Source: Schaalia odontolytica (lineage in GTDB: Bacteria > Actinomycetota > Actinomycetes > Actinomycetales > Actinomycetaceae). From it: a stretch of DNA of 64,000 bases. The stretch's first letter is position 1. Every line of letters begins with the position of its first letter. Location of the stretch: the NCBI RefSeq assembly GCF_024584435.1, contig NZ_CP102197.1:620001-684000 (forward strand), read 5' to 3'. The notes under the pieces were generated by a model. It saw only the letters and a program-made list of their open reading frames with translations. It searched no databases and had not been told where the DNA came from. A program made the translations under genes and the position numbers. Shown here one piece after another: positions 1 to 64,000 of this stretch.

Positions 1-82
1 GAGGCCGGGGCATTCTTACCCTCCGATGGAGGCAACCACATGAGCATGCCGACAGCCTATCGCGCTGGCAGGGTGGGCGCGT
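1..82. other. Window edge, no complete gene
   Basis: One forward frame runs from the window edge to a TGA at 40-42 and could be the last codons of an upstream gene. It is too short to recognise. Nothing else is seen before the rnpB promoter. Confidence 0.3.
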
Positions 83-88
83 TAGAAT
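83..88 (+). promoter_or_regulatory. -10 hexamer of rnpB
   Basis: TAGAAT lies 8 nt before the first base of the P1 helix of RNase P RNA, the expected distance for a transcript starting at about 96-97. No convincing -35 element is seen. Confidence 0.5.
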
Positions 89-96
89 CTGACAAC

Positions 97-466
97 GGAT
101 CGGTCGGCCGGGCGGCCGCGCGCGGAAACGCTCGAGGAACGTCCGGGCTCCGAAGGGCAGGGTGATGGCTAACAGCCACCCGGGGTAACCCGCGGGACAG
201 TGCCACAGAAAACAAACCACCGTCGCGTTGCGTGGCGGTAAGGGTGAAAAGGTGAGGTAAGAGCTCACCAGCGGCGCGGGTGACTGCGTCGGCTTGGTAA
301 ACCCCACCCGGAGCAAGACCGAGCAGCAGGTAGGGCGGCCCGTCCAATGCCTGCGGGTAGGTTGCTGGAGACCGTCGGCAACGACGGCCCTAGATAGATG
401 GTCGCCGCCGCGCTTGTCCGGAGACGGGGCGCGGGACAGAACCCGGCGTACAGGCCGACCGATCCG
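97..466 (+). ncRNA. rnpB: RNase P RNA, bacterial class A
   Basis: This is the catalytic RNA of RNase P, which removes the 5' leader from pre-tRNAs. The 5' end (GGATCGGTCGGCC) pairs with the 3' end (GGCCGACCGATCC) to form helix P1. Conserved core blocks are present: GAGGAACGTCCGGGCTCC near 134, the GGGACAGTGCCACAGAAA segment near 193, AAGGGTGAAAAGGTG near 239, and ACAGAACCCGGCGTACAGG near 437. The length of about 370 nt fits actinobacterial type A RNAs. It is followed directly by a strong terminator hairpin. The ends are set by the P1 pairing and may be off by a few bases. Confidence 0.93.
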
Positions 467-501
467 GGAAGGCCCCCAACGCTTGCGTTGGGGGCCTTCC
501 C
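466..501. terminator. Terminator between rnpB and ppgK
   Basis: A perfect 17-bp GC-rich stem (466-482 with 485-501) lies between convergent rnpB and ppgK. It probably ends transcription in both directions. There is no long T tract. Confidence 0.75.
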
Positions 502-516
502 GTACACGTGCCGGAC

Positions 517-1269
517 CTAGGCGCGGTTCGTGGCGGCGTAGTAGGCGGCGCCAACGATGCCCGCCGTGTTGAGTAGCTTCGCCGGGATCATCGGCGTCTT
601 GAGCGACAGGAGGGGCATGAACTTGTCGTGGTTCTCCGACACCCCGCCGCCGACGACGAAGAGATCCGGATTGAGCAGGAACTCAACGTGGCTGTAGTAG
701 CGCTGCAGGCGGGCCGCCCATTCCTCCCAGCCCAGGCCCTGCGCGGTCTTCTGGCCAGAAGAGGCCATCTTCTCGGCGTCGTGTCCGTCGATCTCGAGGT
801 GCCCCAGCTCGGTGTTCGTCAGCAGCGTTCCGTTGACGATGATCGCCGATCCGATGCCTGTGCCCTGCGTCGTAAAGACAATGACCCCGTCGCGGCCCTT
901 CGCCGCCCCGTAGGTGACCTCGGCGATGCCCGCCGCATCCGCGTCGTTCAATGCAACGACGGGGCGCCCCAGGTGAGTCGCCATGAGGGCGCGAACGTCG
1001 ACGTTGACCCACGACTGATCAAGGTTCGCCATGTAGGGGATAACACCGTCGAAGACGGGCGCGGGAAAGGTGACCCCGACGGGCACGTCGGGACCCACCC
1101 CCAGTCGGTCAATGACCGTGCGGCACACGGCCGCCACGGCGTCCGGCGTCGCCGGATCGGGCGTGGGAATACGAACCTGATCGCCAACGTATTCGCCTGA
1201 TTCCAGATCAACGAGCGCGCCTTTGACGCCCGATCCTCCAATGTCAATGCCGCATGCAACCGTGGTCAT
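517..1269 (-). CDS. ppgK: Polyphosphate glucokinase (ROK family)
   Basis: This 250-residue cytosolic enzyme phosphorylates glucose to glucose-6-phosphate using polyphosphate (and often ATP). The N-terminus carries the phosphate-binding motif DIGGSGVKG at about residues 9-17. A second motif, TTQGTGIGSA, lies in the middle, followed by GHLEIDGHDAEK, characteristic of actinobacterial polyphosphate glucokinases. The length is typical for the family (about 250-270). The ATG start is preceded by GGAGGGG. It is convergent with rnpB and about 130 bp downstream of map on the same strand. Other ROK sugar kinases are possible, but the polyphosphate subgroup fits best. Confidence 0.9.
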   Translation of the reverse strand: MTTVACGIDIGGSGVKGALVDLESGEYVGDQVRIPTPDPATPDAVAAVCRTVIDRLGVGPDVPVGVTFPAPVFDGVIPYMANLDQSWVNVDVRALMATHLGRPVVALNDADAAGIAEVTYGAAKGRDGVIVFTTQGTGIGSAIIVNGTLLTNTELGHLEIDGHDAEKMASSGQKTAQGLGWEEWAARLQRYYSHVEFLLNPDLFVVGGGVSENHDKFMPLLSLKTPMIPAKLLNTAGIVGAAYYAATNRA

Positions 1270-1401
1270 GACCCCTCCTTGGGTGACGTGTGTGCCGTCC
1301 GGTACGAGGCCTCCCCCCGCCCTACCGCAATTGTAGGCGAGGTCACCGAATGAGGCTCGGCCCGTGCCGCACTGTGAGAGCGAGCCGCGCGCCGTGCGTG
1401 G

Positions 1402-2286
1402 CTAGGGGAGGGTGAGGATGTCGGCACCCTCCTCGGTCACCACGATCGTGTGCTCGAATTGGGCGGTGCGGGAGCGGTCGGCGGTGACGATAGTCCAGCC
1501 GTCGTCCCACTGCTCCCACTCGATGGTGCCCAGGGTGAGCATCGGTTCGATGGTAAACACCATGCCCGGTTCCATGATCGTGTCGTAGGAGGGAGCCGCA
1601 TCGTAGTGAGGAACGATGAGGCCGGAGTGGAAGGCCTCTCCCACGCCGTGGCCGGTGTAGTCGCGCACGACTCCGTAGTCGAAGCGCTTGGCGTAGGCCT
1701 CGATGACGCGGCCGATGACGTTGATCTCACGGCCCGGGCGAACCGCCTTGATCCCACGCATGAGCGCGTTGCGCGTGCGTTCGATGAGGAGGTGGGACTC
1801 TGCGTCGACGGTGCCGACCTCGAACATGGCGCAGGTGTCTCCGTGGACGCCGTCCTTGTAGGCGGTGATGTCGATGTTGATGATGTCCCCGTCTCGCAGG
1901 GGACGGTCGTCGGGGATGCCGTGGCAGATCACCTCGTTGATCGAGGAACAGATCGCCTTGGGGAAGCCCATGTATCCCAGGCACGACGGGTAGGCGTCGC
2001 GAGCGATGATGTACTCGTGAGCGATCCGGTCGAGCTCGTCCGTCGTGACGCCGGGGGCGATAGCCGCCGCGACCGCGTCGATCGCGCCGGCCGCGATGCG
2101 TCCGGCTTCGCGGATCCGAGCGACGGTGCGAGGGGATTTCACGTCCGAGGCCGTGACTCGTTCGGGGCCGTCGTGGAACATGTACTCGGGGCGTTCGATA
2201 TGCTCGGGAACCGCCCGCATCGGTGAGACCCTTCCGGGCGTGAGCGTTCCCAGCGGTGCGCGGCGTGCCAGCGCTGATGCTTCCAT
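1402..2286 (-). CDS. map: Methionine aminopeptidase, type I
   Basis: This enzyme removes the initiator methionine from nascent proteins. It has 294 residues. The dinuclear metal ligands are all present: the Asp in INIDITAYKDG, the Asp in HGDTCAMF, the His in TGHGVGEAFH, the Glu in FTIEPML and the Glu-containing QFEHTIVVTEEG near the C-terminus. A roughly 40-residue N-terminal extension precedes the catalytic fold, as in other actinobacterial type I enzymes. The frame stays open upstream, but that part overlaps panB in another frame, so the ATG at 2286 is chosen. This start lies 10 bp after the panB stop, so the two are probably cotranscribed. Confidence 0.92.
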   Translation of the reverse strand: MEASALARRAPLGTLTPGRVSPMRAVPEHIERPEYMFHDGPERVTASDVKSPRTVARIREAGRIAAGAIDAVAAAIAPGVTTDELDRIAHEYIIARDAYPSCLGYMGFPKAICSSINEVICHGIPDDRPLRDGDIINIDITAYKDGVHGDTCAMFEVGTVDAESHLLIERTRNALMRGIKAVRPGREINVIGRVIEAYAKRFDYGVVRDYTGHGVGEAFHSGLIVPHYDAAPSYDTIMEPGMVFTIEPMLTLGTIEWEQWDDGWTIVTADRSRTAQFEHTIVVTEEGADILTLP

Positions 2287-2296
2287 TGGTATCGTC

Positions 2297-3154
2297 CTAA
2301 TCGTTCTTGTAGTTGTCGGGTCCCGGGAACTTCCGGGCGCGCACGGCTGCCACGTAGTCGCTCGCCGCGTCGCGAAGCGCCGGCCCGAGCTGGCCGAACT
2401 TGTGCACAAAGGAGGGCACCCACTGCGAGTAGCCCGCCATGTCGGACCAGACAAGAACCTGACCGTCGGTATCCGGTCCCGCCCCGATGCCGATTGTGGG
2501 GATTGCCGCCGCTTGGGTGATCTCCCGCGCGACCGAGGCGGGCACCATCTCCAGGACGAGTGCGAAGGCGCCGGCCTCCTCGACCGCCTTCGCGTCTGTG
2601 CGCAGAGGTTGCGCGCCATCTCCGCGTCCCTGCATGCGAGGCCCACCCAGGGTGTTCTCGGACTGCGGGGTGTAGCCCAGGTGGGCGCACACGGGAATTC
2701 CGGCGGCGACCAGGGCGGAAATAATGTGCGCTCGCTTCTGGCCCCCCTCGAGCTTGACGGCATGCGCCCCCGCCTTCATGAGGCGGGCTGCGGACGCAAA
2801 CGCGTGCTCTGGAGTGTCTTCATAGGTGCCGAACGGTAGGTCCGCGATGATCATCGCGCGCGAGGTAGAACGGGCGACGGCTGCCGTCGTGCGCTCCATG
2901 TCCTCGAGCGTGACGGGGAGGGTGGAGGAATGACCGAGCATGACGTTGCCGAGAGAGTCTCCGACGAGCAACATGTCGACTCCCGCCGCCTCCAGGATGG
3001 GCGCGGTGAGCGAGTCGTAGGCCGTGAGCATCGTGAGGGGAATGCCCTCGGCCTTCGCGCGAGCGATGTGCTGGACGCGCACGCGCTTGGCAGGCAGGGC
3101 ACAGGGAGTCGGAGACGAGTCGGTGGCGTCCTCTGGTGGCGTGACGTGAGACAT
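2297..3154 (-). CDS. panB: 3-methyl-2-oxobutanoate hydroxymethyltransferase
   Basis: PanB makes ketopantoate from alpha-ketoisovalerate and 5,10-methylene-tetrahydrofolate, the first committed step of pantothenate (CoA) synthesis. The 285 residues include the Mg-binding LLVGDSLGNVMLGH motif, the KLEGG segment, the VCAHLGYTPQS block and the TIGIGAGPDTDGQVLVWSD motif. The ATG at 3154 is preceded by GGGAGG at good spacing. The frame continues upstream only through the opposite strand of pheS. It is the first gene of a probable panB-map operon and diverges from pheST. No panC or panD is in the window. Confidence 0.93.
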   Translation of the reverse strand: MSHVTPPEDATDSSPTPCALPAKRVRVQHIARAKAEGIPLTMLTAYDSLTAPILEAAGVDMLLVGDSLGNVMLGHSSTLPVTLEDMERTTAAVARSTSRAMIIADLPFGTYEDTPEHAFASAARLMKAGAHAVKLEGGQKRAHIISALVAAGIPVCAHLGYTPQSENTLGGPRMQGRGDGAQPLRTDAKAVEEAGAFALVLEMVPASVAREITQAAAIPTIGIGAGPDTDGQVLVWSDMAGYSQWVPSFVHKFGQLGPALRDAASDYVAAVRARKFPGPDNYKND

Positions 3155-3254
3155 GAGTATCCTCCCGTGAGACGGCGGTTGCGCATCAGCGCATTCACGT
3201 CCTACAGCGTAGCGCGATGGCGGACCCGGTGAGCTGTGAGGACGGGCGAACGGG

Positions 3255-3260
3255 TAAGAT
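3255..3260 (+). promoter_or_regulatory. Candidate -10 of pheST
   Basis: TAAGAT lies about 65 bp before the pheS start in the panB-pheS divergent region. The -35 is not obvious. No phenylalanine leader peptide or T-box is visible. Confidence 0.35.
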
Positions 3261-3295
3261 GGGGCGCGGTGCGCGTGAGAGCTACGCGGACATGA

Positions 3296-4411
<1,116 letters not shown>

Positions 4412-4412
4412 C

Positions 4413-7061
4413 ATGCCTATGGTGACGCTGAGCTGGCTCGCTGACCACGTGGATGTCGCCGAAGGAACGGACGCCGAGGCGCTGGCTGCGGCGCTTGTCA
4501 AGGTCGGCCTGGAAGAGGAGGAGATCCACCCCGCTCAGGTGGTTGGACCGCTCGTCGTTGGTCGCGTCCTTGCGCGCACGGAGGAGACCGCCTCGAACGG
4601 CAAGGTCGTGAACTACTGCCGAGTGGACGTCGGCGAGTACAACGATGCCCCCGGAACTGGCAAAGAACCCTCGGACCTTCCCAGCCGCGGAATCATCTGC
4701 GGTGCCCACAACTTCGACGTCGGTGACCTGGTTGTCGTCTCGCTGCCCGGCGCGGTTCTTCCGGGCAACTTTCAGATTGCCGCGCGCAAAACGTACGGGC
4801 ACGTCTCGGATGGAATGATCTGCTCGGCCCGCGAACTCGGCCTGGGCGAGGACCACTCGGGCATCATCGTCCTGCCGGAGTTCTTCCCCGATCGCGAGAT
4901 TCCGCCGGTGGGTACCGACATCGTCTCCTGGCTCGGCTTGGGCGAGGAGGTCCTGGAGATCAACGTGACGCCGGATCGGGGCTACTGTTTCTCGATGCGC
5001 GGAATCGCCAGAGAGTACTCGCACGCGACGGGCGCCGCGTTCAGGGACCCGGGGCTTCCCGGCGTCATCGCCTCGTGCCCGCCCGTAGCCAACGACGAGG
5101 GGTTCCCGGTCGTCTTCTGCGATGACGCTCCGATCCGCGCACGCCTCGGCGTCGACCGCTTCGTTGCCCGCGTGGTGCGCGGGACGAATCCGTCGGCTTC
5201 CACGCCCCGGTGGATGGTGGAACGCCTGGAAGCGGCAGGAATGCGCTCGGTCTCCCTGGCCGTCGATATCACGAACTACGTGATGCTGGACCTGGGTCAG
5301 CCGATGCACGCCTACGACCTGGGTGCGCTGGCAGCGCCGATCGTCGTGCGCCGCGCGCGAGCGGGCGAGACCCTGGTGACCCTGGACGAGGAGAAACGTG
5401 AGCTGGACGAGCAGGACTTGCTCATCACGGACTCTCCGCACGCACAGGGCTCTCGGATCATCGGGATTGCCGGCGTCATGGGAGGTGCGTACTCCGAGGT
5501 GGGCGAGAGCACCACGGACATTCTCTTCGAGGCCGCACACTTTGACGCCGTGTCCATCGCGCGCAGCTCGCGCAGGCACAAGCTGCACTCCGAGGCGGCC
5601 AAGCGCTTCGAGCGGGGAACCGACCCCGCCCTGCCGGCGCTCGCCGCGCAGCGCGCCGTTGAGCTCATGATTCGCTACGGCGGTGGGAACGTCGATCCGG
5701 GAGTTACCGACAACGACCAGCGCCCCGATCCGGTACGCATTGTGTTGCCCATGGGCGAGGCCGAGCGCCTGACCGGTGTGTCGCACAGCCCGGAGCGCAT
5801 CGCCGAACTCTTGAGGGCGGTGGGGTGCGTCGTCGATGAGCCCCGGGATGGAGCGATCAAGGTCACCGCCCCGTCGTGGCGTCCGGATCTGACGATGCCG
5901 GCTGACCTCGTCGAGGAGATCGCCCGCCTTGACGGCTACGACAAGATCCCCGTGATTCTGCCGAGCGCCCCCGCCGGTATCGGCCTCACGCTCGCCCAGA
6001 AGGCCCGGCGTCTGAGCGCCGCGGCGCTGGCGGAGGGAGGGCTCGTGGAGGTCGAGTCCTATCCCTTTGTCTGCGACACGTGGGATCGTCAGGGCATCGC
6101 CTCTTCCGACCCCCGCCGGAGCGCCCTGCGTTTGCGTAACCCCATGGCCGACGATTCTCCGTGGCTGCGCACCTCGGTGCTCGATACGCTGCTGGACGTC
6201 GCGGGCCGTAACGTCGCTCGCTCGAACGCGGACGTGGCCATCTTCGAGGTGGCGAAGGTCGCCCAACCGCAGGGAACGGTGCCCGCCGAGCTGCCCGGCG
6301 CCGACCAGCGTCCCTCGGATGAGGTTCTTGCCGCGCTCGAGGCGGGAATTCCCGCTCAGCCGTGGCACATCGGCGGGGTTCTGACCGGGAATGCGCAGCG
6401 CTCCGGGGTGCTCTCCCAGGCACGCGCATTCGATTGGGCGGACGCCCTGGAGTATGTTCGCTCCGTGGCACGCGGGCTTGGCGTGCGTGTCGAGGTGACG
6501 CGCGCGTGGGTGGAGTCTCCGGCCGCGCACAAGGGAGCCCCGATGCCGACTCCGGCCACCGATCCCGCGCGGGTCGCGCCTTTCCACCCCGGCAGGGTTG
6601 CGCGCGTCTTTGTTCGCGCGGGCCGTGACCTGGTCGATGTGGCGCTTGCAGGTGAGCTCTCTCCGGCCGCCTGTCGCGCGTTCGGCCTGCCCGCCCGCTC
6701 CTGCGCTTTCGAGATCGATATGGATGCCCTCATCGGGCAGATGTCGACCGAACCAGTTCAGGTCAAGGGGGTGTCCACGTACCCTCTCGCCAAGGAAGAC
6801 ATTGCGCTCGTCGTCCCGGCCGACATTCCCGTCGCGCGCGTTGAGCAGGTGGTCCGTCAGGGCGCGGCGCCGCTGGCCGAGGCGGTGACTCTCTTCGACA
6901 TGTACGAGGGGGACCAGGTCCCGTCCGGTTATCGTTCGCTCGCCTTCGCCGTGCGTTTGCGAGCATCGGATCACACGCTCACCGCCAAGGAGTCGGCGCA
7001 GGTGCGCGAGCGTGTCGTGGCGAAGGCCTCGAAGGTTCTCGGAGCCTCTCTGCGCGCCTGA
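4413..7061 (+). CDS. pheT: Phenylalanine--tRNA ligase beta subunit
   Basis: This 882-residue partner of PheS has the full bacterial domain order. A tRNA-binding EMAP-like domain occupies about residues 40-160 (including GIICGAHNFDVGD). The B3/B4 editing region follows (LAVDITNYVMLDLGQPMHAYD), then the B5 domain, the catalytic-like core, and the C-terminal anticodon-binding FDX-ACB domain (YPLAKEDIALVVP near residue 790). The ATG at 4413 follows GAAGGGG. An upstream in-frame codon inside pheS is less likely. No terminator is evident directly after the gene. Confidence 0.96.
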   Translation: MPMVTLSWLADHVDVAEGTDAEALAAALVKVGLEEEEIHPAQVVGPLVVGRVLARTEETASNGKVVNYCRVDVGEYNDAPGTGKEPSDLPSRGIICGAHNFDVGDLVVVSLPGAVLPGNFQIAARKTYGHVSDGMICSARELGLGEDHSGIIVLPEFFPDREIPPVGTDIVSWLGLGEEVLEINVTPDRGYCFSMRGIAREYSHATGAAFRDPGLPGVIASCPPVANDEGFPVVFCDDAPIRARLGVDRFVARVVRGTNPSASTPRWMVERLEAAGMRSVSLAVDITNYVMLDLGQPMHAYDLGALAAPIVVRRARAGETLVTLDEEKRELDEQDLLITDSPHAQGSRIIGIAGVMGGAYSEVGESTTDILFEAAHFDAVSIARSSRRHKLHSEAAKRFERGTDPALPALAAQRAVELMIRYGGGNVDPGVTDNDQRPDPVRIVLPMGEAERLTGVSHSPERIAELLRAVGCVVDEPRDGAIKVTAPSWRPDLTMPADLVEEIARLDGYDKIPVILPSAPAGIGLTLAQKARRLSAAALAEGGLVEVESYPFVCDTWDRQGIASSDPRRSALRLRNPMADDSPWLRTSVLDTLLDVAGRNVARSNADVAIFEVAKVAQPQGTVPAELPGADQRPSDEVLAALEAGIPAQPWHIGGVLTGNAQRSGVLSQARAFDWADALEYVRSVARGLGVRVEVTRAWVESPAAHKGAPMPTPATDPARVAPFHPGRVARVFVRAGRDLVDVALAGELSPAACRAFGLPARSCAFEIDMDALIGQMSTEPVQVKGVSTYPLAKEDIALVVPADIPVARVEQVVRQGAAPLAEAVTLFDMYEGDQVPSGYRSLAFAVRLRASDHTLTAKESAQVRERVVAKASKVLGASLRA

Positions 7062-7162
7062 CCGCCGCGCCGCGAATGACCGGTCGAATCTCACGTGTGG
7101 TGCCCCACTCATTGGGGTGTTGCGTGCGAGGTTTCGGCCGGTCTTCGCACTACCATGAGAGC

Positions 7163-7651
7163 ATGCACATCCTTGTTACTGCAGCATCCAAGCACGGGGC
7201 GACGGATGATGTCGCCGACGCCATCGCCAAGAGGCTTCAAGAATCGGGTATGACGGTCGATCGCATCGCCCCCTCCGAGGTCGCTACGGTCGCCCCCTAC
7301 GATGCCGTGATCGTCGGCTCGGCGGTGTACATTCTCCAGTGGATGCCTGAGGCCCACGACTTCATGGAGCGTTTCGGTGATGACCTGCAGGGCAAGCCGG
7401 TGTGGGCATTTTCGGTCGGCATGAACGGAGTTCCGAAGCATGCGCCGCAGGATCCAACGCGCGTGGGCCCGCTGCTGACCCACGTCAACTGTCGCGATCT
7501 GCGGACCTTTCCCGGCCGCTACAAGCCTTCCTTGCTGTCGCTGCGTGAGCGCTCGGTGGCCCGTCTCGCCGGTGTTGTCGAGGGCGACTTCCGCGATTGG
7601 GAGGCCATTGACCAGTGGACCGACGGCATTATTGCGGAGCTGTCGGCCTGA
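7163..7651 (+). CDS. Flavodoxin-domain protein (HemG-like)
   Basis: A 162-residue flavodoxin-fold protein. The N-terminal TAASKHGATDDVAD matches the FMN phosphate-binding loop, and IVGSAVYILQW and the later WAFSVG strand fit flavodoxin beta strands. Proteins of this size with this loop are often annotated as flavodoxin or protoporphyrinogen-oxidase-like (HemG). The substrate cannot be read from sequence. TACCAT (7151-7156) lies 6 nt before the ATG and there is no Shine-Dalgarno, so the mRNA is probably leaderless. A strong terminator follows. It is a single-gene unit between pheT and argR. Confidence 0.75.
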   Translation: MHILVTAASKHGATDDVADAIAKRLQESGMTVDRIAPSEVATVAPYDAVIVGSAVYILQWMPEAHDFMERFGDDLQGKPVWAFSVGMNGVPKHAPQDPTRVGPLLTHVNCRDLRTFPGRYKPSLLSLRERSVARLAGVVEGDFRDWEAIDQWTDGIIAELSA

Positions 7652-7668
7652 GTGCATCACGGGCAGAC

Positions 7669-7704
7669 GCGGGCGGGCACCCACGGTGCCCACCCGCATT
7701 TTTC
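7669..7704 (+). terminator. Rho-independent terminator after the flavodoxin
   Basis: A 13-bp GC-rich stem (7669-7681 with 7685-7697, one mismatch) is followed by ATTTTT. It isolates the flavodoxin gene from argR. Confidence 0.8.
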
Positions 7705-7721
7705 GCACGCTCGCGCAGGGA

Positions 7722-7739
7722 TATGCATCTGGATGTATA
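7722..7739 (+). promoter_or_regulatory. Candidate ARG box at the argR promoter
   Basis: TATGCA-N6-TGTATA, an 18-bp imperfect inverted repeat. It overlaps a -10 hexamer (TATAGT, 7736-7741) that sits 7 nt before ATG 7749. A further ATGCATATG lies just downstream. The same 18-bp architecture occurs before both amino-acid binding-protein genes at 44505 and 45542. Binding here would block the promoter, implying ArgR autorepression and control of argG. Confidence 0.65.
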
Positions 7740-7748
7740 GTCATGCAT

Positions 7749-8264
7749 ATGACTGTCACGGTAGCTTTTCCCGGCACAAAGAGTGCCAGGCACGAGATGA
7801 TCCGCGATCTTCTCGCCACCGAATCAATCGGGAGCCAGGAGGGCCTGCGCAGCCGTCTCGCTGAGCGAGGCATCGAGGTGACGCAGACGACGCTTTCGCG
7901 CGACCTCATGGACCTGCGCGCCACGAAAATCCGCGACTCCTCCGGCGCCCTCATCTACACGGTCCCCGACCACGATGGAGGGGCAACCCACGACGGGGAA
8001 GCCGCGAACGTGCGCCTCGCACGCTGGTGTCAGCTCCTACTTGTCACCTCCGTCAAAGTCGGTAACCAGCTCGTTCTGCGCACGCAGGTGGGCGCCGCCA
8101 ATCTTTTGGCGTCCTCGATCGATGCCGCACGCAAGGACGAGATTGCCGGAACCATCGCCGGCGACGACACAATCCTCGTCATCTGCCGCAGCGAATCCGC
8201 TGCCGCCGACGTCGAACGCATGCTCCTGGCTCTCGCCGAACCCGGCGCCCTCCCCGACAACTAG
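7749..8264 (+). CDS. argR: Arginine repressor
   Basis: ArgR is a hexameric DNA-binding protein that represses arginine genes when bound to arginine. The 171 residues show the N-terminal winged helix (about residues 12-75, with LRSRLAERGIEVTQTTLSRDLMDLRATKI) and the C-terminal oligomerisation and arginine-binding domain. The latter includes the LVLRTQVGAANLLASSIDA and EIAGTIAGDDTILVICR blocks. An ATG at 7743 is also in frame. ATG 7749 is preferred because TATAGT lies 7 nt upstream, implying a leaderless message. It lies 63 bp before argG on the same strand with no terminator between, so argR-argG is a likely operon. Confidence 0.94.
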   Translation: MTVTVAFPGTKSARHEMIRDLLATESIGSQEGLRSRLAERGIEVTQTTLSRDLMDLRATKIRDSSGALIYTVPDHDGGATHDGEAANVRLARWCQLLLVTSVKVGNQLVLRTQVGAANLLASSIDAARKDEIAGTIAGDDTILVICRSESAAADVERMLLALAEPGALPDN

Positions 8265-8327
8265 TCACCGCCTCGCCGACCAGAGTTCGGCCTAGGCCCA
8301 CACACCCAACAACTGGAAGGAACCCAC

Positions 8328-9548
8328 ATGTCGAGTAAAGACCGCGTCGTCCTGGCATACTCAGGAGGACTGGACACCTCGGTCGCGATCGGATGGATCG
8401 GCGAACAGACCGGCCGCGAGGTTGTGGCCGTCGCCGTCGACGTCGGCCAGGGCGGTGAGGACCTCGAGGTGATTCGCCAGCGTGCCCTCGATTGCGGCGC
8501 GGTCGAAGCCTACGTTGCCGATGCTCGCGACGAGTTCGCATCCGAGTACTGCATGCCCGCCCTCAAGGCCAACGCCCTCTACGAGGGTAAGTACCCTCTC
8601 GTGTCTGCGCTATCGCGCCCGGTGATCGTCAAGCACCTGGTCAAGGCTGCGCGCGAGTTCGGCGCGACAACCGTCGCGCACGGATGCACGGGCAAGGGCA
8701 ACGATCAGGTGCGTTTCGAGGTGTCCATTACCTCGATGGCGCCGGACATGGACTGTATCTCCCCGGTCCGCGATCTTGCGCTTACCCGCGACGTCGCGAT
8801 CGACTACGCCGAGAAACACAACTTGCCCATCGAAACAACGAAGCACAACCCCTTCTCGATCGACCAAAACGTCTGGGGCCGCGCCATCGAAACGGGCTTC
8901 CTCGAGGACCTGTGGAACTCGCCGACCAAGGACGTCTACGTCTACACCGACGATCCGACGTATCCGCCGCTGCCCGACGAGGTTGTCATCACCTTCGATA
9001 AGGGTATCCCCGTGGCCATCGATGGGCGCCCGGTGAGCCCGCTGGAGGCGATCCAGGAGATGAACCGTCGGGCGGGGGCTCAGGGCATTGGCCGCATCGA
9101 CATGGTGGAGGACCGCCTCGTGGGCATCAAGTCGCGCGAGATATACGAGGCGCCGGGGGCCGTTGCGCTGATCGAGGCTCACCAGGCCCTCGAGGCGGTC
9201 ACCCTCGAGCGCCTGCAGCACCGCTACAAGCGCCAGCTCGAGCAGACCTGGGGCGAATTGGTGTACGAAGCGCAGTGGTACTCGCCGCTGAAGAAGTCGC
9301 TGGACGCCTTCATCGAGCACACTCAGGAATACGTGAGCGGCGATATTCGCATGGTGCTGCACGGCGGCCGAGCCACCGTGAACGGGCGTCGCTCCGAGGC
9401 TTCCCTCTACGACTTCAACCTGGCAACCTATGAGACGGGCGACACGTTCGACCAGTCCTCGTCGAGGGGCTTCATCGACATCTACGGCATGCAATCGAAG
9501 TTGGCTGCCGCACGCGACGTGCGTTTCGGAGTCAACATGGGCTACTGA
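8328..9548 (+). CDS. argG: Argininosuccinate synthase
   Basis: This enzyme ligates citrulline and aspartate with ATP to form argininosuccinate, the penultimate step of arginine synthesis. The 406 residues begin with the pyrophosphatase P-loop [14 protein letters not shown]. The citrulline/aspartate-binding blocks follow ([19 protein letters not shown], here [15 protein letters not shown]), and [14 protein letters not shown] is present. Length is normal. GGAAGGAA precedes the ATG at good spacing. It is probably cotranscribed with argR and ends at a strong hairpin. argH, which completes the pathway, is 1.5 kb downstream, separated by a membrane protein gene. Confidence 0.97.
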
Positions 9549-9597
9549 GACTTTGCTGAGGGCGTTCTCACAGGGAATGTTTCAGTTGGGTTTCAAG

Positions 9598-9629
9598 AGG
9601 TGGGAGCGCCGGGAATGGCGCTCCCACCT
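9598..9629 (+). terminator. Terminator hairpin after argG
   Basis: A 13-bp stem (9598-9610 with 9617-9629) and 6-nt loop lie 50 bp past argG. There is no T tract. The -10 of the next gene lies immediately after it. Confidence 0.7.
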
Positions 9630-9646
9630 CGCATAGTGTGTCGTGT

Positions 9647-11005
9647 ATGACCTACGAAGCGAGCGCTGCGATCGATGCCACCGCAGACACCGACCGGGGG
9701 GATGCCCTACGCGCCCGGATGATGCGCTATACGGTCGCGGGCATGTTCTTTGTGGGCTTCGCGGGCAAGGGGGTGCGGGGGATCTTCGGAGACATCGGTT
9801 CGCTGGTTCCCATGCTGATCCTCCTCGCTTTTTTCGTCGTGCTCTTTCGAGTCTCGGGCCGTTCCCTGAAGCTGCGGCGTTTTCCAACCACGATATGCCT
9901 CTTCGTCGCCTGGTGTGCCCTGACGTGTGCGTGGTCGGCGTCGCCGCTGCTCAGCCTCGAGTATTCGGCGATCCAAGTGTCGTTGACACTCGTGTCGATC
10001 GCCATAGCCGTGGCGCTCGACCTCGTCTCCCTCGTCGAGTCGTTGATCCTTGCCCTGCAATGGATCATCGGATCATCCTTCATACTCGAGGCCATCGTCG
10101 CCCTCACGGGGCAGGGCCCGCTCGCGCCTCCGACCTATTGGGGCAGAGGAACGCTGCCGGCCTCGTACTACTGGGTCGAGGGACGTCTTCTTATCGGCGG
10201 ACCGATTCAAGGATTTCCGGGCAATCGAAATCCGCTGGCCTTCGTCGCTCTCCTTCTCGCCGTATGCCTCATCCTGCGCTACATGCAGACCCGCTGCGCC
10301 CGGACCGCGACCGTCTTCTGGCTTGCTGCTTGCGGGGCGGTCCTCCTGCTCACGCAGTCAGCGACGGTCGCCCTGTCGACCGTCGGCTGCTTCCTGGTGA
10401 TCGTTGGGCTCGTCGTTCAGCGCCGCGTCCCCGTTCGCTGGCGTCTGCGAGTGATCGGGGCTTTCACCGCAGTAGGTATCGCGGCCGCTGTCGGAGCGTT
10501 CTTCGCCAGGCACATGATCGCCGACGCTTTTGGACGTAGCCCGGACATGAGCGGGCGTTCTATCATCTGGCGTCGCGCCGCCGCCCTGATCGCCGAGCAT
10601 CCCATCGGGGGGTGGGGCTGGTTCATCGGGTGGCCCACGTCGATTGAGCCCTTCTCCTCGCTCGTGATCCGAAACGACGGCACCGCGACCAACCAGGCGC
10701 ACAACGTCTACGTCGAGGCCGCGTTGACCACGGGTTTCGTTGGAGCCGCGATCATCACCGGAGCGATCGTATGGACCCTGTTTCGCGTCGTCAAGGTCGC
10801 CGTCGCTCACATCGACGACAATCTGTGGGACGTCATCCCGGCCGTGCTGATGATCGCGATGTTCATTCAGTCTTTCACCGAGTCGCGGCTCCTCTTCGAA
10901 GGCAACTGGATGCTCTTCGTCGTCATCGCCACGTGGGTCAAGGTTCGGGGCGAGGTGCCTCTCGTGTGGCCATCGGCGGCACGCCAGCATCTCGAATACT
11001 CTTAG
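9647..11005 (+). CDS. O-antigen ligase-like polytopic membrane protein
   Basis: A 452-residue integral membrane protein with about ten to twelve predicted hydrophobic segments, the first at about residues 25-45. The region around residues 300-350 (RSIIWRRAAALIAEHPIGGWGW and later NQAHNVYVEAALTTGFVGA) matches the conserved core of the Wzy/WaaL O-antigen ligase family. Such proteins polymerise or ligate cell-surface glycans in the membrane. The actual glycan is unknown. TAGTGT (9634-9639) lies 7 nt before the ATG, so a leaderless start is likely. An in-frame GTG at 9638 overlaps that hexamer. No other glycan genes are nearby, which makes its place between argG and argH odd. Confidence 0.75.
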   Translation: MTYEASAAIDATADTDRGDALRARMMRYTVAGMFFVGFAGKGVRGIFGDIGSLVPMLILLAFFVVLFRVSGRSLKLRRFPTTICLFVAWCALTCAWSASPLLSLEYSAIQVSLTLVSIAIAVALDLVSLVESLILALQWIIGSSFILEAIVALTGQGPLAPPTYWGRGTLPASYYWVEGRLLIGGPIQGFPGNRNPLAFVALLLAVCLILRYMQTRCARTATVFWLAACGAVLLLTQSATVALSTVGCFLVIVGLVVQRRVPVRWRLRVIGAFTAVGIAAAVGAFFARHMIADAFGRSPDMSGRSIIWRRAAALIAEHPIGGWGWFIGWPTSIEPFSSLVIRNDGTATNQAHNVYVEAALTTGFVGAAIITGAIVWTLFRVVKVAVAHIDDNLWDVIPAVLMIAMFIQSFTESRLLFEGNWMLFVVIATWVKVRGEVPLVWPSAARQHLEYS

Positions 11006-12475
<1,470 letters not shown>

Positions 12476-12551
12476 CCTCGCGCGTGGCGTGCGCTCCTCG
12501 CTGGGCGAGGGATGCGTCCGCGCTGAGCTCACGCCGCGCGCCCGCAGCCGA

Positions 12552-12557
12552 TACACT
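12552..12557 (+). promoter_or_regulatory. Candidate -10 of tyrS
   Basis: TACACT lies about 45 bp before the tyrS start. The transcribed leader would contain the small palindrome CAACAATTTTGTTG and an AAGGAAGG ribosome site. No T-box antiterminator structure is recognised. Confidence 0.4.
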
Positions 12558-12602
12558 GGAAACGCAACAATTTTGTTGGATTCGTAAGGAAGGATAACTT
12601 TC

Positions 12603-13888
12603 GTGACAGACATTCTGGACGACCTGCAATGGCGTGGGCTGCTCGCGCAGCACACGGACCTTGAGGCGCTTCGCGCCCACCTCGCTTCCGGGCCTGTCAC
12701 CTTCTATTGCGGCTACGATCCAACGGCGCCATCCCTGCACCACGGGCACCTCGTACAGCTGATCGTCATGCGTCACCTGCAGCTCGCGGGGCATCGCCCT
12801 CTCGCGTTGGTCGGAGGAGCAACGGGACAGATCGGTGATCCGCGCCAGAGCGGAGAACGTCAGCTGCAACCCACCGATGTCGTCCAGGGCTGGGCGGATC
12901 GGCTGCGCGCGCAGATATCCCGTTTCCTGGACTTCGAGGGGCCGGCCGCGGCTCAGATGGTGAACAACCTCGACTGGACCGAGCAAATGAGCGCGCTGTC
13001 CCGAGCAAATGAGCGCGATCGATCTGCTGCGGACGATCGGCAAGTACTTCCGCGTGGGCACGATGCTGGGCAAGGACATCGTGGCGCGCCGCATCGCCTC
13101 AGACGAGGGCATTTCCTACACCGAGTTCTCCTACCAGGTGCTCCAGGCCAACGACTTCTTGGAACTTTTCCGCCGAGAGGGCTGCACCCTGGAGACGGGA
13201 GGCAACGACCAGTGGGGCAATATGGTCGGCGGCGTCGACCTGATCCGCAAGGTCGAGGGAGCCGAGACTCACGTGATGACGACCCCGATCATCACGAAGG
13301 CTGACGGCACCAAGTTCGGAAAGTCTGAGGGGGGAGCGATCTGGCTCGATCCTGAGATGATGACACCGTATGCCTTCTACCAGTTCTGGCTGCAGGTTGC
13401 CGATGAGGACGTCGTGCGTTTCCTGAAGATCTTTACGTTTATGTCGCGCGAGGAGATCGAAGCCCTTGCCGTTGAGGTCGCTGAGCGGCCCCACCAGCGT
13501 GCCGCGCAAAAGGCCCTGGCCGCCTCGGTGACGGAACTGGTCCATGGGGCAGACCAGCTGAAGCGAGTTCTTGCCGCGACCCAGGCGCTGTGGGGCGGGG
13601 GAGACATTCGCGACCCTCGACGCCGCGACGCTTGCTGCGGCGACGGCTGACCTCCCGCGTGCGAGCCTGTCGCTCGGAGAAGCAACGGTTGTGGACGCGC
13701 TGGTGGCCCTTGGCTTCGAGAAGGGAAAGACTGCGGCTCGTCGGACGATCGCATCGGGCGGAGCCTCCGTTAACAACGTCAAGGTCGAGGACCCAGATGC
13801 GCTTCTGAACGCCAGTGACGTTCTTGCCGGTGGTTTGGCTCTCATTCGCAAGGGACGCAAGAATCTGGCGGTGCTTGAACTGCACTGA
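12603..13888 (+). pseudogene. tyrS: Tyrosyl-tRNA synthetase, frame disrupted twice
   Basis: The encoded enzyme would charge tRNA-Tyr. All domains are present but lie in three successive frames. Part one (from GTG 12603) carries the class I HIGH-like motif SLHHGH. Part two carries TGGNDQWGN and the KMSKS-like KFGKS. Part three carries the C-terminal S4 RNA-binding domain. The first break is a 22-bp insertion that duplicates CCGAGCAAATGAGCGCG (12979-12995 and 13001-13017). The second is one extra G in the run 13597-13601. Removing 22 + 1 bases gives exactly 421 codons, the normal bacterial length. Because TyrRS is normally essential, sequencing or assembly error is as likely as real decay. A second synthetase elsewhere would be needed if the breaks are real. 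Confidence 0.9.
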
Positions 13889-13903
13889 GTGTGTGCGCAG
13901 AGA

Positions 13904-13936
13904 GGGGCGTGCGGCGTCGGCCGCACGCCCCTTTTT
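13904..13936 (+). terminator. Rho-independent terminator after tyrS
   Basis: An 11-bp stem (13904-13914 with 13921-13931), 6-nt loop and TTTTT. It separates tyrS from the rRNA operon. Confidence 0.88.
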
Positions 13937-13989
13937 CGTTGTGTTGTGGGTGTTTGTGGGGTGTGTGGTGGGGGTTACATGGTTTGGGT

Positions 13990-14018
13990 TTGACTTTGGG
14001 TGTGGGGGTGGGTAGATT
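13990..14018 (+). promoter_or_regulatory. rRNA operon promoter
   Basis: TTGACT (13990-13995), 17-bp spacer, TAGATT (14013-14018). This is the best sigma70-type promoter in the window. Transcription would start near 14025, giving a leader of about 220 nt. Confidence 0.8.
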
Positions 14019-14120
14019 ATTCACCTGTCGCCGCGAGCTTGTTTGTGGGTTTGTGGTGGTGGTTCACCGCTGTGGTGGCTGGGTTTTGTGGCTTGGTTGT
14101 CTGGGGTGTGTGGGTGTTGT

Positions 14121-14143
14121 TTGTGAACTCGATAGTGTGTTTG
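14121..14143 (+). promoter_or_regulatory. Candidate antitermination/processing motif in rrn leader
   Basis: TTGTGAACTCGATAGTGTG resembles the GAACTCAAYAGTGTG motif that I recall from the rRNA leaders of many actinobacteria. Its role (boxA-like antitermination or processing) is not proven from sequence. A related TATAGTGGTTGCGAGCAT lies before 23S at 16068-16085. Confidence 0.45.
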
Positions 14144-14247
14144 TTTGTTTTTTATGCCTGTTTTTTGTTTTTGAGTGTTTTTGGTTGGGATTGCTGGCCA
14201 GGCGGTTTTGTTTGGTTGGTTTTTCTGGGCTTTAACGTTTGTGTTTT

Positions 14248-19238
<4,991 letters not shown>

Positions 19239-19380
19239 AACACGCACCCCCCCCCACAAGGGGGCGGGCCGTGCAGCAAAAGCCGCAACCACTATACAAA
19301 CCACGATCAACCCACACCCCCCGAAAGAACGCGGGACGCGCAACAACGCAAACCCCAGGGGGGCGGTTGAACAACAAAAC
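19239..19380 (+). other. 23S-5S spacer
   Basis: About 140 bp, A/C-rich on the plus strand, with a C9 run at about 19247. Bases around 19228-19248 can pair with the G/T-rich end of the 16S-23S spacer, consistent with an RNase III processing stem around 23S. No gene is seen. Confidence 0.6.
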
Positions 19381-19498
19381 TTGTGGTGGTCACAGCACCG
19401 GGGAAACGCCCAGCACCATTCCGAACCTGGAAGCTAAGCCCGGCAGCGCCAATGGTACTGCAACCGACAGGTTGTGGGAGAGTAGGACACCGCCACAA
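19381..19498 (+). rRNA. rrf: 5S ribosomal RNA
   Basis: An RNA of about 118 nt. The 5' end TTGTGGTGG pairs with the 3' end CCGCCACAA. Conserved internal blocks CATTCCGAACCTGGAAGCTAAG and GGGAGAGTAGGACACCGCC are present. It completes the 16S-23S-5S operon. Confidence 0.95.
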
Positions 19499-19510
19499 CA
19501 CACCAAACAA

Positions 19511-19553
19511 GCGGACCGGGACACCCCCACACGAGAGGGGCGCCCCGGTCCGC
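19511..19553 (+). terminator. rRNA operon terminator
   Basis: A 10-bp outer stem (GCGGACCGGG 19511-19520 with CCCGGTCCGC 19544-19553) encloses a second C4/G4 pairing. It lies 12 bp after 5S. There is no T tract. Confidence 0.75.
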
Positions 19554-19712
19554 CCACACACACCCACAAAGACACAACCGTGCCGTCCCTCTCCAAAATC
19601 ACACCTGCCACCACATCGGACGCGTTCGTCGACTAGGATGGCTTCATTGAACGCGCGCAGCGCACAGATGATATCGACGCCCCGGCGGGCGCAGGAATAG
19701 AGGTTAAGCACC

Positions 19713-22370
19713 ATGGCAGATGACACTCAGGGACGCGGCGGATTTGGCCGTGGTGGCTATCAGAAGCGCCAACCGCAGTGGCGTGATCAACGTGGCGGGG
19801 GCGAACGGCGTGGCTTCAGCGACCGCGAGGATTCCCGCGATGGTCGTGGTGGTTATCAGCGTCGTGATGATCGCCGCGGTGGGGCTCGCTTCGATCGCGA
19901 TGAACGCCGCGGTGGGTTCCGTGAGGAGCGCGGCGATGGTGGGCGTCGGGACTTCGGCGGCCGTGATGGTCAGCGCTCGGGCTACGGGGATCGTGATGAG
20001 CGCGGTCGCGGTCGTGGTGGTTATCAGCGTCGTGATGATCGCCGCGGCGGGTTCCGTGAGGAGCGCGGCGATGGTGGGCGTCGGGACTTCGGCGGCCGTG
20101 ATGGTCAGCGCTCGGGCTACGGGGATCGTGATGAGCGTGGTCGCGGTCGTGGTGGTTATCAGCGTCGTGATGATCGCCGCGGTGGGGCTCGCTTCGATCG
20201 CGATGAACGCCGCGGTGGGTTCCGTGAGGAGCGCGGCGATGGTGGGCGTCGGGACTTCGGTGGCCGTGATGGTCAGCGCTCGGGCTACGGGGATCGTGAT
20301 GAGCGTGGTCGTGGTCGTGGTGGTTATCAGCGTCGTGATGATCGCCGCGGTGGGGCTCGCTTCGATCGCGACGAACGCCGCGGTGGGTTCCGTGAGGAGT
20401 GCGGAGGTCGTCAGGACTCCAAGTACCAGAACCACTCGTCCATCGAGGAGTACGTTGCTCCCAACGGTGATGAGCCGACTATTCCCGCAGGTGTCAGCGC
20501 TGACGAACTAGATGCGCAGGCACTGCGCGCGCTGACGACGCTGTCAGGCCCCAACCGTGACATTGTCGCTCGCCACCTCGTGCTGGCCGGGCAGCTGATC
20601 GACCTCGACCCGGAGGCCGCGTATCAGCACGCGCAGGCGGCCGTGAGCCGAGCCGGTCGCGTCGACGTGGTGCGTGAGGCTGCCGCACTGACGGCCTATG
20701 CGTCGGGACGCTACGAGGAGGCGCTGCGCGAGGTGCGAGCCGTGCGCCGCATGAGGGCGGACTCGTCTCTGAGGGCTATCGAAGCCGATGCGGAGCGAGG
20801 CCTCGGACACCCCGACAAAGCTGTGGAGATCATCGAGGCAACCGACGCCACAAGTCTCGATCTCGCCGAACAGGTCGAACTGGTCCTCGTCTCTTCCGGG
20901 GCGCGCGCCGACCTAGGACAGTCGGACGTCGGCCTTGTCATCGTCGACGATGCGCTCGCAGTACTGCCTGAGGCAGCCGACGACGAGCTCCGACGCCGCC
21001 TGATGGAGGTCAAGGCCGAACGCCTCACCGAACTCGGAAGGGACGCCGAGGCAGCCGACGTCCTCGAAGCTATGCCCGCGCCGGTCGAGGATACGGACAT
21101 TATTGACGTTGCCCTCTTCCAGGACGCCGATGTCGACAATAAGCGCTCGGCGCTGCGAGACTCCGGATCGGCGCTCGCCGAAGAGTTCGATTGCGCACTC
21201 CTCGACCTCGATGGCACCGCCTGGTCTGGCGATGAGCGCATCGAGCACGCCGCCGCCTCCGTGATCGAAGCGCGTCAGGCGGGCATGAGCTCAGCATTCG
21301 TTACCAATAACGCGATGCGTACGCCTGCCCAGGTGGCTGAGAAGCTGAACGGGATGGATTTCGATGCGAACGCCGACATGGTCATGACCTCGGCCATGGA
21401 CATCGCCGCCATCATGGCCGAAGAACTCGACGAGGGATCCAAGGTGTTTGTCCTCGGCGGCCCCGGCTTGCGTCTCGCCGTCGAAGAACAGGGTTTCACG
21501 CTGGTGGGCAGCGCCGATGAGTCGCCGGCCGCCGTGGTTCAGGGCCTCGACAAGGAGGTCGACTGGGCGGCGCTGTCCGAGGGTGCTTTCGCCATTGAGC
21601 GGGGCGCAGCTTTCTACGCGTCGAACCTTGACGCGACGCTGCCGGTCGAGCGCGGCCAGGCGCTGGGCAACGGTTCGCTGGTGCGCGCCATCACGCACGC
21701 GACCCGCAAGCGCCCCACAGCGGGAGGCAAGCCCGAGCCCGGAATCTATCGGCGCGCCAGCGCGCTGGTCGGAGCGACGAACCCGCTGGCCGTGGGTGAC
21801 CGCCTCGAAACCGACATCATGGGTGCGGTCGCCGCTGGCATTCCCGCCATGCACGTGCTGACCGGCGTGCACCAGGCTCGTGACGTCATCCGAGCCCCGC
21901 GTGGCCAGCGCCCGAGTTACCTCGCCATCGACATGCGTGGACTCCTGGAGTCTCACCCCGCGCCGAAACACCACCGCGATGGCACGTGGACGTGCGGCGT
22001 CTCGCAGGTCGCCAAGGTCACCCGTTCGGGTTCGCTGATGCTCGACGACGTCGAGCTCACTGTGCCGGTCACCGTGTCGATCGACTCTTACCGCGCACTT
22101 GCCGCAGCCGCCTGGGAGTACGCGGACGCGGCCGGAGAGCCCGTGACATGCCCCGAGATGAGCGTCGTGGACAACGACGATCCGTCCGGCATCGTGCGCG
22201 CGCCCGAAGCAGCCGCGGGCGAGGAACGCGGAGACGACATCCTCGCAGCCACCGCCACGGCGGACGAGCTGCCCGAGCCGGGAGAAGAGACGCCCACGTT
22301 CCTGCCCGGCGAAGAAGAGTTGGAAGAGCTTCTCGCACGCACAGCGGACTTGGACGACGAGGAGCGATGA
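19713..22370 (+). CDS. RGG-repeat / TPR-like / HAD-IIA phosphatase fusion
   Basis: One open frame of 885 residues with three parts. Residues 1-230 are low-complexity and Arg/Gly/Asp-rich, with four tandem blocks rich in RGG, RRDDRRGG and GGYQRR. Residues about 247-480 are helical, TPR-like. Residues about 490-770 form a NagD-type HAD phosphatase: LLDLDGTAWSGDE with the nucleophile Asp near 498, FVTNNAMRTP, a Lys-containing GGKPEPGIYRRA, and VGDRLETDIMGA. A C-terminal extension ends in an acidic tail. In M. tuberculosis the last two parts correspond to neighbouring genes Rv1691 and Rv1692, the latter a glycerol-3-phosphate phosphatase, so phospholipid-related phosphatase activity is the best guess. 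The RGG part may bind RNA or form condensates (inference). The ATG follows AGAGGTTAAGCACC. It is the first gene of the tlyA-steB operon. Confidence 0.85.
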   Translation: MADDTQGRGGFGRGGYQKRQPQWRDQRGGGERRGFSDREDSRDGRGGYQRRDDRRGGARFDRDERRGGFREERGDGGRRDFGGRDGQRSGYGDRDERGRGRGGYQRRDDRRGGFREERGDGGRRDFGGRDGQRSGYGDRDERGRGRGGYQRRDDRRGGARFDRDERRGGFREERGDGGRRDFGGRDGQRSGYGDRDERGRGRGGYQRRDDRRGGARFDRDERRGGFREECGGRQDSKYQNHSSIEEYVAPNGDEPTIPAGVSADELDAQALRALTTLSGPNRDIVARHLVLAGQLIDLDPEAAYQHAQAAVSRAGRVDVVREAAALTAYASGRYEEALREVRAVRRMRADSSLRAIEADAERGLGHPDKAVEIIEATDATSLDLAEQVELVLVSSGARADLGQSDVGLVIVDDALAVLPEAADDELRRRLMEVKAERLTELGRDAEAADVLEAMPAPVEDTDIIDVALFQDADVDNKRSALRDSGSALAEEFDCALLDLDGTAWSGDERIEHAAASVIEARQAGMSSAFVTNNAMRTPAQVAEKLNGMDFDANADMVMTSAMDIAAIMAEELDEGSKVFVLGGPGLRLAVEEQGFTLVGSADESPAAVVQGLDKEVDWAALSEGAFAIERGAAFYASNLDATLPVERGQALGNGSLVRAITHATRKRPTAGGKPEPGIYRRASALVGATNPLAVGDRLETDIMGAVAAGIPAMHVLTGVHQARDVIRAPRGQRPSYLAIDMRGLLESHPAPKHHRDGTWTCGVSQVAKVTRSGSLMLDDVELTVPVTVSIDSYRALAAAAWEYADAAGEPVTCPEMSVVDNDDPSGIVRAPEAAAGEERGDDILAATATADELPEPGEETPTFLPGEEELEELLARTADLDDEER
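19848..20399 (+). repeat. In-frame tandem repeats encoding RGG blocks
   Basis: Four direct copies: 168 bp (19848-20015), 135 bp (20016-20150, lacking a 33-bp segment), 168 bp (20151-20318) and a partial 81 bp (20319-20399). Copies are nearly identical at DNA level, including synonymous positions, so the array is recent or homogenised. All lengths are multiples of three, so copy-number change would keep the frame. Confidence 0.92.
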
Positions 22371-22555
22371 GCCTACGCACACAGGTCGAAGCGCGGTTGG
22401 TCGGCTTTGATCTGCTTGACGCCCCCTCCCAGGCCGAGACGTTGAAGCAGATCGAGGCGCAGCTGCGCCAGGCGCTGTCCGGCCCCGATGCGGCGGCGGC
22501 TGCCGGCGCCTCGCCACATCCCACTGTCCGCACGGTGAGAGGGACGGGCGAGTGA
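22367..22555 (+). CDS. Small conserved protein, Rv1693 position
   Basis: A 62-residue protein whose ATG overlaps the previous stop (ATGA) and whose stop overlaps the tlyA GTG (GTGA). Residues about 1-40 form a probable amphipathic helix (LDAPSQAETLKQIEAQLRQAL); the tail is Ala/Pro-rich. No known domain is recognised. A similarly small gene sits between the phosphatase and tlyA in mycobacteria (Rv1693). Double translational coupling supports it being real despite its size. Confidence 0.72.
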   Translation: MSLRTQVEARLVGFDLLDAPSQAETLKQIEAQLRQALSGPDAAAAAGASPHPTVRTVRGTGE

Positions 22556-23379
22556 AACTGCGACGCATCGACTCCGAGCTGGTGCGCCGCGGGATCGCCC
22601 CGTCCCGCTCCAGCGCAGCGCGGATGATCGAAGAAGGGCGAGTCAAACTCGACGGCCAGGTTGTGCTCAAGGCAGCGCGCCAGATGGACCCCGCCCAGGC
22701 AATCGTCGTTGCCGAGTCAGACGAGGCCGACTACGTCTCGCGCGGCGCACACAAGCTTGCCGGCGTCCTCGACGCGCTCGGCGATCGGGCTCCGCGTATC
22801 CGTGGCCGTCGAGCCCTCGACGCGGGGGCATCGACGGGAGGCTTTACCGACGTCCTGCTGCGGCGCGGAGCAGCATCAGTCGTGGCCGTCGATGTCGGCT
22901 ACGGGCAGCTCGCGTGGAAGCTGCAGGCCGACCCCCGCGTTGAGGTCCACGATCGAACCAACGTGCGCACGCTCGACCCCGCCACAGTCGCCCCGGCACC
23001 CGAGCTCGTTGTCGGTGACATGTCCTTCATCTCGCTAACACTCGTTCTCCCGGCCCTGGTCGCCGCGGCCGCGGCCGACGCCGATTTTCTTCTCATGGTC
23101 AAGCCGCAATTTGAGATCGGCAAAGAACGGCTCGGCCGCGGGGGAGTGGTGCGCAATCCGGAGCACCACGTCGAAACCGTCGACAAGGTGGCCCGTTGCG
23201 CCATCAATCTCGGACTCGACATCGCCGCAGTCGCCGCATCCCCGCTGCCCGGCCCGAGCGGTAACGTCGAGTACTTCATTCACATGCGCCGCTCCCACCC
23301 GCACCCGATCGCGGCGCAAGACCTGACCGGCTGCATCCGCCGGGCTGTGGCTGAAGGACCAGCAGGAGGTACGTCATGA
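22552..23379 (+). CDS. tlyA: TlyA 2'-O-methyltransferase
   Basis: TlyA methylates 2'-hydroxyls of 16S C1409 and 23S C1920 in actinobacteria, which makes ribosomes sensitive to capreomycin. The 275 residues start with an S4 RNA-binding domain (RRIDSELVRRGIAPSRSSAARMI, residues about 3-62). A FtsJ-like Rossmann methyltransferase follows, with the SAM loop ALDAGASTGGFTDVLL and the catalytic-region VVGDMSFISL. The GTG start overlaps the previous stop and the end overlaps nadK (ATGA). Its position 3 kb behind an rRNA operon fits an rRNA-modifying role. Confidence 0.94.
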   Translation: MKLRRIDSELVRRGIAPSRSSAARMIEEGRVKLDGQVVLKAARQMDPAQAIVVAESDEADYVSRGAHKLAGVLDALGDRAPRIRGRRALDAGASTGGFTDVLLRRGAASVVAVDVGYGQLAWKLQADPRVEVHDRTNVRTLDPATVAPAPELVVGDMSFISLTLVLPALVAAAAADADFLLMVKPQFEIGKERLGRGGVVRNPEHHVETVDKVARCAINLGLDIAAVAASPLPGPSGNVEYFIHMRRSHPHPIAAQDLTGCIRRAVAEGPAGGTS

Positions 23380-24206
23380 CGCGAGTTCTCATGGTTCGTC
23401 ACCGCCACCGCACCAACGCCGCCACCAGCGCGGTGACGCTCGCGCAAGCACTGCGGGCGCGCGGCATCGACGTCGTCGAGGACGCAGCAGTCGGCGGCAT
23501 CGACATGGTGCTCTCGATCGGCGGCGACGGCACGTTCCTCGCCGCAGCGTCAAGCGCGCGAGCACTCGGCGTGCCGCTTTTGGGGGTCAACGCCGGCCAC
23601 ATGGGCTTCTTAACCGAGCTCGCCGCCACGGGCACGGGGGACCTCGCCCGCAAGATCGCCGAAGGCGACTTCGCGGTGGAAGAACGCATGACGCTCGATG
23701 TGGCGATGGAACGTCCCGATGCGACAACAGCCCACGATTGGGCGCTCAACGAGGCCGTTATCATGCACACGGACGTTGCCCACCCAGTTCACTTCGCCCT
23801 CGTCGTCGACGGGCAGGAAGTGTCGACGTACGGTGCCGACGGAATGATCCTCTCCACGCCGACCGGTTCCACCGCCTACTCCTTTTCGGCCGGCGGCCCG
23901 GTCGTCTGGCCCGATACGGAGGCGATCGTCGTCGCACCCCTGGCGGCGCACGGACTCTTCACCCGTCCTCTCGTTGTCGGGCCGTCCGCGTGCGTGGAGA
24001 TCGTGGTCCTGGAGGACACGTGGAGCGACCCGGAGATGTGGTGCGATGGCTTACGACGCATCACCGTTCCCGCGGGGGCTGTCGTGCGGGCGCGTGTCGG
24101 CGCCTCTGCGGTTCGCCTCGTGCGCGTTGACGACACGCCTTTCTCGGCGCGCCTCGTCAACAAGTTCAACCTACCGGCCCGCGGATGGAGGGACGGGGGA
24201 CAGTGA
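23376..24206 (+). CDS. nadK: NAD kinase
   Basis: Phosphorylates NAD to NADP in the cytosol using ATP or polyphosphate. The 276 residues show the family motifs SIGGDGTFLAAA (residues about 50-60), GVNAGHMGFL (about 70-80), the NE-containing ALNEAVIMH, and TPTGSTAYSFSAGGPVV. Length is usual. ATGA overlap with tlyA and GTGA overlap with recN indicate a single operon and coupled translation. Confidence 0.96.
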   Translation: MTRVLMVRHRHRTNAATSAVTLAQALRARGIDVVEDAAVGGIDMVLSIGGDGTFLAAASSARALGVPLLGVNAGHMGFLTELAATGTGDLARKIAEGDFAVEERMTLDVAMERPDATTAHDWALNEAVIMHTDVAHPVHFALVVDGQEVSTYGADGMILSTPTGSTAYSFSAGGPVVWPDTEAIVVAPLAAHGLFTRPLVVGPSACVEIVVLEDTWSDPEMWCDGLRRITVPAGAVVRARVGASAVRLVRVDDTPFSARLVNKFNLPARGWRDGGQ

Positions 24207-25879
24207 TCGAATCTCTCGATATCGCCAACCTCGGGGTTATCGCCTCAGCTCACGTCGACTTCGCCCCCGGACTCACCGTCGTTACCGGCGAGACGGGAGC
24301 CGGCAAGACGATGGTGCTCAGCAGCCTCCAGCTCCTCCTCGGTGCGCGCGCGGACACGGCGCTCGTGCGCAGCGGCGAGGAAAGCCTCAGCGTTGACGGG
24401 ATTTTCTCGGTCCCTGCCGACATCGAGGCAGCGGTCGAGGAACTCGGCGGCGTCGTCGAGAACGGAGAACTCATCGTCGGGCGCAGCGTCCGAGCAGCCG
24501 GACGCTCGCGGGCACACCTGGGGTCACGGCCCGTTCCCGCCTCGGCCCTGTCGGATATTGTCGGGGCGATGGTGACGATTCACGGCCAAGCTGACCAGAT
24601 CCGACTCACGGGCGAGGCCGCCCAACGCCGCGCGCTCGATCAGTTCGGGGGCGCGCAACACCGCGCGCTCCTGAAGGAGTATCGCTCGGCATTCCGAGAG
24701 GCGGTCGAGGTCAAGCGGCGCCTCGATTCGCTGCGCTTTGACGCGAGCGAGCGAGCAGAAGAACTCGAGGACCTGCGTTCGGCGATCGCTCAGATTGACG
24801 AACTCGATCCTCACGTGGGCGAAGAGGAAGAGCTCACCCGTGAAGCCGCGCGCCTGACCAACGTCGAAGATCTGCGAGCGCTGCTGGAACAGTGTGTGAC
24901 CTGCCTGAGAGGGGACGAGCGCTCAGACTACGCTGGCGCGCTTGAGGCGACCCGCAGCGCCTACGCGCGACTCGACGAAGCGCTGCGGTTTGACGAAAGC
25001 CTGGCTGAGATGGTGGCTCGCACGCGCAGCCAGGTGCTCGAACTCGAAGCGCTCGCTGACGACACGGCCTCCTACCTGTCCCACCTTGATGCGGACCCGG
25101 CCCGGCTCGCGCAAATCCACGCGCGACGTGCCGCGATGAGAGACGCACTGCGGGGGCGCGCGGCCGACATCGAGTCGCTGCTGGAATGGAGGACGAACGC
25201 CAACGCACGCGTGGCCGAGCTCTCGAAGCCGAGCTCGGATCCAGCCCTCGTCGAACAGGAACTCGCTTCCGCCCAGGAACGCGTGCTCTCCCGCGGGCGC
25301 CTCCTCACCCAGTCACGCACGCGCCTGGCGCGCAAACTCGCCGCGGGCGTCAACGAGGAATTGCACGCCCTCGCCATGCCCGACGCGACCCTACACATTG
25401 ACCTTGGCGCGACCAAACCGTCCTCCCACGGCTGCGAGACGGTCATGTTCCGCCTCCAGCCCCACCCGCACGCGCCCGCCCGCCCGCTCGGCCAGGGAGC
25501 CTCAGGCGGTGAGCTGTCACGCGTCATGCTCGCACTCGAACTCATGCTCGGGCAAACCGAGGCCTCCTCCACCTTCATCTTCGATGAGATCGATGCGGGC
25601 ATCGGCGGCCAGACCGCGACCGAGGTCGGCGCCCGCCTGAAGCGCCTGGCCCAGTCGCGACAGGTCATCGTCGTCACGCACCTCGCCCAGGTGGCCGCAT
25701 TCGGCGACCAGCACCTCGTCATCGAGAAGGAGAACGGAACGACCAGCGTTCGCTCGGTCCAAGGCGCGCAGCGCGAGGCGGAACTGACGCGCATGATGGG
25801 TGGCGATCCGCACTCAGAGGCGGCGCGCCGCCACGCTTCGCACGTCTTGGCCTCCGCCGTGTCACAATCGCAGGGATGA
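24203..25879 (+). CDS. recN: DNA repair protein RecN
   Basis: RecN is an SMC-like ATPase acting early in double-strand break repair. The 558 residues have an N-terminal Walker A (GETGAGKTM, residues about 31-39), a long central coiled coil, the signature GQGASGGELSRVMLALEL (about 432-449) and Walker B (FIFDEIDAGIGG, about 458-469). The GTG at 24203 overlaps the nadK stop. An ATG six codons upstream is also in frame. No LexA box is visible before it, so SOS control would have to act through an upstream promoter. Confidence 0.95.
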   Translation: MIESLDIANLGVIASAHVDFAPGLTVVTGETGAGKTMVLSSLQLLLGARADTALVRSGEESLSVDGIFSVPADIEAAVEELGGVVENGELIVGRSVRAAGRSRAHLGSRPVPASALSDIVGAMVTIHGQADQIRLTGEAAQRRALDQFGGAQHRALLKEYRSAFREAVEVKRRLDSLRFDASERAEELEDLRSAIAQIDELDPHVGEEEELTREAARLTNVEDLRALLEQCVTCLRGDERSDYAGALEATRSAYARLDEALRFDESLAEMVARTRSQVLELEALADDTASYLSHLDADPARLAQIHARRAAMRDALRGRAADIESLLEWRTNANARVAELSKPSSDPALVEQELASAQERVLSRGRLLTQSRTRLARKLAAGVNEELHALAMPDATLHIDLGATKPSSHGCETVMFRLQPHPHAPARPLGQGASGGELSRVMLALELMLGQTEASSTFIFDEIDAGIGGQTATEVGARLKRLAQSRQVIVVTHLAQVAAFGDQHLVIEKENGTTSVRSVQGAQREAELTRMMGGDPHSEAARRHASHVLASAVSQSQG

Positions 25880-27021
25880 GCGAGACACTTTCACGGGATG
25901 CGCGACCGAGGTCGGGGCGCGTCCGCATCGACGACCGGCCCAAGCACCTGGCCACGCGCCTCGAAAAGTCCGACATGGCGGTCATCAACGTCGCGGACCT
26001 GGACCGTGACAGCGCCGAGGCGCTGGTCGCGGCGGGTCCGAGTGCGATCTTGAATGCCCAGCCGTCGCTGACCGGGCGCACGCGAGCGATGGGGCCGAAG
26101 GTCATCCTTGACGCGGGAATCACCCTCGTGGATGATCTCGGCCAAGACATCATGTCCCTGCGCGAGGGGCAGGAGGTCACGCTCGTCGGGGGAAAGGTGC
26201 TCCTGGATGGCACGGTGATCGCCACCGGCAAAGCCGTCACCCGCGATGACCTGGACGTTGAGGTGGCCGACTCCGCGACGCTTTTTGCGGGATTCGAAGG
26301 CGCGATAGAGGACTACCTTGCCAAGGACGGAGCCACGGTGCTCAGAGGCGTTGACGTCCCCGCGCTCCCGCGCGTCGGTGACCGCCCCATTGTGCTGATC
26401 ACGGGATCGGCCGAGGCGCGCGAGGAGTTGCGTGCGCTCGCTCGCTGGCGTGCCGAAGCTGCACCCTTCATTATCGCCGTCGACTCCGGCGCTGACGTGG
26501 CGCTCGCAGCGCACGTGCCCCTCGACGCGGTGATCGGAGACGCCGACCTCATGAGCGAGAAGGCGATCCGGAGCGCCCGCACCTTCATCGTGCGCGTTGG
26601 CGGCGACGGTCTGGCACCGGGTGCCGAGAGGCTCGACAAAATGGGCGTCGTCTACGAGTCCGTCGTGATGGCGGGCACGTCCGTCGATGCAGCGATCGTG
26701 GTGGCGGCTCACTCCTCAGCGAGTGCGATCGTCACCGTCGGTGTCTCCTATGGAGAGAATGAGCTCGTCGACGCTGGCCGGGCGCTCGTCGCCCCGGCCT
26801 TCTTCTCCCGCCTCGCCGCCGGATCTCGCCTAATCGGCGCCCGCGGGGTCGCGGCAACCTTCCGTCCTCGTCCTCGTGGATGGACGCTCGTCCTGCTCGC
26901 CCTGGTCGCCATCGGCTTGATGGGCGTGGCCCTCTGGTCAACGCCCTGGGGGCACGATCTTCTCGAACCTGTGACGTCCCTGCTGTCCTCGCTCACGCAC
27001 TTTGCTGGGGGAACCCTATGA
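25876..27021 (+). CDS. steA: SteA-like cytokinesis protein
   Basis: A 381-residue protein in the family of Rv1697 and Corynebacterium SteA, which with SteB supports cell separation. The centre resembles a thiamin-pyrophosphokinase-like fold (IIAVDSGADVALAAHVPLDAVIGDADLM), but thiamin binding should not be assumed. One hydrophobic transmembrane segment lies near the C-terminus (about residues 335-355), so most of the chain is cytoplasmic. The ATG overlaps the recN stop, and its own stop overlaps the steB ATG. Confidence 0.85.
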   Translation: MSETLSRDARPRSGRVRIDDRPKHLATRLEKSDMAVINVADLDRDSAEALVAAGPSAILNAQPSLTGRTRAMGPKVILDAGITLVDDLGQDIMSLREGQEVTLVGGKVLLDGTVIATGKAVTRDDLDVEVADSATLFAGFEGAIEDYLAKDGATVLRGVDVPALPRVGDRPIVLITGSAEAREELRALARWRAEAAPFIIAVDSGADVALAAHVPLDAVIGDADLMSEKAIRSARTFIVRVGGDGLAPGAERLDKMGVVYESVVMAGTSVDAAIVVAAHSSASAIVTVGVSYGENELVDAGRALVAPAFFSRLAAGSRLIGARGVAATFRPRPRGWTLVLLALVAIGLMGVALWSTPWGHDLLEPVTSLLSSLTHFAGGTL

Positions 27022-27911
27022 TCAACTTCCGTTACCACGTCGTGTCCATCATCGGTATTTTCGTCGCCCTGGCGGTTGGCGTCGTACTCGGCGCGGGACC
27101 GCTGCAAACCCGGATTCGCGCGGGCGTGAGCTCCTCCGGCGCGACCACGACCGTGGACCCTGCGGCCAGCGCGCACGCAGAAGCCGAAGCGGCCGGGTTG
27201 AAAGCACTGGCCTCCTCCACTCTCGCGGGCTCGCTTGCGGGCCGCCAGGTTGCCCTTGTCGTGCTGCCGGGAGCTTCCGAGGACGACGTCAGCGCGATTC
27301 GCTCAACGCTGACCGACGCCGGCGCAAGCGTTGTCGGTCGGGTCAGCCTGACGGACAACTGGGAGTCAACCTCCATGAGCCAGTATCGTACGACGCTGTC
27401 TGCGACGCTGGCGTCGCATCTCAGCTCGGGTGGTGCGAAGACAGCCAGTGCGGACGGTATCGTTGGATACGCCATCGCCCAGGTTCTATCCTCAACGGGC
27501 GCGGAAACCGACCTGCTTCGTCAGATTCTCACCGACCAGTCCACCCCCATTATGACCGTCGACGAGGACCCAGCCGGTGGTGCTTCGACGCTCGTTGCCA
27601 TCGGAGCGCGTGCGCAGGCGCAGCCGCAGGCCACAGCCTCTCCCTCCGCAGTTTCGAAGAGCTCCGATGCCTGGGCTGGCTTGGCCCAGGCCGTCGGCTC
27701 GACCTCCGGTGTCGTGGTCGGTGACGCCTCCAGCCGCGACGCGATGATTACCTACCTGCGAGGCTCGGCGACGGGCGTTACCACGGTCGATTCGGTGGGC
27801 ACGACCCTCGCCGCAGTCGACACCGCTTTGGCCCTCGCCCACGGCGGCTCCGGTGCGCGCGCTTTCGGCGTCGGCAACGGCGCTCAATCCGTCGTACCCA
27901 GCACGAAGTAG
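27018..27911 (+). CDS. steB: SteB/MctB-like envelope protein
   Basis: A 297-residue homologue of Rv1698 (MctB, linked to copper export in mycobacteria) and corynebacterial SteB. The N-terminus MINFRYHVVSIIGIFVALA followed by a hydrophobic stretch is the family hallmark and forms a single membrane anchor (residues about 7-28). The remainder is probably extracytoplasmic, Ala/Ser/Thr-rich, with a short helical segment after the anchor. Adjacent coupled steA supports the cell-separation role over copper transport, but both functions have been reported in relatives. Confidence 0.83.
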   Translation: MINFRYHVVSIIGIFVALAVGVVLGAGPLQTRIRAGVSSSGATTTVDPAASAHAEAEAAGLKALASSTLAGSLAGRQVALVVLPGASEDDVSAIRSTLTDAGASVVGRVSLTDNWESTSMSQYRTTLSATLASHLSSGGAKTASADGIVGYAIAQVLSSTGAETDLLRQILTDQSTPIMTVDEDPAGGASTLVAIGARAQAQPQATASPSAVSKSSDAWAGLAQAVGSTSGVVVGDASSRDAMITYLRGSATGVTTVDSVGTTLAAVDTALALAHGGSGARAFGVGNGAQSVVPSTK

Positions 27912-28039
27912 GACACGCGGCCGCAGGTGGATGCGTCTCGATGCGCCCTCTCGCGCCTCGTCGAACCTGCCACCCGTCCCGTTGAATCCGGAAGGCGCCC
28001 TGGACGCAGCGCGTTAACACGAAAGACAGGAGGAGGGAC

Positions 28040-28684
28040 ATGCGTTTCCTGTCCCATGAGGAAGCTCTCGCGATTTCCGACGAGAAGACATCGCGCGAGG
28101 TCACGTCGCGTCACACCGTGTGGAGCGGACGAATCGTCGACGTCGTGGAGGACCATGTCGTCGTTGTCGACGGGGAAGCGCCCGTTGTGCGTCAGTACAC
28201 CCGCCACCCCGGAGCGGTCGCGGTCGTCGCGATGCGTGGCGAGCGCGGCGCCGAGGAGATTCTGCTCCTGCGCCAGTACCGCCATCCCGTCAGCGCCCTC
28301 CTGTGGGAGATACCGGCCGGCCTGCTCGACATCGCCGGTGAGGATCCCCTGGTCGCCGCCAGGCGCGAGCTTGCCGAGGAGACAGACCTGACAGCGCGCC
28401 GGTGGGACGTCCTCGTCGACTTCTTCACCTCCCCGGGGGGTACGACGGAACCGCTGCGGATCTTTCTCGCCCGAGACCTGACGCAGGCAGCCGAGAGCTT
28501 CGCGCGTGAGGACGAAGAGGCTGCGATGATCTACGCGTGGGTGAGCCTGACCGAGGCGCTCGACATGGTGGCGGCCGGGCGTCTTCACAACCCCTCAGCG
28601 GTCCTCGGAATCCTGGCCGCCCACGCGGCGCGGGGACGGCAGTGGGAGGGACTGCGGTCCCCGGATGCTCCGTGGATGCGCTAG
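28040..28684 (+). CDS. ADP-ribose pyrophosphatase-type Nudix hydrolase
   Basis: A 214-residue hydrolase, probably cleaving ADP-ribose to AMP and ribose-5-phosphate. The Nudix box is intact (GLLDIAGEDPLVAARRELAEETDL, with the REL-EE core at about residues 113-119). LLLRQYRHP and the downstream FTSPGGTTEP are typical of the ADP-ribose branch. GGAGGAGGG precedes the ATG. It lies 128 bp after steB. The same gene (Rv1700) follows pyrG in M. tuberculosis; pyrG is absent here. Confidence 0.88.
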   Translation: MRFLSHEEALAISDEKTSREVTSRHTVWSGRIVDVVEDHVVVVDGEAPVVRQYTRHPGAVAVVAMRGERGAEEILLLRQYRHPVSALLWEIPAGLLDIAGEDPLVAARRELAEETDLTARRWDVLVDFFTSPGGTTEPLRIFLARDLTQAAESFAREDEEAAMIYAWVSLTEALDMVAAGRLHNPSAVLGILAAHAARGRQWEGLRSPDAPWMR

Positions 28685-28786
28685 CAATCAACAAATAGGT
28701 CTTAGGTCCCTGGACGTGTGGGAGGAATAACACCTTATCGGGCTTTTCGCAACGCCGATCTATCGAAATTAGCGTAGACTCTTCCC

Positions 28787-29533
28787 GTGAGACAAGCACA
28801 CACAGGCGCAGGGCAGCTGCGCCGGAGCGGAGGAGAAGTGGCAGAAGAAGCAGACGCCACAACTCGGCAGCAGGTGCTCGATCTCATCGTCGAGAAGGGA
28901 CCCGTCACGGCGTCGGCAATCGCGAAGGTTCTGGGCCTGACCACGGCTGCCGTTCGGCGCCACATCACGCTGCTGCTCGAGTCCAAAGAAATAGTCGAAC
29001 GGGAGCCAAACGCCCCGACCAAACGCGGACGGGGTCGGCCTGCACGGCACTACGTCGCGACCGAACGCGCGCACGTTCATCTCGCCGACGGCTACTCCGA
29101 CCTCGCATCGAAGGCACTCGGCTACCTCGGACAGGTCGGCGGCGAGGAAGCCGTCGAATCCTTCGCAGCGGCACGCTCGCGAGAGATCGAGCGGCGCTAC
29201 GCGCCGATCGTTCGCGACGCGGGTTCGGATCCTCGCGTGCGCGCCCAGGCGCTCGCCGACGCGCTGACCCAAGACGGTTACGCCGCGACGGTACGCGACA
29301 TCGGGGGAGGCACCCTCGCGGTCCAGCTCTGCCAGGGGCACTGCCCGATCCAGAGCGTGGCGGGCGATTTCCCGCAGCTGTGCGACGCCGAGACAATTGC
29401 CTTCGGCAAACTCCTCGACGTCCACGTCCAACGACTTTCCACGCTCGCCGGCGGAGGGCACGTGTGCACGACCCACATTCCCGTGGGGATGCCCCTCATC
29501 CGCCCGGGGGTGAGGAATGTGCGACGCAAGTAG
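28787..29533 (+). CDS. sufR: SufR iron-sulfur-sensing repressor
   Basis: A DeoR/MarR-like winged-helix regulator at the head of the suf operon. The helix-turn-helix spans about residues 40-75 (ASAIAKVLGLTTAAVRRHITLLLESKEI), followed by the basic KRGRGRPARHYV wing. Cysteines at 182, 186, 199 and 227 sit in CQGHCPIQ, FPQLC and GGGHVC. The 199/227 pair with 186 gives spacings of 13 and 28, like the cluster ligands of mycobacterial SufR (Rv1460). It likely represses suf when holding a cluster. TAGACT (28775-28780) lies 6 nt before GTG 28787, suggesting a leaderless start. GTG 28838 behind GGAGGA is an alternative giving 231 residues. Confidence 0.88.
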   Translation: MRQAHTGAGQLRRSGGEVAEEADATTRQQVLDLIVEKGPVTASAIAKVLGLTTAAVRRHITLLLESKEIVEREPNAPTKRGRGRPARHYVATERAHVHLADGYSDLASKALGYLGQVGGEEAVESFAAARSREIERRYAPIVRDAGSDPRVRAQALADALTQDGYAATVRDIGGGTLAVQLCQGHCPIQSVAGDFPQLCDAETIAFGKLLDVHVQRLSTLAGGGHVCTTHIPVGMPLIRPGVRNVRRK

Positions 29534-29565
29534 CACACAGGTAAGAACGAGAGGTTGATACAACA

Positions 29566-31011
29566 ATGACGCAGGCACCCGCCTCGGGCGCTGAGGACCG
29601 TCGTATGACCGATGACGAGATCATCGGTTCCATCGGCAGTTACGAGTACGGATGGCACGACTCCGACGACTATTCAAAGGACGTCCCCACCGGCATTAAC
29701 GAAGAAATCGTTCGATTCATCTCGGACGTCAAAGATGAACCCCAGTGGATGCGGGAACGGCGACTCAAGGCGCTAGAGCTCTTTGAACGTAAGCCCATGC
29801 CCGCGTGGGGGCCGGACCTGTCCCACGTGGACTTCGACGCTTTCAAGTACTACGTGCGTCCCACGGACCGCCAGGTCAACGACTGGGAAGACCTCCCTGA
29901 GGAGATTCGCGACACCTACGACCGCCTCGGAATCCCCGAGGCCGAGAAGTCACGCCTGGTGTCCGGTGTTGCCGCGCAGTACGAGTCCGAGGTTGTCTAC
30001 CAGCAGATCCAGGAGGACCTGGAGCGTCAGGGTGTCATCTTCACCGACACGGACACCGGCCTGCGCGAGCACCCCGAGATCTTTGAGGAGTACTTCGGTA
30101 AGTGCGTGCCCGCCGGCGACAACAAGTTCTCGGCACTGAACACTGCGGCCTGGTCCGGTGGATCCTTTGTCTACGTGCCCAAGGGGGTTCACGTCACCAT
30201 CCCGCTGCAGGCGTACTTCCGGATCAACACCTCCGCGATGGGACAGTTCGAGCGCACGCTCATCATCGCCGACGAAGGCTCCTACGTTCACTACGTCGAA
30301 GGATGCACAGCCCCGATCTACGACGAGAACTCCCTGCACTCGGGCGTCATCGAGATCTTCGTCAAGAAGGACGCGCGCGTGCGCTATACGACCATTCAGA
30401 ACTGGTCGACCAACGTGCTCAACCTGGTGACCCAGCGCGCGATCGTCGAAGAGGGAGGTACCATGGAGTGGGTCGACGGCAACATGGGTGCCGCGATCAC
30501 CATGAAGTACCCCGCCTGCTTCCTCATGGGCGAACACGCCCGCGGCGAAACCCTCTCCATCGGTTTCGCCGGTCCCGGCCAGCAGCAGGACACCGGCGCG
30601 AAGATGGTGCACATGGCACCCCGCACCTCGTCGTCGATCGTCTCCAAGTCCGTGTCGCGCGGTGGCGGACGCACCTCCTACCGAGGCCTCGTTCAAGTCA
30701 ACGCGCGCGCGCGCCACTCCAAGTCCAACGTGCTGTGCGATGCCCTCCTCGTGGACAAGGTTTCCCGCACCGACACCTACCCCTACGTCGATGTGCGCAC
30801 CGACGACGTCGAGATGGGCCACGAGGCCACCGTGACCAAGGTGAGCGCCGACCAGCTGTTCTACCTCATGAGCCGAGGCCTGGACGAGAACGAGGCCATG
30901 GCGACGATCGTGCGCGGCTTCGTCGAGCCCATCGCCAAAGAGCTTCCCATGGAGTACGCCCTCGAGCTCAACCGCCTCATTGAACTGCAGATGGAAGGAT
31001 CCGTCGGCTGA
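29566..31011 (+). CDS. sufB: Fe-S cluster assembly scaffold SufB
   Basis: SufB is the scaffold of the SufBCD complex on which iron-sulfur clusters are built. The 481 residues carry the family blocks FVYVPKGVHVTIPLQAYFRIN, YVEGCTAPIYDENSLH and GHEATVTKVS near the C-terminus. Length is normal (about 470-480). It follows sufR by 32 bp, and its TGA shares a base with the sufD ATG, so the genes are cotranscribed. No intein is present, unlike some mycobacterial sufB genes. Confidence 0.96.
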   Translation: MTQAPASGAEDRRMTDDEIIGSIGSYEYGWHDSDDYSKDVPTGINEEIVRFISDVKDEPQWMRERRLKALELFERKPMPAWGPDLSHVDFDAFKYYVRPTDRQVNDWEDLPEEIRDTYDRLGIPEAEKSRLVSGVAAQYESEVVYQQIQEDLERQGVIFTDTDTGLREHPEIFEEYFGKCVPAGDNKFSALNTAAWSGGSFVYVPKGVHVTIPLQAYFRINTSAMGQFERTLIIADEGSYVHYVEGCTAPIYDENSLHSGVIEIFVKKDARVRYTTIQNWSTNVLNLVTQRAIVEEGGTMEWVDGNMGAAITMKYPACFLMGEHARGETLSIGFAGPGQQQDTGAKMVHMAPRTSSSIVSKSVSRGGGRTSYRGLVQVNARARHSKSNVLCDALLVDKVSRTDTYPYVDVRTDDVEMGHEATVTKVSADQLFYLMSRGLDENEAMATIVRGFVEPIAKELPMEYALELNRLIELQMEGSVG

Positions 31012-32204
31012 TGACCACCCCCAACACTATTGTCGACACCATGAACAAGGCGCACTCGCACGGCGCGGGCACTCGCGACAAGGCCCACCCCTCGCGCGCG
31101 GACCGCCCAACCTCCTTCCGCCTGGATGAGATTCCCGTTCCGGGGGGACGCGAGGAGGACTGGCGATTCACGCCGATGCGTCGGATCGAACGCCTCTTCG
31201 AACCCGCCAACTACGACGCGGGTGACGCGCCCGCATCGGTGGAAGCCCCCGCAGGCGTTGGCGTGGAGACCGTCGCGCGTGCCGACAAGCGGCTGGGCAC
31301 CGTCCTGGCCCCCGGTGACCGCACTGCCGTCGTCGCGTGGAACGGCTTCGAGACCGCGACCATCGTCGACATCCCGGCCGACACTCAGCTCGACCGACCG
31401 ATCCGCATCAACGTCCGCGACATCAACGGAACGCGCGCCCAACACATCGTGGTGCGCGCCGGCGCCTTCTCCAAGGCGACAGTCATCCTGTCGCACACGG
31501 GCAGCGCGGACGCGGGCCTCAACCAGACAGTGGAGGTCGAGACCGGCGACAGCGCCGACCTGACCGTCGTGTCCCTGCAGGAGTGGGACGACACCGTCGT
31601 GCACGCTTCCAACCAGCGCCTCGCGCTCGGCCGTGACTCGAAACTAACCCACATCGTCGTCACCTTCGGCGGCGACCTCGTGCGCCTGTGCGCCGATACG
31701 GACTTCCGCGGCCCAGGCGCCGAGCTGAGCATGCTCGGCATCTACTTCGTGGACGGCGGCCAGCACCTTGAGCACCGCGTCTTTGTCGACCACTCCCAGC
31801 CGAACTGCTACTCGCGCGTCACCTACAAGGGTGCCCTCCAGGGCAAGGACGCTCACTCGGTGTGGATCGGTGACTGCCTCATCCGCGAGGCAGCCGACGA
31901 CACGGATACCTACGAGCTGAACCGCAACCTCGTACTCACCGAGGGGGCGAAGGCCGACTCGGTGCCCAACCTCGAGATCGAGAACGGGGAGATCAAGGGG
32001 GCGGGGCACGCCTCCGCGACCGGCCGTTTCGATGACGAGCAGCTCTTCTACCTGATGAGCCGCGGCGTTGCCGAAGACGAGGCGCGCCGACTGGTCGTGC
32101 GCGGCTTCTTCGCCGAGCTGATCAACCAGATCGGTGTCCCCGAGGTGGTTGACCACCTCATGGCAACCGTCGAGGCCGAGCTGGCCAAGTCCCGTACCAA
32201 CTGA
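31011..32204 (+). CDS. sufD: Fe-S cluster assembly protein SufD
   Basis: SufD is the SufB paralogue in the SufBC2D complex, needed for iron entry. The 397 residues share the right-handed beta-helix core with SufB. Family blocks HRVFVDHSQPNCYSRVTYKG and GHASATGRFDDEQLFYLMSRGV (near residues 265 and 335) are clear. The start codon overlaps the sufB stop (TGATG). The N-terminal 110 residues are variable, as usual. Confidence 0.94.
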   Translation: MTTPNTIVDTMNKAHSHGAGTRDKAHPSRADRPTSFRLDEIPVPGGREEDWRFTPMRRIERLFEPANYDAGDAPASVEAPAGVGVETVARADKRLGTVLAPGDRTAVVAWNGFETATIVDIPADTQLDRPIRINVRDINGTRAQHIVVRAGAFSKATVILSHTGSADAGLNQTVEVETGDSADLTVVSLQEWDDTVVHASNQRLALGRDSKLTHIVVTFGGDLVRLCADTDFRGPGAELSMLGIYFVDGGQHLEHRVFVDHSQPNCYSRVTYKGALQGKDAHSVWIGDCLIREAADDTDTYELNRNLVLTEGAKADSVPNLEIENGEIKGAGHASATGRFDDEQLFYLMSRGVAEDEARRLVVRGFFAELINQIGVPEVVDHLMATVEAELAKSRTN

Positions 32205-32220
32205 GCTTTAAGGAATACAC

Positions 32221-32973
32221 ATGTCGACTCTTCGCATCAAGGACCTGCACGTCTCCGTCGAGACCGCCGAAGGCCCCAAGGAAATCCTCAAGGGCGTCAA
32301 CCTCACGATCAACTCCGGCGAGATCCATGCCATCATGGGCCCCAACGGCTCCGGTAAGTCCACCATGGCCTACGCGCTGGCCGGCCACCCGGACTACGAG
32401 ATCACGTCGGGCGAGGCATGGCTGGACGACCAACTGATCACCGAGATGAGCGTTGACGAGCGCGCGAAGGCAGGCCTCTTCCTCGCCATGCAGTACCCCG
32501 TGGAGGTCGCCGGCGTGTCCGTGTCGAACTTCCTGCGCACCGCCAAGACGGCGATTGACGGTCAGGCGCCCGCGCTTCGCTCGTGGGTCAAGGACATGAA
32601 GGGCTCCATGGAAAAGCTCCGCATGGATCCCGATTTCGCCGAGCGCGACGTCAACGTCGGCTTCTCGGGTGGAGAAAAGAAGCGCCTGGAGATCCTTCAG
32701 ATGGAGCTCCTCAAGCCCTCCTTCGCGGTCCTCGACGAGACCGACTCCGGTCTCGACGTTGACGCCCTGCGCATCGTCTCTGAAGGCGTCAACCGCGTCC
32801 ACGGTGAAACTGGCTGCGGCATCATGCTCATCACCCACTACACGCGCATCCTGCGCTACATCAAGCCCAGCCACGTTCACGTGTTTGTCGATGGCCGGGT
32901 TGCCGCCCAGGGCGGACCTGAGCTGGCAGACGAGCTCGAAGAGAACGGCTACGACAAGTACCTGGGTCTCTGA
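32221..32973 (+). CDS. sufC: Fe-S cluster assembly ATPase SufC
   Basis: SufC is the ABC-type ATPase that drives the SufBCD scaffold; it is cytosolic, not a transporter. The 250 residues include Walker A GPNGSGKST (about 40-48), the SufC-type signature VGFSGGEKKRLEILQM and the Walker B region AVLDETDSGLDVDAL. ATG follows TAAGGAATACAC, 16 bp after sufD. Confidence 0.97.
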   Translation: MSTLRIKDLHVSVETAEGPKEILKGVNLTINSGEIHAIMGPNGSGKSTMAYALAGHPDYEITSGEAWLDDQLITEMSVDERAKAGLFLAMQYPVEVAGVSVSNFLRTAKTAIDGQAPALRSWVKDMKGSMEKLRMDPDFAERDVNVGFSGGEKKRLEILQMELLKPSFAVLDETDSGLDVDALRIVSEGVNRVHGETGCGIMLITHYTRILRYIKPSHVHVFVDGRVAAQGGPELADELEENGYDKYLGL

Positions 32974-32978
32974 TCACC

Positions 32979-34256
32979 GTGCCGACCGACTTCACCGCCG
33001 CCGAGCTCGACGCGATTCGTTCGGATTTTCCGATTCTGGAACGCGTCGGGCGCGGCGGCGCACCGATCGCCTACCTCGACGCATCGGCGACCTCGCAGAA
33101 ACCCACGTGCGTCATCGACGCCGAGGCCGACTTCTACCGCCTCCGCAACGGGGCCGTTCATCGGGGCACTCACCTGCTGGGCGACGAGGCCACCGACGCC
33201 TTCGAGAGCGCCCGAGGAGCCCTTGCCTCGTTCATTGGGGGCGCTCCCGATGAGATCGTGTGGACGAAGAACGCTACCGAGGCGATCAACCTCGTCGCCA
33301 TCGGCATGGGCAATGCCTCCCAGGGCATCGGCGGCACCGATTCCGCCGCACTGCGGGTGGGGGAGGGCGACCGCATCGTGTGTACGCGGGCGGAGCACCA
33401 CGCGAATATCGTCCCGTGGCAGCAGCTGTGCGCGCGAACCGGCGCCGAGCTCGCGTGGCTCGATCTGACTCCCGACGGGCGCATCGACCTGGAGACGCTG
33501 TCGGTCATTACCCCGAATACGCGACTCGTTGCCTTCACCCACGTCTCCAATGTGACCGGCGCGATCTCGCCGGTGGCGGTCATCGCCGCCGCGGCACGTT
33601 CGGTCGGCGCGCTCATCCTGCTCGACACATGCCAGTCCAGCGCGCACATGCCTCTCGACCTGTCAACGCTTGACGTGGATTTTGCGGTTTTTTCCTCCCA
33701 CAAGATGCTCGGCCCCACGGGCGCGGGCGCGCTGTGGGGACGTCGTCATCTTCTTGCCGCGATGCCCCCGGTCCTTACAGGTGGGTCGATGATCGAATGG
33801 GTGACCATGGAGGAATCCACGTTCATGGCGCCGCCCGAGCGCTTCGAGGCGGGATCACAGCCCGTTGCCCAGGTCGCCGGATGGGCGCAGGCGCTTCGTT
33901 ACCTGTCTAAGCTGGGTATGGATCGCGTCGAGGCACACGAGCACATGCTGACACGGATGATGCTGGAGGGCATCTCGTCGATCGAGGGAATTTCGGTCCT
34001 CGGCCCCGATAGTGACACGGATCGTATTGGCGTTGTGGCTTTTGCTGTTGACGGAGTCCACCCGCACGACGTCGGCCAGTTCATGGACTCGGTCGATGTT
34101 GCGGTTCGGGTTGGCCATCATTGCGCGATTCCGCTTCACACATTCTTCCAGGTGCGTTCTTCCGCGCGCGCGTCGGTTGCTCCGACGACAACTCCGGAGG
34201 AAATCGAGCGCCTTGTCGATGGTCTGTCGAAGGTACGTGGCTTCTTCGGCCGGTAG
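32979..34256 (+). CDS. sufS: Cysteine desulfurase SufS
   Basis: A PLP enzyme that takes sulfur from cysteine and passes it as persulfide to SufU. The 425 residues contain the PLP-lysine motif FAVFSSHKMLGPTG (Lys near residue 242) and the active-site cysteine in VRVGHHCAIPLH (near residue 382). The GTG start at 32979 is 5 bp past sufC. Its length is slightly over the usual 405-415. Confidence 0.95.
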   Translation: MPTDFTAAELDAIRSDFPILERVGRGGAPIAYLDASATSQKPTCVIDAEADFYRLRNGAVHRGTHLLGDEATDAFESARGALASFIGGAPDEIVWTKNATEAINLVAIGMGNASQGIGGTDSAALRVGEGDRIVCTRAEHHANIVPWQQLCARTGAELAWLDLTPDGRIDLETLSVITPNTRLVAFTHVSNVTGAISPVAVIAAAARSVGALILLDTCQSSAHMPLDLSTLDVDFAVFSSHKMLGPTGAGALWGRRHLLAAMPPVLTGGSMIEWVTMEESTFMAPPERFEAGSQPVAQVAGWAQALRYLSKLGMDRVEAHEHMLTRMMLEGISSIEGISVLGPDSDTDRIGVVAFAVDGVHPHDVGQFMDSVDVAVRVGHHCAIPLHTFFQVRSSARASVAPTTTPEEIERLVDGLSKVRGFFGR

Positions 34257-34291
34257 AATCGGCTCAGAAATGTTGGGCAGGAAAGGAAATC

Positions 34292-34768
34292 ATGGGCAGT
34301 CTTGAGCAGTTGTACCAGCAGGTGATTCTCGATCACGCGCGTGAAAAGCATGGCGAGGGCGATCCGTCAGGCATGGATGCGTCGTCTCATCAGGTCAACC
34401 CCACGTGCGGTGACGAGGTGACACTGGGTGTGTCTATGGATGGCGAGCACCTGGCCTCCATTCAGTGGGACGGCGACGGATGCTCGATTTCGCGTGCCTC
34501 CCTGTCCATGATGACCGACCTGACCGAAGGCAAGTCCGCTGACGAGATTGCTCGTCTCTATCGGGACATGGAAGTCATGATGCACTCGCGTAACCTCGGT
34601 GTCGATGATGAGATTCTCGATGACCTTGGTGATGCCGCCGCTCTGGAGTCCACTTCGCAATTCGCTAACCGCGTTAAGTGTGCCCTCCTTGGATGGTACG
34701 CGCTCCGTGATGCCATGGCCAAGTCCGGCATTGACATTTCCACCGCGGGCGAGCCCGCTGAGCAGTAA
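34292..34768 (+). CDS. sufU: SufU sulfur-transfer protein
   Basis: SufU is a zinc-dependent sulfurtransferase that accepts persulfide sulfur from SufS. The 158 residues show Cys39 in NPTCGD (with Asp41), Cys64 in GDGCSIS and Cys130 in NRVKCALL. The long insertion between the second and third cysteines separates SufU from IscU. The ATG at 34292 is preceded by GAAAGGAAA. The frame extends upstream only inside sufS. Confidence 0.95.
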   Translation: MGSLEQLYQQVILDHAREKHGEGDPSGMDASSHQVNPTCGDEVTLGVSMDGEHLASIQWDGDGCSISRASLSMMTDLTEGKSADEIARLYRDMEVMMHSRNLGVDDEILDDLGDAAALESTSQFANRVKCALLGWYALRDAMAKSGIDISTAGEPAEQ

Positions 34769-34778
34769 AGGAACAGCT

Positions 34779-35213
34779 ATGAGTAACCCGATGGCTCAGT
34801 CCGAGCCGGTCGAGCAGCGCTTCGGTGTGGCCGGAGCGAGCGAGGAGGCAGTGAGCACCGCCCCCACTCGGCAGATTGACGGCACGGATGTTGTCGAGCA
34901 GGGCACCCTTGCCGCCGAGAACGTCCTGGAGGCGATGAAGGACGTCATCGACCCCGAGCTGGGGATCAACATCGTCGACCTGGGGCTTGTCTACGGCATC
35001 GTCATCGGCCCTCAGAACGAGGTGCGCCTCGACATGACGCTCACCTCGGCGGCGTGCCCACTGACCGACGTCATTGAGCGTCAGGCGCAGACGATCCTGT
35101 CCTCGATCACCGACGAGGTGCAGATCAACTGGGTGTGGATGCCGCCGTGGGGCCCCGATCGCATCACACCCGACGGGCGCGAGCAGCTGCGAGCCATCGG
35201 TTTTAACGTCTGA
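34779..35213 (+). CDS. sufT: SufT-like MIP18/DUF59 protein
   Basis: A 144-residue DUF59 (MIP18) family protein of the kind that aids maturation of Fe-S proteins. The core starts at about residue 48 (VLEAMKDVIDPELGINIVDLGLVYGI), with the conserved Cys in LTSAACPLTD. The C-terminal VWMPPWGPDRITPDGREQLRAIGF is typical of actinobacterial SufT. The first 45 residues are an unconserved linker. It closes the suf operon and is followed by a terminator. Confidence 0.92.
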   Translation: MSNPMAQSEPVEQRFGVAGASEEAVSTAPTRQIDGTDVVEQGTLAAENVLEAMKDVIDPELGINIVDLGLVYGIVIGPQNEVRLDMTLTSAACPLTDVIERQAQTILSSITDEVQINWVWMPPWGPDRITPDGREQLRAIGFNV

Positions 35214-35230
35214 GCACCGCCACCGTACTC

Positions 35231-35262
35231 GTGGGCCCCGACATTCGCGTGCCGGGGCCCAC
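35231..35262. terminator. Terminator between sufT and the acyl-CoA ligase
   Basis: A 9-bp stem GTGGGCCCC/GGGGCCCAC with a 14-nt loop lies between the convergent genes. It may serve both strands. Confidence 0.65.
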
Positions 35263-35286
35263 CGCGCTCTGTGCGGCTGCGACCCG

Positions 35287-36972
35287 CTACCGGCCGAGCG
35301 CCTCGCGCACGAGCTTGGCGACCTTGCGGCGCAGGATCTTACCCATCTGGTTGCGGGGAAGCTCGGCGATGAACACGAGCTGACGAGGTAGCGCGTAGTG
35401 CGCAATCGACTTCTCGGCCCACGCGCGCACCTCCTCCAGCGTCAGGGGAGGAACTCCGCGCTCCATGATGATCGCGGCCGTGACCTCCTCCGTCGCATCC
35501 GAGACCGGGACACCGACGACGGCGACATCTGCCACCCCGGGAAGGGAGCGGATTGCATCCTCTACCTGGGACGGATAGACGTTGAATCCGCCTGAGAGAA
35601 TCAGTTCCTTCTTACGGTCGGCCATGGAAATGAAGCCGTCCCGGTTGACACCGATGTCACCGGTCTTGAACCATCCGTCGGACGTGAAGACCCGAGCGGT
35701 TTCTTCCGGCGCGTTCAGATAGCCAGAGAAGACCTGCGGCCCCTTGACAAGGATCTCTCCGGGTTGACCGTCCTCGACGTCCACCGTTTCATCATCGAGG
35801 CTGACCAGACGGAGCTGAGTCGAAGGAAACGGCAGCCCGAGAACTCCGTGCCTGCGCCGACACGAGAGGGGAGCACCCGCAAGGACCGGGGCCGTCTCGG
35901 ACAGGCCGTATCCTTCGACGATCATGCCCCCGGTCGCTTCCTCCCAGGCGCTCGCGAGCGCGGTCGAGAGGGGCATCGCTCCGGCCACCGAGTAACGGAT
36001 GGACGTGATGTCCGTGTTCGTCTGTGTCGCGCGCGCGAGGATCCGCTCGAACATGGGAGGCACACCGACGAAGAAAGTGATGGGGCGTCGCCTGTGTGCA
36101 TCCAAGGCCATGTCCGCATCAAACTTGGGTAGCAACACCTGGGTCGCGGCCTTGCGTACGGCGGCGCACAGGAAGAATGTTAACCCGAAAGCGTGGAAGT
36201 AGGGCAGTAGGGAGAAGAACGTTTCGGCACCCTCGTGCAGCTTCCAGACCCAAAACATGCACTGGTTGACGTTGACGCCGATGTTGCGGTGAGTGAGCGG
36301 CGCGGACTTGGGGACGCCGTTCGTGCCCGAGGTGTGCAAGATGACAGCGAGGTCATCCACGGAAGGAAGAGGAAAAGCGGAGTCGATCGGTGCCGATGAG
36401 GCCGTCGCTCGATCCCAGGACACCGTCCCGGCAGGCACCGCACCGCGTAGCTGAGCACGTGTCTGGCGAGCGCGAGCCACCGGAAGATTCAGCAAGACGC
36501 GCTGCGAGGCGGGCATGGCGCGAGAAATGTCGACCGTCAACACCGTGTCTAAGGTTGTAAGCGGGTAGGCCTCGGCGCACTTTTCCCACACGATTGCGAC
36601 TCTGCCTCCATGGCGCTCCAGCTGGTCGGCAACCTCTGCAGGGGGAGCCAGCGGATTGTGCTGAGCGGCGATCGCGCCAATACGCATGCAGGCGTAGAAG
36701 GCGACGAATGCTTGTGGGCAGTTCGGCAATGCGATTGCCACGGTGTCTCCCGGGCGGACACCCGCATCGAGGAGAACGCGGGCGGCGCGCAGCACCTGGT
36801 CATGTACCTGGGCATAGGAGAGCGTCTGGCCGAAGTAGTCCAGGGCGATGCGGCTCGGGTAGAGGCGGGCGGCGGTATCCAGTAGCTCAAAGAGGGAGGA
36901 ATCCGGTTCGGGTACCTCGTAGGGTACCGCGTCGTAGAAGGAGCGCGCCTGCTCAACGATGGTGCCTGTCAT
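35287..36972 (-). CDS. Long-chain fatty-acid--CoA ligase-like AMP-binding enzyme
   Basis: A 561-residue adenylate-forming enzyme that would activate a fatty acid to its acyl-CoA. The P-loop reads LHTSGTNGVPKSAPLTHRN, slightly unlike the usual TSGTTGxPKG (Thr to Asn, Gly to Ser). The motifs VEGYGLSETAP, GEILVKGPQVFSGY, WFKTGDIG and DRKKELILSGGFNVYPSQVE are intact, as is the C-terminal catalytic lysine region PRNQMGKILRRK. The ATG at 36972 follows CCAGGAGGAT. Chain length and substrate cannot be fixed from sequence. Confidence 0.87.
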   Translation of the reverse strand: MTGTIVEQARSFYDAVPYEVPEPDSSLFELLDTAARLYPSRIALDYFGQTLSYAQVHDQVLRAARVLLDAGVRPGDTVAIALPNCPQAFVAFYACMRIGAIAAQHNPLAPPAEVADQLERHGGRVAIVWEKCAEAYPLTTLDTVLTVDISRAMPASQRVLLNLPVARARQTRAQLRGAVPAGTVSWDRATASSAPIDSAFPLPSVDDLAVILHTSGTNGVPKSAPLTHRNIGVNVNQCMFWVWKLHEGAETFFSLLPYFHAFGLTFFLCAAVRKAATQVLLPKFDADMALDAHRRRPITFFVGVPPMFERILARATQTNTDITSIRYSVAGAMPLSTALASAWEEATGGMIVEGYGLSETAPVLAGAPLSCRRRHGVLGLPFPSTQLRLVSLDDETVDVEDGQPGEILVKGPQVFSGYLNAPEETARVFTSDGWFKTGDIGVNRDGFISMADRKKELILSGGFNVYPSQVEDAIRSLPGVADVAVVGVPVSDATEEVTAAIIMERGVPPLTLEEVRAWAEKSIAHYALPRQLVFIAELPRNQMGKILRRKVAKLVREALGR

Positions 36973-37025
36973 GAGATCCTCCTGGAAGTGGGCATCCCCG
37001 ATTGTAGCGGCTGGTCCACGCTGAC

Positions 37026-37919
37026 TCACACGCGAGGAGCGCTCCAGGTGTCGCACGTTGCGATCTCGCCCGAGTCCAGGCCTCGCTGGAGCCACGCGGC
37101 ACGCTGGTTCGCGCTTCCGTGGGTCCACGTCTCCGGGTTTGACGTTCCCTGATACTTGGCTTGCAGGCGGTCATCCCCGATGGCCTGGGCCGTCTGCAGG
37201 GCGCCCAGCAGCTCGTCTGCGGTGGGCGTGTTCAGATAGTACGCTCCCGTGGTGGGATCCCTCGTCGTGGACGCCCAGTGCATCCACACGCCCGCGTAGC
37301 AGTCCGCCTGCAGCTCGCTGCGCACGCCCGCACCCTGTTCCCCGGTCTCGCGCGTGTCGTGTGCGCGGAAGACTCCCTGGAGGTTCTGGATGTGGTGCCC
37401 CCACTCGTGAGCGACCACGTACTCTTGGGCCAGAACCGAATCGGAGGCCCCGTACTTGGTGACCATATCGTCAAAGAATCCCAGATCCAGGTAGACCGTG
37501 GAGTCGCCCGGGCAGTAGAAGGGGCCCACCGCGCTGGTCGCGTTGCCGCACGCGGTGGACACCGAGTTCGTGAAGATCTGAAAGTCGGGAAGCTCGTAGG
37601 CGAGGTTCGTGCCCTGCTGCGTCAGCTGCGTCTTCCACACCTGATCAAGAGACTGGGCGGTGGCGACCATTCGGCACTCAACGCGCGCGTTCGCATCCGC
37701 CCCCGTCCGGCAGGTCGACACGTCGACCGTCGACGAGGAGGGGGAGGAGGCGGAGGGCGAGGACAGGAGGCTCGTGAGATCAATTCCGGTGAAATAGGAG
37801 AACCCGAGGACGAGGAGGAGCCCCAGGAGTGAGCCGCCGCCGACTCCAGCGACTTTGCGCCCCGCACCCGAGGTTCCCACCCGTGTTGGATCCAGACGGA
37901 TATTGTCGTTGAAACTCAT
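37026..37919 (-). CDS. Membrane-anchored neutral zinc metallopeptidase (YpfJ type)
   Basis: A 297-residue protein of the putative neutral zinc metallopeptidase family. MSFNDNIRLDPTRV begins a short cytoplasmic segment, a membrane anchor follows (about residues 28-46), then a Ser/Pro-rich linker and the extracytoplasmic peptidase. The HEXXH site is in VVAHEWGHHIQNLQG, with a later ELQADCYAGVW block supplying the probable third ligand. Family motifs FYCPGDSTVYLDL and GSANQRAAWLQRG are present. GAGGAG precedes the ATG. Its substrate is unknown. It is just downstream of tgt on the same strand. Confidence 0.88.
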   Translation of the reverse strand: MSFNDNIRLDPTRVGTSGAGRKVAGVGGGSLLGLLLVLGFSYFTGIDLTSLLSSPSASSPSSSTVDVSTCRTGADANARVECRMVATAQSLDQVWKTQLTQQGTNLAYELPDFQIFTNSVSTACGNATSAVGPFYCPGDSTVYLDLGFFDDMVTKYGASDSVLAQEYVVAHEWGHHIQNLQGVFRAHDTRETGEQGAGVRSELQADCYAGVWMHWASTTRDPTTGAYYLNTPTADELLGALQTAQAIGDDRLQAKYQGTSNPETWTHGSANQRAAWLQRGLDSGEIATCDTWSAPRV

Positions 37920-37934
37920 GAGTGCTCCTCACTC

Positions 37935-39254
37935 TTAGGGGCGACGACCACACTGGTAGCGTCCGAGCATGTCGGCACGGAACTCGTCGAAACACCCATC
38001 CTCAATGGAATCGCGGATCCCGTCAACCAGACGGAGCGTAAACCACTCGTTGTGAATGGTGGCCAGGCTCGCCGAGAGAATCTCTTTGGCCTTGAAGAGG
38101 TGGTGGAGGTAGGCGCGCGTGTAGTGCGTGCACGTGTAACATCCGCAGCCCTCGACAAGCGGCGAGAAGTCCCGTTTGAAGCGGGCATTCGTAATGTTGA
38201 AACGGCCGTCGGGGGTATAGATGGCGGCATTACGGGCCACTCGCGAGGGGTTGACACAATCGAAGGTATCCGCTCCCGACGCAACCCCTGCGAAGAGATC
38301 CTCGGGCTCGGAGATGCCGAGCAGGTGGCGCGGGCGGTCCTCGCCGAGCTCCTCGCACACCCAGGCGACAATCGTGCCGAGGTTCTCCTTCTCGAGCGCG
38401 CCTCCGATTCCGAATCCATCGAAACGCGCTCCGTCGACCTCCATGTCGGCCATGGTGCGGGCGGCCCGGCGGCGTAGATCCTCCCACTGGGCCCCCTGGA
38501 TGACTCCCCAGAGCTGCTGGTAGGGCTTGTCCGCGCGCGCCTGTGTCAGTCGCCTGTGTTCGGCGAGGCAACGAGCGGCCCAGGCGTGCGTGCGCTCGAG
38601 CGATTCCTCCTGGTAGGAACGCGGATGCAGCAGGCTCGTGAGCTCATCGAAGGCAAACATGATGTCGCTGCCCAGCTGGTGTTGGATCCCCATCGACACT
38701 TCGGGATTGAAACGGTGCTTGGAACCGTCGATGTGGCTGGAGAAAACCACACCGTCGTCGTCGACGACGGCATGGGAGGCCTTGATCGCCTGAGCGTTCA
38801 CGGCGGGATCGCTGGGGTCGACTGCGCCCGAGAACTCCTGCGAGAGCACCTTCTTGAAGCCCGCGCCCAGCGACAGCACCTGAAAGCCACCGGAGTCGGT
38901 ATAGGTGGGGCCCGCCCAGTTCATGAAGGCGGCGAAACCTCCGGCTTCGTCGACGATGTCGGAACCGGGCTGAAGATACAGGTGATAGGCGTTGGCCAAG
39001 ACGGCCTGAGCGCCGAGGGAGCGTACCATCTCCGGGGTCAGTGCCTTGACATTTGCTTTAGTTCCAACGGGAATGAACGCGGGAGTGCGAATCAGGCCGT
39101 GAGCCGTGTGAATGACGCCGGTGCGTCCCAAGCCACCGTTGCTTGACAGGCGCGTGCCGATCTCAAAACCCCTCTCGGGTGCATGCGCGGCGGGCGGAGC
39201 GGGAAAGGGCGCCAGTTGCTCCGGATGAGCGGCCGAGAGCCAGTTGTCGTTCAC
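37935..39254 (-). CDS. tgt: Queuine tRNA-ribosyltransferase
   Basis: Tgt exchanges guanine-34 in GUN-anticodon tRNAs for a queuosine precursor base. The 439 residues show the catalytic Asp region TYTDSGGFQVLSLG, the second Asp region GADTFDCVNPSRVARN, and the zinc site CGCYTCTHYTRAYLHH. RFDGFGIGGALEKEN is also typical. The chain is longer than the usual 370-400 owing to an N-terminal extension of about 28 residues and extra sequence around residue 225. The GTG start overlaps the yhhQ-like stop (GTGA). No preQ1 synthesis genes are nearby, so imported base is the likely substrate. Confidence 0.94.
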   Translation of the reverse strand: MNDNWLSAAHPEQLAPFPAPPAAHAPERGFEIGTRLSSNGGLGRTGVIHTAHGLIRTPAFIPVGTKANVKALTPEMVRSLGAQAVLANAYHLYLQPGSDIVDEAGGFAAFMNWAGPTYTDSGGFQVLSLGAGFKKVLSQEFSGAVDPSDPAVNAQAIKASHAVVDDDGVVFSSHIDGSKHRFNPEVSMGIQHQLGSDIMFAFDELTSLLHPRSYQEESLERTHAWAARCLAEHRRLTQARADKPYQQLWGVIQGAQWEDLRRRAARTMADMEVDGARFDGFGIGGALEKENLGTIVAWVCEELGEDRPRHLLGISEPEDLFAGVASGADTFDCVNPSRVARNAAIYTPDGRFNITNARFKRDFSPLVEGCGCYTCTHYTRAYLHHLFKAKEILSASLATIHNEWFTLRLVDGIRDSIEDGCFDEFRADMLGRYQCGRRP

Positions 39255-39940
39255 TGGGCGAACACCTCGTCATGCCCGAGGCCCTCGGCTTTGCGGATCC
39301 ACCCGATCACCGGATAGGTCAGCGGAAGAAGGACGACCTCAAGAAGCACTTTGTAGAAGTAGCCGGTGACTGTGTAGTTGATGAAGTTACTCATTGTCAT
39401 CTCGCCGTAGAACAGGATCGTGCAGAACAGGATCGTGTCTGCCGCCTCACCAACGATGGTCGAGCCGATGAGGCGCGCCCACAGGTGCTTGGTGCCCCAC
39501 CTGCGACGGATCCACACGAGCACGTAGGAGTTGAGGAGCTGCCCCGCGAGGTATCCGACCAGCGAGGCTACGACCGCACGCCAGACAACGCCGAGGACCG
39601 CGGCAAAGGCCTCCTGGTTGGCGTAGTCGGGAGCGGGTGGCAGGTACTGAACGATGAAGAACGTGACGGAGGCCAGGAAGGAAGCCACGAAACCCATGAT
39701 GATGACGCGCCGCGCTCGAACGAATCCGTAGACTTCCGATAGGACATCACCGATGATGTATGTCAGCGGAAAGAGGACGGCGCCCCCGTCAAAAATTAAG
39801 TAGTGGGTCTGCGACCCCACCATGAACGCCTTCGTTGCAGCGATGTTCGAGATGAGGAGGAGAGCAACGAAGGCGACGGAGATGATGTCGAGGGCGCGCG
39901 ATGGGCGCGCCGATCCAGACGGGATCGGGCTGTCGGTCAT
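39251..39940 (-). CDS. yhhQ: Queuosine precursor transporter (YhhQ/VUT family)
   Basis: A 229-residue membrane protein with about six hydrophobic segments. The conserved blocks NIAATKAF, LFPLTYIIGDVLSEVYG and GSTIVGEAADTILFCTILFYG match the YhhQ (DUF165) family, which imports queuosine precursors such as preQ1/preQ0. It is translationally coupled to tgt, supporting a salvage role. The ATG follows GAGGTTTCTCCCC. The roughly 140-bp upstream region was inspected for a preQ1 riboswitch and none was recognisable. Confidence 0.9.
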   Translation of the reverse strand: MTDSPIPSGSARPSRALDIISVAFVALLLISNIAATKAFMVGSQTHYLIFDGGAVLFPLTYIIGDVLSEVYGFVRARRVIIMGFVASFLASVTFFIVQYLPPAPDYANQEAFAAVLGVVWRAVVASLVGYLAGQLLNSYVLVWIRRRWGTKHLWARLIGSTIVGEAADTILFCTILFYGEMTMSNFINYTVTGYFYKVLLEVVLLPLTYPVIGWIRKAEGLGHDEVFAQ

Positions 39941-40081
39941 GGGGAGAAACCTCGGTTGGACGAAAGCGGGATGCTACTAACGACTCCCATTGTGCCCGTA
40001 ATCGTGTCCCGGTGGTTTGCTGGAGGCATGCCGCCGCCGGGTTGATTCGCCCACACGAGCCCGTCCCTCTACTCTTGGAGG

Positions 40082-41695
40082 GTGATCAACGTCCAGGACT
40101 TCTCTTTGCGCATCGGTGCCCGCGAACTCGTCAACCATGCTTCCTTCCGCGTTGACAAAGGAATGTGCATCGGTCTCGTCGGACGCAACGGAGCCGGCAA
40201 GACGACGACGATGCGCCTGCTCGCTGGGCAGGAGGATCGCGGGGGAGCGGCGGAGTATACGGGAACGATCACGTCCAACGGAACGATCGGCTACCTCGCC
40301 CAGGACACGCACGTTGGGGACCCCAACATGCTGGCTCGTGACCGCATCATCTCAGTGCGTGGAATCGATGCCATCATTGCTCGCATTCGGAAAGCGGAAC
40401 ACGAGATGTCCACGACCGAAGGCGCGCGCCAGCAGCGCGCGATGGAGCGCTACGTCAAGCTCGACCAGCAGTTCACCAACCAGGGCGGCTGGGCGGCCGC
40501 CTCGGAGGCCGCCCAGATCGCTCACTCCCTCGGTCTCGACGACCGGGTACTCGATCAGGAGCTTCGGACGCTGTCGGGTGGGCAGCGCCGCAGGGTCGAA
40601 CTTGCCCGCGTTCTTTTCTCCAATGCCGATGTCCTGCTCCTTGACGAGCCGACCAATCACCTCGATCACGACTCCATCGTTTGGCTTCGTGACTGGATCA
40701 AGACCTTCCCCGGTGGGATCATGATCATTTCCCACGACGTCAAGCTCCTGGGGGACACCGTCAACCAGGTGTTCTACCTCGACGCCAACCGCGCCCACGT
40801 GGACATGTACCACCTGGGATGGCACGCGTATCTCAAGCAGCGCGAGGAGGATGAGCGCAGGCGCCGCAAAGAACGTGCTAACGCCCTCAAAAAAGCCGAG
40901 CATCTGAAGGCCCAGGGAGAGAAGATGCGCGCGAAGGCCACGAAGGCGGTAGCGGCTCAGCAGATGCTCAGGCGTGCCGAGGAGTTGTTCGCGCAGGCAG
41001 GCGCCGAGACCGTCAATGAGAAAGTGGCGCGGCTGCGATTCCCCGAACCCGCTCCCTGTGGCCGCGTTCCACTGACCGCCGAGGCCTTGTCAAAGTCCTA
41101 CGGGTCGCTCGAGGTGTTCACGGGCGTCGACTTGGCGATCGACCGCGGCTCCAAGGTCGTCGTCCTGGGACTTAACGGCGCCGGGAAGACAACGCTTCTG
41201 CGCCTGCTTGCCGGGGTGGAGGAACCTGACTCGGGTACCGTCATCCCCGGGCACGGGCTCAAGCTCGGCTACTATGCCCAGGAGCACGAGACCCTCGACG
41301 AGGAGCGCACCATTCGAGAGAACATGGCTGACGCCGCTCCCGGACTCGACGACACGCACGTGCGCAACATCCTCGGTCAGTTCCTGTTCCAGGGTGATGA
41401 CGTCGATAAACCGGTGGCCGTTCTTTCCGGCGGAGAGAAGACCCGCCTCGCGTTGGCGACCCTCGTCGTGTCGGGCGCCAACGTTCTTCTCCTGGACGAA
41501 CCCACCAACAACCTGGACCCGGCCTCGCGCGAGGAGATCCTCTCTGCGCTGCGCGACTACGAGGGCGCGGTCATCCTGGTCACCCACGACCCGGGAGCGG
41601 TAAGCGCGCTGGGTCCGGGCCGCGTCCTGCTCCTTCCCGACGCCGACGAGGACCTGTGGGACGACAGCTACCTGGATCTCGTCACGCTCACCTGA
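40082..41695 (+). CDS. ABC-F family ATPase
   Basis: A 537-residue soluble protein with two ABC ATPase domains and no membrane segments. Walker A motifs are GRNGAGKTTTM (about residue 36) and GLNGAGKTTLL (about 362). Signatures are LSGGQRRRVELARVL and LSGGEKTRLALATLV; Walker B motifs are VLLLDEPTNHLD and VLLLDEPTNNLD. The Lys/Arg-rich linker (EDERRRRKERANALKKAEHL) is the ribosomal P-site tRNA interaction motif of ABC-F translation factors. It may be a housekeeping factor or confer ribosome protection; sequence alone does not decide. TACTCT lies 6 nt before the GTG, so the message is probably leaderless. Confidence 0.88.
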   Translation: MINVQDFSLRIGARELVNHASFRVDKGMCIGLVGRNGAGKTTTMRLLAGQEDRGGAAEYTGTITSNGTIGYLAQDTHVGDPNMLARDRIISVRGIDAIIARIRKAEHEMSTTEGARQQRAMERYVKLDQQFTNQGGWAAASEAAQIAHSLGLDDRVLDQELRTLSGGQRRRVELARVLFSNADVLLLDEPTNHLDHDSIVWLRDWIKTFPGGIMIISHDVKLLGDTVNQVFYLDANRAHVDMYHLGWHAYLKQREEDERRRRKERANALKKAEHLKAQGEKMRAKATKAVAAQQMLRRAEELFAQAGAETVNEKVARLRFPEPAPCGRVPLTAEALSKSYGSLEVFTGVDLAIDRGSKVVVLGLNGAGKTTLLRLLAGVEEPDSGTVIPGHGLKLGYYAQEHETLDEERTIRENMADAAPGLDDTHVRNILGQFLFQGDDVDKPVAVLSGGEKTRLALATLVVSGANVLLLDEPTNNLDPASREEILSALRDYEGAVILVTHDPGAVSALGPGRVLLLPDADEDLWDDSYLDLVTLT

Positions 41696-41727
41696 GCGGC
41701 GGCGTCAATCCGCGCTGAGGCATGCAC

Positions 41728-41757
41728 TCGGCCGGGACACGCTGGTGCCCCGGCCCT
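41728..41757. terminator. Bidirectional terminator, ABC-F / ABC importer
   Basis: GGCCGGGACAC pairs with GTGCCCCGGCC with one mismatch, between convergent genes. There is no clear T tract on either side. Confidence 0.65.
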
Positions 41758-41766
41758 TCGAGAGCC

Positions 41767-42540
41767 TCAGAGGACCTTCGAGAAGAACTCCTTGGTCCGC
41801 TCCGACTGCGGGTTGTCGATGACCTCGGCGGGCGACCCCGCCTCGACGATGATGCCGCCGTCCATGAATACGACCTGGTCGGCCACCTCGCGGGCAAAGC
41901 CAATCTCGTGGGTGACGACGGCCATCGTCATTCCCGAAGCCGCGAGGTCCTGCATGACCTGAAGCACCTCGCCGACCAGCTCGGGATCCAGGGCGGAGGT
42001 CGGCTCATCAAAGAGCATGATCTCCGGCTCCATGGCGAGAGCACGGGCGATGGCCACGCGCTGCTGTTGGCCACCCGACAGCTCGGCAGGATAGTGATCG
42101 GCACGGTCGGCCAAACCAACTCGATCGAGAAGCTCCAAGGCCTGGCGACGCGCTTCCTTCCGCGGCCTCTTGAGTACCTGAATGGGGGCCTCCATGACGT
42201 TCTCAAGAGCCGTCTTGTGAGGGAAGAGGTTGAAGCGCTGGAAGACCATGCCGATGCGGGAACGCTGCGCGGCAATCTCCTTGTCGCGCCGCTCGTGCAG
42301 GACGCCCGCCGCGTCCTCACGGTAGCCTAAGAGCTCGCCGTCCACGTAGACGCGGCCAGCGCTGATCTCCTCTAGTAGGTTGAGGCATCGCAGGAGGGTG
42401 GACTTGCCCGACCCGGAGGGACCGAGAATGACGCATACCTCGCCGGGCGCGATATCCAGGTCGATCCCCTGCAAAACGTGCAGGTCGCCGAAGAACTTGT
42501 GGACCCCGCGAACGGAGACCATGGGTGTCGTTGCCGTCAT
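41767..42540 (-). CDS. Polar amino-acid ABC importer, ATPase subunit
   Basis: The 257-residue ATP-binding subunit of a GlnQ/ArtP-type importer. Walker [10 protein letters not shown] (residues about 40-48), signature [15 protein letters not shown] and Walker [21 protein letters not shown] are intact. The roughly 15-residue insert around residue 75 ([18 protein letters not shown]) is common in actinobacterial members. The ATG overlaps the permease stop by 4 bp. Candidate ArgR operators upstream of the binding proteins suggest arginine or another basic amino acid as substrate. Confidence 0.92.
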
Positions 42541-43499
42541 GGTGTCACATCCAAGAATTTGAGCGTTGTCGCGTGCGTATCGCTGCCGTGGTCGTCTCCC
42601 GTGGGCGTTGCCGTCGTCGCTGTTGCGGCGCTATCGCGGCGTTCAAAGCCCTTACCGAAGTGTTTCTCGATGAACGACTGAATCCACATGAGCAGGCTCG
42701 TGATCACCAGGTACCAGATGGCCGCGGCGATCAGCAGGGGCACCGGCGCGAAAGTTGCCTGGCCGCGCTGACGAGCGATAAACGTCAGCTCGAGGGTGAA
42801 GGGGATGGCCGACACCAGCGATGTTGTCTTTAGCATCGAGATTGTTTCGTTGCCGATGGGCGGCACGATGACGCGCATCGCCTGCGGAAGGATGATGCGA
42901 CGAAAGATCGTCGCACGCGGCATTCCCAGGGCTGTGGCCGCCTCCCACTGGCCCTTCGGCACACTGAGGAGACCCGCGCGCATGATCTCGGCGAGGTAGG
43001 CGCCTTCGTTCAGACCCAGCCCGATGAAAGCCATCCAGAACGGGGTGAAGTAGGTGGCCGTGTCAAACGGGATCTCCCAGCCCCACAGCGAACCGAGGAA
43101 CGGCACCCCGAAGGATAGAGTGGGGTAGAGGGTGGGCAGCAGCGACCAGAAGATCAATTGCGTGTAGATTGGCGTGCCACGGAAGAACCAGATGTAGGCC
43201 ATCGCCACCCAGCGCAATACCGGGTTGACGGACTGGCGCATGATGGCCATCGTGATTGCCAGGGCGGTGCCGACAAACATCGCCAAAACGGTCAGGATAA
43301 TCGTAAAGAGGACGCCCTGCATGATAGACGCTGAGAACAGCCATTGGGCGACGACCGGCCATTGGAAGTTCTTGTTCGTGATGAGAGCGTGGAGGGCCAT
43401 GGCCGCGAGAATCGTGACGACGACCGCGCTCGCCCATCTCCCCGGGCGGGGAACGGGCTTGGCGTCGATCAATTCGACGCCGTCTTTGGTAATAGCCAT
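42537..43499 (-). CDS. Polar amino-acid ABC importer, permease subunit
   Basis: A 320-residue HisM/GlnP-type permease. An N-terminal cytoplasmic stretch of about 25 residues precedes about five to six membrane segments. The EAA loop reads [31 protein letters not shown] and contacts the ATPase. [17 protein letters not shown] is the other family hallmark. There is a hydrophilic Thr/Ala-rich C-terminal tail. A single permease gene implies a homodimeric channel. It starts 7 bp after the first binding-protein gene. Confidence 0.92.
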
Positions 43500-43506
43500 G
43501 AGATCC

Positions 43507-44454
43507 TCACTCGCTGGTTGCCGGGTTCAGCTGCGCGCTCGTGAGCGCGGCATCCTGAGCACCGTAGCGTGCCAGAATGTCGGCGAGATAGCCGCCGTCC
43601 ATCAGGTACTGCATCGCCTGCTGGACCGCTGCCGTGAGCTGCGCATCATCCTTGTTGATGGCAACGCCCTGGGGCGCCGACTCGATGACGTCGCCCACCT
43701 GCTCAATTTGGCCGCCGGAGACAGACGCCGTGTAACCGATGACGGTGGAGTCGGCGAAGGTAGCGTCGTACTGGCCGCCGATCACCTTGGTGGCGATGTC
43801 GGTCTGCAGGTCGTGGGGCATGATGGTGATCTTGTCTTGACCGGCCGCCACGCACTTCTCGGACAGCTCCCGAGCGTAGTCCTCCTGGGCTGTGCCGGTC
43901 TGCAAACCGATCGTCTTGCCGCACGGATTGGTCGGATCGAAGTTCTTGGGGTTGCCCTTGGCTACGCCGAAAGCCGATCCGACCTCAACGTAGGAGACAA
44001 GGTTTGCCTGCTGCTCGCGCTCAGAGGTGATCGTGAACGAGGAGATGCCGACGTCGAACTTGGTGCCGAGCGCCGGAATGATCGTTGGAAACTCGGCGTG
44101 GGTGGTCGTTCCCTCGGACAGGCCCATGACCTTGGCGAGGGCGCGCGTGATGTCGACGTCGTAGCCCTGGGCGGTCTGCGAATCATCTCCCAGAAACTCC
44201 GCCGGGGCGTAGTCCGCAGAGGCCCCATTGCGTAGCGTTCCCCGTGCCTTGACGTCGGTGGGAACGAGAGCGGCGATCTCGTCGACGGTTGGAATGTCCG
44301 ATACGTCGTAGGCGGGCACCGACGAGGGCGTGGCGCCCGGTGCCGAGGTCGTTGCCGCGCCCGTCGGTGCTGCCTGCGGGTCGGCGCAGGCTGCGAGAGG
44401 GAGCGCGAGTGTAGCCGCGCACGCGATGACGATGCGTGCCTTGGAGATGGTCAT
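43507..44454 (-). CDS. Amino-acid-binding lipoprotein, copy 1
   Basis: A 315-residue solute-binding protein. The signal peptide ends in the lipobox LPLAAC (Cys23), so it is tethered outside the membrane. The mature part is a bacterial extracellular binding protein of family 3 (QGYDVDITRALAKVMG, FDVGISSFTITSEREQQANLVSY, GKTIGLQTGTAQEDYA). The ATG at 44454 follows GGAAGG. It is closely related to the next gene upstream, so the two are tandem paralogues. A candidate ARG box lies about 50 bp before the start. Confidence 0.92.
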   Translation of the reverse strand: MTISKARIVIACAATLALPLAACADPQAAPTGAATTSAPGATPSSVPAYDVSDIPTVDEIAALVPTDVKARGTLRNGASADYAPAEFLGDDSQTAQGYDVDITRALAKVMGLSEGTTTHAEFPTIIPALGTKFDVGISSFTITSEREQQANLVSYVEVGSAFGVAKGNPKNFDPTNPCGKTIGLQTGTAQEDYARELSEKCVAAGQDKITIMPHDLQTDIATKVIGGQYDATFADSTVIGYTASVSGGQIEQVGDVIESAPQGVAINKDDAQLTAAVQQAMQYLMDGGYLADILARYGAQDAALTSAQLNPATSE

Positions 44455-44504
44455 GATGTGCCTTCCGATGGGGTGAGGTTCGGGCGCCTCACTATTGCTA
44501 CCAT

Positions 44505-44522
44505 TATGCACCCGCGTGCATG
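44505..44522 (-). promoter_or_regulatory. Candidate ARG box before binding-protein copy 1
   Basis: TATGCA-N6-TGCATG on the plus strand (CATGCA-N6-TGCATA on the gene strand), followed by ATATGCGCAT. It has the same layout as at 7722 and 45542. It lies 51-68 bp before the ATG, so it can serve an internal promoter of the importer operon. Confidence 0.65.
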
Positions 44523-44550
44523 AATATGCGCATCGTACTGTGACGTGGGA

Positions 44551-45495
44551 TTACTTCGCCGACGGGTTGATATCGGCGGCCGACAGGGCCGCGTCCTGGG
44601 CTCCATAGCTGGCGAGAATGTCGCTCAGGTAGCCGTTGTCCATGAGGTATTGAAGCGCGGCCTGAACGGCGGTTGTGAGCTTCTCGTCATCCTTGCTGAC
44701 AGCCACCCCCTGGGGTGCGGATTCGAAGGTGTCTCCCAGCTGCTCGATCTTCCCGGCAGACTGTGCGCCCGTGTAGCCAATCACCGTGGAGTCAGCAAGC
44801 GTCGCATCGTACTGTCCGCCGATGAGCTTGGTTGCGATGTCGGTCTGGAGCTCGTGGGGCATGATGGTTATCTGCGCCTTGCCCGAGGCCGTGCACTCCT
44901 GGGAGAGCGTGGCGGCGTAGGTTTCCTGGGCAGTTCCCGTCTGGACGGCGATTGTTGCTCCGCACGGGTTGGAAGGGTCGAAACCCTTTGGGTTACCGGC
45001 TGCGACGCCCCATGCTGATCCGACGTTTAGGTAGGACACCATGTTGACCTGCTGTTCCCGCTCGGCGGTGATTGTGAAGGACGAGAGGCCGACGTCAAAC
45101 TTGGTTCCCAGCGCGGGGATGATGGTGGGGAACTCCGCGTGCTTGGTTGTCGCATCGGTAAGTCCCATGACCTTGGCAAGTGCCCGATTGATGTCGATAT
45201 CGTAGCCGATGGGCGTCTGGCCGTCGCTCGCCATGTACTCGGCCGGCGCGTATCCGGTCGACGCTCCGTTGCGCAGCGTTCCCCTCGCCTTAATCTCCTC
45301 GGGAACGAGCGCCGCGATCTCCTCAACGGTGGGAATCGATGCTACGTCGTAGGAGGTGTGGGCGGCGGAGGCCGCGGAGTTGGACTGTGAGGTGCTTCCG
45401 GTTTGGCCGGAGTTTGTCGACGGGTCTGAGCATGCAGCCACCGTGAGCGTCAGGGCGAGTGTCGTTGTGACCGAAAAAATCCTCTTCGTATGCAT
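44551..45495 (-). CDS. Amino-acid-binding lipoprotein, copy 2
   Basis: A 314-residue family 3 solute-binding protein with a lipobox LTVAAC (Cys22). It is very similar to copy 1 across its length (IGYDIDINRALAKVMG, FDVGLSSFTITAEREQQVNMVSY, GATIAVQTGTAQETYA). Differences in the ligand-contact regions could give it a different amino-acid preference. The ATG at 45495 follows GAGGAA. No ABC membrane or ATPase genes of its own are present, so it probably feeds the shared permease. A perfect ARG-box-like repeat lies about 47 bp upstream. Confidence 0.92.
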   Translation of the reverse strand: MHTKRIFSVTTTLALTLTVAACSDPSTNSGQTGSTSQSNSAASAAHTSYDVASIPTVEEIAALVPEEIKARGTLRNGASTGYAPAEYMASDGQTPIGYDIDINRALAKVMGLTDATTKHAEFPTIIPALGTKFDVGLSSFTITAEREQQVNMVSYLNVGSAWGVAAGNPKGFDPSNPCGATIAVQTGTAQETYAATLSQECTASGKAQITIMPHELQTDIATKLIGGQYDATLADSTVIGYTGAQSAGKIEQLGDTFESAPQGVAVSKDDEKLTTAVQAALQYLMDNGYLSDILASYGAQDAALSAADINPSAK

Positions 45496-45541
45496 GACTA
45501 TGTTCCTCGGTTTCGTGATGATGCGAATGAGTGGTAGAAAA

Positions 45542-45559
45542 TATGCAAACATGTGCATA
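45542..45559 (-). promoter_or_regulatory. Candidate ARG box before binding-protein copy 2
   Basis: TATGCA-N6-TGCATA, a perfect 18-bp inverted repeat, followed one base later by another TATGCA half-site (45561-45566). It lies 47-64 bp before the ATG. It is the best of the three copies. Confidence 0.7.
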
Positions 45560-45597
45560 GTATGCATGTCGAGGGGGTCTCAGATGCTGGATGTACG

Positions 45598-45626
45598 AGT
45601 GGGCGAGCACAGCGTGCTCGCCCACT
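45598..45626 (-). terminator. Terminator after the DUF4191 gene
   Basis: A perfect 13-bp stem (45598-45610 with 45614-45626) and 3-nt loop lie 12 bp past the DUF4191 stop. It insulates that gene from the ARG-box promoter downstream. Confidence 0.75.
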
Positions 45627-45637
45627 TGACTCCAACC

Positions 45638-46330
45638 TCAATGTCCGCGCAAGGCCCGTCGCGATGGTCTCGCGCGCATCGGGTCGATCCCCTTGGGAAT
45701 GGGAGGCTCTCCCGACCGCAGTGCGTTGATGCGTGACGACACCTGGGGAACTTCCTCCGAGGTGAGCGTGTTCTTGAGCCTGCGTAGTTCGCGCTGCAAA
45801 TCACGCAGGGCGACCTGCCCCTCCTCGCGTCCGACCTGGATCTGGTGGACGGGGACATTGCGCATCACCTTCGTCACGCGCCTGGCCTCGGTCTGCAGGA
45901 GCCCACGAACGCGAGCCGAGGGCCCCTCGGAGATGAGCACGACTCCCGGCCTTCCCACGATTCTCCAGACAAGGTCCTGTTCGCGGGTGTAGGCCACCGG
46001 TTGCTCGGGGATGATCCAGCCCCGCTGAATCTGCTGCAGCGCCACCTTCACAGCCCCGGCCGTGTCCTCGACCTGGGCGAAAAGCGCTCGGCGCGTCAGG
46101 AACGTGAGAAGCGCGAGCACGACGGTGATCGCGGTCATAATGCCGACGATCAGCCAGCCGATCCACGACCTGTGGATGATCCAGGCCGTCAGCATAAAGG
46201 CGCCGATGATCGCCGCTGCCGTGCCCAGAAGAATCCACGGAAGCGCGGGATATGTACGGGCACTCAGGCGGTACGCGTCGAGAAGGTTGTGATAGAACCG
46301 CCTCTTGCTGGGGGGATTTGAATCGCTCAT
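45638..46330 (-). CDS. DUF4191 membrane protein
   Basis: A 230-residue protein of the actinobacterial DUF4191 family (Rv2219-like). Two membrane segments lie at about residues 30-52 and 57-78, and a long cytoplasmic C-terminal domain contains VWRIVGRPGVVLISEGP. Function is unknown. The ATG lacks a clear Shine-Dalgarno; TAGAAT lies 9 nt upstream, implying a very short leader. It diverges from the kinase-like gene. Confidence 0.85.
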   Translation of the reverse strand: MSDSNPPSKRRFYHNLLDAYRLSARTYPALPWILLGTAAAIIGAFMLTAWIIHRSWIGWLIVGIMTAITVVLALLTFLTRRALFAQVEDTAGAVKVALQQIQRGWIIPEQPVAYTREQDLVWRIVGRPGVVLISEGPSARVRGLLQTEARRVTKVMRNVPVHQIQVGREEGQVALRDLQRELRRLKNTLTSEEVPQVSSRINALRSGEPPIPKGIDPMRARPSRRALRGH

Positions 46331-46434
46331 AGGACCATTATTCTACGTGCTCATCACCCTGGCGGTGTACGCGTCCGACCAGGAGCAATGTGAAATGAGT
46401 TGCATCACACTGGCTCTGTTTGGACAATGGGGAT

Positions 46435-47754
46435 ATGAACATCGGCGGTTACGAGATCGGGCAGGTCTTTCACGTTGGCGCCAAGGGCCCCATGTGGATG
46501 ACGCGCACGCGTGCGGGGGCAGCCCTGTTGGCGCTGCGCTCGGCCGATGACGGCGACCGGCTCCTTCCGCGGTGGAAGGCATGGTCGACGGTAGAGTCCG
46601 CCCATGTTGTCCGGCTGCGTGACGTCGTGCGATCCCACGATGGCCGGTGGGCACTCGTCCAGGACTATGTCGCCGGTCGGAGCCTGGACGCGGAGCTTGG
46701 TTCGCCCGACCTTCGCCCGATCGCAACGAGACGCCAGATTCTTAACGGCATCGCCGCAGGGATGAGCGCGCTTCACGCAGCAGGTATCTGCCACGGGGAC
46801 CTGACGCCCGCCAACGTCATGATCACGCCCGAGGGACGAGCGGTGATTGTGGACATCATCGACGAGCTCGGTGAGGGGGAGGGCACCCCGGGCTGGAGCC
46901 TCGGAAAGCGCGGAATGGAATGCGACCGGGAGTGCCTGCGCATGATCGCGAGCCGGCTCGAGCTCGACGATGCGTTGGCGCAGCTCGGACTGGACGCTCC
47001 ACAGGGAATAGATCGAGGGAGCACACCCCTCGTCACAGACCCACCGGCGCACGAGATTGTGCGCGAGCCCGTCGATCCCGAGCAAGTGATAGCGGATCTG
47101 CGAGCGGCGGCATTGCGTGAGGATACGGTCTCCGAGGACGGACAGCCTAGGCGCGAGAAGTCGAGCACGCGCATCTGGGGCAACGCAGCGGCCGTGCGAC
47201 CAACATATTCCGGACGCAAGCGGCGCCTCGGCGTGATTATCGTCGGCGCTCTCGCGATCATTGCGGGAGCCGCAATGATCGCCTATGCCGTGTGGCGCGC
47301 AGGTGCTCCGCACGGCACCGGCTCGGACAACCAGACGACGCAGGCATCGCCCATGAGCGCCCAATCCGATACGGGTCTGTGCAACGTGGAGGAGGTGACG
47401 GAGTTGATTGGCAACGCCATCAGGGTGCGCGATCAGGCCGTCATCGACGCCGATCCTTCCGGCCTTGATGCCGTTTTGGGTGGCGAGCTTCTCAACCAAG
47501 ACACCGCACGCATTCAAGCGATGATCAATGACGGCATCACCGTTCGCGAACTCTCCTCGAGAATCGAAGCCGTGACCCTGCTCAACTGCGAACCCGGCGC
47601 GCTCGAAGCACATGCGACGCTGGTCGTGACGGCCTCGCAGACCTGCGCAAATCAGTCATGCCAGCGCAGCGATACCCCAGAGTCGACGGAACTCCTCATA
47701 CGCGTCGACCCCGTTTCTCGAAAGGTCGTCGCGGCCGCGCCCGCCAACGCGTGA
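46435..47754 (+). CDS. Membrane-anchored degenerate Ser/Thr kinase-like protein
   Basis: A 439-residue protein. Residues about 5-230 resemble a protein kinase domain: HAAGICHGDLTPANVMI (120-130) matches the catalytic loop, with Asp122 and Asn127. However, no glycine-rich loop is visible, the VAIK lysine is replaced (ALLALRSA), and the DFG motif reads VDI. The activation and C-lobe regions are short. One membrane segment lies at about 264-287. A roughly 150-residue outer domain has four cysteines. It probably acts as a pseudokinase or atypical kinase and signalling scaffold. A -10-like GACAAT lies 6 nt before the ATG (leaderless). TTG 46420 is a less likely start. Confidence 0.72.
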   Translation: MNIGGYEIGQVFHVGAKGPMWMTRTRAGAALLALRSADDGDRLLPRWKAWSTVESAHVVRLRDVVRSHDGRWALVQDYVAGRSLDAELGSPDLRPIATRRQILNGIAAGMSALHAAGICHGDLTPANVMITPEGRAVIVDIIDELGEGEGTPGWSLGKRGMECDRECLRMIASRLELDDALAQLGLDAPQGIDRGSTPLVTDPPAHEIVREPVDPEQVIADLRAAALREDTVSEDGQPRREKSSTRIWGNAAAVRPTYSGRKRRLGVIIVGALAIIAGAAMIAYAVWRAGAPHGTGSDNQTTQASPMSAQSDTGLCNVEEVTELIGNAIRVRDQAVIDADPSGLDAVLGGELLNQDTARIQAMINDGITVRELSSRIEAVTLLNCEPGALEAHATLVVTASQTCANQSCQRSDTPESTELLIRVDPVSRKVVAAAPANA

Positions 47755-47827
47755 CAAGTACGCCGCTCCGTGAGCGTGCGTCACGAGCTGACGCGCCGAT
47801 GCGGCGCCCGGGATGGGCGAGGGAAAC

Positions 47828-47864
47828 GGGGTGGGGGCGCAACCATCGGTTGCGCCCCCACCCC
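47828..47864. terminator. Bidirectional terminator, kinase-like gene / sucB
   Basis: A perfect 17-bp stem (47828-47844 with 47848-47864) and a 3-nt loop between convergent genes. Confidence 0.8.
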
Positions 47865-47881
47865 GCGAAGGTCTCAGGTGA

Positions 47882-49576
47882 TCAGAGTCCGAGATCGGAC
47901 TCGAAAGCACCCTCCTCCAGACGCTTCTTCACGTCCATGAGGAAACGAGAAGCATCCGCGCCGTCGACGAGGCGATGGTCGTAGGACAGCGACAGGTACA
48001 CCATCGAACGGATCGCAATCACGTCGGAGCCGTCGGCGCCCCTCATGACGACCGGGCGCTTGACAATGGTTCCAACTCCCATGATCGCGGTTTCCGGCAT
48101 GTTGAGAACCGGGGTATCGAAGAGTGCTCCGCCCGAACCCGTGTTTGTCACGGTGAAGGTCGAACCCGACAGCTCGTCCGGGCCGATCTTCGAGTCGCGT
48201 GTGCGCGCAGCCAGATCGTTGATGGACGCCGCGATGCCGGCAATGTCCTTGTCGCCGGCGTTCTTCATGACCGGAACCAGCAGCCCTCGCGGCGTATCAA
48301 CGGCAATGCCCACGTGCTCGTAGTCGAAGTACGTGACCTCCTTGTCGTTGATCGTCGCGTTGATCTTCGGATGATAGGCGAGGGCCTCCGTCGCGGCCTT
48401 GACGAAGAAGGGCAGGAAGGTCAGCTTGGTGCCGTGCGCAGCCGCGAATGCGTCCTTCGAGCGAGCACGCAGGGCGGCAACCTTCGTGACGTCCACCTCG
48501 ACAACCGTCGTGAGCTGGGCGGCCGTCTGAAGCGACTCGACCATGCGCCGAGCGATCGTCTGGCGCAGGCGGCTCATCTTCTCGGTTGTGCCGCGCAGCG
48601 GCGAGGGCTCGCGCACGCTCGTGGGTTCCGTGGCCGTCTGCGTGGTGCCAACGGCAGGCGCGGAAACGGCGGCAGCGGCGCGAGCCGCAGCCTCGACATC
48701 CTCGCGTCGCACCCGACCGCCGACACCCGTTCCGGAGACGGACGCCAGATCGACACCGAGTTCACGAGCGAGCTTGCGCACGATGGGGGTCACGTACGCG
48801 GTGCCCGTCGCCGGTGCAGGCGTCGCCGCGACGGGAGCCGATGACGCGGCCTGGGCGAGCGTCGTGGCGTTCGGGAAGGGATCGATCCCAGCGCTGCGAG
48901 GAGCTGCGGGAGCCGACGGGGCGGTGGGGGCGGCCGGTGCTGCAGGGGCAACCTGTGCCTGAGTCGGCTGAGCGGATTTGGCCGATGGAGCCGAGGCGGA
49001 AATGACCGCAACGACGGTGCCGACCTCGACGGTCTCATCCTCGGGAACACGGATCTCCGCGAGGAAACCGGCCACGGGGGAGGGGACCTCGGAGTCGACT
49101 TTATCCGTGGAGACCTCGAGCAGCGGCTCATCGGCATCGACGGCGTCGCCCACGGCCTTCAGCCACGTGGTAACCGTCCCTTCGGTGACGGACTCACCCA
49201 GCGCGGGCATGCGCACCTCCGTGCCGTCAACGGGGGCCGAGGAGGCCGACGCCTGAGCGGGAGCCGCAGGGGCGGCCGGAGCAGGAGCCGGGGCCGCGCT
49301 CGACTCGGGCGCGGGGGCCGCAGCGGCGGGCGCCTCCGAGGCGTCGCCGATACGCGCGATCTCGGTACCGACCTCGACGGTCTCATCCTCGGGAACCAGA
49401 ATCTCGAGTAGGACACCCGCGACGGGGGAGGGGACCTCGGAGTCGACCTTATCCGTGGACACCTCGACGATGGGCTCGTCAAGCTCGACGGTATCGCCGA
49501 CCTGCTTGAGCCACGTCGTCACGGTACCCTCGGTGACGGACTCGCCCAGCGCGGGCATGGTCACTGACGTTGCCAT
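47882..49576 (-). CDS. sucB: Dihydrolipoamide acyltransferase (E2), two lipoyl domains
   Basis: The E2 core of a 2-oxoacid dehydrogenase complex, most likely 2-oxoglutarate or pyruvate dehydrogenase. The 564 residues contain lipoyl domain 1 (about 3-78, Lys43 in TDKVDS), lipoyl domain 2 (about 120-193, Lys159), and Ala/Pro-rich linkers. A peripheral E3-binding domain follows at about 260-298 ([22 protein letters not shown]). The acyltransferase domain is about 330-564, with the active-site [13 protein letters not shown] near the end. The two lipoyl domains are almost identical. The ATG at 49576 is 28 bp behind lpdA; no E1 gene is in the window, so the substrate is open. Confidence 0.93.
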
Positions 49577-49604
49577 GTGTGTTCTCCTAGTTAAAACTCT
49601 ATGG

Positions 49605-50978
49605 TCAGTTGTGGACGTGGAGGGGCTTACCGGCCAGCGCCATGGCCGCCTCGCCGAGCGACTCATTCTGGCTGGGGTGGGCGTGAATGAGGGAAGCGAC
49701 GTCCGAGGGGTACGCCTCCCAGTTCACCATCAGTTCTCCCTCACCAATCTGCTCGCCGATGCGTGCGCCGATGCCGTGGAATCCCACGATCGGACCACCC
49801 TCCACCGAGACCAGCTTGATGATGCCCGATGTGGCCAGGATAGACGACTTTCCGTTACCGGCGAGGTTGTACTCAACCGTTCGCACGCGATCCCCGAACT
49901 TCTCGCGCGCCTGCTTCTCCGTCATCCCCACGGAGGCGATCTCCGGCTCGCAGAACGTCACGCGCGGAATGTTGATGTCAGCCTGCGCGACCGGGTTCAT
50001 TCCGGCAATCTCCTCAGCGACGAAGATGCCCTGCATGAAGCCGCGGTGCGCGAGCTGGAGGCCGGGGACGATGTCGCCGACGGCATAGATGTTGCCCACA
50101 CCCGTGTGCAGTCGCTCGTCGGTGATGACAAAACCGCGGTCGAGGGTGATGCCGACCTGCTCGTAGCCCAGGCCCTCGGTCACCGGGCCGCGGCCAACGG
50201 CCACCAGGAGCACGTCGGCGTCGAAGGCCTTGCCGTCCTCGGTGGCGACGTGAACGCCGCCGTCGTCCTGTGTGGCCGAGGCGAAGCGAGTATTCGTGTG
50301 GAACTTGATGCCGCGCTTGCGGTAGGCGCGCTCCAGCTGCTTGGAGATCGCCTCGTCCTCGTTGTTGGCCAGGTGAGGCAGCGCCTCAATGATCGTGACC
50401 TCGGCGCCGAAGCTGCGCCACACCGAGGCGAACTCAAGGCCGATGACACCGCCACCCAGAATGACGGCCGAGGACGGTACCCAGTCCATCTGCAGGGCCT
50501 GGTCAGAGGAGATGATGCGCCCGCCGATGTCGAGGCCGGGGATCGAGCGCGAGTACGAGCCGGTTGCCAGGACGATGTGGCGGCCGCGAACGGACGTTCC
50601 GTTGACCTCGATGGTGTTGGCATCCGCCAGGCGGCCCCAACCGGAGATCACCTCGACGTTGCGGGACTTGAGGAGGCCCTGAAGGCCCTTGTAGAGGCCG
50701 GAGACCACGGAGTCGCGGTACTTGCCCACCTGCGCCATGTCGATACCGTTGAACGTCGAGGAGACGCCGAAGCGAGCGGATTCACGCACGGCTTCGGCGG
50801 TCTCTGCGGCGTGCAGGTAGGCCTTGGTAGGGATGCAGCCGCGGTGCAGACACGTCCCGCCCACCTTATCGCCGTCGATGAGGGCGACCGTCATGCCCAA
50901 CTGCGCGGCCCGAAGAGCGGTCGCATAGCCGCCCGAACCCGCGCCGAGGATGACGATGTCGTAGGTCGATTCACTCAA
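49605..50978 (-). CDS. lpdA: Dihydrolipoyl dehydrogenase (E3)
   Basis: A flavoprotein that reoxidises dihydrolipoyl groups and reduces NAD. The 457 residues show the FAD-binding [17 protein letters not shown] at the N-terminus, the redox disulfide [13 protein letters not shown] (Cys at about 42 and 47), and the NAD-binding [30 protein letters not shown] and the C-terminal active-site His region [10 protein letters not shown] are also present. It starts with an uncommon TTG, supported by GAGGAG eight bases upstream and by homology of [14 protein letters not shown]. It is cotranscribed with sucB. Confidence 0.95.
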
Positions 50979-51189
50979 GGTAACAACTCCTCGTTGATGA
51001 GCCTCACGCTCAGATGACTGTTTTCATGACGGGCCTCACGGTCCTTATGGGCCTATTGTCCCACGTTTGTGTAGTGCTGTCCCGGAGCTTAGTGATCTTG
51101 GTTGGTGTATCGGGCCACACAGGGCCGAATCTCGCACAGCGGCGGCGAATGCGATGCGTGCAGGTAGGTGTCTCGCTAGGATCAAAGGC

Positions 51190-51681
51190 GTGCAGGGATA
51201 TGAGGACATGAATGAGGGTGCTGGCGCGCGAGACCAGCGCCCGCCATCGCTGGGACTCGGGCGCATCATTATCGCCCTGTTTTGGATCCTCGGAGTCTGG
51301 ATCGTCGCGATGGCCGTCGTCGACCTCTTTCATGCGCAGGGGCTCCCGTGGGGGCCTCGCCTCGTCGCTCTTCTCGCGGGTGTGGATTACGTCGTGGCGG
51401 CGATCGCGCTGACCCACAATGGGCGCCGGATGCGCCTCGTTGGTTGGTCTGCCATCGCCCTGTCGATCGCCGCACCGCTTGTCCTGTGGGTGGCCTCGCT
51501 CGGTCTTGACGAGCTCAATACCGCGCGCTCCGCCTGGACCGGCCTCGGTGCGGACTTCTACTACCTCCCCCTCGCTCTGTCGGTCGTTGGCGTCATCTGG
51601 ATGTGGCGCTCCAACCCTCGTAGAATCGTTTCTCTCGCCGAACAGGTGGAGCGGCCGGGCTCACCCTGGAAGGCGGGCTAG
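51190..51681 (+). CDS. Small four-helix membrane protein, unknown function
   Basis: A 163-residue protein with about four hydrophobic segments (roughly residues 25-45, 55-72, 82-102 and 120-140) and short basic loops. No family is recognised with confidence. TAGGAT (51177-51182) lies exactly 7 nt before GTG 51190 without a Shine-Dalgarno, which supports this start as leaderless. ATG 51208 is an alternative. It is convergent with trmL. Confidence 0.6.
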   Translation: MQGYEDMNEGAGARDQRPPSLGLGRIIIALFWILGVWIVAMAVVDLFHAQGLPWGPRLVALLAGVDYVVAAIALTHNGRRMRLVGWSAIALSIAAPLVLWVASLGLDELNTARSAWTGLGADFYYLPLALSVVGVIWMWRSNPRRIVSLAEQVERPGSPWKAG

Positions 51682-51696
51682 CTCACCTATCTCAGG

Positions 51697-52158
51697 CTAT
51701 ACCCCGCCGGGAAAGCCGAGCTGTCGCCACGCCTCGTAGAGCGCAATCGACGCGGAATTGGCCAGGTTAAGAGAGCGCACTCCCTTAACCATGTGGATGC
51801 GAACGAGGGCCTCCACGCGGCGATGGGCCATCGCCTCGGAGGAAAGTCCGACGGATTCACGCCCGAAAAGCAGACCGTCGCCGTCCGCATAGGCCACCTC
51901 GGAATGCATGGTGTGCGCGTGTCCAGTGAAGGCCCAGACGCGTCCGGGCACCTGATCGAGAGCCTCATCCAGGTTTTCGTGCACCGTGACGTGCGCCAGA
52001 TCGTGATAGTCCAGGCCCGCTCGACGAAGCTTTGCATCGTCCATGTCGAAGCCCAGAGGCTTGACGAGGTGCAGCATCGAACCCGTGCATGCGGACAACC
52101 GGATCGCCGCGCCCGTGTTGCCGGGGATCTCCGGCTCCCAGAAGATGACGTGCAGCAT
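51697..52158 (-). CDS. trmL: tRNA 2'-O-methyltransferase TrmL
   Basis: A SPOUT-class enzyme that methylates the ribose at the wobble base of certain tRNA-Leu isoacceptors. The 153 residues show the N-terminal FWEPEIPGNTGAAIRL and the knot motifs LLFGRESVGLS and RSLNLANSASIALYEAWRQLG. The ATG at 52158 follows TGAGGATT and sits 5 bp after the PEBP stop. The frame extends into PEBP but without family support. Confidence 0.93.
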   Translation of the reverse strand: MLHVIFWEPEIPGNTGAAIRLSACTGSMLHLVKPLGFDMDDAKLRRAGLDYHDLAHVTVHENLDEALDQVPGRVWAFTGHAHTMHSEVAYADGDGLLFGRESVGLSSEAMAHRRVEALVRIHMVKGVRSLNLANSASIALYEAWRQLGFPGGV

Positions 52159-52163
52159 AATCC

Positions 52164-52691
52164 TCAGGCCTGATGGGTCACGGTCAGGCACGCGCGGGCG
52201 ATTGTGTGCTCAAGCGCCACGAACGAGGCCATTGTCGGAGTGGCATCGTCGTCCAATCCCAGGGTGTCAACGTCGAGCGCGTGCACGGTGAAGACGTAGC
52301 GGTGAGGGCGGTCTCCCGGGGGTGGGGCCGCTCCGAAGTATGCGGCGTCGCCGGTGTCCACGCGCAGGTGAAACGCGGGGCCGTCAAGGGTGAGATCCGA
52401 GGCTCCCGCCCCCGCGTCCAGGTGTGTCATAGAAGCGGGAATGTCCAGCACGGTCCAGTGCCACCAGCCCGCTGGGGTTGGCGCATCCGGGTCGAAGCAG
52501 GTCACCATGAAGCTTGCCGTGTGAGTGGGGAAGCCCTCCCACGTCAGGTCGGGGGATAGGGAACCGGCCCGAGCCGTTGCCGACTCCGGCATGGGGGCGC
52601 CGTCGGTGAGGGTGCGCGACGAGAGCGTGAAAGTCGGGACGTCCAGTCCCTCGTAGGGGGATAGGGCGAGGGGGCGTGAATTGATGTGCAT
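52164..52691 (-). CDS. YbhB/YbcL-type PEBP protein
   Basis: A 175-residue phosphatidylethanolamine-binding-protein family member (Raf kinase inhibitor-like). The ligand-pocket motifs SPDLTWEGFP, CFDPDAPTPAGWWHWTVLDIP and FGAAPPPGDRPHRYVFTVHAL are present. It is cytosolic, with no signal peptide. The function of bacterial members is poorly known. It is cotranscribed with trmL, and its start region diverges from the imuA' promoter. GGAAAGGAAG precedes the ATG. Confidence 0.9.
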   Translation of the reverse strand: MHINSRPLALSPYEGLDVPTFTLSSRTLTDGAPMPESATARAGSLSPDLTWEGFPTHTASFMVTCFDPDAPTPAGWWHWTVLDIPASMTHLDAGAGASDLTLDGPAFHLRVDTGDAAYFGAAPPPGDRPHRYVFTVHALDVDTLGLDDDATPTMASFVALEHTIARACLTVTHQA

Positions 52692-52773
52692 GGTTCTTCC
52701 TTTCCTCTTGGCCTCTATTGTCGCCCATGCGAACGCGATCGGGCGTTCGGGACGCAGATGTGTGATCGGGGTT

Positions 52774-52779
52774 CTACAC
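52774..52779 (+). promoter_or_regulatory. -10 of imuA'-imuB
   Basis: TACACT lies immediately before the LexA box, so transcription would start inside or beside the operator. Confidence 0.45.
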
Positions 52780-52787
52780 TTCCTCTA

Positions 52788-52803
52788 TCGAACGTGTGTT
52801 CTA
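52788..52803 (+). promoter_or_regulatory. LexA (SOS) box of imuA'-imuB
   Basis: TCGAACGTGTGTTCTA matches the actinobacterial LexA consensus CGAAC-N4-GTTCG at nine of ten arm positions. It lies between the -10 and the start codon of imuA', and suggests derepression on DNA damage. Confidence 0.82.
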
Positions 52804-52819
52804 TGTGTGGGAGGGGGAC

Positions 52820-53308
52820 ATGACCAACGCGCGCGCTCGGCTGCTCAGGGCCCGAGAGGCCTTGAGCCTTGCGGAGAACTCTGTCGGCCTGAGGATGCGG
52901 GTCGAGCTTGACCAGCATCATAGGGCAGGGGGCGGCCCCGTTCTTCTCGGTCCCGCGCGCAGGTCGGACCTGATCCGCCTTCTCATCGACACCTGCCCTC
53001 CCGGAGGGTGGATTGGCCTCTGCGGGGTGCGCGACATCGGGTGGGAGTGGGCATCTGGCCAGGGGATGGAGCTGGGGCGGGTGCTCATCGTCAATGCCCA
53101 GACGATATCGGGGGTGGCGCAGGCATGCGCTCTGCTGCTGGATGCCTGCGACGTCGTGTGCCTGGACGTGCCCGAGCTAAGCAGGGCCGAACAGCGCGCG
53201 CTGTCCGCCCGCGCCCGTGTCCAGGGGCGCACCATCGTGACACTGCGCCCCTGGCCCGGCGTCTCACGCGAACCGAGTAACCGCGACGCGATGCGAATGG
53301 CCGTCTAG
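52820..53308 (+). CDS. imuA': ImuA'-like SOS mutasome accessory protein
   Basis: A 162-residue protein with a RecA-like reduced fold, as in mycobacterial ImuA'. Recognisable segments are RSDLIRLLIDTCPPGGWIGLCGV and VCLDVPELSRAEQRALSARARVQGRTIVTLRPW; no Walker A is intact. Together with ImuB and DnaE2 it would enable error-prone synthesis past DNA lesions. The ATG at 52820 is chosen because GAGGGGG precedes it. GTG 52796 lies inside the LexA box. imuB starts 2 bp after the stop. Identity rests largely on context and length. Confidence 0.78.
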   Translation: MTNARARLLRAREALSLAENSVGLRMRVELDQHHRAGGGPVLLGPARRSDLIRLLIDTCPPGGWIGLCGVRDIGWEWASGQGMELGRVLIVNAQTISGVAQACALLLDACDVVCLDVPELSRAEQRALSARARVQGRTIVTLRPWPGVSREPSNRDAMRMAV

Positions 53309-53310
53309 AG

Positions 53311-54882
53311 ATGCGTTACATGGTGCTATGGGTGCCTGACTGGCCCGTCAACTGCCTGGTCATTGACCTGCCTCCGGGCGGGAGCGGAGCCGTCGTGGAC
53401 GGGGACAAGATCGCGGTTGCTAGCGCGGCTGCCAGGAGAGCCGGAATCCGCTCGGGCATGAGCCTGAAAAAAGCAATGTACCTGTGCCCAGACCTGGTGC
53501 ACCTACCGCGAGACCGGGACCGAGAGGCCAGGTCCTTTAGTGCAGTCATCGACGCGTTTGACACGGTTGCGGCAGGGGTGGAGTGCCTGCGCCCCGGGGT
53601 TGCCAGGTGCCATGCCCACGGGCCTGCGAGGTGGGCGGGAAGCGAAGAGAAAGCTGCGTCGCTGCTCGTGGACGCCATTGAGGCTGCCGTCGGTGTCGAG
53701 TGCTTCGTGGGGATTGCCGAGGGGCCGTTGGCCTCGCTGATGGCCGCCCGGCAGGGGCGCATTGTTGCCCCGGATGACACACAGTCCTTCCTCAGCGGTG
53801 TTGAGCTGGCCCGCGCTCTCGAGTGCGTTCCTCCCCACATGCGTGATCGAGCCACCGCATCGATTGGCCTCCTTGAGGGACTGGGGGTGAGGCGCTGTGC
53901 CGATTTTCTCGCGCTCGGTCGCGGTCCCGTGCTCGAACGATTCGGTGACGTCGGTGAGCGACTGTGGACACTCGCATTGGGTGCAGACGGCGCGCTTACT
54001 CGACACGAACGCACTCAGTCGGACATATCGGTCACCTGTGAGATCGATGAGGGAGGGGATCGTATCGACACGATGATTGCCCCCATCACGCGGGCAGCCG
54101 CAACTCTGTCTCGTCGGCTATACGAATCCGGCGTGGTCTCCCAGACGCTGCGCATCGACGTCGAAGACGCGGGGGGAGGAGCGCGCAGCCGCACCTGGAG
54201 CGGGTGCGACCTGGCGATTCCCTCCGACGTCGCCCTGCGAGTGAGATGGACGCTGTCCGGCTGGATGTCCGGCGCCGAGGGGCCCTCCGGCCAGGCATCA
54301 TCGATCCGCCTGACGGCCTGCGATCCCCGAGCCGGCACCTCTCCGTCCGCGCTGTGGGGCAGAAGCGAGCGCGAGCAGGACGTATCGCGCAGCGCCGTGC
54401 GCATCCAGGCACTGGTGGGGCCGGATGCGCTCCTGGTTCCCCGCGTCCAGGGAGGGTATGACCCGCGTAGTCGCGTCGTGATGGCCAGGTGGGGGAGCGA
54501 GCCCGTCCTGCGGCCTTTCGAGGGAGCCTGGGAGGGGGGCGTCGCCACCGCGCCGGCCACCCTCTTTGACGAGCCTCCTCGGGTCAGGATTCTCCCCGAT
54601 TCTCCATCCACCGCAGACGTTCGCGTGGATTCGCGTGGTCGACTGACGGCGACTCCGGCCTACCTCGTTGAAGCCCACTCCGCCTCCCCCGCGCTCACGG
54701 GTGCTGCGGGGGCGGGGAGCCGCGTGAGGATTTGCGAGGTGCGGGGACCGTGGCCCGTACGTGGACGGTGGTGGGCACGGGAGGCACCTCGTGCCTACAT
54801 GCGTGCCCAGCTTGAGGATGGACGAACAACCCTGCTCGTGTGGAACGAGGGTGAGTGGGCACTAGAGGGGGTCGATGACTGA
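53311..54882 (+). CDS. imuB: ImuB, catalytically inactive Y-family polymerase
   Basis: A 523-residue protein of the mutasome hub that links DnaE2 to the beta clamp. The chain follows the Y-family fold (SGMSLKKAMYLCPDLVHLP, the finger/thumb region around ASIGLLEGLGVRRCADFLALGRGPVLERFG). The metal-binding acidic triad of active Y polymerases is not seen; the N-terminus reads LWVPDWPVNCLVID. This is standard for ImuB. A little-finger region and a C-terminal extension for protein contacts follow. It is coupled to imuA' by a 2-bp gap. Confidence 0.92.
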   Translation: MRYMVLWVPDWPVNCLVIDLPPGGSGAVVDGDKIAVASAAARRAGIRSGMSLKKAMYLCPDLVHLPRDRDREARSFSAVIDAFDTVAAGVECLRPGVARCHAHGPARWAGSEEKAASLLVDAIEAAVGVECFVGIAEGPLASLMAARQGRIVAPDDTQSFLSGVELARALECVPPHMRDRATASIGLLEGLGVRRCADFLALGRGPVLERFGDVGERLWTLALGADGALTRHERTQSDISVTCEIDEGGDRIDTMIAPITRAAATLSRRLYESGVVSQTLRIDVEDAGGGARSRTWSGCDLAIPSDVALRVRWTLSGWMSGAEGPSGQASSIRLTACDPRAGTSPSALWGRSEREQDVSRSAVRIQALVGPDALLVPRVQGGYDPRSRVVMARWGSEPVLRPFEGAWEGGVATAPATLFDEPPRVRILPDSPSTADVRVDSRGRLTATPAYLVEAHSASPALTGAAGAGSRVRICEVRGPWPVRGRWWAREAPRAYMRAQLEDGRTTLLVWNEGEWALEGVDD

Positions 54883-54921
54883 GGCAACGACGATGAACGG
54901 GGCGTGCCGTAGACTGAAAGG

Positions 54922-57900
54922 ATGGTATCTGGCTCGCTGCGCGACACCCTCGCTTCGATGACCGACGACGACCTGATGGCGCTCGTTGGCCCCGCAACCT
55001 GGGCGAATGGCCTGCGCCTGGCGCGCAGGGGAGCGGTACGCGAGCTCACCTGGCACTCTGCCGAGGACCAGCTCGAAACAAGGGTCACCGAGGGAGGTCT
55101 GGCCTACCGAGTGCGCGTCGCTCAGGCAACGCTTCGGCCATCGCTCACGTGCGCGTGCCCCCTGCGCTCGAACTGTCCACACGCGGCCGCGACGCTGATC
55201 GTCGCGCGCGAGGAAGCCCGCGAGCGCGACAATGGGGAAGCGGAGTGGAGTCGCGTGCTGCGCCAGGTGGTGGGAAGCTCGCGTGAGCGCGCCGGAGACC
55301 CGCTCGCTCTTATCATTGACGCCCACGACTCGAGCGCGCCGATATCGCTGACACCGTTGCGCCGCGGAGCCTTCTGCGAATGGACCGGCAAGCGGGCGTC
55401 GTGGCTGGATCTGACAGCAACGCAGTGGGCGTCGGTCACCGACGGGATCGATCCAACTCACCTGTCTCTCGTGCGCGAAGGCTACCGGCTCTCGCGTGAG
55501 TCGCGCTCGTGGCACTCCAGGACCGAGGTGACCCTGGCGTCGTTGGGGGAGCACGCCTACCCCTGGCTCAACCGACTTGTTCGCGCGGGAGTGACGCTAT
55601 TTTCGTCGCCAACGACCGACGAGCTATTCGAGGTGTCACACGCGACGTGGGACGCGGACATCGATGTCGTATCCGAGGAGACGGGACTCGCGGTCACGGT
55701 CGTGGCCCGCAACGGGGACCGGGTTATTCACTCGCCCCGCATCGACGCCGCCACTGGCCTGCTGGTCCTCAACGGAGGCCGGAGCGTTGCGCGTCTTGAA
55801 GGAGCGTCCACACTCGAGGCTTTTCCCTTCGATCGGGCGCTGCGGATTCCCTCCTCCGATGTTGCGGAATTTCGCGGAACCTGGCTGCCCGCTCTGCGCA
55901 GGCACTTCGTGATCAGCTCGGCCGACGGGAGCTTTGATCCGCGGGCGGCGACGCAGGCCACCCTCGTCGGGACGGTGCGCCGCGACGAGGAGGGGGTCAT
56001 CGTGCGCTGGTGGGCGGAGTACCAGCTGGGCAAGTCGCGCTCGCGTGCTCCGGTTGCCCAAGCTCTCTCGGACGAGGCGGTGGCTGCCCTCGTTGAGCGC
56101 GTTGATCGGTGGGGGAGCGCGTGCGGTGGCGAGCTGTGGCCACATCCCCCGGAGGCCGGACGCATGCCCCCGTGGATGGCGCCTCGTTTCCTGGCGCGCG
56201 TTGTCGACCAAAAGGCGCCGGAAGGCCTCGTGTGGGATGTGTCCGACGACGTGCGCACGATTGAGGTTGTCGATGCTGCCTCCCGCGTCGACCTGTCCAT
56301 TGAGCGGGGCGAGGCGGACTGGTTTGACCTGACGGCCCGCCTGAGCGTGGGGTCCCACTCGGTGAGTGTGGGCGAGGCGCTGGAAGCGCTGGGACGCGGC
56401 GACGAGTACGTTCGTGCGGGCGACGCCTGGGTGCGTCTCGACGGCGAACGCATCGTTGCACTCGCAGCGGCGTTGGAGGAAGCGCGCGCCCTGGTGGGCT
56501 GGGATGGGGAGGGGCTGCGCCTGTCGGCCCTCCACGTCGGCGCCGTCGACGTGGTGGCGCCCGCAGCGGACACGGTTTGCGTCAGCGGCGCTTGGACAAA
56601 GCGCGTTGGTGCGCTCGTTGCCGACCCTCAGCCCGAGGACGCGTTGGCGCCACTGCCCTCCCTGGGGCGCATCCTGCGTCCCTATCAACGGGAGGGACAC
56701 GCCTGGTTGACCGCACGCCTCGCCCGGGGGTTCGGCGCAATTCTCGCCGATGATATGGGACTGGGAAAGACCATTCAGATCCTGTCGGCAATTGCGGCCA
56801 TCAGACATGCGAAAGCCGCGCGAACAGGTCCGATTCTTGTGGTTGCCCCAACCTCGGTCGTGGCTGTGTGGATGGAACAGGCGGCGCGATTCGCTCCCGA
56901 CCTGCGGGTGCGGGCCGTCACGGAGACCGAAGCGCGCAGGGGAACGAGCATCGAGGAGGAAGTCGACGGCGCGGACCTGGTGATCACCTCCTACACGCTG
57001 GTTCGCCTGGAATCCGATCAGTGGACACACGTGGAGCTGGACGGAGTGGTCATCGACGAGGCGCAGGCGGTCAAGAACCCGCGCACGGCAACCTACAGGT
57101 CGCTGCGCGACCTGAACACCCCGTGGCGGCTCGCGGTCAGCGGCACCCCCATCGAGAACTCGCTCGCAGACCTGTGGGCGCTCCTGTCGCTGACCTGCCC
57201 CGGCCTGCTTCCCTCGTGGGAGGCATTCAACCGGAGGATTCGCAAGCCCATCGAAAGCGGAGCGGACCCGGCGATGCTCGCCCGCCTGACCTCCTATGTC
57301 GCTCCCTTCATCTTGCGCCGCACGAAGGAACAGGTTGCCCAAGACCTGCCGGACAAGGTTATCGACGTGGTGCGCGTCGACCTGGGGCGGGAACACCGCC
57401 GCATCTACGACCAGCATCTCGCGCGCGTTCGCGCACGCATCCTGGACCTTCTGGCGGATGTCGATGCCAACCGGATGAGTGTCCTGTCTTCCCTGACCCG
57501 CCTGAGGCAGCTGGCGCTCGATCCCGCGCTCGTGGACGGGGACTACTCCCGTGTCGGATCGGCGAAGATCGAGTACCTTGCGGATCACCTTGACGAGATT
57601 GTTCCGCTGGGGCATCAGGCCCTGGTTTTTAGCCAGTTCACGTCATTCTTGGCGCGCATTCGTGGCGCCTTGGAGCGTCGCGGGATCGCGGTGGTGCAGC
57701 TGGATGGTTCGACCCGCGATCGCGATCGTGTTATCGAGGAGTTCCGGTCGGGCCAGGCGCAGGTGTTCCTGATCTCGCTGAAGGCGGGAGGGGCGGGCCT
57801 GACGTTGACGGAAGCAGACTACGTCTACGTCATGGATCCCTGGTGGAATCCCGCCGCCGAGGAGCAGGCGATCGACCGGGCACATCGCATCGGTCAGACA

Positions 57901-58059
57901 AAGAAAGTGAACGTGTATCGCCTGGTCGCGGCGGACACGATCGAGGCGAAGGTCGTGGAACTCCAGGACCGAAAGCGGCGCCTGATCTCCTCCGTCATGA
58001 ACGGTGCCGCCGCGCCCGCACCGCTCAGTGCCGCCGACCTTCGCGCGCTGATCGACTAG
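54922..58059 (+). CDS. SWIM-domain SNF2-family helicase
   Basis: A 1045-residue DNA translocase. The N-terminus carries a SWIM zinc motif CAC-x5-CPH (Cys77, Cys79, Cys85, His87). The SNF2 ATPase follows, with Walker A ADDMGLGKTI (about residue 610), the DEAQ box VVIDEAQAVKN (about 711) and SGTPIENSL. The C-lobe motifs are LDGSTRDRDRV, LISLKAGGAGLTLT and RAHRIGQTKKV. It lies between imuB and dnaE2. TAGACT is 6 nt before the ATG, so a leaderless start is likely. No LexA box precedes it. Its stop shares CTAG with the stop of the convergent alcohol dehydrogenase. Confidence 0.9.
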   Translation: MVSGSLRDTLASMTDDDLMALVGPATWANGLRLARRGAVRELTWHSAEDQLETRVTEGGLAYRVRVAQATLRPSLTCACPLRSNCPHAAATLIVAREEARERDNGEAEWSRVLRQVVGSSRERAGDPLALIIDAHDSSAPISLTPLRRGAFCEWTGKRASWLDLTATQWASVTDGIDPTHLSLVREGYRLSRESRSWHSRTEVTLASLGEHAYPWLNRLVRAGVTLFSSPTTDELFEVSHATWDADIDVVSEETGLAVTVVARNGDRVIHSPRIDAATGLLVLNGGRSVARLEGASTLEAFPFDRALRIPSSDVAEFRGTWLPALRRHFVISSADGSFDPRAATQATLVGTVRRDEEGVIVRWWAEYQLGKSRSRAPVAQALSDEAVAALVERVDRWGSACGGELWPHPPEAGRMPPWMAPRFLARVVDQKAPEGLVWDVSDDVRTIEVVDAASRVDLSIERGEADWFDLTARLSVGSHSVSVGEALEALGRGDEYVRAGDAWVRLDGERIVALAAALEEARALVGWDGEGLRLSALHVGAVDVVAPAADTVCVSGAWTKRVGALVADPQPEDALAPLPSLGRILRPYQREGHAWLTARLARGFGAILADDMGLGKTIQILSAIAAIRHAKAARTGPILVVAPTSVVAVWMEQAARFAPDLRVRAVTETEARRGTSIEEEVDGADLVITSYTLVRLESDQWTHVELDGVVIDEAQAVKNPRTATYRSLRDLNTPWRLAVSGTPIENSLADLWALLSLTCPGLLPSWEAFNRRIRKPIESGADPAMLARLTSYVAPFILRRTKEQVAQDLPDKVIDVVRVDLGREHRRIYDQHLARVRARILDLLADVDANRMSVLSSLTRLRQLALDPALVDGDYSRVGSAKIEYLADHLDEIVPLGHQALVFSQFTSFLARIRGALERRGIAVVQLDGSTRDRDRVIEEFRSGQAQVFLISLKAGGAGLTLTEADYVYVMDPWWNPAAEEQAIDRAHRIGQTKKVNVYRLVAADTIEAKVVELQDRKRRLISSVMNGAAAPAPLSAADLRALID

Positions 58060-59162
58060 GCAAGCGTCGGCGCGGGCACCGTGCGGGACGCGTCCTCCTC
58101 GGCGGTGGGCGCGAGCCCTGGACGCACGGCCACCTTGAGGCCGGCCCGCGTGCGCACCGCGTCAAGGGCCGCCGCGATGTCGTGGAGGGCAAATTCGTGC
58201 GTGAGGAGTGGGGAGAGGTTGAGCGTCCCGTCGGAGAGCATTGCGACGGCCGCCGCGTAGTCGCTCAGCGTCGCGTTTGCGCTGCCTGAGATCGTCAGCT
58301 CGCGGTAGTGCACAAGGTTCGGGTCGATCCGCGCGAGGGAGGAGAGCGGGAATCCGGCGAAGAGACAGATGTGAGCGCCGATGCCCGCGCAACGGGCAGC
58401 CACGTTGAGTAGGGCCGGGTCACCGACGGCGACGATGACGACATCGGCGCCCGCTTCGCCCGTCCACTCGCTGACGTCGCGCACGAGCGCCTCTCCCTCG
58501 GAGGCGGTGGTCCTTGTCGCACCCATGGCTCGTGCCGGGGAGAGCCTGGCGGGACGCCCGCAAGCCATGACGGTTGCGCCCGCGGCTACGGCCAGCGCGC
58601 AGTGAATCAGGCCAATTGGTCCCGTGCCAATGACGAGGACGCGCGAGCCGGGATCGATAGGCAGGCGCCCCCTCGCCCGCAGGCAGCACGAGAGTGGTTC
58701 CGCGAGGGCGAGAAGCGAGGGGTTGATCTCGCGCTTCGTCGGCGTCACGCACGCCAACGCGTGTTCGGGAACGAGGATGAAGTCCGCGAGTCCGCCGTCA
58801 ACTCCTGTGCCGAAGAGGCGCATGTGTGCACAGACGTTGGAACGTCCGGCGCTGCACGGCGCACACGTTCCGCAGGGAATCTCGGGGGCCAATCCCACCT
58901 GTGTTCCGACCTGTGGGACGTCGACGCCGGGGGTGAGGCGTTCGCCGATGCGCCACACGCGCGCCGCGATCTCGTGACCGAGAACCACACCAGGGGTGAC
59001 TCCGGCCTTCTTCTGCCCCGTTGCGATCCGAAGATCCGTCCCGCACAGGGTTGTGGCCTCGACCGCGAGGAGCACCTCGCGTGGCTGGACGCGCGGCACG
59101 GGTCGGCTCTGGAGGGTCAACGAACCCGGGGATTGGAGGGAGGCCACGCGCATGAAGGTCAT
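58056..59162 (-). CDS. Zinc-dependent medium-chain alcohol dehydrogenase
   Basis: A 368-residue MDR-superfamily dehydrogenase resembling sorbitol or threonine dehydrogenases. Catalytic zinc residues appear in TTLCGTDLRI and VLGHE. The structural zinc lobe is CGTCAPCSAGRSNVC. The NAD(P)-binding loop is VIGTGPIGLIHCALAVAAGA. The substrate is unknown. ATG 59162 is chosen because TATCCT lies 6 nt upstream on the gene strand (leaderless). In-frame ATGs at 59180 and 59153 are alternatives. It diverges from dnaE2 across the LexA palindrome. Confidence 0.88.
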   Translation of the reverse strand: MTFMRVASLQSPGSLTLQSRPVPRVQPREVLLAVEATTLCGTDLRIATGQKKAGVTPGVVLGHEIAARVWRIGERLTPGVDVPQVGTQVGLAPEIPCGTCAPCSAGRSNVCAHMRLFGTGVDGGLADFILVPEHALACVTPTKREINPSLLALAEPLSCCLRARGRLPIDPGSRVLVIGTGPIGLIHCALAVAAGATVMACGRPARLSPARAMGATRTTASEGEALVRDVSEWTGEAGADVVIVAVGDPALLNVAARCAGIGAHICLFAGFPLSSLARIDPNLVHYRELTISGSANATLSDYAAAVAMLSDGTLNLSPLLTHEFALHDIAAALDAVRTRAGLKVAVRPGLAPTAEEDASRTVPAPTLA

Positions 59163-59191
59163 GGCGCCAGGATACGGCATGTGTCACATAA

Positions 59192-59229
59192 CACCCACCA
59201 TATCGAACAGGTGTTCGATATGGTGGGTG
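59192..59229. promoter_or_regulatory. 38-bp palindrome centred on a LexA box
   Basis: Arms 59192-59209 and 59212-59229 are perfectly complementary with a 2-bp centre. The core TCGAACAGGTGTTCGA (59203-59218) is a complete LexA box. The palindrome overlaps the probable dnaE2 start codon and lies 30 bp before the alcohol dehydrogenase start, so LexA could control both directions. The complementarity extends well beyond a normal LexA site. Confidence 0.85.
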
Positions 59230-62200
59230 CTGTGTTCAACGAACGGCGGTACGCGGAATTGCATGCCCACAGTGCCTTCAGTTTCCTGGAGGGGACCGAT
59301 GAGCCCGCTTCCATGGTCGAGGAAGCCGCGCGTCTGGGCTTGGATGCGCTGGCCATCCTTGATGTCGACGGCATGTACTCAACCGTGCAGACGACCGTCG
59401 CGGCGCGCCGATGCGGACTTCCCGTTATCTACGGTGCGGAGCTAACCCTCGGCTCTAACGCGTTGCGTTCGATCCTGCCCGGCTCGTGTGGCACGGGTTG
59501 GGGATTACCGCCCGGGGCGGAGGATCCCGGCATACGACTGCCGGTCCTGACGGCCAGCCCGACGGGATACGCGAATCTCGTCGGCGCAATGAGCGAGCGA
59601 GCACTCGCCACGCGGGGCGAACGTTCGCCCACGCACAGCCTAGACGACGTGGGCGGGGCCGGAAGCGGCCTGCGGGTACTCACCGGTGGAGCGCGCGGTC
59701 CCCTCATGCGCGCCCTGCGAGCGGGAGGACCCGTGTGGGCGCGCCGGGTGGTGAGGGCTCTGTCCGAGGTCTGCGGGGCGGATAACGTGCTGATCGAGTG
59801 GCAGGCGGCGGCCGGAGACGGGCAGGAAGTCGGCGACGTGCTCGCTGACCTTGCGCGTCAGACAGGGACGCGGCTGGTGGCCACGACCGGGGCGCGCATG
59901 TCATCGCCGTCGAAGCAGGCCCTCGGAGACGTTCTCACCGCCACGCGGCTGCGCTCATCGCTGGAGGAGGCAAACGCCCACCTCGGAGCCCACCGCGCAT
60001 TCCTCCGCTCCGCCCGAGAGATGGCGCATCTGCATCGCAGTCACCTCGAATCCCTTGAGCATGCGTGCGATGTCGCCGCAGACGCGGCATTTGACCTGCG
60101 ACTCGTTGCCCCCAAGCTTCCTCGCACCCGCGTTCCCGACGGGCACACGAACGACACGTGGCTGGCACACCTGACGCATCAGGGAGCGCAGCAGCGCTAC
60201 GGCACGCGCGCACAGCACCCGCGGGCATGGGAGACGATCGACCACGAGCTGGATGTGATTGCTCGCCTCGGCTTCGCCGGCTATTTCCTCATCGTCAAGG
60301 AGATCGTTGATTTTTGTGCGGAGCGAGGAATCCTGTGTCAGGGCAGGGGTAGCTCAGCGAACTCAGCCGTGTGCTACTGCCTGGGAATCACTGCGGTCGA
60401 TGCCGTGCGCCACAACCTTCTCTTCGAGCGTTTCCTCTCGGATGCTCGATCGGGACCACCGGATATTGACGTCGATATTGAGGCGTGTCGACGAGAGGAA
60501 GTCATCCAACATGTCTACAGCACCTATGGTCGTAACCGCGCGGCGCAGGTGGCCAACGTCATTACCTACCGTCCTCGATCGGCGATGCGTGATGCCACGC
60601 GCGCCCTGGGCTACCCCGCCGGGGCGGCGCAGGCGTGGTCGCGGGGAAAGGGACAGGCCCCAACCCTCGTGCGCGAGGCGGCCGATGCGCTGGCGCGACT
60701 TCCCCGCCACATGGGTATTCACTCCGGTGGCATGGTGCTCACGGATCAGCCGGTCTCTCGAATATGCCCGGTGAGATGGGCGGCAAGGGAAGGGCGCACG
60801 GTGCTCCAATGGGACAAGGAGGACTGCGCGGATGCGGGCCTGGTGAAATTCGACCTCCTCTCGCTCGGCATGCTCACCGCTCTGCGCATTGCCTTCGATG
60901 AGCTCAACGGGAGTAACCGCTCGGCCGACACCTTGGGGAGGGCTCCTCTTCGAGGGTGGGCTCCTCGTCCTCTACTCGGACGGCAGGAGATGCCCCTCGG
61001 CCTGCACACGCTCCCCGAGGAGGATCCGCGCGTGTACGACCTGCTGTGCGCCGCTGACACGGTGGGCGTCTTCCAGGTGGAATCGCGCGCGCAGATGAAC
61101 ACCCTGCCCAGGCTCAAGCCTCGGTGCTTCTATGACATCGTCGTCGAGGTCGCCCTCATACGGCCGGGTCCCATACAGGGGCGTGCGGTCAACCCCTACC
61201 TGCGCCGTCGCGCGGGGCGCGAAGCGGTGACATACCTGCACCCGCTCCTCGAACCGGCCCTGCGACAGACCCTGGGGGTCCCTCTGTTTCAAGAGCAACT
61301 GATGCGCATCGCCGCGGACGCAGCGGGGCTGTCCGGCGCCCAGGCTGACCAGCTCCGCCGCGCCATGGGCGCCAAGCGCAGCAGTGAACGCATGGAAGCA
61401 CTCAGGGCAGACCTCATGACGGGGATGGCGGCGCGTGGGATCGACGCCCCGACTCGGGAGCGCATCTTCGGCCAGCTCAAAGGGTTTGCAGACTTTGGCT
61501 TCCCGGAGTCCCACTCCTTTTCTTTTGCGCACATCGTCTATGCGTCCGCGTGGCTGAAGGTTCATGCGCCCGAGCACTTTTACGCGGCAATCCTGGCCTC
61601 CCAACCGATGGGCTTCTACTCGCCAGCGACGCTGGTGCAAGACGCGCGCCGCCACGGAGTGAGGGTCCTTGCCCCCTCGGTCAACGACTCCCTCCTCGAT
61701 GCCTCGGTGGAGAGGGGGGCCGCCTCCGCAAGCAGCTACCGAGCCGGGCGTTCGGACCCTCTTCCCTCTCGCCAGATCGTTCCCGTGGACGTTGACCCCT
61801 CCCTCGCCGTCCGCATCGGCTTGTCCCAGGTGCGCGGTCTGGGCAAGGCGGCCGAGCGGATCCTTGAGGCCCGGAAGGAAGGTCCCTTCGAAAGCCAGGC
61901 CGACCTGGCCAGGAGGGCGCATCTGGGGGAGGGGGACATGGAGAAGCTGGCTCTCTCAGGTGCCCTGGAGTGCCTGGGCGTGGGGCGTCGCGAGGGCATG
62001 TGGGCGGCGGGTGCGCTCGCCGTTCCCGAGGCCGACTCGGCGCAGTGGCAGCCCTTTCTTCCCGGAACCGAGGTAGGGGCGCGCCCACCCACTTTGCCCT
62101 CACCCTCTCGGGTAGAGCTGATGCGCTCGGACATGCGCACGATGGGGCTGACGCCCGGTGAACATCCTTTCTCCTCCGTCAGGGGCGAGCTTCCCGACGG

Positions 62201-62510
62201 CGTTCTCAAGGCTCGGGAGCTGGGAGAGCACCTGGATGGAAGAATCGTTGACGTGGCCGGGGTTGTTACTCATCGACAGCGTCCCCACACGGGCGCCGGC
62301 GTGACCTTCCTGTCCCTGGAGGATGAGACCGGTTTCGTCAACGTTTCAATCTCCCCGGGAACATGGGAGAAGTTTCGTCGTGTTGCCCTCGAATCGGAGG
62401 CGATGCTGGTGCGGGGGACGCTCGAGGCGGATGGGGCCATCAATGTTCGCGCGTTCCGGCTCACACCCGTCGTCCTCCCGATACGTGTGCGTTCCCGAGA
62501 CTTCCGCTAG
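59220..62510 (+). CDS. dnaE2: Error-prone DNA polymerase DnaE2
   Basis: A 1096-residue C-family polymerase of the SOS mutasome. A PHP domain opens the chain (ELHAHSAFSFLEG). The catalytic acids are in PPDIDVDIEACRREEV (about residues 413-428). Further polymerase blocks are DLLSLGMLTAL, RPGPIQGRAVNPYLRRRAG and FPESHSFSFAHIVY. A helix-hairpin-helix region (LSQVRGLGKAAERILEARKEG) and a C-terminal OB fold (FLSLEDETGFVNV) follow. GTG 59211, ATG 59220, GTG 59223 and GTG 59232 are all possible starts inside or next to the LexA palindrome; no ribosome site is visible. The stop lies 10 bp from the convergent HAD gene. Confidence 0.94.
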   Translation: MVGAVFNERRYAELHAHSAFSFLEGTDEPASMVEEAARLGLDALAILDVDGMYSTVQTTVAARRCGLPVIYGAELTLGSNALRSILPGSCGTGWGLPPGAEDPGIRLPVLTASPTGYANLVGAMSERALATRGERSPTHSLDDVGGAGSGLRVLTGGARGPLMRALRAGGPVWARRVVRALSEVCGADNVLIEWQAAAGDGQEVGDVLADLARQTGTRLVATTGARMSSPSKQALGDVLTATRLRSSLEEANAHLGAHRAFLRSAREMAHLHRSHLESLEHACDVAADAAFDLRLVAPKLPRTRVPDGHTNDTWLAHLTHQGAQQRYGTRAQHPRAWETIDHELDVIARLGFAGYFLIVKEIVDFCAERGILCQGRGSSANSAVCYCLGITAVDAVRHNLLFERFLSDARSGPPDIDVDIEACRREEVIQHVYSTYGRNRAAQVANVITYRPRSAMRDATRALGYPAGAAQAWSRGKGQAPTLVREAADALARLPRHMGIHSGGMVLTDQPVSRICPVRWAAREGRTVLQWDKEDCADAGLVKFDLLSLGMLTALRIAFDELNGSNRSADTLGRAPLRGWAPRPLLGRQEMPLGLHTLPEEDPRVYDLLCAADTVGVFQVESRAQMNTLPRLKPRCFYDIVVEVALIRPGPIQGRAVNPYLRRRAGREAVTYLHPLLEPALRQTLGVPLFQEQLMRIAADAAGLSGAQADQLRRAMGAKRSSERMEALRADLMTGMAARGIDAPTRERIFGQLKGFADFGFPESHSFSFAHIVYASAWLKVHAPEHFYAAILASQPMGFYSPATLVQDARRHGVRVLAPSVNDSLLDASVERGAASASSYRAGRSDPLPSRQIVPVDVDPSLAVRIGLSQVRGLGKAAERILEARKEGPFESQADLARRAHLGEGDMEKLALSGALECLGVGRREGMWAAGALAVPEADSAQWQPFLPGTEVGARPPTLPSPSRVELMRSDMRTMGLTPGEHPFSSVRGELPDGVLKARELGEHLDGRIVDVAGVVTHRQRPHTGAGVTFLSLEDETGFVNVSISPGTWEKFRRVALESEAMLVRGTLEADGAINVRAFRLTPVVLPIRVRSRDFR

Positions 62511-62520
62511 GCCCGATTCT

Positions 62521-63186
62521 TTAGCCCTCACGCCGAGTGTGGGACAGTAAGAAGGACCGAAGCTCCTCGACGCCCTCGCACACCTCCTCGGCATCGTCGA
62601 GGCCGCCCGCCGTCGCGTACCCCCATCCCACGCCGAGGACAGGAATGCCGGCCTCGCGCCCCCCGATGACGTCCCAGAGCGAGTCGCCGACGAGAAGCGG
62701 CGCCCCGACATCGACCCCCCGGCGCTCAAGCTGGGCCAAGGCCTCGCGAATAACGGTCGCCTTGGTGGAGGACGGGTCGGGGGTCGCTCCCGCGATCACG
62801 TCAAAGACATCGGTGAGACCCAGGTGCTGCATCTGCGCCAGGGCCATGGGGGCCTGCTTCGACGTGGCCGTTGCGAGGGGAACGCCGCGCTCGTGCAGGT
62901 CACGCAACAGCTGCGGCACGCCCGCGAAAGGCACCGGGTCCAAGTAGTGATCCGCATACCTGCGCCGGTACCCGGCAACCAGATCCGCCAGGAGGTCACC
63001 GGAATACCCCAGGTCCGCAAAGGAATGCCACAGGGGAGGACCCACGTAGCCGCGGAGCCGACGGTCATCGGGGACCGGTAAGCCGAAGTCCGACAGAACG
63101 GCGCGGAACGCCCCCATGACCGCGGGGGCCGAATCGACGATCGTGCCGTCAACGTCGAACAGAACGACAGAAAACGTGACAGACAT
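62521..63186 (-). CDS. HAD-family phosphatase (Gph-like)
   Basis: A 221-residue haloacid-dehalogenase phosphatase. Motif I is VVLFDVDGTIVDSAPAV, motif II includes LATATSKQ, and motif III/IV is LLVGDSLWDVIGGREAGIPVLGVGWG. An alpha-helical cap lies between motifs I and II. It resembles phosphoglycolate phosphatase or pyrophosphatase PpaX-type enzymes; the substrate is unproven. ATG 63186 is favoured over ATG 63192 because GGGGG lies at good spacing. Confidence 0.88.
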   Translation of the reverse strand: MSVTFSVVLFDVDGTIVDSAPAVMGAFRAVLSDFGLPVPDDRRLRGYVGPPLWHSFADLGYSGDLLADLVAGYRRRYADHYLDPVPFAGVPQLLRDLHERGVPLATATSKQAPMALAQMQHLGLTDVFDVIAGATPDPSSTKATVIREALAQLERRGVDVGAPLLVGDSLWDVIGGREAGIPVLGVGWGYATAGGLDDAEEVCEGVEELRSFLLSHTRREG

Positions 63187-63274
63187 TGACATCCCCCGCG
63201 TCGTTGGTGCTTTCCTAGTCACTATGCCCTATTATCCCCAGGAGGGCATCCGAAACGACCAGAAGGGGGGGAAC

Positions 63275-63763
63275 ATGGAATCGCGAGCGCGGCTGACACC
63301 AATCGTCCAAGCCAACAGCGCGCGTGCGGCCGCATGGCGAGTCTTCTTCGAGGCGTCCGGGCGCCTGCAGGGAATCCTCGAGACGCGCTTGAAGCGAACG
63401 TACGGCGTCTCCATGCCCGACTACAACATCCTGCTCGCCCTGTGGGAGGCGCCGGGTCACCGGCTGCGCATGGGAGAGCTCGCCGAACGCGTCGTGTATT
63501 CCCCGTCGCGAGTCACCTACCTCGTGTCCAACCTATCGCGCGACGGGTGGGTGGAGCGCATTCCTTCGCAGGCGGATCGGCGGGGCTACGACGCGTGCCT
63601 GACGACACAGGGAATCGAGACTGTGTTAGCTGCCACAGAACTGCATCAGCAGACCGTCAGCGAGTACCTTCTCGATGGCATGACCGATGAGGATATTGAC
63701 TCTATTGCCAAGGTTTTTGCCACCCTCGACTCCCGCCTGCGCAACGATCGGACGGGCCCGTAG
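63275..63763 (+). CDS. MarR-family transcriptional regulator
   Basis: A 162-residue winged-helix regulator. The DNA-binding part is at about residues 45-110 (MGELAERVVYSPSRVTYLVSNLSRDGWVERIPSQADRRGYDACLT), with the DxRG wing motif as DRRGYD. Flanking helices give the dimer interface. The ATG at 63275 follows GAAGGGGGGGA. It diverges from the HAD phosphatase and may act on that promoter; the ligand is unknown. Confidence 0.9.
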   Translation: MESRARLTPIVQANSARAAAWRVFFEASGRLQGILETRLKRTYGVSMPDYNILLALWEAPGHRLRMGELAERVVYSPSRVTYLVSNLSRDGWVERIPSQADRRGYDACLTTQGIETVLAATELHQQTVSEYLLDGMTDEDIDSIAKVFATLDSRLRNDRTGP

Positions 63764-63842
63764 TTTTCGATTGGCGCGTAGCGACCGGATCATGTTAGGC
63801 TTCTACTCGCTTGCGGATCGCAACGGTTCGCATCGTTCACCT

Positions 63843-63929
63843 GCGCGGGTGGCGGAATAGGCAGACGCGCTAGCTTGAGGTGCTAGTCCTCATTTTACGA
63901 GGGTGGGGGTTCAAGTCCCCCTCCGCGCA
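63843..63929 (+). tRNA. tRNA-Leu (GAG)
   Basis: An 87-nt class II tRNA. Acceptor GCGCGGG (63843-63849) pairs with TCCGCGC (63922-63928), with one G-U pair. The anticodon arm is CTAGC-TTGAGGT-GCTAG with anticodon GAG at 63877-63879. A long variable arm and GGTTCAAGTCC T-loop follow. The 3' CCA is not encoded. Discriminator is A. Confidence 0.95.
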
Positions 63930-63935
63930 CGAGAT

Positions 63936-63962
63936 ACCCCGGGGCCGAGGCCCCGGGGTTTT
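63936..63962 (+). terminator. Terminator after tRNA-Leu
   Basis: An 11-bp stem ACCCCGGGGCC/GGCCCCGGGGT (63936-63946 with 63949-63959) followed by TTT. Confidence 0.85.
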
Positions 63963-63985
63963 CCATGTGACCACCAGGAGGCATC

Positions 63986-64000
63986 GTGCGAATCGACATG
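63986..64000 (+). CDS. Start of a gene cut by the window edge
   Basis: GTG at 63986 preceded by CCAGGAGG at ideal spacing. Only five codons (V-R-I-D-M) are inside the window. No function can be assigned. Confidence 0.5.

Follow-up and report, generated by a model that had tools for sequence, protein, structure and literature searches.

In mycobacteria, the closest described counterparts of the two folded parts of the protein analyzed here are products of neighboring genes, in the order lprJ, Rv1691, Rv1692, Rv1693, tlyA, ppnK, and recN as given in an excerpt of PMC3072309. Rv1692 (PDB IDs: 4i9f and 4i9g) is a separate protein that, according to the excerpted text of PMC12722247, completes the breakdown of phospholipids by releasing glycerol and phosphate. 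Rv1691 and MSMEG_3754, called its orthologue, are TPR proteins encoded by separate genes ahead of the phosphatase gene. In excerpted sources, MSMEG_3754 appears on a high-confidence list of proteins co-purified with RNA polymerase beta and also in a ClpC1 interactome table (PMC10433963); owing to the latter, its recovery in pull-downs may be unspecific. The HAD-IIA phosphatases of the YutF/NagD type (PDB IDs: 3pdw and 2c4n) are stand-alone enzymes of 250–266 residues with neither a head nor a TPR region.

Arg/Gly-rich domains that bind RNA are well known from eukaryotes, as the RGG/RG domains of the FUS, nucleolin, and fibrillarin type. To our knowledge, bacterial proteins of the RGG type are few and poorly understood.

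We analyzed a window of 64,000 nucleotides from Schaalia odontolytica, the genome of which is a single contig of 2.39 Mb. An ORF on the forward strand (19713..22370) starts with ATG and remains open over 885 codons. The resulting protein of 885 aa consists, from the N- to the C-terminus, of an Arg/Gly/Asp head, a TPR solenoid, a HAD-IIA phosphatase, and an acidic tail, with net charges of +20, −25, −14, and −23, respectively. The first two parts probably correspond to the TPR protein encoded ahead of the phosphatase gene in mycobacteria, and we refer to them as the head–TPR protein; unlike Rv1692, the phosphatase here is joined to them at their C-terminal side. The features of the window are as follows.

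14248..15788, + strand: 16S rRNA
16112..19238, + strand: 23S rRNA
19382..19498, + strand: 5S rRNA (the genome has three 5S genes)
19511..19553, + strand: terminator-like hairpin separating the 5S gene from the ORF (perfectly paired arms of 10 bp, loop of 23 nt; by eye)
19626..19656, + strand: sequence block ahead of the start codon and past the terminator, with partial conservation in the genus (6 sequences compared)
19713..20411, + strand: Arg/Gly/Asp-rich disordered head, residues 1–233 (composition, near-identical tandem repeats)
20514..21071, + strand: TPR solenoid, from helix H28 to helix H213 in the model of window:20433-21167 (AlphaFold2, fold matches, alignment A1)
21168..22082, + strand: HAD-IIA phosphatase, residues 486–790 (DLDGT, VTNN, GGKP, and GDRLETD intact)
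21918..22169 (approximate), + strand: alpha/beta domain following the HAD core, probably the C-terminal domain of Rv1692 type (AlphaFold2, Foldseek)
22191..22367, + strand: acidic tail, of low model confidence save for the last helix (charge, AlphaFold2)
22367..22555, + strand: 62-codon ORF separating the fusion gene from tlyA (ORF list)
22552..23379, + strand: tlyA, rRNA (cytidine-2'-O)-methyltransferase family (family matches)

Our reading, to which we assign a probability of about 50%, is that this is an actinobacterial head–TPR protein with a Rv1692-type HAD-IIA phosphatase as C-terminal fusion, acting as an RNA-associated adaptor. The conserved seat of the head–TPR gene behind an rRNA operon, which lies outside the span singled out in the first-pass annotation, is a more interesting fact than the fusion itself.

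Folded parts and spread of the fusion

The phosphatase part matched the Pfam domains Hydrolase_6 and Hydrolase_like and the HAD-SF-IIA subfamily model TIGR01460 (104.1 bits, above the cut-off of 100.15), and it shares its fold and family with the YutF/NagD-type enzymes. The motifs DxDG[T/V], TNN, GKP, and GDxxxTD were all present, and their columns were invariant in 114–116 of 116 phosphatase sequences (from the window and from loci matching at 100 bits or above), the exceptions being one or two rows with gaps. The Rv1692 structures 4i9f and 4i9g were the best relatives by structure and by sequence: the best Foldseek match, 4i9g, showed 36% identity over 348 columns with a chain of 329 residues, and phmmer gave an E-value of 1.6e-51. 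HAD-IIA core and cap are common to both proteins, and the C-terminal domain probably is as well; for this domain, Pfam GNAT_like reached 14.1 bits, under its cut-off of 26.3. The phosphatase had been described from the start as an intact counterpart of Rv1692, and the kept motifs and structural matches bear this out; judging from sequence, it probably acts on glycerol-3-phosphate like Rv1692.

The AlphaFold2 model of the TPR region had a mean pLDDT of 91.1 and TPR proteins as its best PDB matches, by which the helical region initially called TPR-like is a TPR solenoid. Fold searches with Foldseek and VIA-align returned generic TPR proteins, which hint at no particular function, and no specific known TPR family, an absence that proves nothing. 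Pfam recognized no family in the window's own copy, and TPR_2 matched 13 of 37 relatives at E 0.01. TPR profile A1, in which the window is one row, gave an E-value of 3.6e-90 in the own genome and was found in 176 of 197 genomes of the class, with two copies in four of them and one in the others. We take Rv1691/MSMEG_3754 to belong to the same protein family from gene order and the TPR label used in the papers, not from sequence. The AlphaFold2 model of the fusion, the one aligned with 4i9g, reached a pLDDT of 88.9 and a pTM of 0.59, and because of the latter the placement of the domains relative to one another is unsure. An acidic tail had also been listed as a trait of the fusion. The tail is there, but it is not special to the fusion, as 95 of 99 unfused TPR proteins also carried a net negative charge in the 60 residues at their C-terminus.

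TPR region and phosphatase shared one stop-free frame in 48 of 151 genomes of the window's family, distributed over 11 of 36 genera; G082, with a stop inside the span, was left out of this count. Among named genomes, the fusion occurs in, for example, Pauljensenia hongkongensis, Actinomyces mediterranea, a Gleimia, Varibaculum cambriense, and two Mobiluncus species. A single clear fusion from beyond the family (G279, family f8) occurred among the matches listed from the 197 class genomes, and G198 had a stop inside the TPR–phosphatase span. At the other loci examined, TPR gene and phosphatase gene were separate. The fusion is a lineage-confined variant of two known neighbors, of which Rv1692 is characterized and the other hardly so.

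The tyrS gene of the window (12603-13888, + strand) can be read only with two frame changes, its pieces lying in three frames; in a relative of the same genus (L214), the first two pieces share one frame. Either this part of the sequence has indels introduced by sequencing or the tyrS copy is broken, and since indels are possible in this assembly, two separate genes might have been joined by a sequencing error in the fusion ORF as well. This has next to no probability: the fused frame recurs without an internal stop in the 48 family genomes, and the 120 listed database relatives are 769–916 aa long and carry HAD domains, which together rule out an assembly join. The three modules in one frame, as first annotated, are genuine and conserved.

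On the phosphatase tree (89 rows), four changes are required to explain the fused label, and well-supported branches force three of these. They concern the main clade including the window, a second clade (g6 and g20), G279, and an apparent loss in G028 that may stem from a disrupted reading frame. The tree suggests that the fusion arose more than once; a single gain followed by losses may be compatible with it as well.

A different view of the fusion would start from the enzyme, with the fusion bringing a glycerol-3-phosphate phosphatase to a partner in membrane-lipid turnover and the head serving as a mere interaction or condensate tag. The kept catalytic motifs, the almost full-length match to Rv1692, the persistence of the fusion across 11 genera, and the description of Rv1692 as the last step of phospholipid breakdown in the excerpt of PMC12722247 all agree with this view. 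We consider it improbable, as head and TPR region occur without a fused phosphatase across the class, and ten loci of family f30 had no phosphatase within ~2–3 kb downstream of the head–TPR gene. In the adaptor reading, the head–TPR protein carries the product of the next gene at its C-terminus, and the fusion says that the two can coexist in one chain or make use of one another.

The seat behind the rRNA operon

The first-pass annotation had placed the gene immediately behind an rRNA operon and upstream of tlyA. The former stands, with the start codon 214 nt after the end of the 5S gene; the latter calls for a small correction: the 62-codon ORF, which had no match in family searches, intervenes. 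To compare this arrangement among genomes, adjacency was defined as an rRNA gene on the same strand within 1.3 kb. From 140 loci, 137 with a TPR region were retained and reduced to 133 at one per genome, with the second copies G176b and G254b counted as loci. Ten (G019, G057, G075, G097, G125, G139, G147, G152, G198, and G311) were dropped for a contig end within 1.5 kb upstream without rRNA or for a start that was not callable, leaving 123 informative loci. Loci were picked mostly on long contigs, which biases against finding rRNA upstream.

The rRNA neighborhood was conserved far beyond the window's genus. Among loci from other families of the same class, 46 of 51 had the head–TPR gene immediately after a 5S gene, and each of the 17 families contributed one or more of these; for other classes of the phylum, the count was 3/5. 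Inside the family, adjacency was found in 32/39 unfused and 10/28 fused loci. Single-contig genomes gave 31/35 for the class outside the family, 25/29 for unfused and 4/10 for fused family members, and 3/5 for other classes. Fused family genomes accounted for 18 of the 32 informative loci that were not adjacent. The spacing from the 5S gene to the start codon was mostly 60–450 bp.

A set of named genomes, comprising the best 80 matches of a scan of which 28 were uninformative, showed adjacency in 33 of 52 loci, including five of the eight fused ones. Contig ends fell within 1 kb of the TPR region upstream in 22/80 and downstream in 0/80 of these named loci, as expected with an unassembled repeat such as rRNA upstream. 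The asymmetry was also seen when 16/39 plus-strand matches (within 1 kb of the contig start, hence upstream) were compared with 0/23 minus-strand matches downstream (Fisher p 1.8e-4; six matches with E > 1e-6 omitted). The 5S gene was present in 1–6 copies per genome in 27 genomes, and a calculation based on one to eight thousand genes per genome puts a chance seat behind one of them well under 1%, the genomes being related and the cases not independent. Six of the 27 genomes had a single 5S gene, and the head–TPR gene lay behind it in five (G175, G194, G334, G162, and G375); in G232 the single 5S gene is far away. Our literature search found no report of this link; most subscription papers lay outside the search, so that one may exist.

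The link belongs to the head–TPR gene and says nothing of the phosphatase. A phosphatase was fused or started within 700 bp in only 15 of the 51 same-class loci outside the family, and 32 such loci, confirmed by profile search, kept the rRNA link with no phosphatase close by. Two genomes of family f31 (G176 and G254) carry two head–TPR genes each, every copy behind its own rRNA operon; HAD and tlyA were absent within ~2.5 kb downstream of the second copies, and within the stretches covered a phosphatase gene stood by one copy only. The spacing of 5S gene, hairpin, and start was the same at both copies of each genome (L132/L186 in G176 and L133/L187 in G254). The idea that the protein couples a metabolite phosphatase to ribosome biogenesis is not favored by these counts, since the link is rarer in fused than in unfused family members, which argues against such coupling. 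The fusion accompanies the loss of the rRNA link and does not strengthen it.

In 15 of the 20 loci whose upstream flank was analyzed, the tyrS gene preceded the same rRNA operon, and for this reason an ancient block argH-tyrS-rrn-head-TPR-HAD-tlyA kept by inertia is a serious rival to our reading, though one that we place clearly below even odds. Here, an rRNA operon would have been inserted between tyrS and the head–TPR gene in an ancestor, and the order would have stayed while the gene had nothing to do with rRNA; the head would be a generic tail for solubility or self-association, and the fusion a neutral loss of the stop codon between abutting genes. Unfused TPR and HAD genes do lie close together in the family, which would make fusion easy, and the link was lost in many fused genomes and in G232. 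Inertia of the block fits less well with the 32 same-class loci that keep the rRNA link with no phosphatase start within 700 bp, with five flanks in which the link was kept and no tyrS was seen (G162, G168, G176, G188, and G323), or with the second copies in G176 and G254, which have an operon of their own.

As a separate observation, two tandem rRNA operons (1108-6330 and 9223 onward) precede the head–TPR gene at L195 of G180, with a piece of tyrS before the first.

Hairpins and transcription

A crude script (stem of at least 10 bp, at least 5 GC pairs, within 110 nt) found a hairpin behind the 5S gene in 73 of 90 adjacent loci; being limited to short loops, it misses long-loop or bulged hairpins, including the window's own with its 23-nt loop. 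By eye, a hairpin was present in nearly all of the 48 shortest of the 90 spacers. Relatives of the same genus have another hairpin at a similar place between 5S gene and start, and the partly conserved block at 19626..19656 is a candidate promoter region of the fusion gene's own. Streptomyces-like loci showed a −10-like TACAAT (L130) or TATAAT (L170) right behind the hairpin by eye.

Since a terminator-like hairpin usually follows the 5S gene, co-transcription with the rRNA is unproven, and it is unsupported as a default. Start codons were guesses, some of them wrong (e.g., L074, L075, L148, and L261), and short spacers are therefore quoted for G265, G176, G256, and G180 only, representing several genera, in which the start codon lies 21–31 nt past the hairpin. 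If these starts are right, the distance is too short for a complete separate promoter and implies read-through or a promoter overlapping the terminator.

A bolder proposal would make the head–TPR gene the functional last cistron of the rRNA operon across Actinomycetota, expressed at least partly via terminator read-through, so that the amount of protein would follow rRNA synthesis and the Arg-rich head would act on the neighboring nascent rRNA; the window's family would also have captured a glycerol-phosphate phosphatase. We regard this extended version as improbable.

The arginine-rich head and its proposed role

The head of the window (residues 1–233) is composed of 30% R, 28% G, and 15% D, and its DNA contains near-identical tandem repeats of 135 and 168 bp with 96% matches. 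RGG occurred 14 times; shuffling the residues of the head gave 5.4 ± 1.9, and 1/5000 shuffles reached the observed count. Owing to the internal duplication, the units within the head are not independent in this test. RG alone was not enriched (24 vs 19.5 in shuffles; 514/5000). In the own genome, a search with the head matched only itself and brought up no similar RG-rich head elsewhere.

Near the N-terminus of the head, a PQWR element (19770-19793) recurs in the family (L098, L074, and L075), reading QPQWRDQR in the window and REPQWRKRR in others; it was the sole sequence-like conservation that we noticed in the head. The repeat also keeps two further long frames open, 19720-20511 (+) of 263 aa and 19704-20435 (−) of 243 aa, which are most likely by-products of repeated codons. 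At L055 (G085), the head is a run of X, the repeat being unassembled or withheld.

In unfused genomes, the Arg-rich head is carried by the TPR protein itself; the head belongs with the TPR part and not with the phosphatase. Heads of at least 40 residues, pooled from the unnamed and named sets with some genomes in both, contained at least 17% Arg in 186 of 194 cases, with a mean of 1.5% Lys, and net charge was positive in all 126 such heads of the first set. G030, with 15% Lys and 12% Arg, is an exception. Arg content of the head did not rise with GC content (r = −0.20), as opposed to the rest of the protein (r = 0.42 for Arg and −0.60 for Lys), and the eight heads with GC below 0.5 averaged 24% Arg and 3.9% Lys. 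This independence from GC also speaks against the rival reading of a gene order kept by inertia.

The RGG repeat first annotated in the window is real, with a count above that of the shuffles, but "RGG domain" is too narrow a label for these heads, as those of family f30 (GC of ~0.5 at the head–TPR gene) have repeats that read RPSS. Nor does head length track with fusion: the longest unfused head has 816 residues, against 303 (first set) and 375 (named set) for the longest fused ones. Members examined from family f8, the family of the G279 fusion, have short heads, of 28–66 residues in four unfused genomes.

Like the eukaryotic RGG/RG domains, the window head is Arg/Gly-rich, Lys-poor, disordered, and repeated; unlike them, it is also Asp-rich, and the f30 heads place their Arg in RPSS repeats. 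In the adaptor reading, the Arg-rich, Lys-poor disordered head would hold RNA, probably nascent rRNA or its transcription complex, and the TPR solenoid, judging from its fold, would hold a protein partner. The phosphatase, as its motifs and homology suggest, would be catalytically competent and would probably dephosphorylate glycerol-3-phosphate. We infer RNA binding for the head, with outside support from one RNA-polymerase pull-down listing of the mycobacterial relative; a literature search for RNA-binding experiments on any head–TPR member found none. For a role in ribosome biogenesis, it is gene position alone that speaks.

The head–TPR protein thus makes a promising candidate RNA-associated protein, one that has apparently gone unstudied. 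The fusion shows that it can take on a metabolic phosphatase as part of the same chain. Beyond the fusion, an Arg-rich head independent of GC content and a seat at the rRNA operon conserved across families single out a widespread and apparently unstudied actinobacterial protein, and raise the question of whether a bacterial RG-type protein encoded beside rRNA acts on rRNA.
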